DNA from: Deltaproteobacteria bacterium ADurb.Bin207
Lineage (GTDB): Bacteria > Myxococcota_A > Polyangia > Polyangiales > Polyangiaceae
Reading direction: 5' to 3'
Length of the DNA stretch: 64,000 nucleotides
Assembly: GCA_002070115.1 (NCBI GenBank)
Contig: MWCO01000014.1
Coordinates: 1-64,000 of the forward strand
Shown: positions 1-64,000 of the stretch, piece after piece
Position numbering within the stretch: the first letter of the stretch is position 1
Layout of the letters: each line of letters starts with the position of its first letter
Program-made: the position numbers and the translations under genes
Notes under the pieces: generated by a model
Databases searched by the model: none
The model's input: the letters and a program-made list of their open reading frames with translations, nothing else
What the model was told of the DNA's origin: nothing

Positions 1-296
1 GCGGCGGGTGGGGTTGGCGTAACGGGCGGGGCTGCCGCCGGAGGTGGCGGGGCTCCGCCAATGACCATGGTGCCCTTGAACGCCGGCTTCGGAGGAGCTT
101 CTCCGGCTGGCGATGGGGGGGCTGGTCGTGGAGGCGCCGCTCCCGGTGCACCTGGCGCTCCTGGCGCCCCCGGTGCATTCATCATCAGCATCGTGCCTTT
201 GAACTTGGGAGCAGCGGCACCCTTCAGATTGAAACCGCACTTGGTGCAAGCTGTTGCGGTTTCAGGATTTTGGGTCCCACAATTTGGACAAAACAC
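1..296 (-). CDS. Zinc-ribbon protein with Pro/Ala/Gly-rich tail, N-terminal part
   Basis: Reading the minus strand from a GTG at 296, a GGAGG ribosome binding site lies about 6 nt upstream. The protein opens with a zinc ribbon of two CxxC knuckles (CPNCG about residue 3, CTKCG about residue 18). A long Pro/Ala/Gly-rich linker follows. The short motif FKGTM occurs twice, about 35 residues apart (KFKGTMLMM and AFKGTMVIG). The frame is open to the window edge, so the rest is missing. Zinc-ribbon heads on disordered linkers are common on regulatory or scaffolding proteins in myxobacteria, but no function can be assigned. It is divergent from the nuo operon. An overlapping plus-strand reading frame is its antisense shadow. 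Confidence 0.7.
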   Translation of the reverse strand, partial: MFCPNCGTQNPETATACTKCGFNLKGAAAPKFKGTMLMMNAPGAPGAPGAPGAAPPRPAPPSPAGEAPPKPAFKGTMVIGGAPPPPAAAPPVTPTPPA

Positions 297-653
297 GCCA
301 CACCTCCGATGAGTGCCTGCAAACAGCTTCCTTCATGGAAGCGTCGGCAGCCTACACGCACCCGTTACCGTTTCTCAAGCGCAAGATGAACGATCGGCCA
401 CAATTGTTGGAAGCGTTTTTTCGTAGTTATCAATAATTCAGTAATTTTATGCAGGCTGACCGTATGAAATGGAGCCCTGACCATCCGGCTGCGTATATCG
501 TGCATTCTCTGAATTGTTCACGATTGTAGCTCCCTCTCTTGTGAAGATCGTGTACGCACCGAATGACGCGATGCGCTTGACACCCGGCCAGCCCTGTCGT
601 TAGCGTCCGCCGACTTCCAGACGCGCCGTGCGGGCAGGACCCGTGGTCGGTGC
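297..653. other. Divergent intergenic region before nuoE
   Basis: No gene is supported here. The centre (about 410-450) is AT-rich compared with its surroundings. It lies between the divergent zinc-ribbon gene and nuoE, so it should hold promoters for both. Confidence 0.5.
577..606 (+). promoter_or_regulatory. Candidate sigma70-type promoter for the nuo operon
   Basis: A perfect TTGACA box at 577-582 is followed after 18 nt by TAGCGT at 601-606, about 50 nt before nuoE. The -35 is consensus but the -10 is weak, so this is a candidate only. Confidence 0.35.
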
Positions 654-1145
654 ATGGGTTCCACCATGTCTTTCGCTCTGAATCCGGAACGCGAACGCGA
701 GATGGAGGATATCTTCTCGCGCTACCCAAACAAGCAAGCCGCTTGCATCCCCCTTCTGCACCTGTGCCAGGAGCAGCAGCGATGGGTGAACGACGACGTG
801 ATAGCGTTCGTTGCGGAAAAGTGCGACGTACCGACCGCTCACGTCAAAGGGGTGGTCACTTTCTATTCGCTCTTCAACCAAGCGCCGGTGGGTGAGCACG
901 AGATCTGGGTATGTCAGACCCTATCTTGTGCCCTTCGTGGCGCGGATAAATTGCTTCACCATTGTGAAAAGCGTCTTGGCATTCACCACGGTGAGACGAC
1001 GAAAGACGGAAAGATCACGCTGCGTGTGGCGGAGTGTTTGGCTGCTTGTGGTCAAGCGCCGATGATCATGGTGGACAAGACATATCACGAGAATCTCTCG
1101 CTCGAGCGCGTGGATGAGATCCTCGACGCCTTGGTGGGCAAGTAG
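654..1145 (+). CDS. nuoE: NADH-quinone oxidoreductase subunit E
   Basis: This is the thioredoxin-fold [2Fe-2S] (N1a) subunit of the complex I NADH-dehydrogenase module; it sits on the cytoplasmic arm beside NuoF. The 163 residues carry the family's four cluster ligands as C-x4-C (CQTLSC) and C-x3-C (CLAAC), plus the typical motifs RYPNKQAA and GVVTFYSLF. The start could be the ATG at 654 or the in-frame ATG at 666; neither has a strong ribosome binding site. It is the first gene of a tight operon, 36 nt before nuoF. Length is normal for the family. Confidence 0.95.
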   Translation: MGSTMSFALNPEREREMEDIFSRYPNKQAACIPLLHLCQEQQRWVNDDVIAFVAEKCDVPTAHVKGVVTFYSLFNQAPVGEHEIWVCQTLSCALRGADKLLHHCEKRLGIHHGETTKDGKITLRVAECLAACGQAPMIMVDKTYHENLSLERVDEILDALVGK

Positions 1146-1181
1146 GCTTGGGCGAAGACTGCAAGGAGTCCGGGAGCGACG

Positions 1182-2531
1182 ATGCTGAAGCCGGTCAAAA
1201 TCCTGACGAAAAACTACGATACGCCGGACAGTCACAAGCTGCAGGTGTACCAGTCGAGCGGTGGGTACGAAGCGGCTCGAAAAGCGCTTGGCATGACCCG
1301 CGACCAAGTCGTCGATGAAGTCAAGAAGGCCAACCTACGCGGGCGCGGTGGTGCAGGTTTCCCGATGGGTGTCAAGTGGGGATTCATGCCCAAAGACGGC
1401 GACAAACCCTCATACCTCGTGATCAACGCGGATGAGGGCGAGCCTGGCACGTTCAAAGACAGAACGTTGATGGAGCGTGACCCGCATCGGATCATCGAGG
1501 GCTGCATCATTGGTTGTTACGGGGTTGGTGCTCATACGGCTTATATTTACGTTCGGCACGAACTGCACCTGTCCAAGGAGCGCTTGTGGGGTGCCATTCA
1601 CGAAGCGCGGGCCCAAGGCTTTTTGGGACCCAAACCATTCGGGGTCGATTATCCGGTCGACGTATTCGTTCACACGGGTGCCGGCGCGTATATCTGCGGC
1701 GAAGAAACCGCGCTTCTCGAATCGCTGGAAGGAAGCCGTGGCGAGCCGCGTCTTCGTCCTCCCTTCCCTGCCCAACGGGGCGCTTTTGGGTGTCCTACGA
1801 CGGTCAACAATCTCGAATCCATTGCCTCTTGTCCGACGATCCTCGAGATGGGGGGAGAGCAGTTCTCGAAACTATCTTCGTTGCACAAGTTCGGTGATGG
1901 TGGATGCAGGCTGTACGGGGTGAGCGGTCACGTCAACAAGCCCGGTGTCTACGAAGCTTGTATCGGCGTGACGCTGCGCGAATTGATTTACGACTTGGGC
2001 GGGGGCATGCCGGAAGGAACGAACCTTTTGGGTGTGATTCCAGGCGGTTCTTCTTGCCCCATCATTCGTCCCGACGACATCGTCGATGCGCCGGACCCCA
2101 AATCGATTCTGCACGAATGGCATGGAAAGCCGCAGCTCGACGTGCCCATCGGGGTCGATACGATGCGCAATCTGGGCACGATGGCGGGTACCACGTGTGC
2201 GATCGTATTGTCCGATCGCGCCTGTCCGGTGCTCGCCATGCACAATCTCGCGCGGTTTTATCGGCATGAGTCTTGTGGTCAATGCACGCCTTGTCGGGAA
2301 GGAACAGGTTGGATGCTGCGCATCCTCGACAAGATCGTGCAGGGAAAAGGCTCGATCGAAGAACTCGATATGCTTCACGAAATCGCATCCAACATCATGG
2401 GCAACACCATCTGCGCCTTTGGCGAAGGCGCCTCCATGCCCATGCTTGGTTTCCTTCGGAAATTCCGAAAAGAAATCGAAGACTACATTCGAACGGGTGG
2501 TTCGTCTTCCACCGGGAGGCTCGCCCTATGA
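1182..2531 (+). CDS. nuoF: NADH-quinone oxidoreductase subunit F (NADH/FMN-binding)
   Basis: NuoF oxidises NADH and passes electrons through FMN to the iron-sulfur chain. The 449-residue protein shows the glycine-rich nucleotide motif GRGGAGFPMGVKW, the FMN/NAD region DEGEPGTFKDR, and the C-terminal N3 [4Fe-4S] ligands SCGQCTPCREG followed by a distal Cys in NTICAFGEG. A GGGAG precedes the ATG. Its stop overlaps the nuoJ start (ATGA), which indicates coupled translation. NuoG, normally encoded next to NuoF, is absent: the gene is followed directly by membrane-arm subunits. Confidence 0.97.
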   Translation: MLKPVKILTKNYDTPDSHKLQVYQSSGGYEAARKALGMTRDQVVDEVKKANLRGRGGAGFPMGVKWGFMPKDGDKPSYLVINADEGEPGTFKDRTLMERDPHRIIEGCIIGCYGVGAHTAYIYVRHELHLSKERLWGAIHEARAQGFLGPKPFGVDYPVDVFVHTGAGAYICGEETALLESLEGSRGEPRLRPPFPAQRGAFGCPTTVNNLESIASCPTILEMGGEQFSKLSSLHKFGDGGCRLYGVSGHVNKPGVYEACIGVTLRELIYDLGGGMPEGTNLLGVIPGGSSCPIIRPDDIVDAPDPKSILHEWHGKPQLDVPIGVDTMRNLGTMAGTTCAIVLSDRACPVLAMHNLARFYRHESCGQCTPCREGTGWMLRILDKIVQGKGSIEELDMLHEIASNIMGNTICAFGEGASMPMLGFLRKFRKEIEDYIRTGGSSSTGRLAL

Positions 2532-3082
2532 TCAACGCGATCGTCGAACAAGGATTGTTCTACGTTTCCGCGCTGCTTGCCGTCGCGGGAGCGTTGGGAA
2601 CCGTCGCTTCGAAAAGCGCCATTCGTTCCGCCATGTCGCTGCTGGCGACCATCGTCGGCATCGCCGGGTTGTACTTGACGCTTTCCGCGCAGCTTCTCGC
2701 GGCGATTCAGATTTTGGTCTACGCCGGCGCGATCGTGGTTCTGTTCGTATTCGTCATCATGCTGCTGGGCGGGCAAGTGCAGCCGAATCAGGACAAGCGA
2801 ACCTCGTCGAGTCGCGCGATTGGAGCGGGGCTTTTCGCCCTCAGCGCGATTCTCGCGGCGGTGCTCGTCGCGCGCGCGGGCCTTGGGGGACCCCATCTCT
2901 TCGACCCGCCTCGGATCGAATTCGGCTCCGTCAGTGAACTTGGAAGGGTCATGTTCACCGACGGCGTCATCGCTTTCGAACTCATCGGTGTGCTGCTGAC
3001 CACGGCTATCGTTGGCGTGATGGCGGTCGCGCGTACGCGTCACGCCAAGACCAACGCCAAGTCCAAAGAGGTGGGCCCGTGA
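2528..3082 (+). CDS. nuoJ: NADH-quinone oxidoreductase subunit J
   Basis: NuoJ is a membrane-arm subunit of complex I near the quinone-to-antiporter junction. The 184 residues contain about five hydrophobic segments and the family motif [19 protein letters not shown], whose pi-bulge region in TM3 is linked to coupling. The ATG overlaps the nuoF stop; a GGGAGG lies about 9 nt upstream. The 3' end overlaps the nuoK start by 4 nt. The C-terminal tail is short, basic and presumably cytoplasmic. Confidence 0.95.
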
Positions 3083-3390
3083 CCTCCATTCCTCTCGAGT
3101 ATTATCTCGTCGTTGCGGCGGTGATATTTGTCATCGGCGCGTGTGGTTTTCTCGCGCGACGCAACGCTCTCATCGTTTTGATGAGCATTGAATTGATGCT
3201 CAACGCGGTGAACCTGACCCTGGTGGCATTCAATCGTTGGTATGCGAGCCATCATGTGGGTCAGATGTTCACCTTCTTCATCATTGCGGTGGCGGCTGCG
3301 GAAGCCGCCGTGGGTCTCGCCATCGTGGTCGCGCTGTTTCGTCTCAAGCGCACGGTGCGAACCGATTCGGTCGACCTCCTCAAGAACTGA
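3079..3390 (+). CDS. nuoK: NADH-quinone oxidoreductase subunit K
   Basis: NuoK is a small three-helix antiporter-related subunit (MrpC-like). The 103-residue protein has the conserved [13 protein letters not shown] helix with the proton-path glutamate, then [17 protein letters not shown] with the second conserved Glu. It starts at GTG 3079, overlapping the nuoJ stop, with GAGGTG as ribosome binding site. Length matches the family. Confidence 0.96.
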
Positions 3391-3407
3391 GCGCCCTGGA
3401 GACCCTG

Positions 3408-6002
3408 ATGGAGTCATTGCTCTCGTTGTTCCCAAACCCTGAAGACAACTTCCCGCTCATCGCGGTCATCCTCGGTTTGCCCTTGATGGGTGCCTTGATC
3501 AACGGCATCTTCGGCAAAAGGCTGGGCCCCGAGGGGGTGCGCACGATGGCCTTATCGGCGGTTGGCGGCTCTTTCCTCGCCTCGCTAGCCGCTTTCCTTC
3601 TGCTGTATGCCCGCGTGCAACAGGCCTCTGCCTCCCTTTCCGAAGGCGCGGCCGTCCCTCACGTCAAATTCGTCTGGAATGCATGGCGATGGCTCGCTCT
3701 CGAAACCACCAGCATCGATGTGGTTTTTGCCATCGATAGCCTGAGCGCCACCATGATGCTTGTCGTCACGGGCGTGGGTGGCCTCATCCATCTGTATTCC
3801 ACGGGGTACATGGCGGGAGACCCGAGTTATCACCGCTTTTTCGCCTATCTCAACCTGTTCATCTTCTCGATGTTGGTGCTGATTCTGGGCGATAACCTGC
3901 CGATTCTCTTCGTGGGATGGGAAGGCGTGGGGCTGTGCAGCTACCTTCTCATCGGGTTTTGGTTCGAGGCCGACAAGAACGCTTCGGCGGGTAAAAAAGC
4001 GTTCATTACCAATCGCATCGGTGACTTCGGGCTGTTGTTCGCCATGGCGATGATTCTGCACACGACCGGCAGTCTGTCTTGGGCGGGGATCGAGGCCAGG
4101 GCACCGGAGCTATTCAACGAACTACAAATCTGGCCCATTGGTGTGGCTCCTTCCTGGTTGCCTGCCTTTCTCACGAGCCCTGTCGTCGTCAACTACGCCA
4201 CGCTCATCGGCCTTGCGCTATTTCTTGGTTGCGCGGGCAAGAGTGCGCAAATCCCTCTGTATGTATGGCTTCCCGACGCCATGGCGGGGCCCACGCCCGT
4301 GTCTGCCCTCATCCACGCGGCCACGATGGTTACCGCCGGTGTGTATCTCGTGGCTCGCATGAGTTTCGTATTCGTGCTTTCGCCCACTGCGATGATGGTG
4401 GTCGCTGGGGTTGGTGCGTTTACGGCTCTGTTTGCCGCCACGATCGGGCTCGTGCAGCATGACATCAAAAAGGTGTTGGCTTATTCCACCGTCAGCCAAC
4501 TGGGGTTCATGTTCATGGGCGTGGGGGTGGGCGCCTTCGCCTCGGGCATGTTCCATGTCGTCACCCACGCCTTTTTCAAAGCTTGTTTGTTCCTCGGGGC
4601 CGGTTCGGTCATTCACGCGATGCACGCGCGCATCCACGATACCGATGCCTCTCAGGACATGCGCAACATGGGTGGTTTGCGCAAATACATGCCCAAAACA
4701 TACTGGACATATATGGCAGCGACCGCGGCGATCATAGGCTTGCCGCTTACCGCTGGCTTCTTTTCGAAAGACGACATCCTGTTTCGAGCCTTCGTCAACC
4801 GCATCCAGCCTTCGGGATTGCTCAAAGACCTGGCGATTCGAAACGCGGTGCAAAAAGCTGGCGCTCCGCTATCCGACGAAGCGCGCGAAGCGGTGGTGCA
4901 GGGCCTGCACATCCCCGAATGGTTCTCCACCGCCGTATTCGTCGTGGGTGTCACCGCCGCCATCCTGACCGCGTTTTATATGCTTCGCACCGTTTTCCTT
5001 ACGTTTTTCGGGGACTTCCGTGGATGGCGCATCGTGCCCGGCTGGAAAAATGACGACCACGATCATGACCATCATGCGTCGCACGCGCATGACGAACCCA
5101 TCGACGGTCCGGTGCCGCATGAGTCTCCATGGGCCATGTGGGTTCCTCTGGTGGTGCTTGCTTTCTTCGCTCTCTTCGCAGGCTGGGTCAACGCGGGGCC
5201 GTTCCATCTCACCGCCTTTTCTCATTGGCTCGAGCCTTCCATGCAAAGTGGACTCAAGATGGTGACGACGATCAAACAGGGAGATGAACTCACGCACTTG
5301 GAGCATCTGCTGCTCATCCCCGGTGTGCTGGCCTTCCTGATCGGCTCCGGCGCGGCCTATTGGGTGTATTACGTCAAAAAAGGCGAGCCTGCCCGGCAAG
5401 CCGCGCAATCCGCCGGAGGCTTGTACCGTCTGGTGCTCGATAAATGGCGCATCGACGAATTGTACGAAGCCACCGTGCTTGGTGCTTTCCATTCGTTGGC
5501 GGAGACCGCGGCGTTGTTTGACAAATGGGTCATCGACGGCGTGTTGGCGCGATTGACCACGATCGTGATTCAGTCCTTCGGTTCGCTTTTCCGAGCCTTC
5601 CAGACGGGCCGTGTGCAGATGTATGCCGCGGTGATGGTGGTGGGATTGTTTGCGACGGGCGCGTATTTGTTGACGGCCCATGGCGAGGTTGTGGTGACCA
5701 AGGACGAGGCGGGGGGGATGTATATTGTCGAGGCGGCCCCCGGGCTTGGCTATAAGTATCGCTGGGATCGGGATGGGGATGGGGTTTGGGACAATCCCCA
5801 GTTGGAGCAGGATGAAACCTGGACCTTGCTTCAAAAGGTGCAAGTGCAGGTTCCGCCTGGACAGGAAACCAAGGTGCGAGTCGAAGTGCAGAACGCATTC
5901 AAGATGACGAAAATCCGTGAGATTGTGCTTCGTCGACCGTTACCGGACAAAAGTCGACCCGATCCTGTGGGAATGAACGTGCCGATCGAGGTGATGCCAT
6001 GA
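3408..6002 (+). CDS. nuoL: NADH-quinone oxidoreductase subunit L with C-terminal extension
   Basis: NuoL is the distal antiporter-like proton-pumping subunit. I chose the ATG at 3408 (GGAG about 7 nt upstream) because the frame otherwise runs back into nuoK. The core carries the expected VGWEGVGLCSYLLIGFW glutamate helix and the KSAQIPLYVWLPDAMAGPTP helix-break region. Two features are unusual. A His/Asp-rich loop (NDDHDHDHHASHAHDE, about residues 547-563) lies between membrane segments. After the last hydrophobic segment (about 737-757) there is a soluble tail of roughly 107 residues containing DRDGDGVWD. At 864 residues it is well beyond the usual 610-700. The tail is predicted to be extracytoplasmic if normal topology holds. 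Confidence 0.94.
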   Translation: MESLLSLFPNPEDNFPLIAVILGLPLMGALINGIFGKRLGPEGVRTMALSAVGGSFLASLAAFLLLYARVQQASASLSEGAAVPHVKFVWNAWRWLALETTSIDVVFAIDSLSATMMLVVTGVGGLIHLYSTGYMAGDPSYHRFFAYLNLFIFSMLVLILGDNLPILFVGWEGVGLCSYLLIGFWFEADKNASAGKKAFITNRIGDFGLLFAMAMILHTTGSLSWAGIEARAPELFNELQIWPIGVAPSWLPAFLTSPVVVNYATLIGLALFLGCAGKSAQIPLYVWLPDAMAGPTPVSALIHAATMVTAGVYLVARMSFVFVLSPTAMMVVAGVGAFTALFAATIGLVQHDIKKVLAYSTVSQLGFMFMGVGVGAFASGMFHVVTHAFFKACLFLGAGSVIHAMHARIHDTDASQDMRNMGGLRKYMPKTYWTYMAATAAIIGLPLTAGFFSKDDILFRAFVNRIQPSGLLKDLAIRNAVQKAGAPLSDEAREAVVQGLHIPEWFSTAVFVVGVTAAILTAFYMLRTVFLTFFGDFRGWRIVPGWKNDDHDHDHHASHAHDEPIDGPVPHESPWAMWVPLVVLAFFALFAGWVNAGPFHLTAFSHWLEPSMQSGLKMVTTIKQGDELTHLEHLLLIPGVLAFLIGSGAAYWVYYVKKGEPARQAAQSAGGLYRLVLDKWRIDELYEATVLGAFHSLAETAALFDKWVIDGVLARLTTIVIQSFGSLFRAFQTGRVQMYAAVMVVGLFATGAYLLTAHGEVVVTKDEAGGMYIVEAAPGLGYKYRWDRDGDGVWDNPQLEQDETWTLLQKVQVQVPPGQETKVRVEVQNAFKMTKIREIVLRRPLPDKSRPDPVGMNVPIEVMP

Positions 6003-7873
6003 ACTCCGCGCTCGGTTCCTTGATTGATCTATGGCCGGCGTTGGTGGCGGGTGCTTTCGGAGCGTTCGTTCCAAAACGTCCTTCCTGGTGGGAAAGAGCG
6101 GGTGTCGGCCTGATTGCCGCCCTGCTCGCCATGTTCGTGATGTGGATGTGGCCGGGGGCGGAACAGCAACAGGTCGCTGGCGAGTGGCCTCACTTGCTCA
6201 ACGTGCTCATCGGTTTGCCGCTCATCGGCTCTTTTTTCATTCTCTTCATGCCCCGGCAATCCCCACGCGTTTTGCGCGGCCTGACCCTCGGCATTCTGCT
6301 CGTCGACTTGCTCGCCTCCCTGTGGCTGCTGCAAGTTCCCATGTCCACCGGATGGCACTTCGTATACGTGCATGAGTGGATCCCCGCTTTCGGCATCCGT
6401 TACCACGTCGCGGTCGATGGAATCAGTCTTTGGCTGGTGCTTCTGACCACCTTCATCACGCCCATTGCGGCGTACGTGACCTTCGGTTCGATCAAAACGC
6501 GCATCAAGGACTTGTGTTTTTCGTTTCTATTCTTGCAAGCGGCGATGATCGGCGCCTTTGTCGCGCTGGATCTATTCCTGTTCTACGTGTTCTGGGAGCT
6601 GATGCTGATCCCCATGTACTTGATGATCGGCGTCTGGGGTTCTCAGGACCGTATCAAGGCGGCTCTCAAGTTCTTTTTGTACACGATGGCCGGGTCGGTG
6701 CTGATGCTCGCCGCCATGTTGTACCTCGTATACACCTACTCGCAACTCACCGGTGAGGTGAGTTTCAGCCTGCTTGCGTTGAACAAGGTGCTGTTGCCGC
6801 AACAGGCGCAACTGCTTTGTTTCTGGGCTTTCGCGATCGCTTTCTTCATCAAAGTGCCGATGTTCCCGGTGCATACGTGGTTACCGGATGCTCACGTGCA
6901 GGCGCCCACGGGCGGCTCCATCATTCTGGCGGCCATTCTGTTGAAGATGGGGACCTATGCGTACCTGCGTTTTGCGATGGGATTGTTCCCCTGGGCGGCG
7001 GGCACCCAGGCCGCGAACCTGGCGGGGGTAGCGGTGCTTGGCGGCATCATCTACGGCGCCCTATGTTCATGGAAACAAGACGATTTCAAGCGATTGGTGG
7101 CCTATTCTTCCGTTGCGCACCTCGGCTACGTCATGCTCGGCCTTTTTGCCAACACGCATACGAGCACCCAGGGTGCCTTGTTGCAGATGGTCAACCACGG
7201 TGTGTCCACGGGCGCGCTCTTTTTGCTCGTAGGGGTGATCTACGACCGTCGTCATACCCGAGAAATCTCGGAATTCGGTGGGTTGGCGAAGGTGATGCCC
7301 GTGTACGCGGCGGTGTTTCTCGTCGTGACCATGGCGAGCGTGGGCGTGCCGGGAACCAATGGATTCGTCGGCGAGTTCATGGTCATCATGGGCACCTATA
7401 CCTCGCCTTATCTGGGCAAATTCCATTGGGTGGATGCGGCGGTGGCGGCTTTCGGCGTCATCTTGGCGGCGGTATACATGCTCAGTGTGGTGCAGAAAGT
7501 GTTTTTCGGGCCGTTGAAAAATCCGAAAAACGCTCATCTACCGGATCTCAACGTGCGCGAGGGCATCGCGCTCGTTCCCCTCGTGATCATGATTTTCGTG
7601 ATCGGGCTATTTCCCTCGGTATTTCTGAGTCGATCGAGCCAGTCGGTATCGGATTTCCACACGCGCAATCGGCTTGTGTGGAATGAGTCCCAGGCGGCGA
7701 ATCCCGAGCCGCGCTTGCTGACCAACGACATTTTGGCGGGCAGCCTGTCGGGCTCTTCGCGCGATGAATTGATGAAGCGGCTGGAAGCCTTGGATGGGCA
7801 AGAACCTGGACGAAAACCAGACGACAAGGGTTCCAAGGACGAGACCTTGGCGATCCAGGAGGAAAGCAAGTGA
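5999..7873 (+). CDS. nuoM: NADH-quinone oxidoreductase subunit M
   Basis: NuoM is the second antiporter-like proton-pumping subunit. The 624-residue protein has the key glutamate helix YVFWELMLIPMYLMIGVWG and KVPMFPVHTWLPDAHVQAPT. Compared with the usual start (about WPHLLNVLIGLPL here) it has an N-terminal extension of about 60 residues with two extra hydrophobic segments. The C-terminal tail (about residues 570-624) is polar, ending in a Lys/Asp-rich stretch. The ATG overlaps the nuoL stop, with GAGGTGATG as ribosome binding site. Confidence 0.95.
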   Translation: MNSALGSLIDLWPALVAGAFGAFVPKRPSWWERAGVGLIAALLAMFVMWMWPGAEQQQVAGEWPHLLNVLIGLPLIGSFFILFMPRQSPRVLRGLTLGILLVDLLASLWLLQVPMSTGWHFVYVHEWIPAFGIRYHVAVDGISLWLVLLTTFITPIAAYVTFGSIKTRIKDLCFSFLFLQAAMIGAFVALDLFLFYVFWELMLIPMYLMIGVWGSQDRIKAALKFFLYTMAGSVLMLAAMLYLVYTYSQLTGEVSFSLLALNKVLLPQQAQLLCFWAFAIAFFIKVPMFPVHTWLPDAHVQAPTGGSIILAAILLKMGTYAYLRFAMGLFPWAAGTQAANLAGVAVLGGIIYGALCSWKQDDFKRLVAYSSVAHLGYVMLGLFANTHTSTQGALLQMVNHGVSTGALFLLVGVIYDRRHTREISEFGGLAKVMPVYAAVFLVVTMASVGVPGTNGFVGEFMVIMGTYTSPYLGKFHWVDAAVAAFGVILAAVYMLSVVQKVFFGPLKNPKNAHLPDLNVREGIALVPLVIMIFVIGLFPSVFLSRSSQSVSDFHTRNRLVWNESQAANPEPRLLTNDILAGSLSGSSRDELMKRLEALDGQEPGRKPDDKGSKDETLAIQEESK

Positions 7874-9426
7874 ACGCGAATATCCTTCTCGGGCTGTCGC
7901 CTCTGCTCATCGTAGCGGTGGGTGCTCTTGTCCTGATGGTGGTCGAGGCGCTTTCGCGTTTTCGTGACGAGCGGCTCGAATCACCTTCCGCCAGCTTGGC
8001 CGTTTCGTCTTCGGTCGTGTTATTTGCCTCGGCCATCGCCGCCGCGGGCGTGTGGTTCTACGGCCCGGAGAATCTGCCGGAAGTCTCGTCGCTGGCTCCA
8101 TGGCTGCTGCTCGACCGATTCAGCTTGTTTTTCTTCGTGATTTTGACGTTGGGGGGAGCGTTGTCCTGCTTGCTGGCGGGCGGCTATCTTCCCGAACACA
8201 AGCTCGATCGGGGTGAGTTTTATCCCTTGCTTCTGTTGTCGACGGTGGGTGCGATGACGTTGGCGGCGGCGGGCGATATGCTCACGATTTTCCTTGGCCT
8301 CGAGGCGATGTCTCTTGGTGTGTACACCATGGTGGCATTTCGTCGTGGTTCGCCTCGGTCCATCGAAGCGGCGCTCAAGTACTTTTTGCTCGGGTCTTTC
8401 GCGGCCGCCCTGCTTCTTTACGGAGGAGCGCTGTTATACGGTGCCACTGGGCATACCGACCTATCCGGCATCGGCTCGCAGCTTGCCAACACGGGTCTAA
8501 GGCTTGTCAAAAGCGACAGCGAAGTGCCATCGGACATGCTCCTCATCGCCTATGACAACGCCGTGCCCCTCGTCATGGTCGGTCTCGTGCTCATCTTGGT
8601 GGGGCTTGCGTTCAAAGTGAGCGCGGTTCCCTTTCACATGTGGACGCCCGACGCTTACGAAGGCGCGCCGACTCCGGCCACTACCTATATGGCCGTCGTT
8701 GTCAAGGCCGCTGCCTTCGCCCTCATGCTTCGTGTGCTGCTGATTGCCTTTGCCGACGCCAAAACGGCTTCCTGGGGAACCGGATGGCCACCGGTGGTCG
8801 CTGGCCTTGCGGTAGCGACCATGACCGTGGCCAACGTGATTGCGGTGCGTCAGGAATCGGTCAAACGAATGCTTGCGTATTCGTCGATTGCTCATGCGGG
8901 CACCTTGTTGATTGCGGTGGTAGCGGCCACCAAAGCGACGCAACAAGCCGAAGCGAGCATGATTTATTATCTGCTGGCGTATACCGTATCGACCGCGGGC
9001 GCGTTTGGAACGCTCATTTTATGTGGAAGCCGAGGAGCGGAAGCGGTGAGTTACGAAGACCTGGCGGGATTGGGGCGTCGTCATCCCGCCATCGCTTTTG
9101 CCTTTTCGCTGTTCTTGCTCTCGCTGGCGGGCGTTCCTCCCCTGGCCGGATTTTTCGGCAAATTCTACCTATTTCGAGTCGCCATCGACAATGGCTTCAC
9201 CATGCTGGCCGTCTTGGGTCTGCTCAACAGTGTCATCGCGGCCTATTATTACCTGCGGGTATTGGTCGTCATGTACATGAAAGAGCCGGAACCCGGCGCG
9301 CCCATCGCGGTGCCCATGCGCTCCGGTTACGTGGCAGCCGCCCTGCTCATCTCCGCGGTGCTTGTCGTATTGCTCGGTTTGCTCCCGAACGGAACGCTGG
9401 AAGCGGCCATTCTCGCGGCTGGTTGA
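7870..9426 (+). CDS. nuoN: NADH-quinone oxidoreductase subunit N
   Basis: NuoN is the third antiporter-like subunit, adjacent to NuoK in the membrane arm. It starts at GTG 7870, overlapping the nuoM stop, with a strong AGGAGG about 8 nt upstream. Visible hallmarks are FLGLEAMSLGVYTMVAF and FKVSAVPFHMWTPDAYEGAP, and multiple hydrophobic helices along 518 residues. It is the last complex I gene of this operon; a signalling gene follows after 57 nt. Confidence 0.95.
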   Translation: MNANILLGLSPLLIVAVGALVLMVVEALSRFRDERLESPSASLAVSSSVVLFASAIAAAGVWFYGPENLPEVSSLAPWLLLDRFSLFFFVILTLGGALSCLLAGGYLPEHKLDRGEFYPLLLLSTVGAMTLAAAGDMLTIFLGLEAMSLGVYTMVAFRRGSPRSIEAALKYFLLGSFAAALLLYGGALLYGATGHTDLSGIGSQLANTGLRLVKSDSEVPSDMLLIAYDNAVPLVMVGLVLILVGLAFKVSAVPFHMWTPDAYEGAPTPATTYMAVVVKAAAFALMLRVLLIAFADAKTASWGTGWPPVVAGLAVATMTVANVIAVRQESVKRMLAYSSIAHAGTLLIAVVAATKATQQAEASMIYYLLAYTVSTAGAFGTLILCGSRGAEAVSYEDLAGLGRRHPAIAFAFSLFLLSLAGVPPLAGFFGKFYLFRVAIDNGFTMLAVLGLLNSVIAAYYYLRVLVVMYMKEPEPGAPIAVPMRSGYVAAALLISAVLVVLLGLLPNGTLEAAILAAG

Positions 9427-9483
9427 CCCCTTCATGTCCTTGACCCTGTTGGCTCCGTGCTGCGATGATTCGAGGCCGTCGTC

Positions 9484-10704
9484 GTGCAGCGGTGGCTAGA
9501 ACGCGTGGCGCGGCTGGTGGGGCAGGATGTGGGCCTCGACCTATCCCGCTGCCGGACTTCCACCCTCGCGGACGTTCTCACTGCTCTTGCCAAAGCGCTT
9601 GGATTGGCGGGCCCCGACCAGGTCCTCGATGCGGCCCAGGGGCCTCATCGACGATGGATCGTGGAGCGTCTCATTTCCGCCTTGCTCGTGCATGAAACGT
9701 TTTTTTACCGTTATCGTGCGCAACTCGAAGAATTGTCGGATCGCGTATTTCCCGCAATACTAGCGGCCCGACCGTCGGTCTTTCGGATCTGGAGCGCGGG
9801 ATGCGCCACGGGCCCGGAGCCCTATTCGCTGGCGATGATTGCGGTGGACGTGGTGCAGCGGCTTGGCGTGCCGACGGTCGTGCAGGTCCTTGGAACGGAT
9901 CTGGCCGCCGAAGCCATCGATGTGGCAAAAAAGGCGATTTATCCAGGTAGTGCGACGATGGATATGCCAGTTGCGTGGCGTGAACAGTTCTTCGAAAAAG
10001 AGGAAGCGGGTTGGTTTCGTGTCAAAGACTCCGTTCGACGGCTCGTTCGTTTTGACGTGCATAACCTTGCCCATCGTCCCCCAACGGGCCCTTTTCACGT
10101 GATCACATGCCGAAACGTCCTTATGTACCTGCAACAGGATGCCCAGCATAAGGCCGTTGGCGCTTTGGCTTCCGTTCTTGCGAAAGATGGCGTGCTTGCG
10201 GTTGGGCATGGCGAGAGCCTGCGAGGGTTCGAAAATCTTCTCGTGCCTGACCGAGGCAGCGCCGTGAACTTGTACCGACTCGCGAAAGGCATAGCGATGG
10301 CGTCAGAAGCGATGGCGTCAGAAGCGATGGCGTCAGAAGCGATGGCGTCAGAAGCGACACCGTCGGAACTCATGAGCTTGGGCGAAAAGCCTCTGGCCCC
10401 GCCTTTGTCTGCTCCGGTATCGCGAGCGAAACCCCCAAAAAACACCCATACGATCGTCTTGAAAGGCGTTTACGACGAGCAGGCCAATCCGCAGGGGGTA
10501 GCGTCGTTGAAGGCTGCTCTTGCCGATGCGGTTGCTGGGGGGCTTTCGGTGATCATTGAGGCCGATGGGGCATTGAGCCTCGATGGTGCGACCGCGCGGT
10601 TGATTCTTCGGGCGATGCGAACCTGTCCGATGCCGATGGTGGTGCATGCGACGCGGGATAGTGTGAAGCAATGGGCTCGTCGTTATGGCGTTCCGCTTGG
10701 GTAG
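9484..10704 (+). CDS. CheR-type methyltransferase fused to a STAS-like domain
   Basis: CheR enzymes transfer methyl groups from S-adenosylmethionine to glutamates of chemoreceptors. Residues 1-270 show the CheR pattern: an N-terminal helical region, HETFFYR (70-76), the SAM-binding motif SAGCATGPEPYSLA (104-117), GTDLAAEAIDVAKK and the ITCRNVLMYL motif (207-216). Residues 271-295 are a repeat of MASEA units. The C-terminus (about 322-406) resembles an anti-sigma-antagonist (STAS) fold: LSVIIEADGALSLDGATARL followed by a helix and strand. CheR proteins more often carry TPR repeats there. The start is GTG 9484. No receptor or other che gene is nearby, so this probably belongs to a non-canonical signalling system. 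The STAS assignment is by eye. Confidence 0.75.
   Translation: MQRWLERVARLVGQDVGLDLSRCRTSTLADVLTALAKALGLAGPDQVLDAAQGPHRRWIVERLISALLVHETFFYRYRAQLEELSDRVFPAILAARPSVFRIWSAGCATGPEPYSLAMIAVDVVQRLGVPTVVQVLGTDLAAEAIDVAKKAIYPGSATMDMPVAWREQFFEKEEAGWFRVKDSVRRLVRFDVHNLAHRPPTGPFHVITCRNVLMYLQQDAQHKAVGALASVLAKDGVLAVGHGESLRGFENLLVPDRGSAVNLYRLAKGIAMASEAMASEAMASEAMASEATPSELMSLGEKPLAPPLSAPVSRAKPPKNTHTIVLKGVYDEQANPQGVASLKAALADAVAGGLSVIIEADGALSLDGATARLILRAMRTCPMPMVVHATRDSVKQWARRYGVPLG
10294..10368 (+). repeat. 15-bp in-frame tandem repeat in the CheR-like gene
   Basis: The unit gcgatggcgtcagaa occurs four times without a mismatch (10294-10353). A fifth degenerate copy, gcgacaccgtcggaa, follows at 10354-10368. 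It encodes AMASE repeats in the linker between the two domains. Because 15 is a multiple of three, copy-number change would alter linker length without a frameshift. Confidence 0.95.
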
Positions 10705-11003
10705 GCGTTGTGGGCAAAGGGGCGACGATAGTATTGGCGCTTGCGGATCCATGACTCACCCTTAATAGTGTAACTATAGGATATTATAGTATAAATATCG
10801 TTTTGGCCCAAAGGGGGGCGCTGACAAGAAATCCGGAACGGCGGTGATCTTTCGGTTGCATCGAAGCAGCGGTTTGGATTTTGGAGGCTTGCAGATCTGC
10901 AAACGTAACCGTGTAAGTTGTTGATAAAAGTGGAGAACCATTGGGGGGCCTGGGAGGAAAACGCGAAGAATTGGCTGAATATTGAGGAATTTTCCATCTT
11001 GGC
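10705..11003. other. Intergenic region with palindromes before the PP2C gene
   Basis: No gene is supported. An AT-rich stretch (about 10764-10798) contains the inverted repeat ACTATA-N6-TATAGT at 10773-10790. A perfect 14-bp palindrome TTGCAGATCTGCAA lies at 10889-10902. Either could be a regulator site for the downstream phosphatase gene. No protein is known to bind them. Confidence 0.45.
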
Positions 11004-11768
11004 ATGATGATCGCTACGCGACAGGCTATGCCGGAAGCATTTGGCTTGAGCAAGACTGGTCGCCGACCTCGCAACGAGGATTCTTTTTCCACACGTTCTG
11101 ACCTTGGAGTGTATGTGGTGGCGGATGGGATGGGGGGGCACGCCGGGGGCCATGTGGCGAGTCGGTTGGTGGTGGACACCTTGGAGCGATTTTTCGACCA
11201 GGTGGGCGATTCGGATGTGGGGATGGATGCGGAGAGTCAAGGGGTGTCCCTTGCGGAGCAGCGTATGGATTTGGCGATACGGATGTGCAAACGGGAGGTG
11301 GAGCGCAAGGCGGTGGGGGATTTGGCGCCGATGGGGACCACGTTGGCGGCATTGTTGTTGCGGGATGGACGCGCGGTATTGGCTCATGTGGGGGACAGTC
11401 GGATTTACCGGCTTCGTCGGGGGCATCTCGAGCAGATGACGAGGGATCATTCGCTTTGTGCTGAATTGGAGGCGGCGGGAGGACATGAATTGGTCAAAAG
11501 GCTGACGGGACCTTATACGGCGATGGTCACCCGTTCGATTTCAGCTTATTCGAATGCGAAACCGGATATTCGCACGGAGCGGACGGAAGCAGGGGATCGG
11601 TACTTGCTTTGTACGGATGGGTTGAGTGGGGCGCTCGACGCGGAGGCGATGGCATCGATTCTTCGGATATACAAGGAGCCCCAGGAAGCGGCCTGTCGTC
11701 TTGTGCAACTGGCTTTGGCAGCGGGAAGCATGGACAATGTCACGGCGGTGGTGGTCGATCCGGCCTGA
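11004..11768 (+). CDS. PP2C-family Ser/Thr protein phosphatase
   Basis: A soluble PPM/PP2C metal-dependent phosphatase that would reverse Hanks-type kinase phosphorylation. The 254 residues contain the ordered family motifs: GRRPRNEDSF, VVADGMGGHAGG (metal-binding Asp), MGTTLAALLL, HVGDSRIYRL, LLCTDGLSG and SMDNVTAVVV. No membrane segment is visible. The start is uncertain: the paired ATGs at 11004/11007 or the ATG at 11028 are possible, and none has a good ribosome binding site. Two candidate kinases lie in the window (27640, 60653) but are not linked in an operon. Confidence 0.93.
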   Translation: MMIATRQAMPEAFGLSKTGRRPRNEDSFSTRSDLGVYVVADGMGGHAGGHVASRLVVDTLERFFDQVGDSDVGMDAESQGVSLAEQRMDLAIRMCKREVERKAVGDLAPMGTTLAALLLRDGRAVLAHVGDSRIYRLRRGHLEQMTRDHSLCAELEAAGGHELVKRLTGPYTAMVTRSISAYSNAKPDIRTERTEAGDRYLLCTDGLSGALDAEAMASILRIYKEPQEAACRLVQLALAAGSMDNVTAVVVDPA

Positions 11769-11867
11769 GTGACTCCAAAAACGCGCAAGGGGCTTGACCC
11801 AAAGGTTCTTTCCGTTGTTTTCTCACGACGGCGCTCCCGCGTCGGGTAGGGAAGGACTCTGGGATTC

Positions 11868-13661
11868 TTGGCGGATACGGAAGATTTTGGCGGCTTTGAC
11901 GATGAACTCGTTGAGATCGAGCGAGCGACGGCCATTCTCCATCAGCGGGACCCGAGCCAGGCGGAGTTGGTGGTTCAAGAGCTGAAAGCGCGTCGGGAAG
12001 AGGAACTGCGCCGAGAAGAGGTTGCACGAAAAATCCGCGAAATTGCCGCAAAACGGCGTCGCGTGCGGAAAAAAAGAATCGCCATTGTGGCGGGTATGGT
12101 GGTGGTAGGGGCAGCGGCGGCCATTCCGTTGGCTCGCGCGGTCTTGCAAGAGGCCGCTCGGAGCAAAGCCCTCCAAGCGGAGCTGACGCAACAGGCGTTG
12201 CCCCTGTCGTCCATGGGTTTTGAGCAGCAGGCCGAGTGGCTCGATGTGCCTCCCGTGGGTGTGGTTTTCGAGGTGCCTCGCAACACGTGTTCGGCGGTGT
12301 TGGGGGTGGCGGAAAACGAAAATCAAAAGCTTCCGATTCAGGTGGCTCGTCCGGGCCTCGAGCCGGTTAGCCATCAGGGGGGGCTTGTTTGGTGTTCTTG
12401 TGACAAGGAGCAAGTGACCGCGAGCGTGGTCGATCCAGGAAACAAACGCGTGGCTTTGCGTTGGCTCAACACCAAGATGGGCAACGTGGGAGGGATCGAG
12501 GTGTTGATGAGTCACGCGACTCCGGCGTTTCGGGTTGTCGACGATCCGCGCGCTTATGGTTGCGCGGATGCGGCTTTCTCCCTGTGGGCGCAGAGTGCAG
12601 GCAACGCGAATCTTTCCGCGTTGGATGACCGTTTCAGCCAGGCCCTCGAACCGTTGCAACGCGAGTTGTTGCGTCCGCGGGGACTTTTCGAAACCGATAA
12701 ACGCTTCGGCGTCATATCCGCGCGCGCTCCCTATTGCTATCTGCTATTGCCTTTTGGGGAGAAGGCGGCGGTGACCTTGCGAAATGCCGAGGGGCGTCGC
12801 GTTCTCGAAGACTCCCAGGATGCCATCGGCTGGTGTACCTACAACAAAACCCGCGCCTATTCCGTCTGGCGCAAAACGCTCGGGCCTCCGCGGATGCTCG
12901 TGCTCGAGGCCGATGCGGCGCGAATCGGTGGGGTGGTTGGGTTGAAAGAAGCCGCGCTTCGCCATGGGGCCAAGCGTGTATCGACACTCCTCGAACCTGA
13001 GGACCTATTGCCGGATGCGGTTGCCGCGCTCATGGCGAGCGGTGTGACGGAAGACGCGTTGGTTCGTGGAGAAAGCAAGGGATTGCCAGGAAATCCGAAT
13101 AGCCGCGTGGTGGCTTTCAGCTTGTATGACACCAGCTCGTTTCTTCCTGACGTCGCTCCTCGTGTGCCTTTGGCCTGTAACCCGTCTCCCACGTCAGGGC
13201 CTTCCTTGCAAACCTATGTATGCGTGCAGGCCCAGCCTCAACGGTGGCGTCGCGAAGGTTCGGAGAAAACCCAAGGCGCGGCCGAAGGGCGCTTGCCCTT
13301 CTGGCTTTCCCTGCTCGCTCCCGTCAAAGACGATCGGGCTCTCGAGGCCATGGCTACCATGCTCGCGTTTTCTCGACGGATGACCTTGCTTGGATTCGAA
13401 CCAACCACGATCGAAGGCGTCAAGGATTCTGCCACCGGCGGCGATGTGTATGGACGTCCGGAAAAAACTGAAGCGTTGGCCGTGGCCTTGACGACGAGGC
13501 CTCCCTGGATCCATCCGCTCACCAAAGCCGGTCCCTGGAAGCTCGATGGCGACTTGCCGATATTCCCTGTGGAGCCGGGGAAATCCGTTCGATTGCGTTC
13601 GATCTACGGTTACCTGGCCCCTTCGCCCAATGACCGGCGTGTCATCGTATGGCGAAGATAA
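11868..13661 (+). CDS. Uncharacterised single-pass membrane protein
   Basis: I do not recognise this 597-residue protein. It starts at TTG 11868. The N-terminus is acidic (residues 1-20), then a charged helical Arg/Glu/Lys-rich stretch (about 30-70), then one membrane segment (about IAIVAGMVVVGAAAAIPLA, 72-92). The large remainder should be extracytoplasmic and contains scattered Cys residues, for example WCSCDKE and YGCADAA, that could form disulfides. No catalytic motif is evident. It lies 99 nt after the PP2C gene and converges on hutU with only 10 nt between stops. It is probably a lineage-specific envelope protein. Confidence 0.7.
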   Translation: MADTEDFGGFDDELVEIERATAILHQRDPSQAELVVQELKARREEELRREEVARKIREIAAKRRRVRKKRIAIVAGMVVVGAAAAIPLARAVLQEAARSKALQAELTQQALPLSSMGFEQQAEWLDVPPVGVVFEVPRNTCSAVLGVAENENQKLPIQVARPGLEPVSHQGGLVWCSCDKEQVTASVVDPGNKRVALRWLNTKMGNVGGIEVLMSHATPAFRVVDDPRAYGCADAAFSLWAQSAGNANLSALDDRFSQALEPLQRELLRPRGLFETDKRFGVISARAPYCYLLLPFGEKAAVTLRNAEGRRVLEDSQDAIGWCTYNKTRAYSVWRKTLGPPRMLVLEADAARIGGVVGLKEAALRHGAKRVSTLLEPEDLLPDAVAALMASGVTEDALVRGESKGLPGNPNSRVVAFSLYDTSSFLPDVAPRVPLACNPSPTSGPSLQTYVCVQAQPQRWRREGSEKTQGAAEGRLPFWLSLLAPVKDDRALEAMATMLAFSRRMTLLGFEPTTIEGVKDSATGGDVYGRPEKTEALAVALTTRPPWIHPLTKAGPWKLDGDLPIFPVEPGKSVRLRSIYGYLAPSPNDRRVIVWRR

Positions 13662-13671
13662 CTATTTGAAT

Positions 13672-15699
13672 TTATTCTTTAAACGCCTGTGTCAACGCCT
13701 CGTTGATGACGTGGGATGCGGCGCTTTCGGGCAGGGTGATGCGAAGACGAGATTCGCGTTTCATGGTAGCGGAGGCTTGGAATTTTGCGCCATCATTTCC
13801 GGCCCAGGCGCGACGTGCGATGCCGTTGTTCACGTCCCAGAACAGCATCGAGGTCAATCGTTGTTCGGCCTGTTCGCTGCCATCGAGCACGAGGCCGAAG
13901 CCGCCATTGATCACTTCTCCCCAGCCGACGCCTCCGCCGTTATGCAAGCTCACCCAAGAGGCGCCGCGGAAGCCATCGCCGATCACGTTGTGGACGGCCA
14001 TATCCGCGCAAAATGCGCTTCCGTCGTAGATATTTGCCGTCTCGCGGAAAGGTGAATCGGTGCCGGATACGTCGTGATGATCGCGTCCGAGGACGACCGG
14101 AGCCGTGAGACTGCCGTTTCGGATGGCGTCGTTGAACGCCTTGGCAATTCGGATACGGCCTTCTTCGTTGGCGTACAGGATGCGGGCTTGGGATCCGACG
14201 ACCATGGCGTGCTGGCCTGCTTCGCGAATCCATCGCACGTTATCGAGCATTTGTTGTTTCGTTTCCTGGGGTGCGTCGGCGGCCATGGATTCCATGACTT
14301 GGGCGGCGATGGTGTCGGAGGCGGCGAGGTCGGCTGGGCTGCCGCTCGTGCATACCCATCGAAATGGGCCAAACCCATAATCGAAGCACATGGGTCCCAT
14401 GATATCTTCCACATACGAAGGGTAGCGGAATCCGCCATCGTCGTTGTCGACGGCAGCACCGGCGCGTCGAGCTTCCAACAGAAAGGCGTTGCCATAATCC
14501 CAGAAATACATTCCTCGGTCGGCAAGCGTGTTGATGGCGTTGACTTGACGTCGCAAGGATTCGCGCACGAGGTGTTGGAAGCCTTCCGGGTCTTTGGTCA
14601 TGCGTTCGTTGGACTCTTCGAAGGAGAGTCCGACGGGGTAATAGCCGCCGGCGAAGGGGTTATGCAGCGATGTTTGGTCCGAGCCGAGTTCGACTTCGAA
14701 ACCGGTTTTGGCGATTTTTTCCCATAGATCGACGATATTACCGGTGTAAGCGATGGACAGGGGTTGTTTGGCTTTTCGCGCCTGGTCGATGCGAAGGAGC
14801 AATCGGTCGAGATCGTTTTCGATTTCTTGAACCCAGCCTTGTGCGTGGCGTTTATGCACAGCTTTGGGGTTGACTTCGGCCACGACGGCGATGGCGCCGG
14901 CGATGACGCCGGCTTTGGCTTGTGCTCCGCTCATGCCTCCGAGGCCGCTGGTGACGAAGACGCGTCCGCGGACGTCGTCGTGGCTTTTGGCGCCGAGGTA
15001 GCGTCGGGCGGCGTTGAGCAAGGTGATGGTGGTGCCGTGTACGATGCCTTGGGGGCCGATATACATGAACGAGCCGGCGGTCATTTGACCGTAGGAGGTG
15101 ACGCCCAGGGCGTTGAGTCTTTCGTAGTCTTGTTGGGAGGAGTAGTTGGGGATGACCATGCCGTTGGTGACGACGACCCTGGGTCCGCTTTCGGGTGCGG
15201 GGAACAGGCCGAGGGGGTGGCCGGAGTACAGCACGAGGGTTTGGTCCCGTTCGAGTTGGGAGAGGTATTGCATGGTGAGCAGGTATTGCGCCCAGTTTTG
15301 GAAAACCGCGCCATTGCCGCCGTAGGTGATGAGTTCGTAGGGGTGTTGCGCGACGGCGGGGTCGAGGTTGTTGGTGATCATGAGCATGATGGCGGCGGCT
15401 TCGGTGCATCGGGCGGGATACTCGCCGATGGGGCGCGCATGCATCGGATAATGCGGGCGAAAACGTCGCATGTAGATGCGTCCCTCGGTGGCTAATTCCT
15501 TTGCAAATTCGGGGGCTAAGGCTGCGTGCAGATGAGCTGGGAAGTAGCGCAGGGCATTGCGCAGCGCGAGTTCACGTTCTCGGGGGCCAAGGGATTGGCG
15601 ACGTGGCGGGGCATGGCTGATGCCGGGCTGTTCGGGGGGGAATTCGGGCAATGTGTTGGGGATACCGGCGGCGATTTGTTCTCGGAAGGAATCGGCCAT
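13672..15699 (-). CDS. hutU: Urocanate hydratase, long form
   Basis: HutU converts urocanate to 4-imidazolone-5-propionate in histidine degradation, using tightly bound NAD+. The ATG at 15699 is chosen because AAGGAG lies 8 nt upstream; an upstream ATG at 15741 lacks one. The 675-residue product is longer than the usual bacterial enzyme of about 555, matching the long form also found in eukaryotes. Recognisable segments include ELITYGGNGAVFQNW, GGMSGAQAKAGVIAG, CFDYGFGPFRW and GRDHHDVSGTDSP. No other hut gene is nearby. Confidence 0.95.
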   Translation of the reverse strand: MADSFREQIAAGIPNTLPEFPPEQPGISHAPPRRQSLGPRERELALRNALRYFPAHLHAALAPEFAKELATEGRIYMRRFRPHYPMHARPIGEYPARCTEAAAIMLMITNNLDPAVAQHPYELITYGGNGAVFQNWAQYLLTMQYLSQLERDQTLVLYSGHPLGLFPAPESGPRVVVTNGMVIPNYSSQQDYERLNALGVTSYGQMTAGSFMYIGPQGIVHGTTITLLNAARRYLGAKSHDDVRGRVFVTSGLGGMSGAQAKAGVIAGAIAVVAEVNPKAVHKRHAQGWVQEIENDLDRLLLRIDQARKAKQPLSIAYTGNIVDLWEKIAKTGFEVELGSDQTSLHNPFAGGYYPVGLSFEESNERMTKDPEGFQHLVRESLRRQVNAINTLADRGMYFWDYGNAFLLEARRAGAAVDNDDGGFRYPSYVEDIMGPMCFDYGFGPFRWVCTSGSPADLAASDTIAAQVMESMAADAPQETKQQMLDNVRWIREAGQHAMVVGSQARILYANEEGRIRIAKAFNDAIRNGSLTAPVVLGRDHHDVSGTDSPFRETANIYDGSAFCADMAVHNVIGDGFRGASWVSLHNGGGVGWGEVINGGFGLVLDGSEQAEQRLTSMLFWDVNNGIARRAWAGNDGAKFQASATMKRESRLRITLPESAASHVINEALTQAFKE

Positions 15700-16017
15700 G
15701 TCGAGCGCTCCTTGGACTTCGAGGATGAACAGCCGGACCATGGCGGCGATGGGCAGCGCAGGTCAACGGCCTTGGCGTGAGAATTGCTCAAAGACCAAGG
15801 AAAAGAAAGCGTTGTTCGACGGCTTTGGGGGGCCCGGGTCACCGATAGAGGCTCGTGGAGACTTTATTTTCGATGGTCGTTCCCCCTTGTCTGGCGTTGG
15901 GTTACGACAGCTCTTCTGGCATGATGCGCGCCGCTTCGGCCGCGGTGGCTTGCACGGACCGTGGGAAGCGGATTTTCAAGCCGTGGGACCCACCCATATC
16001 CCGCATAGGAGGCTGCC
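15700..16017. other. Divergent intergenic region between hutU and the transporter operon
   Basis: No gene is supported. Divergent promoters for hutU and the 16018 gene are expected, but I see no convincing box. AGGAGG at the right end is the ribosome binding site of the TTG-started transporter gene. Confidence 0.4.
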
Positions 16018-17766
16018 TTGAGCACCGACGAGCAGGACAACAAACCGGATCAGGACAGCGAAGAGACCAAACCCAATCCTTTTCAAGAGATCGTACAGCC
16101 TTTCATCGATCTCGTACACGCGCCTCGCGCGCTGTGGGGCATCAATGCGGCCTATTTTCTCGAGGGGATGGTGTACTTCGGGATGCTCATGTACCTGGCC
16201 ATGTACTTCAACGAGTACGTGGGATTGAGCGACTCGATGGCGGGCATCATGGTGGGGGTGCTCACCAGTGGCATTACGTTTTCGATGTTTTTGTTCGGCG
16301 GGCTTGCGGATCGATGGGGGGTTCGCATCGCTCTCATCGCCGCGTTTTTCCTCATGATTGGTGGACGTATCGCCCTTTCCGGGGCGCCGTCCGTGGGCAT
16401 GGGAAGCACCGGATTGGGCTCCCCCGTACACATCATCGCCATGGTGGGCATCCTGCTCATCGTGCTGGGCTATGGCATGTATCAGCCCGCGGCTTATGCC
16501 GGCGTGCGCCAATTCACCACGCCCAAAACTGCCGCCATGGGCTTTGCCATGCTCTATGCCCTCATGAACCTCGGCGGTTGGGTGCCCACCTTCTTTTCGC
16601 CTATCCGAAAAGCATTTGGCATCAGTGGCGCCTTCTGGGTATTCACCGCCGCTTCCGTCGTGGCGCTGCTGCTTACCATCGTGTTGCTTACCAAAAAGGT
16701 AGTGGACCGAACGACCGCGGAGGCGAAAGCCGAGAAAGAAGCGCAGAAGTCCGACGAAAAAAAGGAGCAAGAGGCGGAGAAAAAAGAGAAAGAAAACGCT
16801 GCTTTAGCTGAAGCCCGGGCCCGTGGCTTCTTCGCCATGGCCTGGCATTGGCTCCGTCATCATCCCTTGGCAGACCCGAAGTTCACCTTCTTCATCTTCG
16901 CGCTCATTCCTGTGCAAACCCTCTTCGCCCACAACTGGCTCACCTTGCCGTTGTACGTCGAGCGAGCGTTTGCTCCGCCCGTGGGAGTCGAAGCTTGTGA
17001 CTCGCTTGCTTCGTCGTCCGAGGCTTTGCCTGCGCTTGAAGGCGCGCGCACCGTAGAAGCGCTCAAAGATGTTGTCTTGCGATTTGAAGGCTCCAAGCAG
17101 GCCTGTGAAGCCAAAAAGCAAATTCGTTCGATGGCTGCCGTCAAGCTTGTGGAAGGAGACAAAAAAGCAGCGGAACAAGCGGAAGAAGCCAAGCGCACCA
17201 TTCGAACTCTGGACTTTCAAGCGGCTGCCAAAGAATCCTCGGCCAAGGGAAATTGGTCGGAAACAGCGCGCTTGTGGCTCGGGGAAAATTTCGAAGTGGC
17301 GGTCAACTTCAATCCGCTGCTCATCTTCATTCTCGTACCCATCGTCACCGCGCTGACCCAACGGCGAAAGGTATACAACATGATGATCGTGGGAACGTTC
17401 GTGATGGCGGGTCCCACGTTTTTGCTCGTGCTCGGTCCCACTTTCTGGACGTTGCTCGGCTATCTGGTGATCATGACGATCGGTGAGGCGATGTGGCAGC
17501 CTCGATTTTTGCAATACGCCGCGGAGATTGCGCCGGAGGGCCGCACCGCTGCGTATATGGGCGTGGCTCAATTTCCATGGTTCCTCACCAAAATGATCGT
17601 GCCCCTGTACTCAGGGTATTTCTTGTCCAAGTACGTTCCCGATAGTGGTCCGGTGCAAAGCGAGACGATGTGGCTCATCTACGGAATCATCGCCGTCAGC
17701 TCCACCGTATTTCTCGTATTGGCCAAGGGATGGATCGGAAAAGACTTCAAAACTCAGGCAGAATGA
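16018..17766 (+). CDS. MFS/POT-like transporter with inserted extracytoplasmic domain
   Basis: A major-facilitator-type inner membrane transporter, 582 residues. The TTG start follows AGGAGG by 6 nt. Residues about 40-230 form the first six helices. A highly charged Lys/Glu cytoplasmic loop follows (about 230-275), then TM7 (KFTFFIFALIPVQTLFAHNW). Between TM7 and TM8 sits an insert of about 115 residues, helical and charged, with two Cys (EACDSL and KQACEAK). By MFS topology this lies outside the membrane. The late helices resemble POT peptide transporters (IGEAMWQPRFLQYAAEIAPEGRTAAYMG), but the proton-coupling ExxER motif of POTs is not kept in TM1 (FLEGMVYFG). The substrate is unknown. It overlaps the next gene by 4 nt. 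Confidence 0.8.
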   Translation: MSTDEQDNKPDQDSEETKPNPFQEIVQPFIDLVHAPRALWGINAAYFLEGMVYFGMLMYLAMYFNEYVGLSDSMAGIMVGVLTSGITFSMFLFGGLADRWGVRIALIAAFFLMIGGRIALSGAPSVGMGSTGLGSPVHIIAMVGILLIVLGYGMYQPAAYAGVRQFTTPKTAAMGFAMLYALMNLGGWVPTFFSPIRKAFGISGAFWVFTAASVVALLLTIVLLTKKVVDRTTAEAKAEKEAQKSDEKKEQEAEKKEKENAALAEARARGFFAMAWHWLRHHPLADPKFTFFIFALIPVQTLFAHNWLTLPLYVERAFAPPVGVEACDSLASSSEALPALEGARTVEALKDVVLRFEGSKQACEAKKQIRSMAAVKLVEGDKKAAEQAEEAKRTIRTLDFQAAAKESSAKGNWSETARLWLGENFEVAVNFNPLLIFILVPIVTALTQRRKVYNMMIVGTFVMAGPTFLLVLGPTFWTLLGYLVIMTIGEAMWQPRFLQYAAEIAPEGRTAAYMGVAQFPWFLTKMIVPLYSGYFLSKYVPDSGPVQSETMWLIYGIIAVSSTVFLVLAKGWIGKDFKTQAE

Positions 17767-18332
17767 TGTCGCCACGCATGAAACGTGTCTCGTACTTTTC
17801 GTGGATCGTGAGTGCATCGTTGGCCGTGGCCTGTGGTCCTTCCGCGTCGACGACATCGCCAGCCACGCCTTCGACTCCCACCGCCACCGAGGAGCAACCG
17901 CCGACGGTGGTGTACAGCAAGTTCACGGACCCGCTTTTTCTCGCCTTGGGCGAAGAGAAAAACGTGTTTGGAAGAAGAACCCTCGCGCGTCTTTGGGTGG
18001 TGGCGTCGAATTTCGATCCTCCTGGGCCCGCGCAACAAGCGCGTCTGCAAGAGGCCCAGCGCGCGGTGGATGAGGCCGAACATGCGGTCGGTGCCCAGAC
18101 GGATGTATGTGAAGCGGGCGTGAGCGTAGCGGTGGTTCGTGCGATCGAAACCAAAAAACAGGTAGAGCAGCGGTATTTATCGACGGTGGAGCAAGGGGGG
18201 GAAGCTTGTCCCCAGGCCCGTAGCCTCGATGCGCAAGTCCATTTTTTGCGCGACGAAATCGAGGCATTGCAAGAACTTGCGCAACCCTGCCCGCCGCAGA
18301 TGTTCGACGATCCGCCTGAAGAATCCAGATGA
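17763..18332 (+). CDS. Putative lipoprotein between two transporter genes
   Basis: A 189-residue protein with an N-terminal signal and lipobox LAVAC (Cys24 from the first ATG; the ATG at 17778 is an alternative start). A Ser/Thr/Pro-rich spacer follows. The distal half is predicted helical or coiled coil (LQEAQRAVDEAEHAVGAQ) with Cys at DVCEAG, GEACPQ and AQPCPP. Both ends overlap neighbouring transporter genes as ATGA, so its translation is coupled to both. This suggests it works with them. The family is not recognised. Confidence 0.75.
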   Translation: MMSPRMKRVSYFSWIVSASLAVACGPSASTTSPATPSTPTATEEQPPTVVYSKFTDPLFLALGEEKNVFGRRTLARLWVVASNFDPPGPAQQARLQEAQRAVDEAEHAVGAQTDVCEAGVSVAVVRAIETKKQVEQRYLSTVEQGGEACPQARSLDAQVHFLRDEIEALQELAQPCPPQMFDDPPEESR

Positions 18333-19657
18333 ACGACAAGGCAACGAGTTCCTCGAAGGAGTCGGGATTCCGCTCCTTTCCCCGTGTGTTTTGGGTCGTG
18401 GTGTTGATGGAGTTTTTCGAACGAGGCTCCTACTACGGCCTGATGTCCGTGCTCAGCGTGTATATGGTGGACCAGGTGGCCGACGGTGGTCTCGGGTTTT
18501 CCAAAGGTGCCGCGGGCGCGATCAACAGCACCATCCGTCCCTTGTTGTACTTTCTGCCGATCGTGGCCGGCGCCGTCGCCGATCGCTTCGGTTATCGTCG
18601 CAGCTTGCTCGTGGCTTTCTGCTTGTTGTCCACGGGATACTTCCTGGCCGGTCAGATGACGAGTTACGTGGCGGTCTTCCTTTCGTTGATCGTCATGGCC
18701 ACGGGCGCGGGGATTTTCAAACCCATCATTTCCGGCACGATCGCCCGGTCCACGACGGAGAGCAATTCCGGCCTTGGTTTCGGCATTTTTTATTGGACCA
18801 TCAACCTCGGCGCCTTTCTTTTTCCCCTCGTGCTCGTCAACTACCTGCGCACCCATGCCTATCCGTGGTCCGCCATCTTCACCGCCTCGGCTCTGGGCAC
18901 GGGTATCATGCTGATTCCCACGGTTTTTCTTTATCGGGAACCGCCCAAACCCGAAAGTACCAAAACGCTCGCGCAAGTGCTCGGCGGCGCTGTCCTGGTC
19001 CTGAAAGACTGGCGCTTCGTGACCATGATCGCGATCTATTCGGGCTTCTGGGTCCTTTACTTCCAGATGTTCGATACCGTCCTTTGGTATCTCAAGGCCC
19101 ATGTCGATATGTCCCCGTTCGACGCCACCATCAATGGCGTTCTTCAGGCTCTCGGTTTCGATGGGAAATTCAAGTTCGATTCCGAGCATGTGACGGTCAT
19201 CAACGCGGGTACCATCATTGTCTTGCAACTCATCATCTCGAGCATCGTCAAAAACTGGCGGGCTCTCCCCACGATGATCGGCGGTATTGCCATCGGCACG
19301 GCGGGCTTCATTCTGCTGGCGATTTCCACCAGCCCGTGGATCTTCATGGCCGGCATCATCGTGTTTTCGATTGGCGAGATGACCGCGCATCCCAAGTTCA
19401 TCTCCTACGTGGGGCTCATCGCCCCCGAAGACAAAAAAGCGACCTATATGGGCTACTCCTTCTTGTACGGCGTCATCGGATCGAGCGTGGGTGGTTATTT
19501 CGGCGCGAAGCTTTATGAACACTTCGTGGATGGATGCCATCAACCTCGCACCCTATGGCTGATCTTCGTGGGACTGGGCATCGCCACGATCCTTGGACTC
19601 GTGGGTTATGATCGCTTCATCGCCTTGCGCCCAGCGTCGCCGGCGCGGTCGCCATAG
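18329..19657 (+). CDS. POT-family (proton-dependent) peptide transporter
   Basis: A 442-residue transporter of the POT/PTR2 branch of the MFS, normally importing di- and tripeptides with protons. The TM1 signature is intact: EFFERGSYYGLMSVLSVYM contains ExxER. PTR2-like segments follow (GAVADRFGYRRSLLVAFC, ATGAGIFKPIISGTIARS, FYWTINLGAFLFP) and a late IGEMTAHPKFISYVGLIAP. The loop after TM7 is about 35 residues. It is distantly related to the transporter two genes upstream. Peptide specificity is inferred from family only. Confidence 0.88.
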   Translation: MNDKATSSSKESGFRSFPRVFWVVVLMEFFERGSYYGLMSVLSVYMVDQVADGGLGFSKGAAGAINSTIRPLLYFLPIVAGAVADRFGYRRSLLVAFCLLSTGYFLAGQMTSYVAVFLSLIVMATGAGIFKPIISGTIARSTTESNSGLGFGIFYWTINLGAFLFPLVLVNYLRTHAYPWSAIFTASALGTGIMLIPTVFLYREPPKPESTKTLAQVLGGAVLVLKDWRFVTMIAIYSGFWVLYFQMFDTVLWYLKAHVDMSPFDATINGVLQALGFDGKFKFDSEHVTVINAGTIIVLQLIISSIVKNWRALPTMIGGIAIGTAGFILLAISTSPWIFMAGIIVFSIGEMTAHPKFISYVGLIAPEDKKATYMGYSFLYGVIGSSVGGYFGAKLYEHFVDGCHQPRTLWLIFVGLGIATILGLVGYDRFIALRPASPARSP

Positions 19658-19686
19658 CCATTTTCTTTGCCTCGACGGAATCCTCG

Positions 19687-20634
19687 ATGCGCCTTGTTTC
19701 CGGACGATTTGCCAATCTCGATGGGAGCGTGCCCCAGACCTTTTCTTCCGTTTTCAAGTGGGCGGTGCTCGATCGCATCCTGGGCAGGCGACGACGTTCC
19801 GCTTCTCGCGCTTCGGTTCCTGTGATGGCGGTGGATCTCGAAAGAATTACCACACCGCCCAGCGTGGGAGCGAGGCTGACCTGGCTTGGTCATGCGAGCT
19901 GGTTGGTGCAGCTCGATGGTCTATCGCTGCTCATCGATCCGGTATTTTCGCGATCGATTGGACCTGGGATTGCGCGCAACGTGCCAGCGCCTCTGGCCGC
20001 GCATGAACTTCCCGGGATTGCCGCACAGCTCGTGACGCACAACCATCGCGATCACCTCGACTTGCCATCGCTTCGCGCGGTCGGTTCGCCGATCATCACC
20101 GGTCCGGGACATCGCGCGCTATTCGGTACTGCAGTCGAAACGACGGAATTGGATTGGTGGGAGGCGACCGACCTTGGGCCGGTGCGAATCACTTTCGTGC
20201 CGGCGCAGCATTGGAGTCGTCGTGGGCTTTGGGATGCCAACCGTGGGCTATGGGGAGGGTTCGTCGTGCGAGGTTCGTCTGCGACGATCTATCACGCGGG
20301 GGATAGCGCTTGGTTCGATGGGTTTTCGGGGATTGGAAAACGATTTTCCGACATCGATGCCGCCTTATTGCCCATTGGAGCTTACGACCCGCCCTGGTTC
20401 ATGCAAAAGCAGCACGTCAGTCCCGAGCAAGCAGTTCGCGCGTTCGAAGAACTGGGGGCAAGGTATTTCGTGGCGATGCATTGGGGGACTTTCAAGCTCA
20501 GTGATGAACCTCTGGATGAACCGCCTTTGCGGCTGGAAAAAGAGTGGGAACGCCGTGGGTTCGCACGCGAATTTTTGTGTATTCCCGCGCAAGGGCAGAC
20601 GTTCGAGATAGGTAGGGGCCGTTCGCTTGGGTGA
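19687..20634 (+). CDS. Metallo-beta-lactamase-fold hydrolase (NAPE-PLD/UlaG-like)
   Basis: A 315-residue binuclear-metal hydrolase of the MBL superfamily. The metal motif HNHRDH is at about 118-123, followed by AQHWSRRG, HAGDSAWFDGF and a terminal AMHWGTF. This motif series matches the bacterial proteins related to N-acyl-phosphatidylethanolamine phospholipase D. The substrate cannot be read from sequence; a phospholipid is possible. It begins 29 nt after the POT gene, so it may share its transcript. No signal peptide is obvious. Confidence 0.85.
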   Translation: MRLVSGRFANLDGSVPQTFSSVFKWAVLDRILGRRRRSASRASVPVMAVDLERITTPPSVGARLTWLGHASWLVQLDGLSLLIDPVFSRSIGPGIARNVPAPLAAHELPGIAAQLVTHNHRDHLDLPSLRAVGSPIITGPGHRALFGTAVETTELDWWEATDLGPVRITFVPAQHWSRRGLWDANRGLWGGFVVRGSSATIYHAGDSAWFDGFSGIGKRFSDIDAALLPIGAYDPPWFMQKQHVSPEQAVRAFEELGARYFVAMHWGTFKLSDEPLDEPPLRLEKEWERRGFAREFLCIPAQGQTFEIGRGRSLG

Positions 20635-20832
20635 CGTGGGGGGCGGTGATGGGAAATGGTTGAATCACGGTTTGGGGAGGCATGAACAAGGCTCGAACTT
20701 GGGCGCAATGGATACCCATTTGTCCTGTCTTGTACTAAGAACCGAAAGCGCGGAGCCAGTTGTCGCAAGCGCTCTAGGGCCTTGTGCATGGCGGCCGAGA
20801 GCAAGGTCTTCGTTCTTTCGAGCAGGTGCGTG

Positions 20833-21345
20833 ATGGTGGTTTCAGCCAATCAAACGTGGCAAGTCGTTTTTCCAAGCTTGCCCATCTCCCTTTCGATGCT
20901 TCAGGCGTTGCCGGAGGCTTCCTTGAAAGAGCCGTATTACGCTGCCGCTCTGGTCATCCCCGCCCTTTGCCTCTGGCCCACGAATCGGGAAGAGGCGATT
21001 CAGATGATCAACTTTTTGAAAGGTCCTCAACCTCTTTCCAAGTTCGACCTGCAATTCATCGCGGACCGTCTGCGTGGCAACGAATATGTCCCTCTGTCTT
21101 ACTTCGAGGGGGCGAAACCCGAAAACGGCTACCAGCCCCAAAGCCCCCACACCGTGACCGTTTCCACGGTACCCACGAGTTTTGCGACCGAGGGCCATGC
21201 CCAGCTTTACCTGCGCTCGGGTGGCGCCGATAGCCCCCGGCCCGTCAAACTCCGGCGCAAACCGTCCACGGGGCAGTGGTTTTTGACGGAGCAAATGCTT
21301 CTGGCGCAGATTCGAAAGCCGACGGCTTTGGATCCCTGGGCGTGA
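20833..21345 (+). CDS. DUF6935-type protein of unknown function
   Basis: I chose the ATG at 20833 because AGGTG sits just upstream; an earlier in-frame ATG at 20782 would add an unlikely N-terminus. The 170-residue protein has segments I associate with the DUF6935 family: ALPEASLKEPYYAAALVI near the N-terminus, LKGPQPLSKFDLQFIADRL in the middle, and LYLRSGGADSPRPVKLRRKP with STGQWFL and a final DPWA. There is no signal peptide, so it is probably cytoplasmic. The function is unknown. The family name is from memory of the pattern. Confidence 0.65.
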   Translation: MVVSANQTWQVVFPSLPISLSMLQALPEASLKEPYYAAALVIPALCLWPTNREEAIQMINFLKGPQPLSKFDLQFIADRLRGNEYVPLSYFEGAKPENGYQPQSPHTVTVSTVPTSFATEGHAQLYLRSGGADSPRPVKLRRKPSTGQWFLTEQMLLAQIRKPTALDPWA

Positions 21346-21596
21346 TGGCGTGGGCGGGCTTGCGTTGGAGGCGAGTCATCGAGGGTCGACGGCGTGGGGG
21401 TGGTGGCCCGAACGCAGGATGCGACCTGTTTGAACAGCTAGTAACTATTTGTAATTAAAAGGAAATTTTCTTTCCCGCGCCGCTCGATTCTTCGTGGTGT
21501 CATCGTGGTTGGTGGCATGAGGACCATGGTGCGAGGACCCACCGCACTCCTCATAAAAGCCCTTTCTAAACCGCGATAACGTGTCATCATGGCAAG

Positions 21597-22892
21597 ATGC
21601 GTCGATTATGGCTTCGCGGTAGAATTTTTACGCCAGTGTTGGTCCTGGCGGCTTTGGTTGGGGTTGCCTCTTCTTGCAGCAGCGAAGAAGAAGCGGATGA
21701 AAGCACGCCCCACGCTGGTGCTGGGGGATCGTCGGCCGCCGGTGGTTCGGGAGGTAGCCAAAGCGGTGGCAGTGGACCGACCGCTGGAAGCGCGGGAAGT
21801 ACCGGGGGCAGCGGCAATGCGGCGGGAAACGCGGGAAGCGCAGCAAGCGCAGGAAGCGGAGCTTCAGCAGGTTCCACCGATGGTGGCGCCAAAGACGTTT
21901 CTTTCGACTATCAACCCCCGGATGTCACGGAGCCCGATGCTTGTGCCGCGGTGACGGCCGAAGCGGTCAAACCGCCCGTGGATATCATTTGGATCATCGA
22001 TCAATCCGGCTCGATGGGTAATGAAATCAGCCAGGTAAAAGCCAACGTCAACGGCAACTTCGCCAATATCATTCAAAACGCGGGATTGGATTATCGAGTC
22101 ATCTTATTCGCCAATGGAACCAGCGGCATTTCCGCGACCTATCGGCTATGTGTGGACCCGCCTCTTGGTGCGGCTGCCTGCGGTGAAGACAATCCTCCGC
22201 ATTTCTTTCAGGTCAACCGGACGATTGCGAGCACGAATTCCTTTTCGCTATTCATGAATGACACCTACTGGACGCCCATCAAGGCCAACTTGCGACCGTC
22301 CGCCTTCAAAGCCTTCATTGAAGTCACCGACGATCAATCCTCTGTGTCCGCCACGAATTTCGATAATTTTTTGTTGACCGGCAATGGGGCTGGTTACTTC
22401 GGGACGAGCGCGGAGCGAAACTACGTGTTTCATTCAATCATTGGTGTGCATGCGCCCCTGGCTCCCACCGAGCCCACAACGAATTCCAAATGCTCTACGG
22501 CTGTGAACACGGGCCCGCAATATCAGGAGATTTCCATCTTGACGGGTGGGTTGCGTCATCCTGTTTGCGACACGAATTACTCGGCGGTTTTCAACAATAT
22601 CGCCACGAGCATCGTGAAAGCCGTAGCGTGTGAACTGCTCACACCGCCCGCCACCTCCGATGCGGGGGTGATCGATTGGTCCCGTGTGACCGTGCAATAC
22701 ACGCCCAGCAATGGTGGAGCGGTAGAGGTATTTCCTCTGGTCGACAACGAGGCTCAATGCGTGGGGGATGGATTTTATTACGACAATCCGGCCAATCCCA
22801 CCAAAGTCCGCCTGTGTCCCGCCTCGTGCGCCAAAGTACAAGCCGATGAAGGAGCCAAGGTGGAGTTGCTGCTTGGCTGTCTCGGAAGCTGA
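21597..22892 (+). CDS. VWA-domain lipoprotein with Gly/Ser-rich stalk
   Basis: A 431-residue lipoprotein: signal sequence, lipobox VASSC (Cys27), an acidic patch, then a low-complexity Gly/Ser/Ala stalk (about 41-97). The globular part begins near residue 110 and has IIWIIDQSGSM, the DxSxS metal-ion-dependent adhesion site of von Willebrand A domains (about 131-140). A downstream IEVTDDQSS may supply another MIDAS residue. Several Cys lie in the distal half. The stalk probably projects the domain from the outer membrane. The ligand is unknown. Gly/Ser-stalked lipoproteins of this type are common in Polyangia. Confidence 0.85.
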   Translation: MRRLWLRGRIFTPVLVLAALVGVASSCSSEEEADESTPHAGAGGSSAAGGSGGSQSGGSGPTAGSAGSTGGSGNAAGNAGSAASAGSGASAGSTDGGAKDVSFDYQPPDVTEPDACAAVTAEAVKPPVDIIWIIDQSGSMGNEISQVKANVNGNFANIIQNAGLDYRVILFANGTSGISATYRLCVDPPLGAAACGEDNPPHFFQVNRTIASTNSFSLFMNDTYWTPIKANLRPSAFKAFIEVTDDQSSVSATNFDNFLLTGNGAGYFGTSAERNYVFHSIIGVHAPLAPTEPTTNSKCSTAVNTGPQYQEISILTGGLRHPVCDTNYSAVFNNIATSIVKAVACELLTPPATSDAGVIDWSRVTVQYTPSNGGAVEVFPLVDNEAQCVGDGFYYDNPANPTKVRLCPASCAKVQADEGAKVELLLGCLGS

Positions 22893-23397
22893 GCGGAAAC
22901 GAGCACGCCGGCGTCACGCCCGATCACGACGAACCGATATTTCTTTGCGGATGTTTCCACCGTGATCGCCGTTGGGCGTCGTGGATGGGGCATGCCACAG
23001 GGCTGACAGCCCCCTCCTATTTTCCTGATTGGGAAAGGGATACGCGCAGGCAATCCCCTGAACTTTGATCTGGCCGTTGTCCCCATGGTGATCGGTGCTA
23101 AAAAATCAATAAATACAGTTGTTTGGGCGCGTTTGGTGCTATTCGCGGGCTGCAAAACCTTTTCCAGAAGCTCGGCGAAGGATTCATTCTGGGCGAGGCG
23201 CGTCATGGTTGCTCAGCCAGGATGCCATGGGAGCGTTGGTATTTTTCGATGTGTTGAGCGTCTTTTTGGTCCTTGTGGACCGTTTTGCGTTTGCCGCGCG
23301 CCGTGACCGTGACCGTGACCGTGGCCGTGAGCGTGGCCGTGAGCGAGTGCCGTGACCGTTAGGTCCGGGACTGGGAGCAAGGATTGGGCGTAATGGA
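22893..23397. other. Intergenic region with small hairpin and hexanucleotide repeat
   Basis: No convincing gene. GGGCTGACAGCCC at 23000-23012 is a short hairpin with no proper T-run after it, so a weak terminator at best. A hexanucleotide repeat lies at 23301-23359. A minus-strand reading frame from 23206 lacks a ribosome binding site and overlaps the VWA gene. Confidence 0.45.
23301..23359. repeat. Imperfect ccgtga hexanucleotide tandem repeat
   Basis: Three exact ccgtga units at 23301-23318 are followed by variants (ccgtgg, gcgtgg, gcgagt) mixed with further ccgtga copies, ending near 23359. It is noncoding as far as I can see and lies just downstream of the minus-strand gene ending at 23398. 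Confidence 0.85.
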
Positions 23398-24222
23398 CTA
23401 AAATCCCAAGGCGGCAAAGACGAGCGATACCAGAACGACGATGGCGCCGGTGATGCTCAGGATGATGGCGACTGTAGTTCCGTAGTTACGTGCTTGCGCC
23501 AGCGGAGGCCCCTCCAGATGATAAATACCGCGAAGGAACGCGGTAGCAGCGCGTCTGGGAAGTCCCATCGATGCCGTAAGCAAGTGGATAGTGGCCCGTG
23601 GACCTTCCGCGATGAGCGATACGAGCAGTCCTAGGGGTGACGTCAACAAATCCCAGCCTGACGCATACAATCCAAAGCGCAGCGCTTGGGAAAAGCGCGA
23701 GCGGGCGCCCGTCCGACGCGCTCCTTTGTCGAGGGCTACACCGTAGATGGCATGACCGACCACGAGAACGACCGTGAATCCCACGGTGCCCACGACCCAC
23801 AGACGCGCGAGCATGGCGCGTCCCGCCGGGTTTTTCAGCATGAGCCATGCGATATCGTGCAAAGGCAATGCAACGAGCAGGCTGATGAAAACGGCCCATG
23901 ATACGACGGCATAGAACTCGGCGATCAGGGAAAACGAGAAAGCCGAAGTGTGGGAACCCGGCGGTAGACTTTGGAAAAACGAAGCGGCGCTTCGGGTTGC
24001 CGCCCTTGCGGTCAACCACAATCTCGACCAGGCAGATGTGCCAGGGCGTTCCCACGGCACGATCGAAATGACTCCCGACGGCAGCGTGGTTTCGTCCAAC
24101 GAGTCGCAGCCGGGGCAGTCGGGTTTTCCGCAGCGCGCACAAACGACCGCCGCCGGCACCTCGATCGAATCAAGGGCGTCTTCCCTGGGGTCAGACGAAC
24201 GCAGCGCGGATAATCGAGCCAT
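23398..24222 (-). CDS. Yip1-like membrane protein with N-terminal Cys cluster
   Basis: A 274-residue protein. The cytoplasmic N-terminus has a CxxC-x4-CxxC cluster (CARCGKPDCPGC, residues 28-39), likely a zinc site. About four or five membrane segments follow: FSLIAEFYAVVSWAVFISLL, VVGTVGFTVVLVVGHAIYGVA, the SPLGLL region and a C-terminal IILSITGAIVVLVSLVFAAL. The arrangement resembles bacterial YIP1-domain membrane proteins, but this is a weak call. It is the last gene of a minus-strand run beginning with the YbjN-like gene and lies 76 nt after its neighbour. Confidence 0.65.
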   Translation of the reverse strand: MARLSALRSSDPREDALDSIEVPAAVVCARCGKPDCPGCDSLDETTLPSGVISIVPWERPGTSAWSRLWLTARAATRSAASFFQSLPPGSHTSAFSFSLIAEFYAVVSWAVFISLLVALPLHDIAWLMLKNPAGRAMLARLWVVGTVGFTVVLVVGHAIYGVALDKGARRTGARSRFSQALRFGLYASGWDLLTSPLGLLVSLIAEGPRATIHLLTASMGLPRRAATAFLRGIYHLEGPPLAQARNYGTTVAIILSITGAIVVLVSLVFAALGF

Positions 24223-24298
24223 GGCGCATCCATTGACATGGCACGTCTTTTCGCTCCTGGCGAGGAAGAATGATGCCTGCGATTAAATCTCATGCGGA

Positions 24299-26197
24299 TT
24301 ATCGGCTGAACGTCTGCCCGGCAAAACGAAAACGAAATGGTTGTTCTGTCCATGGCAAAACAATCGGCTCGAGCCCGCTGACAGCCTCGGTGTCTTGGCG
24401 ATATGGCCATGTCGCACGCGTCCATCCGATGGCTCGTCCCGGCCGAATCTCGATATCCAACCCATTCGCCGAAGGAACGAACGCCAGCAAACTGTAGATG
24501 CGTCGAGAACCGAGCGTGACGGCAGTCTCGGCGGCAAATACTCGGGAGATGGACGATTCATCCACGCGGTAGACGAACAGAACTTCTCGAACCAATTCGC
24601 CCTGTCCCAACTCCTCGGGGGCTTTGGTTCTTTGGGAACCACGAACGATGATATCCGCGAGCCCGTCGCCGGTCACGTCGAAGGCGGAAACATCGTGAAT
24701 ATCCTTGTCTGAGACGAATTGCGGCATGCTCAGCGATACGTAGCCTCGTCCTTCGCGAAATCCTTTGCCAAAAACCACCAGATCGCGGCCGTGGCAGATG
24801 ATGCGTTCGACTTCTTGGGAAGCCGCCACATTGGTGACGAAATCGAAGGTAGGTTTTGCAACCTCTGGAATATTATGATCTTTTTTGTAAAGCCGGTAGA
24901 CCTGATCGAGCAATTCGTCGGCGGAGGGAGGACGTGGGGGGGGCGGAGCCGCGGGGCGCGCGGGAGCTGAATCCGCGGCTTTGGTTTGCTCCGAGCGTTT
25001 GACGAATTGCTTTCCATCCCAGGCGTACGTTCGGGATTGTACGGTACCCCAGGGCAAGAGCAGCGGTTCTCGTTCGGTTTCTTGCGGCTCGTGATACGTG
25101 GAGGCATCGTAACCGCTATCGGAGCCGAGGGAGATGACGATGGAATGTCCCTGACCGGAGGGTACGAGGGAGACTTTGTTTTCGATGGTGCCTTGGGAGG
25201 AACCCAGGCCGGTTTCATGTTCGAAGATGGGTTGGAGCGAGTCGCCGCGAAACGACAGGACCTGGAGCATTTGTCGCCAACCGGTGCCGCGAGAAACACG
25301 TTTGACGACGATGATTTCGGATTTGCCGTCGCCAGTCAGGTCGCGAACGTCGAATAGGGGTAGTTGTCCGGCGTTGGGGTCGGTGATGTCGGACCAGAAA
25401 TACTCGGTTCCTTTTCGGAACGTGGGGCCGTAGACGACCAAGGTATTGTGGAACAGAAGTACGCGTTCCGTCATGGAGTCACCGGCGACGTTGGCGATGA
25501 TATCGGCGGTGGGGGAGCCGAATTTCCTATCGTTGATGAGGCCGCGGACGAGAGCTTGTTCGGGAGCGCTGAGCAGCAGCGGCAGATCGGCTGCACGATT
25601 CGAGGGAGCGGAAGCGATGATGGCCGAGGTGCCGCGTCCGTCGCCATCGAGGTAGCGCAAGGCGCCTCGGAGTTTGACGCGAGTCTGGGCGGCGGGGGGA
25701 AAGACGGACCATGGAATTTTGGCTTCGAAGGTATAGCCCCCTTGGGAGGGGGCTTCGACGATTTCGGCTCCGCGAACGGGGCCGAGGCCGACGGCTTTGA
25801 CTTGTCCTTCTGTTTCTCCTGGCTTGCCCGCGAACAGTTTCACTTCGAAAACGCGGTTGTATTGGCCTTGTGCGTTGGGAAAGGAGAGCAACAATTCGGC
25901 ATGGTCTTCGGTGTCGAGGAAGCGATTGGTGCGCACGAAAGAAGGGTCGACGACCTGGGCCGCGACGTACAGGAAGGTGGCGTCGTAGGCCAGTGCGGCG
26001 CGTACGTTGCTGGGGGAGGAGCCTTGGACTCGTGAATCGAGGCGGAAAAACGGCGTGCCGCCCCAATCCCGCAGGACGCCATCGACTTTGATTTCGCCTG
26101 GTTTGGCGAGAAATAGGGGGACATCCGCACGGGCCGACGCGGAGATCATGACGGCCAGGGATAGCAGGGTTGGGCAAAGCCATCGCGGTAGCGACAT
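24299..26197 (-). CDS. Secreted protein with CBM9-like and FG-GAP-like segments
   Basis: The ATG at 26197 follows AAAGG and opens a signal peptide ending at ASARA (about residue 23); an upstream ATG would bury it. The 632-residue protein begins with a carbohydrate-binding-family-9-like beta region (GEIKVDGVLRDWGGTPFF through GYTFEAKIPWSVFP). Two calcium-loop-like repeats follow in the style of FG-GAP/VCBS blades: DLTGDGKSEIIV and DVTGDGLADIIV. They are separated by a Pro-rich linker (about 440-460). It is likely periplasmic or exported. No catalytic motif is seen. The gene follows pspA by 58 nt in the same orientation. Confidence 0.7.
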   Translation of the reverse strand: MSLPRWLCPTLLSLAVMISASARADVPLFLAKPGEIKVDGVLRDWGGTPFFRLDSRVQGSSPSNVRAALAYDATFLYVAAQVVDPSFVRTNRFLDTEDHAELLLSFPNAQGQYNRVFEVKLFAGKPGETEGQVKAVGLGPVRGAEIVEAPSQGGYTFEAKIPWSVFPPAAQTRVKLRGALRYLDGDGRGTSAIIASAPSNRAADLPLLLSAPEQALVRGLINDRKFGSPTADIIANVAGDSMTERVLLFHNTLVVYGPTFRKGTEYFWSDITDPNAGQLPLFDVRDLTGDGKSEIIVVKRVSRGTGWRQMLQVLSFRGDSLQPIFEHETGLGSSQGTIENKVSLVPSGQGHSIVISLGSDSGYDASTYHEPQETEREPLLLPWGTVQSRTYAWDGKQFVKRSEQTKAADSAPARPAAPPPPRPPSADELLDQVYRLYKKDHNIPEVAKPTFDFVTNVAASQEVERIICHGRDLVVFGKGFREGRGYVSLSMPQFVSDKDIHDVSAFDVTGDGLADIIVRGSQRTKAPEELGQGELVREVLFVYRVDESSISRVFAAETAVTLGSRRIYSLLAFVPSANGLDIEIRPGRAIGWTRATWPYRQDTEAVSGLEPIVLPWTEQPFRFRFAGQTFSR

Positions 26198-26255
26198 GGG
26201 GAACCTTTGAACGAGTATGCTCGAAGGAAGGTTATGGTACTTGGTTGAAGGAACG

Positions 26256-27092
26256 TCAGCGTTGCATTTTGCGTTGGGCTTGTAGCTCCTCGGCTTCGAG
26301 TTCGGCGAGGGCGGCGGCCAATTCATCTTGTTCTTGCTGTTCGCTCGTGAGGCTTGCCGTGGCTGGTGGGGCTTCTACCACGGGTTGCACGCGCACTTGG
26401 GCGGGCTGTGGTTCCGGCGGTATCAATCCCATTTCTCGTTTGAGTTCGAGCAGTTCCATATCCGCCCCCGCCGTCTGTTCCAGCTCGTCGAACTTGGACT
26501 TGAGCACGTCGCCCGAATATTCTTCCGCCAATTCGGCGGAAGCTTCGGCTTCGGCCTCCATTCGATTGATTCTATCCGCCATGCGGTCGAAGGTTTCGAA
26601 AGCGCTGTTGTCCCGCACGCCGCCCATGGCTTGATGGATGGCTTTTTGCGCTTCAGCGCGCTGCTTTTGCGCGATGAGAAGATTTTTCTTTCGCTTGGCT
26701 TCCTCGATCTTCGAATTGAGCATGCGAAGCGCTCTTTTGAGCTGATCGACCGCGGCCTTTTGTTTTTGCCACTGCTGTTCGAACCCCACGCGAAGCTGCT
26801 CATGCTCTTTGCGTCGAGCCAGCGCTTCCCGAGCGAGTTCCTCGTTTCCAGCGCGGATAGCCATCTCCGCACGACGTTTCCATTCCGCGGCGTTGGCGGC
26901 TTCTTGCTCGACGTGTTTGGAGAGTCGTTTTTCGTCGGCGATGGCAACCGCTACTTGTTTGGTCGCTTCCGCCAACTGGTTGTTCATATCGATGACGATC
27001 TGATTGAGCATCTTTTCCGGATCTTCGGATCGGCTGATCAGATCGTTGATGTTGGACTTGATGAGTTGTGCTAGGCGGGCGAAGATTCCCAT
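26256..27092 (-). CDS. pspA: PspA/IM30 family envelope-stress protein
   Basis: PspA/IM30 proteins are ESCRT-III-like coiled coils that bind and stabilise stressed inner membranes. The 278-residue protein opens with the amphipathic helix MGIFARLAQLIKSNINDLIS and the diagnostic EDPEKMLNQIVIDMNNQL. Long coiled-coil helices follow (about 40-210). It is longer than the usual 220-230 residues: an Ala/Glu/Gln-rich tail (about 225-278) follows a Pro-containing linker. No PspF, PspB or PspC gene is in the window, so regulation is presumably different from E. coli. It is 37 nt after the YbjN-like gene. Confidence 0.93.
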   Translation of the reverse strand: MGIFARLAQLIKSNINDLISRSEDPEKMLNQIVIDMNNQLAEATKQVAVAIADEKRLSKHVEQEAANAAEWKRRAEMAIRAGNEELAREALARRKEHEQLRVGFEQQWQKQKAAVDQLKRALRMLNSKIEEAKRKKNLLIAQKQRAEAQKAIHQAMGGVRDNSAFETFDRMADRINRMEAEAEASAELAEEYSGDVLKSKFDELEQTAGADMELLELKREMGLIPPEPQPAQVRVQPVVEAPPATASLTSEQQEQDELAAALAELEAEELQAQRKMQR

Positions 27093-27129
27093 GCTTCGAT
27101 TTCCTCGTGGTTCGATGACCGCCCGTTGA

Positions 27130-27525
27130 TCAGGCTTCCTTGCAGAGTTCCCAGAGTTCGCTTACGTGGCGGGCAAGCGCGAGATCGATGTCTCCAAGGA
27201 CCGCCTCGAGTTCGTTCATGTCGAGGTTCTCGAGTTCCAAGGCGGCAGACAACACCATGTTTCCGTCTTCGAGCCCATAGGAAGCATACATCAACTCCGA
27301 AGCATTGAGTTCGAGCAAGCGTCGAAACAATTGCACTTGGTGCTGGGCGTTGGTGTTTGGAATGGCTCCTATGAGGACCCTTGCCACGAGCAGCGATGTC
27401 GTAATCCGCAGAGCGATCGGGATTTCGTTGCTCGTATGAATGATATAGGTCCCATCCTCGAGCTTGTCCCACGACTTACCGAGGGCCTGGAGGTAGGCTT
27501 CGACGTCTCGTTGCGATTTTGCCAT
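27130..27525 (-). CDS. YbjN/CesT-like small protein
   Basis: A 131-residue cytoplasmic protein with the mixed alpha/beta pattern of YbjN or type III chaperone-like (CesT-fold) proteins: VEAYLQALGKSWDKLEDG, a strand run YIIHTSNEIPIALRITTSLLVARV, then LFRRLLELNASELMYASYGLEDGNMVLSAALELENLD. Such proteins are sometimes found beside pspA homologues. The position 37 nt upstream of pspA suggests a shared transcript and role. No strong ribosome binding site is visible. Confidence 0.7.
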   Translation of the reverse strand: MAKSQRDVEAYLQALGKSWDKLEDGTYIIHTSNEIPIALRITTSLLVARVLIGAIPNTNAQHQVQLFRRLLELNASELMYASYGLEDGNMVLSAALELENLDMNELEAVLGDIDLALARHVSELWELCKEA

Positions 27526-27639
27526 CGGGGCGCAGTGTAATACACCTGTGGGTAAGATGGTATCGGGTGGATTCTGCCGATCCGCTTCTCATCGAGAACT
27601 GGCCACAAAAGGCGGTCTTGTGCCATCGTTTCGGTCGAC

Positions 27640-28530
27640 GTGGTGCTTTCGGAAGGAGATCGGTTGGATGCGCGCTATCGGGTGACCTCGTTGATTGGCC
27701 GTGGCGGTATGGGGGAGGTATGGGCGGGGCAGGGGGATCAAGGGCCGGTGGCCATCAAGGTGCTGCTCGAGCGATCGGCGCGTCGCAAGGATATTCAGCG
27801 ACGTTTCGAAAGAGAGGCGGAAGCGGTATCACGAATTCAAAGCCCTTTTGTGTGTGCCCTGTTAGACAAGGGGTTGACGTCGGATGGCTCGCTTTTTCTG
27901 GTTTTCGAATTGTTGCAAGGGGAATCCTTGGCGGATCGCCTGCGAAAGGAGCTGTTTTTGCCTTTTGCAGAACTTGGACCGCTGATGGCCGATGCCTGGC
28001 AAGGGGTGGCCGACGCGCATCGAGCGAACGTGCTGCATCGGGATTTGAAGCCGGGAAATATTTTTTTGCAGCCTGGAAAACAGCGGGAAAATGCGGTTTT
28101 GTTGGACTTTGGCGTGTCCAAGGTCCTGCAAGACGTGCGCGCCAGTCAGGAACCATCCATTACCGCTTACGATGGGACGGTGGGCTCCTTTGCGTATATG
28201 GCTCCCGAGCAAATTCGGGGTGCCGCGCGGGTCGACGAGCGTGCGGATGTCTATGGGTTGGCTTCCGTGGCGTTTCGTGCGTTGACCGGTCGGCTGCCCT
28301 TCGAAGGGTTGAGCGCGCGGATGGTGGCGAGTTTGAAGCTGGACAATCCCCCGCCGACCCTCGAACAAGCCACGGGATTTCGATGGCCTGTCGTGTTGGA
28401 GGAGTTTTTCGGCATCGGGCTTTCGCGCAATCCCGATGATCGCTTCGCTTCCGCGGATGAGGCGAAAAGGCGATGGACGGAAGCATGCGAGTGCTTCGAT
28501 CACGCACGCGACGCGAAGAACTTGGGGTAG
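27640..28530 (+). CDS. Eukaryotic-type Ser/Thr protein kinase (catalytic domain only)
   Basis: A Hanks-type kinase of 296 residues starting at GTG 27640. Catalytic elements are complete: glycine loop LIGRGGMGEVWAG (18-30), Lys40 in VAIK, HRDLKPGN (133-140, catalytic Asp135), DFG (156-158) and the activation-segment end GSFAYMAPEQIRG. There is no membrane segment or sensor domain, so it is probably soluble. It is divergent from the pspA set (114 nt apart) and 39 nt upstream of guaB, with which it may be co-transcribed. Confidence 0.93.
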   Translation: MVLSEGDRLDARYRVTSLIGRGGMGEVWAGQGDQGPVAIKVLLERSARRKDIQRRFEREAEAVSRIQSPFVCALLDKGLTSDGSLFLVFELLQGESLADRLRKELFLPFAELGPLMADAWQGVADAHRANVLHRDLKPGNIFLQPGKQRENAVLLDFGVSKVLQDVRASQEPSITAYDGTVGSFAYMAPEQIRGAARVDERADVYGLASVAFRALTGRLPFEGLSARMVASLKLDNPPPTLEQATGFRWPVVLEEFFGIGLSRNPDDRFASADEAKRRWTEACECFDHARDAKNLG

Positions 28531-30033
<1,503 letters not shown>

Positions 30034-30696
30034 GTCTCGGTTTCCGCGTATGCGTGGGACGTGAGCCGAGCGCGGAGTTGGTGAAGATTTTTATGACGGG
30101 CGATCCATGGCGCGGATGCGCAGAGCAGAGACGGCAGGGGTCGACGTCATGAGTATCGTTGCGCGTTGCGCTGTGAGGGGTGGCGAGCGATGGCAGAGGA
30201 AGCGTCCGATATATCCGAAGACGGATAATTAACGGGAATCATCATGACTGCGGAGATAATTTGGGGAAACTGCGAAATATATGTTTTGAAACCATGGGTT
30301 GGCGCTGCCGTTCATGGGTCTATCTGGATATCGTTCCGTGGTTGCGCTCGGGGTTTGGGTTGGCAACGGAGTGGGGATGGATGGGGTCGGCCTGGAAATG
30401 CGATACGCGAGCATGGGTTAAATGAGAGGGCGAGCGATGGGTGCTTGCGAGGGGGGGGCCGCCGGGACGTGAGGTGAATTCGTCATCTTACGGAGAATAT
30501 AAAAACCTAAGTAATTCAATATCTTACTAGGATTACGGCTCCTCGTTGCCTGCCTGTGTCTCGGGACATTTCCTGTTTATTGCGAAGGAGGGAAAGGTGG
30601 GTGGAAAGCAGGTTGCGATCGTGGGGTGGCGTTTCGGTGATGTCGTGGTTACAGACAAAGCCCGAAGGATCAATCGGGGTTGAAAGGAGAATGTCC
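30034..30696. other. Long intergenic region between guaB and the flavoprotein gene
   Basis: No gene is supported in about 660 bases. Reading frames are short, lack ribosome binding sites and match no family. An AT-rich stretch at about 30484-30535 is a plausible promoter zone for the downstream gene. AAGGAG near the right end is that gene's ribosome binding site. Confidence 0.45.
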
Positions 30697-32049
30697 ATGC
30701 GTCTGGTGATCATCGGTGGCGATGCGGCGGGAATGAGTGCGGCGAGCGAGGCGCGACGTCGTGCGCCCGAGGCGGAGATCGTGGTGTTGGAGGCATCGCG
30801 GGACGTTTCCTACGGCGCTTGTGGTCTTCCTTATAAATTGGTGCCGGGTGCGGATGTGGAGGATTTGAACATCATCTCCGCGGAGCGTTTTCGCACGGAG
30901 CGTGCCCTCGACGTTCGCCTTGGCCATCAAGTCACGAGCGTGGATTCAGCGGGCAAGATGGTTCGAGGGCAGGCGGATACGGGCCCCTTTGCGTTGTCGT
31001 ATGACAAGCTTTTGATTGCGACGGGAGCGAGCGCGGTTCGTCCTGCCATCGATGGGTTGGAATCGCTTTGGGGAAAAGGCGCTTATGTTCTGAAGACGTT
31101 GCAGGATGGTCGGGAGTTGAAGGCGGCGTTGAAAGACAAGCCTCGTCATGCGGTGGTGGTGGGGGGGGGATATATTGGGCTCGAGGCGACGGAGAACTTG
31201 CGCAAGGCTGGGTTGGAGGTGACGGTGGTGGAGGCGTTGCCGTCGTTGGTGCCGTTTGTCCCGGAGGCGATGCGGCAGCGGGTGATGCAGGAGGCGGCGT
31301 CGCAGGGGGTATCCATTCGGCTGGACACGAAGGTTGTGGAGGTTCGTCGTGGAGCGAGTGGAAGGATGGTGGTGGGGACGACGGGTGGTGCGATCGAGAC
31401 GGATTTGGTCCTCGTTGCGGTGGGTGTACGTCCGAACGTAGCGTTTGCCAAGCAAGCGGGGATTTCATTGGGAGCGGGAGGAGCGATTGCCGTCGATGAC
31501 ATGCTTCGTACTTCGGTGGAAGACATTTATGCGGCGGGCGATTGTGCGGATGCCAAGCATGTGGTGACGGGCAAGTCCGTGTGGATTCCGTTGGCGCTTC
31601 GAGCGAATCGGGCGGGCAAGGTTGCGGGGCAGAATATGACGGGTTCCCGGACGACCATCCCTGGGATAGTGGGCACCGCGGTATTCAAGTTTTTTGATCT
31701 GGAGATCGCAAGAACGGGATTATCGGAGCAAGAAGCCAAAGAAGCAGGGTGGGATGTGGTGGTTGCCACCATCACGTCGTCGACGCGAGCGCATTATTAT
31801 CCGGGAGGCGGGAAGCTCTTCGTATCGTTGGTGGCGGAGCGAAAGACGGGCAAGTTGCTTGGGGGCAGTATGGTGGGTCCGGAGGCGGCGGCGCATCGAG
31901 TTGATAGCGTGGCGGTGGCGCTGCACGCGGGCTTGGGCGCAAAGGAGTTGTATGCGATGGATCTGGCGTATGCGCCTCCGTTTGGCCCCTCGTGGTCCCC
32001 GCTGTTGATCGCCTCCAGTGCTTTGATGAAGGCCATGAAAGTGGATTGA
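30697..32049 (+). CDS. FAD/NAD(P)H flavoprotein, CoA-disulfide reductase / NADH oxidase type
   Basis: A 450-residue pyridine-nucleotide-disulfide oxidoreductase. The N-terminal FAD motif is IIGGDAAGMSAASEA; a single active-site Cys lies in SYGACGLPY (Cys42), the position used by CoA-disulfide reductase and water-forming NADH oxidase. A second Rossmann motif VVVGGGYIGLEA binds NAD(P)H, and DIYAAGDCA closes the FAD site. The C-terminal dimerisation domain is present. I chose the ATG at 30697 because AAGGAG is then 8 nt upstream; the ATG at 30691 is too close. CoA-disulfide reductase and NADH oxidase cannot be separated by eye. Confidence 0.88.
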   Translation: MRLVIIGGDAAGMSAASEARRRAPEAEIVVLEASRDVSYGACGLPYKLVPGADVEDLNIISAERFRTERALDVRLGHQVTSVDSAGKMVRGQADTGPFALSYDKLLIATGASAVRPAIDGLESLWGKGAYVLKTLQDGRELKAALKDKPRHAVVVGGGYIGLEATENLRKAGLEVTVVEALPSLVPFVPEAMRQRVMQEAASQGVSIRLDTKVVEVRRGASGRMVVGTTGGAIETDLVLVAVGVRPNVAFAKQAGISLGAGGAIAVDDMLRTSVEDIYAAGDCADAKHVVTGKSVWIPLALRANRAGKVAGQNMTGSRTTIPGIVGTAVFKFFDLEIARTGLSEQEAKEAGWDVVVATITSSTRAHYYPGGGKLFVSLVAERKTGKLLGGSMVGPEAAAHRVDSVAVALHAGLGAKELYAMDLAYAPPFGPSWSPLLIASSALMKAMKVD

Positions 32050-32444
32050 GCTTCGAGGCAAAAGTATTTCCGGTACCGATTGTTGGGGTTGACAACGCGG
32101 CGTGGGCAGGGCGGGCACGCCGCATTTTCATTTACGTTTGGTGGCGCGCTAGAGGTATCGGTGCGGAGGTCGGGACCCGGACGAAACCAAGGCCTCAATA
32201 AGTTGAAAACAATGGAAATACAATAAAAATATTCATGGATCGGACCGTTCGCTTCTCTCAGACCTTATTGTTCAAGCAGGTTTCGTATATTGCGTCCTAG
32301 ACATATTTTATTGAAAGAACCCTGTCGTATCAGCGCTTGACTCACCGTTTCGACTCGTGTTTCATACTTTCGCTTGGAAGGCACCTCCCGTGGGGTGCCG
32401 GGGTTTCCAACATGGCTCTGGGAGGCAACAAGGAGGCGCATAAC
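32050..32444. other. Leader region upstream of the Ig-like lipoprotein
   Basis: No gene. A strongly AT-rich tract lies around 32198-32240. TTGACT at 32337-32342 followed after 18 nt by TTCATA is a weak promoter candidate. The structured element at 32374-32410 sits at the right. Confidence 0.45.
32374..32410 (+). promoter_or_regulatory. Stem-loop in the leader of the giant lipoprotein transcript
   Basis: An inner stem GGCACC (32380-32385) pairs with GGTGCC (32394-32399) around an 8-nt loop. An outer stem TTGGAA (32374-32379) pairs with TTCCAA (32405-32410) across a one-sided bulge. It lies 34 nt before the leader ORF. I could not match it to a known riboswitch class. Confidence 0.55.
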
Positions 32445-32573
32445 ATGATGGGGTCTATCAGCTATGGCTATGGCGGTAACCAACGAGCTTCGCCGCTTGT
32501 TCGAACGCCGGAAATGGATTGGTTGCCTCGCTTCGTTAGGAGACTTGAAATTGTCTTGGAGGTGAAGGAATGA
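32445..32573 (+). CDS. Short leader ORF, translationally coupled to the giant lipoprotein
   Basis: A 42-codon frame starts at ATG 32445 with an excellent AAGGAGG 8 nt upstream (32430-32436). Its stop overlaps the start of the downstream gene as ATGA at 32570-32573. The peptide (begins MMGSISYGYGGNQRAS) has no signal sequence and no recognised family. The strong ribosome binding site and overlap argue for real translation, either as a regulatory leader or a small protein. The coding assignment is an inference. Confidence 0.5.
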   Translation: MMGSISYGYGGNQRASPLVRTPEMDWLPRFVRRLEIVLEVKE

Positions 32574-35500
32574 CACGGTCAAGTTTTTGGATATCAGCGG
32601 TCCCACGATTACTATTAGGCCTTTTATTACTCGTTCTTCCTCTCGGAGGGATGGCCTGCGGCGACGGCGACGATGAACCGTCCGAGCCTGGGGTCACCCT
32701 CAAATCAATTGCTATCAGTCCTGCCACCGCCAACATCGCGGTCGGCGCAACACAACAATTTGCGGTCAACGGTGTGTACAGCGATGGCAAGACCAAGCCT
32801 GTAAAAACCGGCGTGACCTGGACTTCCAGTTCTACCACGGTAGCGACCATCAACACTGCCGGTCTTGCCACCGCGGTGGGCGACGGAACCACGACCATCA
32901 CCGCCGCGGTCGGCAAACTCAAGGCTACCGCTTCGTTGACCGTCTTGACCAAAGCGCTCACCGGCGTGCAAATCACGCCGGCTTCCGCTTCGATCGGGGT
33001 CGGCACGACGCAGCAATATGCGGCCACGGCCAACTACAACGACGGCACGACCAGTGATGTGACGGCAACCGCGACGTGGGCTTCTTCGGATGCTGCCGTG
33101 GCTACCATCAGCGCCACCGGTCTTGCTTCCGGCGTTGCCGCAGGCAACACGACCATCTCCGCGACGTTCGAAGGCACGACCGGTACGGCGCTGCTTTCGG
33201 TGACGGCAAAGACGATGACGAAGATTGTGGTCACCCCTGCCACGGCCGAGATCGCGGTAGGCGTGAACCAACCGTTCGTGGCGATGGCTCACTTCAACGA
33301 CAACACGACGCAGGTCGTGACGACGGAAGTAACGTGGGAATCTTCGAATACCAAGGTTGCCACGATTGCCTCGAATGGAACGGCAACGGGCGTCGGTGCT
33401 GGAGAAACGACCATCACCGCTACGCATAGCGCGGGCCCGTCGGGTTCCGCCAAGCTGACGGTCAAAGCGGTTGGTCCCACCGAGCTGAGTGTGAGCTGCA
33501 CGGACGTCAAACTTGCCGCTGGCGTGACGACGCAGTGCAAAGCAGTGGCCACGATGGATGATGGATCCACGGCCGACGTTACCTCGCAGGCGACTTGGAA
33601 ATCCGACAAGGATACCGTGGCTACCGTATCCAATGCGGGCCTCGTCACGGCCAAGGGCGAAGGCAAAGCGAATATCTCCGCCGAGTACCAGGGATTGTCG
33701 GGAAGCGTCGAAATCGAAGTCACCGCCGCGGTATTGGCGGCGATCCAGGTAACCCCGGCCAACGCCGTGGTTGCTCTCGGTACCACGCAACAGTACACCG
33801 CAACCGGTGTGTATAGTGATGCGACCACCCACGACATCACGGACGACGTGAACTGGATTTCCAGCGACCTCACGGTTGCGACCATCGACGGCGACGGTCT
33901 TGCCACCACCCTCAAGGCGGGACAAACGACCATTTCCGCCACCCTTGCAGGTGTCACCGGGACGGCAACGCTGACGGTAACCGGTGCCACGCCTACTTCC
34001 GTGGTCGTCTCGCCGGCTACGGCGACCACCGCCACGGGTGGAACGGTTCAGTTCACGGCGATGGTTCATTTCTCGGACGGCACGCAGCAGAATCTAACCT
34101 CTGCGGCTTCTTGGTCCTCGAGCAATGATACGATTGCCACCGTCGTTGGCGGTTTGGCGACAGGCGTTGCAAAAGGCACGGCCACCATCACCGCCACGTA
34201 TTCCGGGCAATCCGGTACGGCGTCGTTGGAGGTAACCGATGCGACGGTGACCTCGGTGGTGGTTTCCCCTGCATCGGCAAGCATCCACAAAGGAGGAACC
34301 CAGCAATTCGAGGCCGTCGCGCATCTCAGCGATGGCACCAATACCGGCGTGTTGACTACGGGCGTCACCTGGGTTTCGGACAACACTTCCGTGGTGACAA
34401 TTAATGCCGATGGGCTTGCTACCGGACTGGCTGTGGGCTCCGCCCATATTCGGGCGACCTATAACTCCGTGCAATCCGCGTTGGTGCCCATTACGGTGGG
34501 AAATGCTGTACCTACCTCCCTGACGATTACTCCGCCTTCGGCCGAAATCGCAAAGGGAACGAAGGCTACCTTCACGGCAAGGGCAACGTTGAGCGATGGC
34601 ACCGTGCAGGATGTGACCTCCGCGGCGAATTGGTCGTCGAGCAACACCGCGGTTGCCACGGTGGACAAGGGAGTTGCCACTGGCGTCGAGGCCAACGCGA
34701 ACCCCGTGACCATCTTGGCCGAATACCAAACGCTGACCGCCACAGCTTCCTTGACGGTCAAAGCGGCGGATCTGACTGCCATCACCATAAGTGTTTCGAA
34801 CGCCAAGGTTCCTGTTGGTTCACAAATCACCTTCAAAGCCATCGGCAGTTACACCGATGGAACTTCTCAAGCCATCAGCGACCTTGTGAATTGGAACCAG
34901 AATCCCGCCGGCCGCTTGTCGTTTGCGAACGGAGGCACGGCCGATAGCAAGCTCGCCACGGGTGCAACCGTCGGCACGACATCGGTGACCGCTACTCTCA
35001 ACGGAGTCACGAGCAACGCCTTGAGCGTCGAAGTCGTGCCCGTCCTGTTGCAGAGCATCTCCATTACTCCGGCCATCACCCAGAACAAGTACGTCGGTGA
35101 GACGGTTCAGTTCAATGCTCTTGGGCATTTCGATGACGGATCGTCCCATGACATTACGGCTGACGCGACGTTGACCTGGGTATCGAGCCATGCATCCGTA
35201 ACGATATCCAATGGGACCAACAAGGGACGAGCCACGGCGGCTGCCGTGGGTTCCGCCAATATCACAGCCCGTGTTGGCGCGATCGTATCGCCGGCGACGC
35301 AGGTCAATGTTCTTGCGCAGCCCACCATCGTGGCCATCCAACTCGAGCCCACCTCTTGGGAAACCAGCATTGGTGGGAGCGAAACTTTCTGGGCGACGCA
35401 GATCAACCAGGATGGAACCTCGGGGTATCTGACGGATGGGGTCTGGACCATCGAAGACGCCAATGGTGCGATCGTAACGAATCTTTCTATCGATCTGTCG

Positions 35501-38500
35501 GTTCCGCACGCGGCCATCATTGTGGCGGTTTCGCCTACGACGAACCTTCCGGGGGGCGTTGCGTATGTTGCGGTGGCGAAGGGCTTGATTAAGACGCGTG
35601 CGCCGGTGAAGGTCAAGGCTACGACCATCACGTCCATTGCGGTGAACTGTCCTGCACCGAATACCTGTCTTCCGACAGGCGTTGGGTACCTCGCGAATTG
35701 CACGGCCCAAGCCACCTATTCGGATGGAACGACGGGTGATGTTACCAAAACAGCTACTTGGTCTGTGACTACATCACCCGGAACGGGAGTTGCCTTGGCG
35801 CTACCGCAAGGGGAGATCCAGATTGGTTCTACCGCTGGTACTGCCAATGTTTTCGCTACGATGGGCTCAGTTACCAACGCGACTCCCGCGGTCCTGACAT
35901 CCAGGGCTCGAACGATCAGCAGCCTTTCGGCAGGCGGGAACTTTTCGTTGGCGATGGGCGACTACAGCGATCGCAAAGCCACGGCCACCTATCAAGCGCT
36001 GACAGGATGTTCGGACAACACGTTCGATGTAACGAAGTTTGCGGATTGGTCGTCGAGCAACACCGCGGTTGCCACGGTGGACAACAGTGCGAACAAGGGT
36101 CGTGTTCAGGCGGTCGCTTCGGGGCAAGCGAGTATTCAGGCATCGTTTTCAGGAATCCAGAATATAGCGATTGCTACCGTTTCGGCTGCCTGTATCAAGG
36201 AAATCGAGATCCAAGTGGTAGAGGAAGCCCCCGCGAATGTTACCGTACCGATTGTGGCGATGGCTGAACTCAGTGACGGATCGAGCGCTCCCCTTCCGGT
36301 TGCGGCGGGGTCTTGGGGCACGGCTCCAGTCACGAACGGCTACTTGGATGTGGGGACATCCGACATCGATATTACCTATACATACACCGGAAGCTCGCTT
36401 TGCGCGGGCGTGCCCAATACCGCGACGGCGAAGCTGACCATCGATAAGGATGCTGTCCTACAGAGTGTTGCCGTCGAACCGTCGACTTCCACTATCACGA
36501 TTGGTGGACATCAGGACTTCGTCGCTAGTGCCCACTTCGATAGCGGCACTTTCAACGTGAGCCGATTCGCGGTTTGGACGCATGCTCCGGCATTCCCATT
36601 GTCTCAAGCCGCATCTCCCAGCGCGGTTCCTGCCCGACGTTTTACCCACACGGGTACGGTGGGAGGTTCCACGAATGTATTGGCCAACTACAAGGCAATG
36701 GCATCGAACCCGGCCGTACTGACCGTTTCTGGTGCTGCGCCTACGGCCATCGAGGTCAGACGGGCTGACTTCGTTCCCGCTCCGGTCGGAACCAATTACG
36801 CCTATCCTCCGAATTTCACCGTGACCACCGTGGCGCGGGTCAAATATTCGGATGGAACGGAAATTGACAATCCGACGTGCGTCTCTTGGCAGTCGAGCCA
36901 TCCGGGTTACTTGAACTTCACGAATCCGAATGCACCCACGGCAACGACGTACTCGAATACGACGGCACAAACGGTAACGATTACGGCGACGTGCGGGACC
37001 CTCTCCGCGACGGCCACGGTGCAGGTGATTCCGGCTGTATTGGATGAATTCCGATTCAACCCAGATTCGCCTGTTACGCGTCCGCGAAATACTTCTTTCC
37101 CCCTGACAGTGGAAGGAAGGTACGGCACTTCCTGGTGGGATGTCTCTTCGATGGTGTCCATCAGCAACCCGCCGTCTGGAATTGCTTCGGCGACTGTGGT
37201 TTCCGGAAAGGTGATGGTTCAAACCGGTGCCAATGCTGGAACGGCTACCATCAGTTTCACCAAGGACACAATCACCCGTGGGTATGTCGTTAACGTCGAT
37301 ACTTCCAATTGTCTCGATAGTATCGAGTTTACGGCCCCCACGGCAGACCCCGTTTCGTTGGGCGTCAATCAAACCGTGGATTTCCAGGCCCGTGCTCATT
37401 ACACGAATGGGACGACGGGTGTGCTCACCACTGGTACCTGGACCCCCAGCTTGACGGGTGACGGTGTCCTGATTCGAACGACGGACTCGGGCAACACGCG
37501 AACCTTCCGGGGCGTTGCTGTTGGTGAATCCAAGGTTACTTTCACCTATTCCGGGTCGAATGTGTGTGCTGGCGGCAACACCGCAATCAACACGATTACG
37601 ATTGAACGGGATGTGAACGTAATCCAGAAGGTTGCTTCGGCGATCACCATTCGGCCGGAGCCGGTGTCTGGACAGTCGCGTCGGCGCATTCCGCGCGGCC
37701 AAGATATCCAGCTCTCAGCATGGCTCTCCTTCACGGATCCTGCGATTCCCGCGGAAGACGTAACGGAGTCGGTGACCTGGAGTGTGACTCCTTCGTCGAT
37801 CGCCGGTATTACCGCTGGCGGACTGCTTAAAGGGAATGCAGTCGGAACCGGTGAAGCAAAGGCCGTATTGGGGTCCTTGACGGCAACTCTTGGAATCGAT
37901 GTGGTTGCCTGTGGGAATCCAGCCCTTTCCATTACCAGCCCCTCTGCCGTGGCTCTGCCCATTGGTCAAACACGGGATTACACGGCGTCGGCATCCTACA
38001 CATGCTCTGGACTTTCCGCGTCTGAACTCGGGCCTTTCCCTGTGACGACATTGGTGACATGGAATAGCTCCGTACCGGCCAGCGCAGCTTTCGAAACCTC
38101 GGCCTTCCCGAACCGCATTACGGCCAAAGCCGCGGGAAGCACCAATATTACCGCTCAATACAACGGCGCCACTTCCAACACGATTGGTCTCAGTGTCGTG
38201 GCGGTCACGCTTCAGTCGCTGACCATCACCTCTTCCGGGCCAATGTATGTCGGAGGAGAGCGAGACATCAACGTATCGGCGGTATGGAGAGCGGGTACGA
38301 CAGACTATAACTTGGATCCACCTCCTGCTCTTACTTGGGTCATTGGGGATCCGACCGCCATCAGCATTACGGCTACGGCTGATCCCAAGAAGTACATTCT
38401 CAGGGGATTGGCGGCTGTGGCGGATATCACTTACCGCGCTCGACACGATACGATCAACTCCAATACCTTGACCGTATCGGTAGCGAATACCTGCATCAAC

Positions 38501-39982
38501 GAGGTCCGTTATGCTGTAGGTGACCGAACGATGCCTAAGGGAATATCCGGAGGGTTGAAACTCGAGTGCCAAAACTCGGCGGCCCCGGGAGTGTGGGATG
38601 AGTGCCCCGCGACCGGAACTGCCTCGTTCGTCTCGAGCGACTCGAAGGTAGTGTCCGTTACAGGCGCAACGTTCAAGGTCGTGGGCGCGGTCAATGAATA
38701 CGCGGATATCACGGGTACCTATACCGGCACCGGCGCTTGTACGGGCGTAACTCTGACGGATGAGGCTCGAATCACCGTGGGTTCCGCGAAAGTGGCGTCG
38801 ATTGTGGTAAACGGACCGGATGCGGTCGCCAAGAACCATACGGCGCAATACGCTGCTTCGGCTACGTTCACCGGTGGTACGGGAGCTGGCACCTACAACA
38901 TCGCGGCGGATGCTATCTGGACCTCGACCAATGAGGCCGTGGCGACCGTCAGCGCAGGTGTTTTGACCAGCAAGAATGTCAATGGCACCACCTATCTCAG
39001 CGCTACTTTCGAAGGCATTTCCTCGCCGCTCAAACTCGTGACCATCAATGACAAGGTGCCAACCAAGATCACCGTGTGGGCGGATTGGAACCTCGTAAGT
39101 GAAAACGGCGGACCTGCCGTTCCAGCCACGGGTGCCGATGCAGAATACCCGACCGGCAACTGGAAGCTACAGCTTCATGGCACGGTTGACTATTCGGATG
39201 GCACCAGTGACGACGATCCGGCTGGAGTGACTTGGGTAACCCGAGGCACGCTCCTCAAGGACGTTTCCGTCACCGGTGGGTTGTTCAACACGGGCGATAC
39301 GGCCAATGATGCGCTGCAAACCGTTCGTGCGACCTACACGTACAATGGCGTGACCGTCGATGACGACTTCACCGTTCGGATGCGAAGATCGACAGCAACT
39401 TCGACCATCGTCATTCGCAACACCACCAACACCGGTGCAGGTGTCGCGTCGGTACCCCTCGGGTTGACGCAACCCTACGGTGCTCGCCTCACCTATGGCG
39501 GCCGTTACTACTGGTTTACCCGTAACGCCACTTGGGCATCCGCAACGCCAAGTGTGGGAACGATCGCGCAGAGCGGTTCCGGACACGCCATTCTGTCCAC
39601 GGTGGCGGTGGGCTCGACGCAAATCACGGCTTCAGCCTTGGGAGCCATGGGGGCGTTGACGGTCAGCGTGACGAATGCTGTGCCGGTTTCCATCTATTGT
39701 ATGCCGGCAAACCTGTCCCTCAGCCTTCTGGGGAGCAACAAAGCTCAGCTATTTGCCTTCGTGAAAAACAGCAGTGGGCCAGATACCGAGGTCACCGTTG
39801 CTGCGGGAACGTCATGGGCAAGCAGCGACGTATTGCTGGCTGAGTTCCTGAGTTCCGACCCCAAGGGGATGATCACGGCGAAGGCGAAAGGTACCGTATA
39901 CGTGGTTCCGACCTTTACAAACGGTACGGTTACTTTGACTCCCTCGGATGACGACCGCTGCGAAATCACCATCACGGACTGA
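32570..39982 (+). CDS. Giant lipoprotein of about 26 bacterial Ig-like (BIg2-type) modules
   Basis: A 2470-residue surface protein. The signal ends in lipobox GGMAC (Cys30), followed by an acidic linker. The rest is a chain of modules of about 80-110 residues, each opening like SIAISPATANIAVGATQQF, with a central W-x-S-S and ending in an alternating strand such as ATASLTV. By eye I count about 26. The first eight are regular and similar; later ones diverge, gain Cys pairs (for example NCLDS with NVCAGG) and vary in length. BIg2-type domains occur in intimins, invasins and other adhesins, so adhesion or cell-surface contact is likely. No catalytic domain or C-terminal sorting signal is visible. 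GGAGG and AAGGA precede the ATG. Confidence 0.9.
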   Translation: MTRSSFWISAVPRLLLGLLLLVLPLGGMACGDGDDEPSEPGVTLKSIAISPATANIAVGATQQFAVNGVYSDGKTKPVKTGVTWTSSSTTVATINTAGLATAVGDGTTTITAAVGKLKATASLTVLTKALTGVQITPASASIGVGTTQQYAATANYNDGTTSDVTATATWASSDAAVATISATGLASGVAAGNTTISATFEGTTGTALLSVTAKTMTKIVVTPATAEIAVGVNQPFVAMAHFNDNTTQVVTTEVTWESSNTKVATIASNGTATGVGAGETTITATHSAGPSGSAKLTVKAVGPTELSVSCTDVKLAAGVTTQCKAVATMDDGSTADVTSQATWKSDKDTVATVSNAGLVTAKGEGKANISAEYQGLSGSVEIEVTAAVLAAIQVTPANAVVALGTTQQYTATGVYSDATTHDITDDVNWISSDLTVATIDGDGLATTLKAGQTTISATLAGVTGTATLTVTGATPTSVVVSPATATTATGGTVQFTAMVHFSDGTQQNLTSAASWSSSNDTIATVVGGLATGVAKGTATITATYSGQSGTASLEVTDATVTSVVVSPASASIHKGGTQQFEAVAHLSDGTNTGVLTTGVTWVSDNTSVVTINADGLATGLAVGSAHIRATYNSVQSALVPITVGNAVPTSLTITPPSAEIAKGTKATFTARATLSDGTVQDVTSAANWSSSNTAVATVDKGVATGVEANANPVTILAEYQTLTATASLTVKAADLTAITISVSNAKVPVGSQITFKAIGSYTDGTSQAISDLVNWNQNPAGRLSFANGGTADSKLATGATVGTTSVTATLNGVTSNALSVEVVPVLLQSISITPAITQNKYVGETVQFNALGHFDDGSSHDITADATLTWVSSHASVTISNGTNKGRATAAAVGSANITARVGAIVSPATQVNVLAQPTIVAIQLEPTSWETSIGGSETFWATQINQDGTSGYLTDGVWTIEDANGAIVTNLSIDLSVPHAAIIVAVSPTTNLPGGVAYVAVAKGLIKTRAPVKVKATTITSIAVNCPAPNTCLPTGVGYLANCTAQATYSDGTTGDVTKTATWSVTTSPGTGVALALPQGEIQIGSTAGTANVFATMGSVTNATPAVLTSRARTISSLSAGGNFSLAMGDYSDRKATATYQALTGCSDNTFDVTKFADWSSSNTAVATVDNSANKGRVQAVASGQASIQASFSGIQNIAIATVSAACIKEIEIQVVEEAPANVTVPIVAMAELSDGSSAPLPVAAGSWGTAPVTNGYLDVGTSDIDITYTYTGSSLCAGVPNTATAKLTIDKDAVLQSVAVEPSTSTITIGGHQDFVASAHFDSGTFNVSRFAVWTHAPAFPLSQAASPSAVPARRFTHTGTVGGSTNVLANYKAMASNPAVLTVSGAAPTAIEVRRADFVPAPVGTNYAYPPNFTVTTVARVKYSDGTEIDNPTCVSWQSSHPGYLNFTNPNAPTATTYSNTTAQTVTITATCGTLSATATVQVIPAVLDEFRFNPDSPVTRPRNTSFPLTVEGRYGTSWWDVSSMVSISNPPSGIASATVVSGKVMVQTGANAGTATISFTKDTITRGYVVNVDTSNCLDSIEFTAPTADPVSLGVNQTVDFQARAHYTNGTTGVLTTGTWTPSLTGDGVLIRTTDSGNTRTFRGVAVGESKVTFTYSGSNVCAGGNTAINTITIERDVNVIQKVASAITIRPEPVSGQSRRRIPRGQDIQLSAWLSFTDPAIPAEDVTESVTWSVTPSSIAGITAGGLLKGNAVGTGEAKAVLGSLTATLGIDVVACGNPALSITSPSAVALPIGQTRDYTASASYTCSGLSASELGPFPVTTLVTWNSSVPASAAFETSAFPNRITAKAAGSTNITAQYNGATSNTIGLSVVAVTLQSLTITSSGPMYVGGERDINVSAVWRAGTTDYNLDPPPALTWVIGDPTAISITATADPKKYILRGLAAVADITYRARHDTINSNTLTVSVANTCINEVRYAVGDRTMPKGISGGLKLECQNSAAPGVWDECPATGTASFVSSDSKVVSVTGATFKVVGAVNEYADITGTYTGTGACTGVTLTDEARITVGSAKVASIVVNGPDAVAKNHTAQYAASATFTGGTGAGTYNIAADAIWTSTNEAVATVSAGVLTSKNVNGTTYLSATFEGISSPLKLVTINDKVPTKITVWADWNLVSENGGPAVPATGADAEYPTGNWKLQLHGTVDYSDGTSDDDPAGVTWVTRGTLLKDVSVTGGLFNTGDTANDALQTVRATYTYNGVTVDDDFTVRMRRSTATSTIVIRNTTNTGAGVASVPLGLTQPYGARLTYGGRYYWFTRNATWASATPSVGTIAQSGSGHAILSTVAVGSTQITASALGAMGALTVSVTNAVPVSIYCMPANLSLSLLGSNKAQLFAFVKNSSGPDTEVTVAAGTSWASSDVLLAEFLSSDPKGMITAKAKGTVYVVPTFTNGTVTLTPSDDDRCEITITD
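34629..34668 (+). repeat. 40-nt exact repeat, copy 1 (Ig-like module 8)
   Basis: This 40-nt segment encoding WSSSNTAVATVD is identical, including third codon positions, to 36045-36084 in module 13, although the surrounding module sequences differ strongly. Confidence 0.9.
36045..36084 (+). repeat. 40-nt exact repeat, copy 2 (Ig-like module 13)
   Basis: Identical to 34629-34668, about 1.4 kb upstream in the same gene. It could reflect gene conversion, or a retained piece of an ancient module duplication. Confidence 0.9.
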
Positions 39983-40165
39983 CACGTGAGTGATTGAGCT
40001 AGACCCTTCCTGATTTTCCCTTTTTTCTCTTCTCACCTCCTGGTCGCTTCTCCTGGCGGCAGGAGGCCCCTTGCGCCCTTTTCTTGCCCTCCCCGTCGCA
40101 AATATGCGGCAATATAACGGTAACTAATTGAAATGATTGAACTTAATTGATTGCCGGAAGGCGGA

Positions 40166-40969
40166 TTAACCGTGCAGCAGCGATAGATCAGGCGGGGTCG
40201 AGGCCAACAAAATCAAACGATCCCTTTCATCCAACGGGCTATCCTTGCCAGGCGTCGTATCTACCCGTGGATTGAAAACCACAACGTTTTCCTGCCGCTC
40301 GCTTTGCGGCCTCGGACGGGGCCGGATATACCCACAGACGACATAAGGCGCATCGTTGCGAATGGCGCGTTTGGCCAATTCACGATAGGTAGAGCCCGCG
40401 AGCGCGCCGGTCATGGGTCGAACGAAAAGCTGCGCCGTGCCAACGCTAGAGGTCAGCAAGTGCGCGAATAGCCGACTCACACCGGGGCTCACCGCGCTTT
40501 GGGAGAGCAATTTCTCCGACAATTCCCCCAAACAAATCACCTCATCGACCGCCGTGGCGCGCAGGTGCGTTCGGTTGATGGAAAGCAATAATTCCATGAC
40601 CGTGTGGACCTGAGGGTTTTCCCGCTCAATCGCAATGCCCACCAACGTGCTTCGGGCGTCGGAAAGCATGCCATGAAGGGGATCCGCCAAGATGATCGCG
40701 GCTTTTGCGTTGGCGATATGAGCGAGCTGCAACGATTCTTTTTGCGCGGGACAGCCAAAAATTTCTATGATTTTCCCTTTTCTCCCCGGGTCTGGGTGCC
40801 AATCCGGCTTTGCATCCCACAGCCTTTTGTCTTGTATGATGAGGGCAATATCGAGATCTCCGTCCACGGGATCGTTGCGAAGTTGCTCCACAATGGCCGG
40901 AACCTTCTCGTTCACGTTGCAAATCACGACGTGGCCGCTCAGCGGCGGGGAAGTTCGTGGGTCTGCCAT
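40166..40969 (-). CDS. Stand-alone second RCK (TrkA-like) domain protein
   Basis: A 267-residue soluble protein without membrane segments. It opens with a Rossmann-like strand GHVVICNVNEKVPAIVEQL, then HIANAKAAIILADP, VMELLLSINRTHL and VICLGELSEKLLSQSAVSPG. A C-terminal beta-rich part has GSTYRELAKRA and ends RLILLAST. The order mirrors the RCK domain of the overlapping upstream channel gene (ILGRND, DARRVIVLSAAD, MHAIAAVARN, SFGEMLMSQSVHNKG, GSTFRQAQEYF). GGAGAAGG precedes the ATG, and the first 31 nt overlap the channel gene. It most likely assembles with that channel as a separate gating-ring subunit. Confidence 0.75.
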   Translation of the reverse strand: MADPRTSPPLSGHVVICNVNEKVPAIVEQLRNDPVDGDLDIALIIQDKRLWDAKPDWHPDPGRKGKIIEIFGCPAQKESLQLAHIANAKAAIILADPLHGMLSDARSTLVGIAIERENPQVHTVMELLLSINRTHLRATAVDEVICLGELSEKLLSQSAVSPGVSRLFAHLLTSSVGTAQLFVRPMTGALAGSTYRELAKRAIRNDAPYVVCGYIRPRPRPQSERQENVVVFNPRVDTTPGKDSPLDERDRLILLASTPPDLSLLHG

Positions 40970-42588
40970 GCCTTCTCCGGATGATGGGGCTCAAAACCAG
41001 GTCGTTCGACAGCGCAAACAATCAAGTAGTCGGAGGCCGTGAGCACGTGATCCCGCAACGGATTGTCCGCGTCGTTTCCGACGCAAAGACGAAAATCCTG
41101 GTAGGCCTGCTGTTCCGGGCCATCGATTCCCAGCAACAAAATGGCTTCCGAGTCGAGATCGAGGAAGTATTCCTGGGCTTGCCGAAACGTGGAGCCAACG
41201 AGGGAGGGAGGAACCCGCAGGCGGTGAAACTCGTTGGTATTGGGAGAAAAGGTCATGAGTTCATCGTAGATTTCGGCGACGCCCTTGTTGTGAACCGATT
41301 GGCTCATCAGCATTTCACCGAAAGAGCGGCTCACCAAGCAATCGGCCGATTGAATCGATGACGCATAACGCAGGCTTTCGGGTTCCTGCAATTCGAGCAC
41401 CAGAGGGATTCTCTTGTTGCGTGCCACCGCCGCGATCGCATGCATCAGCGCGATATTGTCCCGCTCGAGAGGACTTGCTTGCGTGTCTGCCGCGGATAGG
41501 ACGATGACACGACGAGCATCTTCGAGGTTGGCGGCATTGAGGACATCATCGCGGGCAGGGTTTCCTTCGAGCGCAAAAACACGACCATGAACTCGTGGTC
41601 CGGGCGACGGAAGCTGTTCGGCTTCCTGGCAAACCACGAGGATATAGTGTCGTCCGGCGAGGGCGTGGTGTACTTGCTGAATGATTTTTTCGAGGTGATC
41701 GTTGCGACCGAGGATGACGATATGCTCGGCGAGCTTGAGCCCGGGAGGTTTTAGAGCCATGCGTCCGCTGCGTTCTTCGGAGCGTACGAGTACGGAGACG
41801 ACCTCGCCTGTAAAGACGGCGACGATACAGATGCCGACGAGCAGCAGCAAGGTGACGACGATTCGGCCGCCGAGGGAGATGGGCTCCGGCGCGTCCATAC
41901 CGGAGATGATGAAGACAAGCACGCCCCAATAGGATTCCCAATAGTCGGAGGCATAAGGGCTTTGTGAGTTCGCCGTGGTGCTGAGTCTTTCGATGAGATG
42001 CACCAGGTTGGCCCCTGCAATCCATGAGGCCAAGGAAATGAGGCCCAGACGGGCGAGGCGACCGAGGCGATATTGATAAACGAGCGCGGAAGCGTAAATG
42101 CGCGTGACGACAGCGAGCCGATAGAGCGTGTAGCCGTGTCGGAGGATGCGCAGCAGCCGGAGCAAGCGTAAAAAACGCAGTGTGCGCAAGAGCCGGACGG
42201 TTCGCAGCATCAAGAACTCGGAACCGATGCCCATCACGTGGGAGAACATCAAAAATGAGGGCAAGATGGCGATGAGATCGATGAGCGCGTAGGTGGTGAA
42301 CGGATAGCGCCACCGGTTTGGTGACGCATACCAGCGCAACACGTATTCGATGGTAAATAGGAGGGTGAAGGCGGCTTCGGCGATGAGCAAACCTTGATGC
42401 AGCAAGGGATGCCGAACCGCATCGGTTGTATGTTCGATCACGACGGTGGCCGATGAGGCCAAGATGGCTAGGATCAGGAAAACATCGATCCACAGGCCCG
42501 TTCTTGGTTGGGAAGGGTCGCCCCGATATGGCTGAAGAAGCTCGTCGAGCCGCTGCCGGAAAGTCAGTTGCGTTTTGGGTTGGGCCAT
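40939..42588 (-). CDS. Six-helix ion channel with voltage-sensor-like S4 and RCK domain
   Basis: A 549-residue inner-membrane channel. S1 to S3 span about 32-115. S4 (about 129-150) is a clear Arg-every-third pattern (RTVRLLRTLRFLRLLRLLR). S5 (about 181-200) and S6 (about 243-267) flank a pore loop (about 216-240). The canonical K+ filter TVGYGD is absent; at its place is FIISGMDAPEP. A TrkA-N-like RCK domain begins near 288 (EHIVILGRNDHLEKI). This layout recalls RCK-gated K+ channels and CASTOR/POLLUX-like proteins, but ion selectivity cannot be inferred. The gene overlaps a second RCK gene. Confidence 0.8.
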   Translation of the reverse strand: MAQPKTQLTFRQRLDELLQPYRGDPSQPRTGLWIDVFLILAILASSATVVIEHTTDAVRHPLLHQGLLIAEAAFTLLFTIEYVLRWYASPNRWRYPFTTYALIDLIAILPSFLMFSHVMGIGSEFLMLRTVRLLRTLRFLRLLRLLRILRHGYTLYRLAVVTRIYASALVYQYRLGRLARLGLISLASWIAGANLVHLIERLSTTANSQSPYASDYWESYWGVLVFIISGMDAPEPISLGGRIVVTLLLLVGICIVAVFTGEVVSVLVRSEERSGRMALKPPGLKLAEHIVILGRNDHLEKIIQQVHHALAGRHYILVVCQEAEQLPSPGPRVHGRVFALEGNPARDDVLNAANLEDARRVIVLSAADTQASPLERDNIALMHAIAAVARNKRIPLVLELQEPESLRYASSIQSADCLVSRSFGEMLMSQSVHNKGVAEIYDELMTFSPNTNEFHRLRVPPSLVGSTFRQAQEYFLDLDSEAILLLGIDGPEQQAYQDFRLCVGNDADNPLRDHVLTASDYLIVCAVERPGFEPHHPEKAWQTHELPRR

Positions 42589-42747
42589 CGTAGCTCAGGC
42601 AAAGGCCGTGAAATCGTACGCTGTGACAAGCAGGTACGTCAACATCGGCAGGCCAGTGTGGAAAGGGAGCCGCGATGAGGGGAAAGGGAGCGACTCAGGA
42701 TCGTGGCTTCGGATCAGTCCACTAAGCCCGTCGTTCGGAATGCTCCC

Positions 42748-42787
42748 CACCCCTATTTCCCCGGGTTTTTTTGGGAAAAAAGGGGTG
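42748..42787 (-). terminator. Candidate stem-loop downstream of rpoC
   Basis: On the transcribed strand CACCCCTTTTTTCCC pairs with GGGAAATAGGGGTG with one offset, around a T/C-rich loop. It lies 32 nt after the rpoC stop. There is no U-run directly after the stem, so it may be an RNA 3'-end or processing structure rather than a classical intrinsic terminator. Confidence 0.45.
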
Positions 42788-42818
42788 ATTGCGGGGATGA
42801 TCGGAGTGAAGTGATGCT

Positions 42819-47093
<4,275 letters not shown>

Positions 47094-47104
47094 GATAGCC
47101 TCCG

Positions 47105-50100
47105 TTACTCCGCAGCCGTTCGCTCACCAGCGGAGCGTTCCGGTCCTGTCTCGATCAACTCCACGTTCAGGCACAACGATTGGAGTTCTTTGATGAGAAC
47201 GTTGAAACTCTCAGGAAGACCCGCTTCGAGTTGGAATTCACCCTTGACGATCGACTCGTACATCCGCGTCCGACCCATCACGTCGTCGCTCTTGACCGTC
47301 AAGAATTCCTGCAACGCATAAGCGGCACCGTAGGCCTCCATGGCCCACACTTCCATTTCACCCAAGCGCTGGCCGCCAAACTGCGCTTTTCCGCCAAGCG
47401 GCTGCTGGGTGACCAACGAATACGGTCCAATCGACCGCGCATGGATCTTGTCGTCGACGAGATGATGGAGCTTCAACATATACATCACGCCCACCGTCAC
47501 ATCCTCGTCGAACGCCTCTCCGGTCCGACCGTCGAACAAGATCGCTTGACCACTTCGAGGAAGCTCCGCAAGGCTCAGTGCTTCCTTGATGTCATCCTCG
47601 GTGGCACCATCGAATACGGGTGTTGCGAAAAACACGCCTCGACGAAGTTTGCGAGCAAGACGAATCGCGTCGTCGTCATTCATCCTATCGATGATCGCAA
47701 GCAGATCGTCGTTGCCGTTGTACACACGCTTGAGCCGTTCTCGAATGGCTTCTCCCGAGAACTTTTCGTGGACCATTCGTTGCAGTTGTTCTCCGAGCTC
47801 CCGCGCTCCCCATCCAAGGTGCGTTTCTAGGATTTGGCCGACGTTCATACGGCTTGGCACACCCAAGGGATTGAGAACGAGGTCGACGGGCTGGCCGTCT
47901 TGCATATAAGGCATATCCTCTTCGGGTAGGATACGGCTCACGACACCTTTGTTGCCGTGCCGCCCGGCCATTTTGTCGCCGACTTGCAGCTTGCGTTTGA
48001 TCGCGATGTACACTTTCACCAACTTGATCACGCCTGGTGGCAATTCGTCACCGCGGCTCAATCGCTCGATGCGCTCACGGAAATGTTCTTCTCGAATGCT
48101 GATGAGTTCATCGAGTTCACGCAGCTTTTGACGAACCAGATCGGCGGAAGGCACTTCGATCAATCCCCAGTATTTTCGCGGGATTGCCTGCAAACGTTCG
48201 ATCGTGATCTCGTCTCCCTTGGCGAGAAGCACCACGCCCTTTTCGTCGACGAGCTTGCCATCGGTCACACTTCCAATGAGCAAGCCACGCACCTGACGAA
48301 ACGCCGAATCGCGAAGAATCTGCACTTCTTCATCGCGTGTTTTTTCCAAACGAGCTTGCTCTTGGCTCTCGATCTCGCGTGCGCGATCGTCTTTCTCCGT
48401 TTCCCTTCGTGAGAACACGCGAGCGTTGATGACGATGCCGCTGACGCCCGGGGGAACACGAAGAGAGCTGTCACGCACATCGCCTGCTTTTTCGCCGAAG
48501 ATGGCACGAAGCAATTTCTCTTCAGGAGACAATTGCGTTTCGCCTTTGGGCGTGATTTTTCCGACGAGAATATCGCCAGGTTTGACTTCGGCGCCAATGC
48601 GCACGATGCCCGACTCATCCAGATCCTTGAGGGCTTCTTCACCAACGTTCGGGATGTCTCGCGTGATGTCTTCTTTGCCGAGTTTGGTATCGCGCGCGAC
48701 ACATTCGAACTCTTCGATATGGACCGACGTGAAGATGTCTTCTTTGACGATTCGTTCGGAGATGAGAATGGAGTCTTCGAAGTTGAAGCCTTGCCAAGGC
48801 ATGAAGGCAACGAGAACGTTACGTCCGAGGGCCAACTCGCCACAGTCGACCGCGGGGCCATCGGCCAGCACTTCGCCCTTTTTGACCCGATCGCCCGTGC
48901 GAACCGCGGGTTTTTGGTTGTAGCACGTGGATTGGTTGGATCGTCGATACTTCATCAAATGATAGATATCGGGGTAGTCGGCGCCTTCTTCTTCGGCGCG
49001 CACGACGATGCGAGAGGCATCGACGCTTTCGACGACCCCATCGCGGGTGGCTACGGCACAGACGCCGGAGTCCAGCGCGACACGTAGCTCCATGCCCGTT
49101 CCCACGATGGGCGCCTCGGTGGCGATGAGAGGCACCGCCTGGCGTTGCATGTTGGCACCCATGAGCGCGCGGTTGGCGTCGTCATGCTCGAGGAAGGGGA
49201 CGAGGGCCGCGGCGACGGACACCATTTGGTTGGGGGCCACGTCCATGATCTGGATATTTTCGGGCGGAACCATACGAAAATCGCCGTTGAAACGGGCCGA
49301 TACCAGATGGTCTTTGAACTTATTGTCCGGGGTCAGGTTGGCGGTGGCTTGCGCGATGTACTTTCCTTCTTCTTCCAGCGCGCTGAGCCAGTTGATGTCT
49401 TCCGTCACACCTTCGCTGCTCACGGCCCGATAAGGCGTTTCCACAAAGCCATACGCATTGACGCGCGCGAAGGTAGAAAGCGATGCAATAAGGCCGATGT
49501 TTGGACCTTCCGGCGTTTCAATCGGACAAATACGCCCGTAGTGGGTAGCGTGAACGTCGCGGACTTCGAAGCCAGCACGCTCGCGAGTCAACCCGCCAGG
49601 GCCGAGAGCCGACAAGCGTCGTTTATGAGTCACTTCGGAAAGCGGATTGGTTTGGTCCATGAATTGGGATAGCTGGGAGCTACCGAAGTATTCTTTGACG
49701 ACAGCGCTGACGGGTTTGGCATTGATCAAGTCGTGCGGCATGAGCGTATCGATTTCAGGCGACATGCTCATGCGTTCCTTGATGGCGCGTTCCATCCGAA
49801 CCAATCCGATGCGGTATTGGTTTTCCATCAACTCACCGACCGCTCGCACGCGCCGGTTACCGAGGTGGTCGATATCATCGACACTTCCGCGACCGTTCTT
49901 GAGTTCGATGAGGTGTCGAACGGTTTCGAGGATGTCCTGTTGGGTAAGCACGCATTGATCGAGGGTGGGCCGCTGCTCCTCGGGAAGGTTGTTGTAAAAC
50001 TTGTAGTTGAGTTTCAATCGACCCACGCGCGACAAATCGTAGCGTTCGGGGTTGAAAAACAAGTTGTTGAAGAGCGTTTTGGCGGTATCGAGGGTAGGAG

Positions 50101-51355
50101 GATCACCGGGTCGCAAGCGACGATAGATCTCCATGATGGCGTCTTCGGTGGTTTTGACCTTATCGGCGATGAGCGTATCGCGCAGATACGATCCCACGTT
50201 GAGACCGTCGATGAACAAGATTTTGAATTGGTGGACGCCAACGGAAGACAGGTACTTGTAGAAGTGGGCGATGGCGTTGCGAACGGTCTCTTCGGTGGCA
50301 GGTTTTTTACCGCTGGGTTTTTCGCAGAGATCGCCAAGCGTGACGGTTTTTTGAGGGTCCGTCGGACTTGGGATCTGCGCGTTTTTGATGGAGTCGTTGC
50401 ATTCGAGAATGACTTCGCCGGTTTCCAAATTGATGACGTCGTGGGCGGCCACTTTTTCCAGCAACTCGGAATACTCGAGAGGGATGCGCTCGATTTTCGC
50501 GTCCTTGAGTAGCTTGATGGCCTTTTTGTTGAACTTGGTGTTCTTTTTGACGACGACCGTGCCATCGACGACGATGTCGCGCGTGGAGCGTTGGCCAGGC
50601 AACAAGTCATATTCGATGCTCTTGCTGAATTTCCCACCCTTTTCGAGGAAAATATCCTCTGTGGAGTAGAAGTAGTTGAGCAGCTCCTGGGTGGAGTAGC
50701 CCAATGCGCGAAGCAAGACCGTGGCATGCATTTTCCGTCGGCGATCGATGCGGACGTAGATGATGTCTTTGGGGTCGAACTCGAAGTCGAGCCAGGAACC
50801 GCGATACGGGATGACTCTTGCGGAATAAAGGAGTTTTCCGGAAGAGTGTGTTTTGCCCTTGTCGTGGTCGAAGAACACGCCTGGACTTCGGTGCAATTGG
50901 CTGACGACGACCCGTTCGGTACCGTTGATGATGAAGGTACCGGTGTCGGTCATGAGCGGGATTTCGCCGAAGTAGACTTCTTGTTCTTTGATGTCGCGCA
51001 CGTCGCGTTCGCCGTTGTCGCGCGGCTCGTAGATCATGAGCTGCGTGGTCACCTTGATGGGCGCCGCGTAGGTCATGCCGCGCTGGCGACATTCGTCGAC
51101 GTCATATTTGGGTTTTTCAAGGTTGTAGGAAACGAAAACCAACTCGCTGGTTTGGTTGAAGTCCCTGATGGGAAAGACACTTCGAAAGACAGCCTGCAGC
51201 CCTACTTCGGCCCGTTCCGAAGGAGGCACGGTAGCCTGCAGGAACTTGTCGTACGAGGTCTTTTGAATGTCGATGAGATTGGGAACCTGGATGATGCGCT
51301 TGACGCGTCCAAGGTTCTTTCTGATCCTGAAGTTCGTCTGCACGACCGACGCCAT
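47105..51355 (-). CDS. rpoB: DNA-directed RNA polymerase subunit beta
   Basis: A 1416-residue beta subunit. The ATG at 51355 has GGAGG 8 nt upstream. The rifampicin-binding region (about 555-590) reads [17 protein letters not shown] then [13 protein letters not shown], keeping the Asp, His and Ser positions commonly altered in resistant mutants, so a sensitive consensus is expected. Downstream are [14 protein letters not shown] and, near the C-terminus, [13 protein letters not shown] and [18 protein letters not shown]. It is co-oriented with rplL and rpoC. Confidence 0.98.
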
Positions 51356-51410
51356 CGATGTAGCCTCCAGACGCGTCGAACACCCGCCGGTGGTTGGCTC
51401 ACAAACGCAA

Positions 51411-51466
51411 AGGGGCCGGCGTCAGGTCAGGAAATCCTGGCCTGACGTCGTCCCGAAAGGGCCCCT
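51411..51466 (-). promoter_or_regulatory. Two-tier stem-loop between rplL and rpoB
   Basis: An inner hairpin at 51420-51447 pairs CGTCAGG with CCTGACG and CAGG with CCTG around ATTT. An outer stem pairs GGCCCCT (51411-51417) with AGGGGCC (51460-51466). E. coli has an attenuator and an RNase III site in this same gap, so a processing or attenuation role is plausible. Confidence 0.6.
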
Positions 51467-51490
51467 GGGACCTGAAACGGAATTGGACAC

Positions 51491-51874
51491 TTACTTGAGC
51501 TCGACCTTGGCTCCTGCCTCCTCGAGCTTCTTTTTCATTTCTTCCGCCTCGGCCTTTGGAATGGCTTCCTTGACGACCTTGGGAGCGCCTTCTACGAGTT
51601 CTTTGGCTTCCTTGAGGCCGAGTCCGGTAATTTCGCGAACCGCCTTGATCACGTTGATGCGGTTGGGTCCGCAATCCTTGAGTTCGACGTCGAACTCGAG
51701 TTTTTCTTCAGCGGGAGCTGCTTCGGCAGCCGCGGGTCCAGCGACACCGGCGACGGCCACGGGGGCTGCGGAAACGCCCCACTTTTCCTCGAGGGTCTTG
51801 ACCAGATTGGCCATGTCCATGACGGACATCTGGCTCAGGTGGTCGATGAGCTGCTCAGTGGTAATATCGGCCAT
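51491..51874 (-). CDS. rplL: 50S ribosomal protein L7/L12
   Basis: The flexible stalk protein that recruits translation GTPases. The 127 residues show an N-terminal dimerisation helix region ([22 protein letters not shown]), an Ala/Pro-rich hinge (about 36-56) and the C-terminal domain with [24 protein letters not shown] precedes the ATG. It follows rplJ by 87 nt. Confidence 0.97.
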
Positions 51875-51961
51875 GATATCAACTCCTTAGAAACGATAAG
51901 CGAAAGCCAAGGGGCGTTCGCGATGCATTCATTGAATCCTCTACCAGCCCAAAGGGCTGGC

Positions 51962-52489
51962 TCATCCACCCTCGAGCTGACGCTTGCGGGCGTCGAGCAA
52001 GTAGGCGAAGTTCTGACGGGGTGCTCCAAGCTGGCGGACCAGACTCTGCATGGGAGCCATGAAGGTGGCAAGCAGCATGGAACGGAGTTCATCCTTGCCA
52101 GGCATGGTGGCAAGAACGTTCTCGACGCTGGCAGGGGATAGAACGTCGGATTCGACGACTCCGCCTTTGATCCTGAGCTTCTGGTTGTCTTTGGCAAAAG
52201 CCTTGATGACCTTTGCGGCGATACCGGGCTCTTCGTAGGACCAGGCAATGCCGGTCATGCCTTTGAGCAAAGGCTCGACGGCTTGCGCATAGGGGCGGTC
52301 CTTGACAGCGTGGTGAACGAGGCTATTTTTTACGACTTTGTAGTCGACGCCGACTTTGCGAAACTCCTCACGGAGCTTGGTGACATCCTCGACGGTCATG
52401 CCAGCGAAGTCGACGAAGACCGCGGAGACCATGCGATCGAAGCGTTCGCGGATCTCGTTGATGCTGGCGGTTCGTTCGGCGCGGTTCAT
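51962..52489 (-). CDS. rplJ: 50S ribosomal protein L10
   Basis: L10 anchors the L7/L12 stalk to 23S rRNA. The 175 residues include VFVDFAGMTVEDVTKLREE, VVKNSLVHHAV and a C-terminal helix (LVRQLGAPRQNFAYLLDAR) that binds L12 dimers. The gene starts 3 nt after the rplA stop, with the ribosome binding site inside the end of rplA. Translational autoregulation is expected from the family but not shown here. Confidence 0.96.
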   Translation of the reverse strand: MNRAERTASINEIRERFDRMVSAVFVDFAGMTVEDVTKLREEFRKVGVDYKVVKNSLVHHAVKDRPYAQAVEPLLKGMTGIAWSYEEPGIAAKVIKAFAKDNQKLRIKGGVVESDVLSPASVENVLATMPGKDELRSMLLATFMAPMQSLVRQLGAPRQNFAYLLDARKRQLEGG

Positions 52490-52492
52490 GGC

Positions 52493-53197
52493 TTACTTCA
52501 CCTCTTCTGCTGCATCCGCGGTATCGACTCGGATGCCGGGCCCCATCGTGGAAGACAGCGCGATGCCCTTGAGGTAGGTACCCTTCGCTGTCGAAGGTTT
52601 GGCGCGTACGAGCGCTTGGATAAGGGCCTTTGCGTTTTCGACGAGTGCCTCGTTGGTGAAAGACAGCTTGCCGATTCGGCAGTGGACGATCCCGGCTTTT
52701 TCCACGCGATATTGAACCTTCCCCGCTTTGGCTTCGCGAACGGCTTTGTCCACATCGAAGGTGACCGTTCCGACCTTGGGGTTGGGCATCAAGCCACGAG
52801 AGCCGAGAATACGTCCCAACTTACCTACCGAGCTCATCATGTCGGGTGTTGCGATCACCCGGTCGAAATCGAGAAAGCCTTCCTGGACCCGCTGGATGAG
52901 CTCATCCGAGCCAGCGAAATCCGCGCCCGCATCGCGAGCCTCGCGTTCTTTATCCCCTTTGGCGAAGACCAGCACGCGTACCTTTTGCCCAGTCCCATGG
53001 GGCAATACAATCGCCCCGCGAACCATCTGATCGGCATACTTGGGGTTGACCCCAAGACGTACCGCAAGCTCGACAGTTTCATCGAACTTGGCATACGCCG
53101 CGCTCTTCACCAAGGAGACGGCTTCCTCCAAGGTGTGTCGTTTCGTACGGTCGACTCTTTCGAGCGCCGCACGATGTTTGTTGGCGACTTTTCTCAT
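52493..53197 (-). CDS. rplA: 50S ribosomal protein L1
   Basis: L1 forms the mobile L1 stalk at the ribosomal E site. The 234 residues contain the signature [19 protein letters not shown] and the RNA-binding stretch around [27 protein letters not shown] precedes the ATG. The gene follows rplK by 94 nt. Confidence 0.97.
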
Positions 53198-53291
53198 CGC
53201 ACCTCCTTTTTCGGCAATCGCCTCCCACGGTGCGCCATGTCCCGTGGTGCGGGGTTAGACGCTCCTTGCGTCGGTACCAAGCCAACGACGA

Positions 53292-53732
53292 TCAGTCTTG
53301 CACCTTCACGCCCATCGATCTTGCCGTTCCGGCGATTGAGTTCATCGCGGATTCGACGTTGGTGGTGTTCAGATCTTTGAGTTTCAACTCAGCGATTTCA
53401 CGAACCTGCTGGGTAGTGATCGTTCCAACCTTGATTTTATTGGGTTCCTTCGATCCCGAACCCGGTTTCTTTTGCAGGGAAAGCCCCGCGGCTTTTTTGA
53501 TCAACACCGATGCTGGCGGCGTTTTCATGATGAAGGAGAACGAACGATCCGCGTACACCGTGATGAGCACGGGGATGATCATGTCCCCTTGCGATTGGGT
53601 GCGGGCGTTGAAGTCCTTGCAGAACGCCATGATGTTGACGCCATGCTGGCCGAGAGCCGGACCCACGGGCGGTGATGGATTCGCCTTTCCCGCGGGAAGT
53701 TGCAACTTGATAAGGCCGACGATCTTCTTCAT
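53292..53732 (-). CDS. rplK: 50S ribosomal protein L11
   Basis: L11 forms the GTPase-associated centre with 23S rRNA. The 146 residues have the proline-rich N-terminal domain [20 protein letters not shown], the linker, and the RNA-binding C-terminal domain with [18 protein letters not shown]. It lies 54 nt after nusG. Confidence 0.97.
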
Positions 53733-53786
53733 TGTCTTGCATGCTCCCAGCGCCCACGCCGCGCTTCGAAGCCCGGGGGGCTGGTA

Positions 53787-54317
53787 TTAACGCTTCTCTA
53801 CCTGGCTGAATTCGAGTTCGACCGGCGTTGCCCGGCCAAAAATCGATACTTTCACACGAAGCTTCTGCTTTTCCGGCTTCACCTCTTCTACCGTGCCAGA
53901 GAAATTCGCAAACGCTCCGTCGATCACACGAACCTCATCGCCCTCTTCAAAGGTTACCTGCGGCTTGGGCTTCATCGCCCCCTCCACCATCCCCTGCCGC
54001 AAACCATCGATCTCAGGCGCTTTGACCGGAGTCGGATTCTGGTTCCCTATGAACCCCGTCACCCGATTCGTCTCCTTGACCAAATGCCAAGTCTTTTCGT
54101 TCATCTCCATCTCGATGAACACATATCCCGGCAAACTCGTTTTCTGACGAACCCGCGTCTTACCTCCGGCTCGATGATCTTGCACCGTCTCGGTGGGAAT
54201 CAAAATCTCACCGAAGGAATCCGTCATCTCATACTGCTTGATCCGCTCCTGAAGCCCAGACTTCACCTTGGCCTCGTAGCCCGAATAAGTCTGGATGACG
54301 TACCACTTCTTTGCCAT
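53787..54317 (-). CDS. nusG: Transcription termination/antitermination protein NusG
   Basis: NusG binds RNA polymerase and couples it to Rho or the ribosome. I chose the ATG at 54317 (GGAGA upstream; MAKKWYVIQTYSGYE), giving 176 residues; the frame extends further upstream but overlaps secE. The N-terminal NGN domain includes SLPGYVFIEMEMNEKTWH; the C-terminal KOW motif is FEEGDEVRVIDGAFANFSG. It sits 14 nt after secE. Confidence 0.97.
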   Translation of the reverse strand: MAKKWYVIQTYSGYEAKVKSGLQERIKQYEMTDSFGEILIPTETVQDHRAGGKTRVRQKTSLPGYVFIEMEMNEKTWHLVKETNRVTGFIGNQNPTPVKAPEIDGLRQGMVEGAMKPKPQVTFEEGDEVRVIDGAFANFSGTVEEVKPEKQKLRVKVSIFGRATPVELEFSQVEKR

Positions 54318-54331
54318 GGGATTCTCCGGGG

Positions 54332-54919
54332 TCAGGCGCGGTAAACGAGGTCGGTCACGAACCCCCAGAACCGATCCAAGAGCATAAAATAAACCGTTGC
54401 AATAATGCTCGCCACCACTACCACTACTGTTCCCGTGGTGACCTCTTTTTTGTTCGGCCAGGTCACCTTGGCTAACTCCGCCGCCGCCTCGTCCACCCAT
54501 GCACGGGTGTCCTCACGGCGACGAACATAAATAAAAGCAGCAATCGCGGCCAGACCTCCCACCACCATGCCCCACGTGTCTCGTGCATCCTCGCCCACGT
54601 ACGTGATCCATCCCACCTTGTCCACCACACTCTGTGTCGATGCCAACTTGGTCCATACGCTCGATACTGAGCGACCAAACACATAAGCGAGTGCAATTCC
54701 CACCGCAAAAAAACCGGACATCACGTAACGAGTCGCACCAAGCTGCGTGGGACTCAGCCCTTGGGCCACATCCTCCCCCACACGAACCACGAGCTTCTCT
54801 TCCCCCTCATCGACGTTCGCATCCACAAGGGCGTCGACTTGCTCGCGGTCAGACTCCGACGACTCCGACGTCGTCTCGTCATCCCGTTCGCTTTTGTTGT
54901 CGGCATCTACCCTGGCCAT
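54332..54919 (-). CDS. secE: Preprotein translocase subunit SecE
   Basis: SecE clamps SecY in the inner-membrane translocon. The conserved part is at the C-terminus: AAAELAKVTWPNKKEVTTGT, followed by the last membrane helix. Two further hydrophobic segments precede it (about 65-88 and 116-134), as in the three-helix E. coli form. At 195 residues it is longer than most, because of an acidic Ser/Glu/Asp-rich N-terminus (about 1-60). AGGAG lies 6 nt before the ATG. Confidence 0.93.
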   Translation of the reverse strand: MARVDADNKSERDDETTSESSESDREQVDALVDANVDEGEEKLVVRVGEDVAQGLSPTQLGATRYVMSGFFAVGIALAYVFGRSVSSVWTKLASTQSVVDKVGWITYVGEDARDTWGMVVGGLAAIAAFIYVRRREDTRAWVDEAAAELAKVTWPNKKEVTTGTVVVVVASIIATVYFMLLDRFWGFVTDLVYRA

Positions 54920-54996
54920 GGAATGCTCCTGGTACCTGACTCATCACTACCCGAAAGCTTTGAAGAAAAGCTTGGGTCCACTCGGATCGAAGAGGG

Positions 54997-55069
54997 CAGG
55001 GGCGGCGGGACTCGAACCCGAAACCTGCGGATTTGGAATCCGCTGCTCTACCAGTTGAGCTACACCCCT
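54997..55069 (-). tRNA. tRNA-Trp (anticodon CCA)
   Basis: 73 nt on the minus strand. The acceptor stem AGGGGTG/CGCCCCT, D-arm GCTC/GAGC, anticodon stem GCGGA/TCCGC with loop TTCCAAA, and T-arm with TTCGAGT are all intact. The discriminator is G and CCA is not encoded. It lies between rpmG and secE, the usual place in many bacteria. Confidence 0.96.
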
Positions 55070-55110
55070 TCGTGATTGCGAGGAGAACTTCCCCGATCGT
55101 CACGGTGTAT

Positions 55111-55263
55111 TTATTTCGTCTCTCGATGTACCGTATGCCGTTTGCACGTTGGACAGTACTTTTTCATCTCCAAGGAGGGTTTCGTTTCTCGCACTCTTGT
55201 CGTTCGATAATTCCGCGCCGCGCATTCCACACAAGCCAAAACTACCTTGAGGCGATCTCCCAA
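55111..55263 (-). CDS. rpmG: 50S ribosomal protein L33
   Basis: A 50-residue gene starting at TTG 55263, 8 nt after the tuf stop codon. The product starts [17 protein letters not shown] and ends [11 protein letters not shown]. It has the family's CxxC pairs (CVEC about 11-14; CPTC about 37-40), so this is the zinc-binding form of L33. The TTG start is inferred from homology. The position between tuf and tRNA-Trp/secE matches many bacterial genomes. Confidence 0.95.
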
Positions 55264-55271
55264 CGGTTATC

Positions 55272-56462
<1,191 letters not shown>

Positions 56463-56541
56463 GACGGTCTCTCCAAGTGAGATCGAACGCAGTCGACAAA
56501 ACACGCAACACGCAAGGCCCATGACGGGACTTACGCTGCGG

Positions 56542-56614
56542 AGCCCACCACCGGGCTCGAACCGGTGACCTCGTCCTTACCAAGGACGTGCTCTACCTAC
56601 TGAGCTAGGTGGGC
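56542..56614 (-). tRNA. tRNA-Thr (anticodon GGT)
   Basis: 73 nt: acceptor GCCCACC/GGTGGGC, anticodon stem CGTCC/GGACG with loop TTGGTAA, T-loop TTCGAGC, discriminator T. No CCA is encoded. It is the last tRNA before tuf, as thrT is in E. coli. Confidence 0.96.
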
Positions 56615-56631
56615 TGATAATGGTGAGGTGG

Positions 56632-56704
56632 AGCGGGAGACGGGGTTCGAACCCGCGACGTTCAGCTTGGAAGGCTGACGCTCTACCAACTGAGCTACTC
56701 CCGC
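56632..56704 (-). tRNA. tRNA-Gly (anticodon TCC)
   Basis: 73 nt: acceptor GCGGGAG/CTCCCGC, anticodon stem TCAGC/GCTGA with loop CTTCCAA, T-loop TTCGAAC, discriminator T. The position corresponds to glyT of E. coli. Confidence 0.96.
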
Positions 56705-56752
56705 ATACGATCGATCATTCCTTCCGTGTGTTGATTCATGGGTCCAATGGGG

Positions 56753-56835
<83 letters not shown>

Positions 56836-56899
56836 GAACGATTTAAGCGATTGGTCCGTCTTCTCCTTGGGGCTCGCGCCACGCTGCTAGATATTGCAG

Positions 56900-56972
56900 A
56901 GCTAGCGAGGGGACTTGAACCCCTAACATCCGGTTTACAAAACCGGTGCTCTACCGATTGAGCTACGCCAGC
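56900..56972 (-). tRNA. tRNA-Thr (anticodon TGT)
   Basis: 73 nt: acceptor GCTGGCG/CGCTAGC (one G-T pair), anticodon stem CCGGT/ACCGG with loop TTTGTAA, T-loop TTCAAGT, discriminator T. It is the first gene of the tRNA-tuf cluster, as thrU is in E. coli. Confidence 0.96.
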
Positions 56973-57049
56973 CTGGGAAAACCCAGTCCACGTTGATGTG
57001 GACCAACTGGCCCCAAGACGAACCGCTGGGGCGCGCCAAGGGAGGCGTA

Positions 57050-57078
57050 AGCGTAGCTCCGAGTACCTCGCGTGTCAA
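57050..57078 (-). promoter_or_regulatory. Sigma70-type promoter of the tRNA-tuf operon
   Basis: On the minus strand, TTGACA (57078-57073) and TACGCT (57055-57050) are separated by exactly 17 nt. Transcription would start about 70 nt before tRNA-Thr(TGT). The consensus -35 and ideal spacing suit a strong stable-RNA promoter. Confidence 0.75.
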
Positions 57079-57261
57079 GGAGATCTTTTTAGCCCATGCA
57101 CTTTCTGTGCAAGTTGAGGCTCCTGCAGGCGATGGCATGCGATTTCATGCACCTAAAATGCAGATATCCATGCATGACCCGAGCCTACTCGGCGGACTTG
57201 CGCTCGCAACTCTCCCACACCACAGTCAGCTTCGCAACCCCAAACCCGAATACCACCACCC

Positions 57262-58356
57262 ATGCCTCATCCATTCCCCCATCGGCTCACCATCTTCTCC
57301 CCCCATATCACCCCAACCCCTCGGATCCTGTTTTGGGAAACTACCGGCGCATGCAACCTTCGCTGCGTTCATTGCCGACGAGAATGGACCGATGCTCCCC
57401 CGAATGAATTGTCGACCGATGAGGTCAAACGGCTCATCATCGACGCCATCGCGCAGACCAATTGGCACTCCATCCTCGTTTTCTCCGGGGGCGAGCCTCT
57501 CATGCGTCCCGACCTCGAAGAACTCATCGCCTATTGCACCACCCAAGGTGTCGTTCCTGCTGTCGCAACCAACGCAACCCTCGTGGATGATCTTGTTGCA
57601 CAAAAATTCAAGCAACTCGGCGTGTCACGCGTCAGCGTGAGCCTCGATGGCGCAAACGCAAAAACCCACGACGCGTTTCGAGGATTGCATGGCTCGTTCG
57701 ACGATGCGCTGCGCGGAATTCGCTCCCTTCGAAAAGCGGGTGTCGATGTGCAAATCAACGTCACCTTCACCAAAGCGAATCGTGATGAGGCTTCTGACAT
57801 GCTCGACTTGGTGCAGATGCTCGACGCTTGCGCGTTGCATGTCTTTCTTCTCGTACCGGTCGGCTGCGGTGTCGAATTGCCCGATGACGTTCGATTGGAT
57901 GCCGCGGAAGTCGAACGATTGCTCACCTTTTTCGATGAGCAAGCCAGCGAACGAGACCTCGAGGTCCGCGCGACTTGCGCACCCCAATCGCAGCGAATCC
58001 GTCAGCAACGCGCCCGCGCGCGACAGCGCAAAGGCTTGCCCGAGGCGAGAGGTCTTGCCCCCTCCTCGAAAGGCTGCCTGGCCGGTGGCGGTATCCTGTT
58101 CATCGATGCCGTCGGCAAGGTTTTCCCCTGCGGATACCTGCCCATGCAGGCGGGAGACTTACGAACCACACCGCTCAAAACCATCCTCGAAACTTCCGAA
58201 CTGCTGTCGTCGTTACGCGATGTCACCAAACTGGAAGGACGATGTCATGGTTGCGAGTACGATCAGATTTGTGGGGGATGTCGAGCACGCGCGCTCGGCA
58301 CGACCGGTCGTCTATTCGATGAAGAGCCTTCCTGCCCGATGAATATGATTCGTTGA
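57262..58356 (+). CDS. Radical SAM/SPASM protein (NirJ/AhbD-like)
   Basis: A 364-residue radical SAM enzyme. The [4Fe-4S]/SAM motif is CNLRCVHC (Cys31, 35, 38), followed by VFSGGEPLMRPDL and VSVSLDGANAKTHDAFRG. A C-terminal SPASM-type Cys set binds auxiliary clusters: CLAGGGILFIDAVGKVFPCG, then CHGCEYDQICGGCRARALG and PSCP. The last pattern resembles NirJ/AhbD heme-biosynthesis proteins, but related maturases share it, so the substrate is uncertain. It is divergent from the tRNA-tuf operon and has no cofactor-biosynthesis neighbours. No good ribosome binding site precedes the ATG. Confidence 0.82.
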   Translation: MPHPFPHRLTIFSPHITPTPRILFWETTGACNLRCVHCRREWTDAPPNELSTDEVKRLIIDAIAQTNWHSILVFSGGEPLMRPDLEELIAYCTTQGVVPAVATNATLVDDLVAQKFKQLGVSRVSVSLDGANAKTHDAFRGLHGSFDDALRGIRSLRKAGVDVQINVTFTKANRDEASDMLDLVQMLDACALHVFLLVPVGCGVELPDDVRLDAAEVERLLTFFDEQASERDLEVRATCAPQSQRIRQQRARARQRKGLPEARGLAPSSKGCLAGGGILFIDAVGKVFPCGYLPMQAGDLRTTPLKTILETSELLSSLRDVTKLEGRCHGCEYDQICGGCRARALGTTGRLFDEEPSCPMNMIR

Positions 58357-58406
58357 ATCACGCTCCGGAGCTTGGTTTCGGCGTGCGGCGCAGACCGCAT
58401 CCGCAC

Positions 58407-59573
58407 TTACGGCGAGTCAGGTTTGCCTGCCATCTGGTCCAGGGCCCGTTGCAGGTCCTGTTCCGAAAAAGGGAGCTTGGCAAGCGCGGCATTGGCCGTA
58501 TCGTATGCCCGTTGGATGTCTCGCTGGGCCTCCTTGGCCCGCTGGACCCACGATGATGATTCTCCGGTTCGTTGCGCCATGGCGATCGTGCTGTCCATCA
58601 TCTTGAGCCCCTTGTCCAACAACACGCGATAACGAAGTTGCATGGCTCCTTCGAACAACTCTTTTTGCCGCTCGGTTTTCGCGGACGCAGGCGGCCTGAT
58701 CCGCATGATATCAGCATGCAGTTGTTGATACATGCGTCCCACACGATACCCTGCCATCGCCGACCAATGGGAGTCATAAGCACGCATCGCCGTCGCATAC
58801 GCATCCTGTGCGTCGAGCAGCGATTGACAGCGTTGCTCCAGCGCCTCGGAGAAGTCCGCCGGTCTTGGATCGAATAGGATTTGTTCTCCTTGCATGCGAA
58901 GTACTTCGCCCAAGGCAAAGAATACCTGGGCGACGCCGACGGTGAGCTTTCCGGTATCGAGCCATCCTTGCTCTTCGATCAACCCACGCGCTTTTCCAAT
59001 GGATAGCATCGCGCCTTTCCAGTCGCCTTGCTGAGCAAGTCCCATGCCGCGAGCGCCAAGAGCCTCGATTCGATCGACGATGGACAGATCGGGACGTGAC
59101 AACATCGTGTTTCCCAATTGCAAAAGCGAGTTCCAGTCTTCGCCCCGGCTGGACAAGCGGCTGGCTCGAATCAACGCGCCGAGGGTTTCTTGTCGGTCTG
59201 CAAACCGATCGATGAGCTTGCGATATCGTTCGAGCGCCTCTTTTTCGCGACCGATTTGCTCCCATGCGAATCCGCCGTTGAATAACGCCGCTGGCGCGTG
59301 GGGACCGTCGGGCTCCAACGATACGATTCGGTCGAATGCCTCTGCCGCACTCGCCCATTGACCTTGGAGTAGCAACGCATTGGCTTTCTGCATTCGTACC
59401 GAAACCGTTCCCGCATCATCAGCCGTTACGTAGACCGTCGGAAGCGTCATGGCAGGTTGCGTTCCCGCTACCCGCGCGGGCTGTTGGCTTTCCACCCCCC
59501 CCGCGCAGCCAAGCAAAAGCAGCGATAACCCCACCAGTCGACCGTTCTTGACGTTCTGCGTGATACGCGTCAT
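58407..59573 (-). CDS. TPR-type lipoprotein
   Basis: A 388-residue lipoprotein. The ATG at 59573 opens a signal ending in lipobox LLLLGC (Cys23); a longer upstream frame would bury it. The mature part is helical with TPR-like pairs, for example ANALLLQGQWASAAEAFDRI, AALFNGGFAWEQIGREKEAL and MGLAQQGDWKGAMLSIGKA. It is likely periplasmic, on the outer or inner membrane, acting as a scaffold. It converges with the radical SAM gene (50 nt between stops). The function is unknown. Confidence 0.8.
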   Translation of the reverse strand: MTRITQNVKNGRLVGLSLLLLGCAGGVESQQPARVAGTQPAMTLPTVYVTADDAGTVSVRMQKANALLLQGQWASAAEAFDRIVSLEPDGPHAPAALFNGGFAWEQIGREKEALERYRKLIDRFADRQETLGALIRASRLSSRGEDWNSLLQLGNTMLSRPDLSIVDRIEALGARGMGLAQQGDWKGAMLSIGKARGLIEEQGWLDTGKLTVGVAQVFFALGEVLRMQGEQILFDPRPADFSEALEQRCQSLLDAQDAYATAMRAYDSHWSAMAGYRVGRMYQQLHADIMRIRPPASAKTERQKELFEGAMQLRYRVLLDKGLKMMDSTIAMAQRTGESSSWVQRAKEAQRDIQRAYDTANAALAKLPFSEQDLQRALDQMAGKPDSP

Positions 59574-59704
59574 CGTTTCATCACCCTTCTTGGCTTGTAT
59601 CGTGTTCGGGGCCAACTGCGCGATCATGAGCAGATGGTCTTTTGTCATCATACGACCAACATCGCCTCGGTCGTCAGACACCTTCCGCCACGGAGGTATC
59701 GACC

Positions 59705-59923
59705 ATGAGAAGAATTGGGGCAGCCGATAGCGACACTCTGGCCACGCTCATGGCTGAGCACCGTGCGCTCGATGAACGTATCTGCCAATTGGGTCGACAA
59801 CGATTCCTGACGCCCGATGAACAACTCGAGATTCGAACCCTCAAGAAACTGAAGTTAGCAAAAAAAGACAGAATCGCCGTATTGGAACGTCGTGATTCCT
59901 TCGATCGGCGCGGAAACCCCTAA
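59705..59923 (+). CDS. YdcH/DUF465 family small protein
   Basis: A 72-residue protein. GGAGG lies about 7 nt upstream of the ATG at 59705. The sequence (LATLMAEHRALDERICQL then LEIRTLKKLKLAKKDRIAVLE) fits the DUF465/YdcH two-helix fold, a small cytoplasmic helical hairpin of unknown function. It is divergent from the TPR lipoprotein gene. Confidence 0.85.
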   Translation: MRRIGAADSDTLATLMAEHRALDERICQLGRQRFLTPDEQLEIRTLKKLKLAKKDRIAVLERRDSFDRRGNP

Positions 59924-59930
59924 ACGGGCA

Positions 59931-60452
59931 TCACGACTCGTCGGGTTCGTCCGTCTCGGACGATTTCGTGTTGGAATCCTCGGGCTTCGAGTCGGTCGAT
60001 GGGCTGTCCGTATCATCGGGGAAAACGCCTACGCCGAATACATCTTGATTGAGGTCGCGCAGCGCCTCATCGAGGGTATCCATCCATTCTTTGCGCAGGG
60101 AACCCGGACGTTGTTTTTCAAGGGCGCGAGCGATCCCGAACCAGTAGCGAGCGTGGGCGCGAAACGCTTTGTCACCGGAAGTGGCCGAGGGCGTTTCCGT
60201 AGTCACGGCGGATTCATCCTGGTGACCGCTGAGACGGTAGTCATTGAGACCTCGCAAATAGGCATACCGAGCGCGATCGGCGTGGCTCAACGAGTCGATA
60301 TCCGGCTCGAGAGCGCGAAATAACGCAAGCGCCTGCTCGTGGTGATTGGACTGATAATGCCTTTCCGCACGGTTCAAGTCGTCCAGATAGGTCGCACAAC
60401 CGAACGTACCTACTGTCGCAACACAAACCATGGATGCGATAATCCAGCGCAT
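59931..60452 (-). CDS. Small TPR-like lipoprotein
   Basis: 173 residues with signal and lipobox GTFGC (Cys19). GAAGG precedes the ATG. The middle is helical with TPR-like character (AERHYQSNHHEQALALFRAL and RYAYLRGLNDYRLSG). The C-terminus is acidic and Ser/Asp/Thr-rich (about 140-173). Its 3' end nearly meets the YdcH gene. It may be periplasmic. The family is unrecognised. Confidence 0.75.
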   Translation of the reverse strand: MRWIIASMVCVATVGTFGCATYLDDLNRAERHYQSNHHEQALALFRALEPDIDSLSHADRARYAYLRGLNDYRLSGHQDESAVTTETPSATSGDKAFRAHARYWFGIARALEKQRPGSLRKEWMDTLDEALRDLNQDVFGVGVFPDDTDSPSTDSKPEDSNTKSSETDEPDES

Positions 60453-60652
60453 GACCTTCGCAGCCTATCGAACAATAGGCGATGGAATCAAGCTACCTGT
60501 TGGTAGGTTGCACTTTCTTTCCCACCGACACCGTCCCAGGCCGAATCGCCCAGTCGGGGGTTGCAGTTCCAACGCTCCAGTGACATCTGTGCGGAGTGTG
60601 GCATTTTAAGCGAGATGGTTGCATGCGCATGGGTGAACGGTAGGAGAACGAC

Positions 60653-62659
60653 ATGACGGAGGCGTCAGGCCCAGCCATGAAGCAGTCCCAAGCGCCCCCC
60701 GGCGCGGGGGGGTTCCCCAAACGATTCGGGAAGTACACACTGCTGCGCCCTCTTGCGACCGGAGGGATGGCGGAACTGTATCTCGCTCTTCAAAAAAGCG
60801 TTGCAGGATTCGAAAAACTCATCGTCATCAAACGCATCCTGCCCTCGATGAACTCAGATCCGGCGTTCATCGATATGCTGCTGCACGAAGCACGCATCGC
60901 CGCAACCCTTTCGCACCCCAATGTCGTGCAGATCTTCGATGTAGGATTCGCCGAAGGCGCTTTCTACATCGCCATGGAGCACATTCACGGCGAAGACCTG
61001 CGCTCCATCGTCCATCAAATGAAAAAACTCCGCATGACGGAGTTCCCGCTCGAACACGCTCTCGCCATTGTCGTCGGTATGTGCGCGGGGCTCGCGTACG
61101 CCCATGAAAAACATGGCCTCGATGACGAACCGTTACGTATCGTGCATCGCGACATCTCTCCGCAAAACGTGATCGTTACCTATTCCGGGGACATCAAGAT
61201 CGTCGATTTTGGAATCGCAAAAAGCGGCGAAGGGATGGGAGAAGACACGAAAAGCGGCCGACTCAAGGGCAAAGTTCCCTATATGTCCCCCGAACAGGCT
61301 CGTGGGGAAGAGATCGATTGGCGGAGCGATATCTTCTCGTTGGGCATCATCCTGTTCGAATTAACCACCGGAAAACGTCTGTTCAAGGGAAGAAATGAAC
61401 TAGAAACCCTTCGTCTCATCTGCGATCGCGAATACCCACCCCCCAGGCAAGTCAAACCAGGTTACCCCCCTCGTCTCGATGCCATCGTCACCAAAGCGCT
61501 CGCCAAAGACCGAACCGCTCGATACCAAAGCGCGCGTCAGATGCAAGCGGACCTCGAAGCGTATATCCGAGAGGAAAGAGTTGCCGTCTCCCCGCTGGGA
61601 TTGCGGGATTGGATGCAAAAACTCTACGGAGACAAGCTTACCGAGCAGCAAGATACCTTGCACGATCTGAAGCAACTCGCCGATGTCATTGCCGAGCAAC
61701 ACGCCATCGAAGGCACGGACGATTTTCATGATTCATCGTCGGGAGCCACAGGTTTTTCCATGGCGCCTGGGCCTACGCCCGCCGTGGAGCGAAGTCCCAT
61801 ACCGACCAAACGCAGCCCCCTTGTAGCCGTCCTACTTGCCGTGGTTTTGGGGGGAGCCCTGTCGCTGGGATTGTTCCTGCTGCTGCGTACGCCTTCGGTT
61901 TCTCCACCGACGGTTGCGATGGCACCTACGGCCTCACAAGTCCCAGTTCCTAGTTACGGCACGGTCCGCCTGATCACACGACCAAGCGGTGCCTCCATCT
62001 GGATCGACGGCTCCCTTCGTTCCGAAAAAACGCCCGCTACCATCGATAAACTACCGCAAAATACGCCGATCTCCATTCGCCTCACCATGGAAGGCTACGC
62101 CCCCGTACGTCAAGAAGTGACGCTCACCAACGATTCACCTGAAGCGATCGAACGAGATCTCGTCGCCGGCACCGTGACCGTCGCCGTCACCACCCAAACG
62201 CCCGGCGCCAAACTGTTCATCGATGACAAAGTGTACGATGGGCTGCAAGCCGAAGGACTATCCGCCGATGAGGAGCATAAAATCGTGCTGGCGGCGAACG
62301 GATATCAATCCCGCACGATGCGGTTTCGCGCCGGTCCCAATGAACGTAAAGAATTCACGCTCAACCTGGAACGGGAAGGCGTAACCAAACCCAAAGCCGC
62401 CGTGACTGCCGATACTCCAGCACCCAAACCCGAGCCCACCCACCAGGGACAAGGCAAACTCAACGTCAGTTCACGGGGCGGGTATTGCAACGTCTTCATC
62501 GCTGGCCGATCCCATGGCCCAACCCCCGTCGGAGGAATCGTTCTTCCCGCGGGAAATCACGTGGTTACGTGCAAACCGACAGAAGGTGCCGCCAAGTCCA
62601 TGGGGGTAACCATCACCGCAGATCAAACATCGAGGATCACGTTTCAACTCGATGGTTGA
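60653..62659 (+). CDS. Transmembrane Ser/Thr kinase with PEGA repeats
   Basis: A 668-residue Hanks-type kinase. The ATG follows TAGGAG. Kinase domain about 26-305: glycine loop LATGGMAELYLA (34-45), Lys60 in VIKR, HRDISPQN (165-172, Asp167), DFG (185-187) and KVPYMSPEQARG. A polar linker leads to one membrane helix (about 388-411). Outside are three PEGA-type surface modules, beginning near GTVRLITRPSGASIWIDG, GTVTVAVTTQTPGAKLFIDD and GKLNVSSRGGYCNVFIAG. PEGA domains are implicated in wall or surface binding, so the kinase may sense the envelope. The substrate is unknown. Confidence 0.93.
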   Translation: MTEASGPAMKQSQAPPGAGGFPKRFGKYTLLRPLATGGMAELYLALQKSVAGFEKLIVIKRILPSMNSDPAFIDMLLHEARIAATLSHPNVVQIFDVGFAEGAFYIAMEHIHGEDLRSIVHQMKKLRMTEFPLEHALAIVVGMCAGLAYAHEKHGLDDEPLRIVHRDISPQNVIVTYSGDIKIVDFGIAKSGEGMGEDTKSGRLKGKVPYMSPEQARGEEIDWRSDIFSLGIILFELTTGKRLFKGRNELETLRLICDREYPPPRQVKPGYPPRLDAIVTKALAKDRTARYQSARQMQADLEAYIREERVAVSPLGLRDWMQKLYGDKLTEQQDTLHDLKQLADVIAEQHAIEGTDDFHDSSSGATGFSMAPGPTPAVERSPIPTKRSPLVAVLLAVVLGGALSLGLFLLLRTPSVSPPTVAMAPTASQVPVPSYGTVRLITRPSGASIWIDGSLRSEKTPATIDKLPQNTPISIRLTMEGYAPVRQEVTLTNDSPEAIERDLVAGTVTVAVTTQTPGAKLFIDDKVYDGLQAEGLSADEEHKIVLAANGYQSRTMRFRAGPNERKEFTLNLEREGVTKPKAAVTADTPAPKPEPTHQGQGKLNVSSRGGYCNVFIAGRSHGPTPVGGIVLPAGNHVVTCKPTEGAAKSMGVTITADQTSRITFQLDG

Positions 62660-62968
62660 ACCCGACGATCCCGCTACCTCGCTACCCGTGGATCACGCTG
62701 TCTCCGGGGCCCATCATCTACTTCGACGCCGCTCACTGTCTCGATCGCCCTTGCCTCGAATCAGAACGCCTCGCACCCCTGTCTTGGTTTCATCGTATTT
62801 GTTCCTGTTATCTCCGTATCCTCACCGAAGTCCTGACTCTCCGAACATCACAAATCATCCAACCGTCCCACGAACCAACGCGTCTGTGTCGTCGTCTGTT
62901 GTATCTTTGCCTCTTGGATGGATGTGGTTTGCCTTAACCCATGAGCGTCTGTCCAAGGAGCGTCAGAT
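62660..62968 (+). other. Intergenic region before the last lipoprotein
   Basis: No gene is supported. The only clear element is AAGGAG at 62955-62960, the ribosome binding site of the next gene. Confidence 0.4.
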
Positions 62969-63703
62969 ATGCGTGTCATGACATGGCTGTTGGGTCTGAC
63001 TCTGCTCGTAGGATGCTGCAAAGAAAAGCAAAAACCCGATCCGTTGGATATGGACCCCGTTTCTGTCTCCCCCGCCAATCCAACCACGACATTACCTTCC
63101 CCAGAACCCGTTCCGGCACAACCCGCAATGGTCTGGGAAGAATCGACCATCAAAACCATCCCAGACCACTGCAGCGATGCGAAAGCGGTGCTCGCGGTCA
63201 TCACCCACGAAGCCTATTCGAAACCTGGTTTCGAATGGAAATGGGTGAGGCAAGTCATGCTCGCCAATCCCCAGTTCACGGTAGTGCCTCATGCGGCCTT
63301 GATGCCAGGCATGGTCACGTTTCAAGACTACGACTACGGTACCTCCAACGCCAAGGCTCTCGTGGCTCATTGCGGTCATGGCGGCACCTGCAATCAAGTG
63401 GCCAAAGCCTACAAACGAATCGTCCGATCGAGCAAACCTACCGTGTATTGCGGCCCGGTTCCTGGCCTCGGAAAGCCAGTGTCCGCTGTGCCTTTGTGGC
63501 TCGATGGTGGACCCAAAGCCAACTTGCCCCAGTCCGGCGACGTGATCAGTCAGTGTGCTCGCCTTGCTGCTTGCGCCTTGGTCAAAGATCAAACGATTCC
63601 GGGAGATCCAGGATTGGAATGCCAGCGCGCTCCATCGCGTTTTGCTTTGGCGTGCGCAAGCAAAGCCAGTTGCGCAGAGGTCAACGCTTGCGCCGGACGA
63701 TGA
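62969..63703 (+). CDS. Cys-rich lipoprotein of unknown function
   Basis: 244 residues with signal and lipobox LLVGC (Cys16). AAGGAG lies 8 nt before the ATG. A Pro/Thr/Ser linker (about 24-55) leads to a compact Cys-containing domain (DHCSDAK, AHCGHGGTCNQ, VYCGPVPG, SQCARLAACAL, LECQR, ALACASKASCAEVNAC). The even spread of Cys suggests several disulfides in the periplasm. No family is recognised. It is in the same orientation as the PEGA kinase, 309 nt downstream. Confidence 0.75.
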   Translation: MRVMTWLLGLTLLVGCCKEKQKPDPLDMDPVSVSPANPTTTLPSPEPVPAQPAMVWEESTIKTIPDHCSDAKAVLAVITHEAYSKPGFEWKWVRQVMLANPQFTVVPHAALMPGMVTFQDYDYGTSNAKALVAHCGHGGTCNQVAKAYKRIVRSSKPTVYCGPVPGLGKPVSAVPLWLDGGPKANLPQSGDVISQCARLAACALVKDQTIPGDPGLECQRAPSRFALACASKASCAEVNACAGR

Positions 63704-63749
63704 AGCACACCTGAAACGCCCGCATCCCATTCACTTCGAAATGGGCTCG

Positions 63750-64000
63750 TCACCCGGCCAGAGCACGCTGCAGACTCATCCGCCACGGTGGCAACCGTAT
63801 TCCAAGTCGCTCGAACGCAAGGTTCGTGTTCAAGTTCACTCGTTCGGGTCGACAAACCGACGATGCCAGTTCAGGTGATGTGATAGGGACAATGTGTCGA
63901 ACCAGATGCTCGCTACGTCGAGGGTCGAGCGACAAGACCGCCTGCGCGAGTTCGAAACGAGAGCACATTCCTTGTCCTGCCAGATGATACACACCACGCC
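63750..64000 (-). CDS. dTDP-4-dehydrorhamnose reductase-like protein, C-terminal fragment
   Basis: The last 82 codons of a minus-strand gene that enters from the right edge. VYHLAGQGMCSRFELAQAVL and a terminal LAFERLGIRLPPWRMSLQRAL match the C-terminus of RmlD-type NAD-dependent sugar reductases, which make dTDP-rhamnose for surface polysaccharide. No active-site residue lies in this fragment. It converges with the lipoprotein gene (46 nt between stops). Confidence 0.8.
   Translation of the reverse strand, partial: RGVYHLAGQGMCSRFELAQAVLSLDPRRSEHLVRHIVPITSPELASSVCRPERVNLNTNLAFERLGIRLPPWRMSLQRALAG

Follow-up and report, generated by a model that had tools for sequence, protein, structure and literature searches.

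The window, by which we mean the whole 64,000-nucleotide stretch of DNA analysed here, contains a block of three forward-strand genes (16018-19657) in which two MFS transporter genes, T1 and T2, flank a lipoprotein gene and all three are joined by two ATGA overlaps. The reading that we favour, and to which we give about an even chance of being correct, is a translationally coupled T1–lipoprotein–T2 operon with a proton-coupled T2, a divergent T1, a lipoprotein that is accessory to T1 and an optional insert in T1, the two proteins acting as separate transporters. The gene order, overlaps and motifs are observed, as are the folds at the level of models. Since the block is real and is kept in one related genus, and its parts are mostly found apart elsewhere, we regard it as an unusual transporter operon and not as a proven new machine. 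Its features are:

16007-16012, forward strand: ribosome-binding site AGGAGG, 5 nt ahead of the TTG start of T1 (from the sequence).
16018-17766, forward strand: T1, divergent POT-like MFS transporter of 582 residues with a TTG start (from the ORF, Pfam, Foldseek and sequence matches).
16153-16167, forward strand: T1 TM1 motif Y46-F-L-E49-G50, at the ExxER position (from alignment).
16966-17271, forward strand: helical T1 insert (residues 317-418) lying between TM7 and TM8, with Cys327 and Cys363 (from alignment of relatives and the model).
17763-18332, forward strand: helical lipoprotein of 189 residues with lipobox Cys24, its gene in ATGA overlap with T1 (from the sequence and the model).
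18329-19657, forward strand: T2, POT-like MFS transporter of 442 residues, its gene in ATGA overlap with the lipoprotein gene (from Pfam, TIGR00924 and structure matches).
18410-18424, forward strand: T2 TM1 motif E28-F-F-E31-R32, the ExxER motif (from alignment).

Both overlaps claimed in the original prediction, at the T1/lipoprotein and lipoprotein/T2 junctions, were confirmed from the ORF coordinates. The same prediction held that T2 keeps the ExxER proton-coupling motif, and this too was borne out. Alignment with GkPOT (4ikv) over the N-terminal half (residues 7-171) showed the signature E28-F-F-E31-R32-G-S-Y-Y on TM1, which departs from ExxERFxYY in that Gly replaces Phe after ER, together with K131 in TM4 and the TM10 Glu. 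The set E, E, R, Y, Y, K and E was present in 39/39 rows of the T2 alignment. T2 matched POT structures down to 8e-21 and Pfam MFS_1 at 109 bits, and it narrowly passed the Pfam PTR2 gathering cut-off (29.7 versus 27.0 bits) with a partial match to residues 111-196. Its score for the NCBIfam oligopeptide:H+ symporter family TIGR00924 was below cut-off (95.1 versus 130.2 bits). Because the PTR2 score is marginal and the TIGR00924 cut-off was missed, the label 'peptide importer' is not secure for T2. Judged by its sequence, T2 may be a POT-type proton-coupled importer of small peptides or peptide-like substrates, with substrate, direction and coupling all predicted on that basis.

T1 matched Pfam MFS_1 at 98.2 bits; MFS_1 and OATP were the only Pfam families above cut-off, and PTR2 fell below its gathering threshold. 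A sequence search matched SLC15A1/A2 at about 1e-6. The AlphaFold model of T1 (pLDDT 83, pTM 0.80) found its best Foldseek matches among SLC15/POT structures (PepT2, SLC15A4 and GkPOT), and it also matched generic MFS folds such as LmrP, as well as SV2A. T1 nevertheless fails the POT signature, having neither ExxER on TM1 nor the TM4 Lys: the window protein has Y46-x-x-E49-G50 on TM1 and Q156 at the Lys position. Among 40 subfamily rows, one of them gapped at the TM1 positions, the consensus at the key POT positions was Y/E/G/Q/E. None of the 40 had Glu at the first acidic position, Arg at the Arg position or Lys in TM4, the second acidic position held Glu in 28 and Asp in 11, and the TM10 Glu was found in every row. 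The absence of ExxER from T1 had thus been predicted correctly; the motif is missing throughout the subfamily, which makes this an old trait unconnected with the insert. Loss of ExxER is tolerated in the atypical POT DtpC, which has QxxEY (PMC9309889). T1 would represent a separate, widespread POT-like subfamily that no longer has the first Glu and the Arg of ExxER, nor the TM4 Lys, but has retained the acidic residue at the second position and the Glu of TM10. Its substrate is probably related to that of T2, with proton coupling altered or absent.

The original prediction also described a helical insert of about 115 residues between TM7 and TM8 of T1, with paired Cys. The insert is present and was modelled as helical (pLDDT about 70-82 in most blocks), but measured against insert-free relatives it spans 102 residues. 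It was found in 2 of 317 class genomes, both times within T1, and no free-standing copy of the domain turned up in a search of these genomes. The sole other copy, in genome G146, lies at the same position, is 42-44% identical to that of the window and retains both C327 and C363. The insert had been expected in close relatives; it is missing from the closest, being absent from T1 of G022, G023, G015 and most other T1 relatives. Branch supports around the window, G022 and G146 in the T1 tree were mostly weak (0.34-0.69, one 0.90), so that the insert may have been acquired either once or twice. The idea that the insert is a copy of part of the lipoprotein was ruled out, as the two have no similarity (E 2.2). 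More broadly, the T1 branch acquires unrelated inserts at several loops, probably located in the periplasm, and their repeated appearance at different loops would offer a way to ask what outer-face modules do in MFS transport.

The lipoprotein was likewise claimed to be helical with paired Cys, which agrees with our results. AlphaFold models it as a bundle of helices, with a pLDDT of about 90 over most of residues 55 to 170, and C116 and C176, besides the lipobox Cys, are invariant in 3/3 homologues, whereas C149 is not. By eye, the protein begins with a signal peptide whose lipobox reads LAVAC in the window, with Ala at -3, and LAAC and VAGC in two homologues. We take the window lipobox to be slightly off consensus at -3 and the other two to be canonical. 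No family in Pfam or the other family searches scored above cut-off, and at E <= 0.001 the model matched no fold in the PDB. Homologues were identified in 3/317 class genomes at 288-330 bits, and in each the gene adjoins T1; a further 17 matches were weak (20.6-25.9 bits) and covered the N-terminal part only. A profile search for diverged lipoproteins beside other T1 genes found none in 73 loci beyond G022 and G015, nor was a lipoprotein recognised when the ORF after other T1 genes was read. The T1–lipoprotein association is therefore observed for 3/3 homologues. We infer that the lipoprotein, anchored in the envelope, is a helical accessory in physical contact with T1, and that it probably serves to stabilise T1 or to hand over substrate at the outer face. 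On that face the insert would be an optional helical cap which the lipoprotein does not require. The original prediction implied that the insert and the lipoprotein work together, and their distribution speaks against this: four genomes have one or the other and only the window has both, with G022 and G015 carrying the lipoprotein without the insert and G146 the insert without the lipoprotein.

The original prediction named a lack of linkage elsewhere, or absence of the insert from close relatives, as findings that would refute it, and our results partly go that way. Linkage of the three genes outside the window proved partial. The trio recurs with both ATGA overlaps in one related genus (locus L059 of G022: T1 4014-5435, lipoprotein 5432-6004, T2 6001-7329), and a second related genus (G015) has T1 and the lipoprotein, separated by 28 bp, without an adjoining T2. 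Across the 317 class genomes the trio thus occurs in two genera only, and T1 with the lipoprotein in three only. Elsewhere T1 and T2 are mostly unlinked. They share a contig in 2/17 class genomes carrying both and lie on separate contigs in 15/17, counts that come from draft genomes in which separate contigs could still be linked at a distance. A survey of neighbouring genes revealed none that constantly accompanies T1 or T2, and none that hints at the substrate. An Lgt gene adjoins T1 in G179 and lies near T2 in 5/80 loci; we considered it as a substrate clue and set it aside, as the cases are too few.

These distributions bear on what the block might be. One alternative, which we consider unlikely, is that transporter genes independent of each other came together by chance with an orphan lipoprotein, in a lineage of dense operons with ordinary ATGA couplings. 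Such overlaps are common in bacteria, and the frequent separation of T1 and T2 fits this explanation. An unrelated control gene, which had no match in G023, placed G015 and G022 among the nearest relatives of the window, so that descent from a near common ancestor could account for some of the linkage. However, the block and its overlaps survive in G022 and the surrounding genes do not, no other gene of the window having a counterpart in L115/L059, L116 or L117. The block is also intact despite divergence to about 65% identity for T1 and T2 and about 31-33% for the lipoprotein, and no lipoprotein was found away from T1. A heteromeric uptake complex, with a proton-driven T2, T1 as a paralogue with a regulatory or substrate-passing role, and the lipoprotein (with the insert in the window) bridging the outer face, seems very improbable to us. 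The two conserved overlaps in G022 favour it, as does the presence of a close T1 in 17/18 class genomes with a close T2 (Fisher p about 7e-18, uncorrected for kinship). Against it stand the separate contigs, the 17/34 close-T1 genomes that have no close T2, and the lack of T1 in 26/43 T2 genomes searched beyond the class. Moreover, an unlinked third POT-like paralogue (G000:C9) co-occurs with T1 equally well (16/18), so the T1–T2 co-occurrence is not specific to the pair, and we dropped it as proof of one.

Export or lipid hand-over of the LprG-Rv1410 type, in which a lipidic or amphipathic substrate would be extruded by T1 and taken over by the lipoprotein, is improbable. The gene kinds in the operon are the same, MFS plus lipoprotein, and the enlarged outer face of T1 recalls the TM11-TM12 extensions of Rv1410 (PMC10576003), but T1 is POT-like in fold and sequence, the lipoprotein model did not have LprG among the 50 fold matches listed, and no lipid gene constantly adjoins. 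We hold it very improbable that T1 forms the centre of a modular family of uncoupled peptide-type MFS transporters whose periplasmic module comes either in cis, at one of several loops (TM3-4, the TM6-7 linker through additional TM pairs, or TM7-8), or in trans (the lipoprotein), and that T1 is here locked with the proton-coupled T2 into a heteromeric uptake system. We continue to favour the coupled operon, in which T1 and T2 would most likely work as separate transporters handling related substrates.

Comparison with known systems places the block among several partial precedents. T2 resembles the POT/PTR2 family (SLC15; GkPOT, PepTSt, DtpA-D) in its ExxER...YY, TM4 Lys and TM10 Glu, and the T1 model is closest to structures of this family; unlike established members, T2 sits near the PTR2 lower limit and under the curated peptide-symporter cut-off, and T1 is without the first Glu, the Arg and the TM4 Lys. 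Among the papers listed by literature searches on paired or lipoprotein-assisted POT systems, none dealt with a T1–lipoprotein–T2 cassette. Even so, the claim that a heteromeric complex with an accessory lipoprotein would be new for this superfamily was too strong, because accessory partners have already been described for MFS transporters. In the LprG-Rv1410 (P55) system of mycobacteria, one operon encodes the MFS transporter and an envelope lipoprotein, and the transporter has additional periplasmic structure (PMC10576003); it differs in being a single transporter for triacylglyceride export with its extension at TM11-TM12. The MFS and lipoprotein genes lie together in both systems, with an ATGA overlap in the window and G022 and a gap in G015, whereas the bundle modelled for the window lipoprotein did not match an LprG-like fold. 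SV2A has an additional non-cytosolic domain between TM7 and TM8 (PMC11026379), the position of the T1 insert, but that domain is a beta-helix and the insert of about 102 residues is helical. In MFSD1-GLMP, a lysosomal MFS dipeptide uniporter is protected by its accessory subunit (PMC11252000), and the likeness lies in a peptide-specific MFS protein with such a subunit; unlike the block, the system is eukaryotic, its accessory is not a lipoprotein and it has a single transporter. If the lipoprotein is an obligate partner of T1, the block would provide a bacterial example of a peptide-type MFS transporter that has an envelope subunit of its own, and a tractable counterpart of MFSD1-GLMP.

The three genes predicted to lie in series, with both junctions formed by ATGA overlaps, were found on the forward strand at 16018-19657.

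16018-17766, + strand: T1, the first transporter (divergent POT-like MFS); ATGA overlap with the lipoprotein gene
17763-18332, + strand: lipoprotein gene; ATGA overlaps with T1 and T2
18329-19657, + strand: T2, the second transporter (POT-like MFS); ATGA overlap with the lipoprotein gene
T1 residues 317-418: insert, between TM7 (297-318) and TM8 (425-447) of the T1 model

A putative urocanate hydratase gene lies upstream of this trio, on the opposite strand, and a metallo-beta-lactamase-fold gene (Pfam) lies downstream. T1 and T2 are distant homologues: the T2 set is ~19-24% identical to T1 in the alignment, and T2 as query matches T1 at E 9e-10.

T2 matches the Pfam families MFS_1 and, barely over its cut-off, PTR2. 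The ExxER motif claimed for T2 is present: all 39 of 39 rows of the T2 alignment have EFFERGSYYG in TM1, Lys in TM4 and Glu in TM10, and alignment with GkPOT, a known POT transporter, matches the TM1 motif and the TM4 Lys directly. T2 is best read as a POT-like H+ symporter. The T1 model (pTM 0.80) has SLC15/POT structures as its closest folds, and the nearest T1 relatives are 57-67% identical across the core. ExxER is absent from T1, as predicted, but the T1 subfamily as such has Y/E/G at its positions (alignment of 40 rows), with a Gln where POT transporters have their TM4 Lys, so the 'loss' is a property of the subfamily. The TM10 Glu is invariant (40/40). Published work on POT transporters describes this Glu as essential and gives E1 and R of ExxER a role both in coupling and in the binding of peptides (PMC4331665, PMC9309889); DtpC, a known POT transporter, carries QxxEY instead (PMC9309889). 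Our best reading of T1 is a divergent paralogue with changed coupling, helped by the lipoprotein on the outer face.

The insert was missing from 43 of 44 T1 relatives aligned to one insert-free relative, itself included in the 44. The exception, in genome G146, is of the same size and at the same place, is 42-44% identical to the window's insert and keeps both Cys; a profile of the two found no further match in the 317 class genomes. We read the insert as optional. Other inserts occur in this transporter branch. T1 of G015 (L117 6326-8665) and of G082 (L213 676-2928) share an insert of > 200 residues in the TM3-TM4 loop, unrelated to the window's, with two Cys and 40% mutual identity, and have an additional hydrophobic pair in the TM6-TM7 linker. 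Five T1 relatives (G092, G141, G087, G097 and G090) carry TM6-TM7 linker inserts of some 300 residues, with hydrophobic stretches visible on the flanks in G097 and G141. By locus, linker inserts of this length lie in T1 relatives L219, L220, L221, L222 and L223 and in many T2 relatives among L062-L084, with hydrophobic flanks in those inspected; T2 relatives with long linker inserts include ones from Aminicenantes and Acidobacteriota. Of the inserts tested, three of linker type among them, none matched Pfam above cut-off. From standard MFS topology and, for linker inserts, the hydrophobic flanks, we infer that the inserts lie outside the cytoplasm.

Lipoprotein homologues (288-330 bits) were found in 3 of the 317 genomes, always immediately 3' of T1: the window's, G022 (31% identity to the window's protein) and G015 (47%). 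The other 17 listed hits, left out of this count, scored 20.6-25.9 bits and fell on the Pro/Ala-rich N-terminal part. The lipoprotein model is a helical bundle, with no PDB fold match at E <= 0.001. The original prediction gave insert and lipoprotein a joint role; this is contradicted because the two occur in separate genomes, coinciding in one of four, the window's. Separately, a gene for Lgt (prolipoprotein diacylglyceryl transferase) immediately follows T1 in G179 (L206 3525-4493) and lies upstream of T2, within a few kb, in five loci (L042, L045, L046, L049 and L058).

The predicted T1-T2 heteromer stays a hypothesis. The trio recurs in G022 (locus L059), with both ATGA overlaps kept, and G015 has T1 and the lipoprotein gene, separated by 28 bp. 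However, T1 and T2 lie on separate contigs in 15 of the 17 class genomes with both. A T1-subfamily gene adjoins T2 in 1 of 80 loci (L059; best 80 of 99 relatives from the genome collection, mostly Bacteroidota, Ignavibacteria, Acidobacteriota, Aminicenantes and Myxococcota/Deltaproteobacteria, with flanks of at most 6 kb, shorter at contig ends). Two Ignavibacteria-type genomes hold a same-strand tandem pair of T2-like transporters (L033 4138-7305; L060 4141-7305). G023 has T1 alone, followed by a putative methyltransferase gene. No counterparts of other window genes were found in the G022, G023 and G015 stretches. An unrelated window gene, used as a control, had its best family matches in G015, G022, G266 and G246 and no match in G023; G015 and G022 are therefore near relatives of the window, and the linkage evidence, with the trio seen in two genera and T1 plus lipoprotein in three, covers a modest distance.

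T1 was matched at E <= 1e-60 in 46/317 class genomes, 34 of which form the close-T1 set once 12 with 37-44% identity are removed. T2 at >= 51% identity occurs in 18 class genomes (10 matches of 32-37% excluded), 17 of which also hold close T1; T1 is present in 17 of 43 genomes reached via T2 loci (44 minus L050). A third, unlinked POT-like paralogue (G000:C9:59065-60261 in the window's genome; L002 1468-2862), with the ExxER-like motif ELLERGAYY, co-occurs with close T1 in 16/18 class genomes. T1-T2 co-occurrence therefore does not single out the pair, and marks a genome group or transporter guild.

The view that such an arrangement would be new for the superfamily was too strong, because comparable systems are already known. 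LprG-Rv1410 (PMC10576003) and MFSD1-GLMP (PMC11252000) are described as MFS proteins with partners, and SV2A as having a domain between TM7 and TM8 (PMC11026379), like T1.

Follow-up and report, generated by a model that had tools for sequence, protein, structure and literature searches.

A putative two-gene RCK channel with a divided gating ring and a replaced K+ filter in Myxococcota and Desulfobacterota

To our knowledge, the bacterial RCK channels characterised to date are K+ channels. In MthK, an internal start yields free RCK domains, four of which join four channel-linked ones in the ring, and GsuK of Geobacter is a two-transmembrane, single-chain K+ channel. GsuK is reported to be gated by nucleotides and Ca2+ (PMC3510474). 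A ring made of two different proteins is known from TM1088A and TM1088B, which are encoded at one locus, the second being translated via an internal ribosome-binding site (RBS), and which form a 4+4 octameric TrkA RCK ring (PMC4380455). CASTOR is a plant nuclear Ca2+ channel without TVGYG; it is Ca2+-selective, and an Asp in its filter is essential for current (PMC6697748). Here we describe a gene pair in a 64,000-nt stretch of contig MWCO01000014.1 of Deltaproteobacteria bacterium ADurb.Bin207 (hereafter the window), consisting of a channel gene and a second gene that encodes a separate RCK domain, RCK2. In a limited search of the open-access literature, we found no prior description of the family, of which an earlier account may exist elsewhere, and no combination of a split RCK ring with a non-K+ filter. 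Taken singly, its features do have precedents (TM1088A/B, GsuK and CASTOR).

Both genes lie on the minus strand, which the original prediction for this DNA had not specified, with rpoC upstream and 230 nt between rpoC and the pair (Table 1). Elsewhere in the window, positions 32570-39982 hold a 2470-aa ORF with many repeated modules that resembles a bacterial Ig-like (BIG2-type) surface lipoprotein.

Table 1. Coordinates of the channel gene, the RCK2 gene and their features in the window
Feature	Positions	Strand	Basis
Channel gene, 549 aa; six-helix voltage-gated-type channel with one RCK domain	40939..42588	minus	ORF, Pfam, model
S1-S4 and S4-S5 linker, residues 30-173; voltage-sensor-like	42070..42501	minus	model; conserved residues in 15 relatives
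S4, residues 129-152; Arg/Lys at every third position	42133..42204	minus	sequence, alignment
Pore (S5, pore helix, filter, S6), residues 175-272	41773..42066	minus	model
Filter SGMDAPEP, residues 229-236, at the TVGYGD place; family consensus SGIEDKEP	41881..41904	minus	alignment
RCK1, N-lobe and C-lobe of the channel's own RCK, residues 286-530	40999..41733	minus	Pfam, profile comparisons
Channel C-terminal tail EKAWQTHELPRR, family consensus EDLWxGkIL.RS; codons hold RBS and start of second gene	40942..40977	minus	alignment
Shine-Dalgarno-like GGAG before ATG of second gene (ATG = 40969-40967)	40975..40978	minus	sequence
31-nt gene overlap, different frames	40939..40969	minus	ORF positions; length equal in seven loci
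Second gene, 267 aa; separate RCK domain (RCK2)	40166..40969	minus	Pfam, profile comparisons

The reading of the channel gene as encoding six helices, an Arg-rich S4 and one RCK domain was upheld by the predicted model, by the sequence and its alignment, and by Pfam. Ion_trans was found in the window channel (E 1.6e-18; 67.2 bits against a cut-off of 25) and in 15 of 15 relatives, and Slo-like_RCK was likewise above its cut-off (E 2.1e-7). The model contains six long helices, with the pore helix at residues 216-229 and S6 at residues 239-272, followed by an RCK fold. Before S1 (residues 30-54), where Slo channels have an additional S0, it has just a short helix at residues 10-18, as modelled at low alignment depth. 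Across 15 aligned relatives there is no variation at E81 of S2, D104 of S3, R141 or R144, and almost none at R135 and R138. The predicted models are monomers built on alignments 15-20 sequences deep (pLDDT 75 and 71; pTM 0.58 and 0.49), and the orientation of the voltage-sensor domain (VSD) relative to the ring is unreliable in them.

The second protein had been proposed to be a separately encoded RCK-like domain, and it does align to RCK domains. Slo-like_RCK was detected above cut-off (E 7.6e-6), and BK_channel_a below cut-off (E 1e-4). In a profile-profile comparison, RCK1 and RCK2 were homologous over 250 columns (E 5.7e-31), so that the second protein comprises both lobes, N and C, of a complete RCK. 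The proposed 31-nt overlap of the two genes, in different frames, was confirmed as well.

Both genes were present at no fewer than 14 related loci of Myxococcota and Desulfobacterota in the related genomes and genome contigs searched. The pairs are orthologous across the two phyla at 29-50% identity (against the window, 31-46% for the channel and 29-49% for RCK2), a conservation far beyond chance. Their distribution is patchy: the pair was found in 6 other genomes out of 317 of the window's class, in 1 of 57 genomes of a second class, and in about 1 in 400 genomes of a Desulfobacterota sample, with the seed genome excluded. In the tree, the closest relative of the window channel is that of L051 (genome G107), which belongs to another class rather than to the window's own family. 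Scanning the genome contigs with the window channel alone returned no close relative; scanning them with the RCK2 profile returned 11 loci. At L060 (5807-7657) and L061 (5834-7705), a CBS-PAS-histidine kinase gene directly follows RCK2, with a 4-nt overlap in L060, and two-component genes adjoin the pair in L064, L067, L051 and L118.

A reading of the split as sequencing error, or as decay of a frameshifted gene, is favoured by the overlap of two frames and the existence of single-frame forms and by nothing more; we regard it as refuted in practice, with a probability close to nil. A sequencing frameshift is ruled out by conservation across loci, since a split found at 14 or more related loci is no frameshift artefact. 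Moreover, the overlap is exactly 31 nt at seven loci in two phyla (the window, L051, L052, L064, L070, L072 and L073), with a proper RBS and ATG. L066 and L068 use the same ATG with an earlier stop, giving an overlap of 22 nt, and loci outside the overlap group are split at a shifted position. A programmed -1 frameshift into RCK2 would be permitted by the frames, but a -1 slippery heptamer is absent from the tails of all 15 channels, which makes a frameshift fusion product unlikely and also speaks against error or decay.

At nine loci, the EDLW-like codons of the channel, read in the other frame, form a Shine-Dalgarno-like motif followed by the ATG (e.g., AAGGAGGATCTATGG). The product of A-ending codon frequencies over these nine loci is 9e-10, a figure that comes from loci picked for having the ATG and hence does not serve as a test. 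L060, L061 and L067, which lack the overlap ATG, also retain the tail peptide DLWxGkI. It thus seems to matter in its own right, at the level of the protein, perhaps as a docking tail. The overlap itself looks old and functional. This dual-coding tail, a conserved peptide whose codons also supply an RBS and a start codon, would be a tidy example of an overlap kept through long divergence.

The proposal that tandem RCK domains are divided here between two coupled genes is supported by these loci, and the notion of a divided tandem ring is further supported by natural fusions. Channel and RCK2 occur in one frame in L069 (Desulfoluna; 827-aa open frame) and in L118 (genome G781; 772 aa). These two group together within the SG-type clade (named for its filter, see below) with support of 98, a placement that points to the split as the older state and to the single-chain forms as derived. 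A distant, long-branch relative of the family with the filter SGFDIPDG, L057 2691-5033 (genome G231), is a two-transmembrane channel whose single chain carries tandem RCKs; the RCK2 profile gives the second of them 191 bits. Single chains were seen in the family only in L069, L118 and this two-transmembrane relative; in the window the ORFs are separate.

Fusions are standard evidence for the joint action of separate proteins. They show association in the fused species and suggest it elsewhere, and this bears on whether RCK2 might stand outside the ring of this channel, working by itself or, in the manner of TrkA and TrkH, on a different transporter. Such a role would fit the encoding of RCK2 as a free protein and the known cases of soluble RCK subunits that control a membrane partner distinct from themselves (TrkA, KtrA). 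Against this, the two genes are always adjacent or overlapping where a contig carries both, they are fused in L069 and L118, and tandem RCKs also occur in L057. We therefore consider an independent RCK2 highly improbable and favour a ring shared by both proteins.

At L054 (3791-4501), L055 (2909-3616), L056 (3730-4434) and L029 (686-1375), where the channels have a canonical TVGYGD filter, the neighbouring gene likewise encodes a second RCK and overlaps by 4 nt; L053 is a single-chain version (908 aa) of a TVGYGD channel with second RCK. Judged from these gene arrangements, the split-ring layout is wider than the SG-type filter family.

Among solved structures, the channel profile was closest to BK/Slo, matching Aplysia BK over VSD, pore and RCK1 (9.8e-23), and the best Foldseek matches of the channel model were Slo1 and Slo2. 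The RCK2 profile matched the gating rings of Slo1 (3e-13), Slo2, DMI1 and CASTOR. The model of the L069 fusion (mean pLDDT 71) fitted the ring subunit of LjCASTOR over both RCKs (Z 31.8; 424 residues; rmsd 5.0), with a Z of 25.8 for DMI1 and of about 22 for GsuK; the fold of this model also corresponds to the tandem-RCK ring of BK/Slo. From these matches and the fit of the L069 model, it is most likely that the pair builds a Slo/CASTOR-type ring from two chains. Castor_Poll_mid scored 19.1 and 15.0 bits in the window proteins, below the Pfam cut-off of 26.7, and better in some relatives (E down to 1e-8).

The original prediction had also stated that the K+ filter TVGYGD is missing and that SGMDAPEP occupies its place. 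This proved correct, and the replacement extends to a whole clade. The K+ signature (TVGYG or TVGFG) is absent from the window channel and from all rows of the family, which are of SG(I/M/F) type with the pattern SG(I/M)(E/D)xxxP, most often SGIEDKEP. The window filter deviates from this consensus; other variants are SGIEDKAP (L060, L061), SGIEEKEP (L118) and SGMDASRP (L051). The acidic residue, D232 in the window channel, is conserved in the family and stands in a motif that has no known selectivity match. In a tree of 74 channels with the filter columns omitted, the 18 SG-type rows formed one clade (SH-aLRT 98), to which neither the canonical TVGYG rows nor another non-canonical group belonged. 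The replacement of the filter is therefore a property of the clade. A TVGYG-like DNA match at window position 20240 belongs to no channel; it is out of frame within a 315-aa ORF that is unrelated. Six-helix, single-RCK channels of a large Myxococcota clade (L036, L040, L014, L043, L049, L048 and others; support 96) carry another non-canonical motif at the TVGYGD place, roughly [AG][AG]EP[VI]GxxPxT, which is a separate replacement of the K+ filter.

By signature, the window channel is not a K+ channel. It could still conduct K+, or all monovalent cations, if the conserved SG backbone positions supply carbonyl sites; the first glycine of GYG is retained, the pore is clearly homologous to those of K+ channels, and prokaryotic channels with variant filters can be non-selective, as reported for NirBac (PMC4607889). 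We judge this unlikely, as TVGYGD is reduced to its first glycine in all family members, a conserved acidic residue replaces the signature, and the TVGYGD outgroups in the tree suggest that the filter was replaced. A pore that is dead or closed, leaving a non-conducting, membrane-bound sensor of voltage or ligand, is less probable again: the filter matches no known conducting motif and two-component signalling genes adjoin some loci, but a dead pore should drift, whereas the filter with its flanks (SYW...SGIEDKEP.S..GR) and S6 are strongly conserved across the family. For a conducting pore with a replaced filter, the permeant ion may differ from that of known RCK channels, given that the non-K+ filter is clade-wide and its acidic residue conserved. 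By analogy with CASTOR, where loss of TVGYG and an essential filter Asp go with Ca2+ selectivity, permeation of divalent or of mixed, poorly selective cations is our leading guess for the SG-type channels, and no more than that.

Taken together, we consider it probable that the pair forms a channel of the Slo/CASTOR type that combines a non-K+ filter with a heteromeric 4+4 RCK ring. The domains, their homology, the conserved pairing and overlap, the natural fusions and the clade-wide filter are shown by the data; from them we infer assembly, stoichiometry, voltage gating, ligand and ion as follows. A tetrameric channel, contributing VSD, pore and RCK1, would join four copies of RCK2 in an octameric cytosolic gating ring, the counterpart of the ring that Slo/BK and CASTOR build from tandem RCK1-RCK2. 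An RBS of its own, located within the final codons of the channel gene, would serve the translation of RCK2 and help to hold the amounts of both proteins near equal. A ring ligand, together with voltage acting on S4, would open the gate at S6. An ion is a more probable ligand than a nucleotide, since both window RCKs (HIVILGRNDHL and HVVICNVNEKV) and 15 aligned relatives of each lack, after the first strand, the GxGxxG motif for nucleotide binding. The pore would pass divalent or mixed cations; that it is not K+-selective is probable from the conserved acid and the lack of a K+ signature in SG(M/I)(D/E)xxxP. More tentatively, and in our estimate at somewhat lower than even chances, the family could comprise bacterial voltage- and ligand-gated Ca2+ (or divalent) channels with an obligate heteromeric RCK ring and a new SG(I/M)(E/D)xxxP filter, that is, a two-gene prokaryotic counterpart of CASTOR.

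A clade that joins a voltage sensor and a tandem-type ring to a replaced K+ filter would offer a natural test of RCK gating combined with other selectivities, as in CASTOR. A split ring would make it possible to express, mutate and titrate each RCK on its own, an option closed to single-chain BK and CASTOR.

Among known systems, MthK has a free RCK identical to the linked one and a K+ filter, whereas RCK2 is a distinct paralogue with its own gene and the window channel lacks that filter. GsuK resembles the family in being bacterial and in having two RCK domains per subunit (PMC3510474). TM1088A/B is the direct precedent for a split ring (PMC4380455); its ring serves a Trk transporter encoded apart (TM1089), and the pore is in neither RCK protein, unlike in the window channel. 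Slo1/Slo2 (Slo/BK) provide the best match for VSD, pore and RCK1, and their ring matches RCK2, but Slo combines a K+ filter with a single chain holding both RCKs; the window pair has a replaced filter and a split ring, and only six helices are predicted for its channel. By chain organisation, the pair is thus no member of Slo. CASTOR, POLLUX and DMI1 share with the SG-type pair the tandem-RCK ring fold (via the L069 model), the lack of TVGYG and an acidic filter residue. Their filter, however, is AD(S/A)GNHA as opposed to SGIEDKEP or SGMDAPEP, CASTOR/POLLUX is a single chain in place of two proteins, and it is described with four transmembrane segments (PMC6697748), against six helices with an Arg-rich S4 in the window channel. 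By filter or by Pfam cut-off, the pair is no member of CASTOR.
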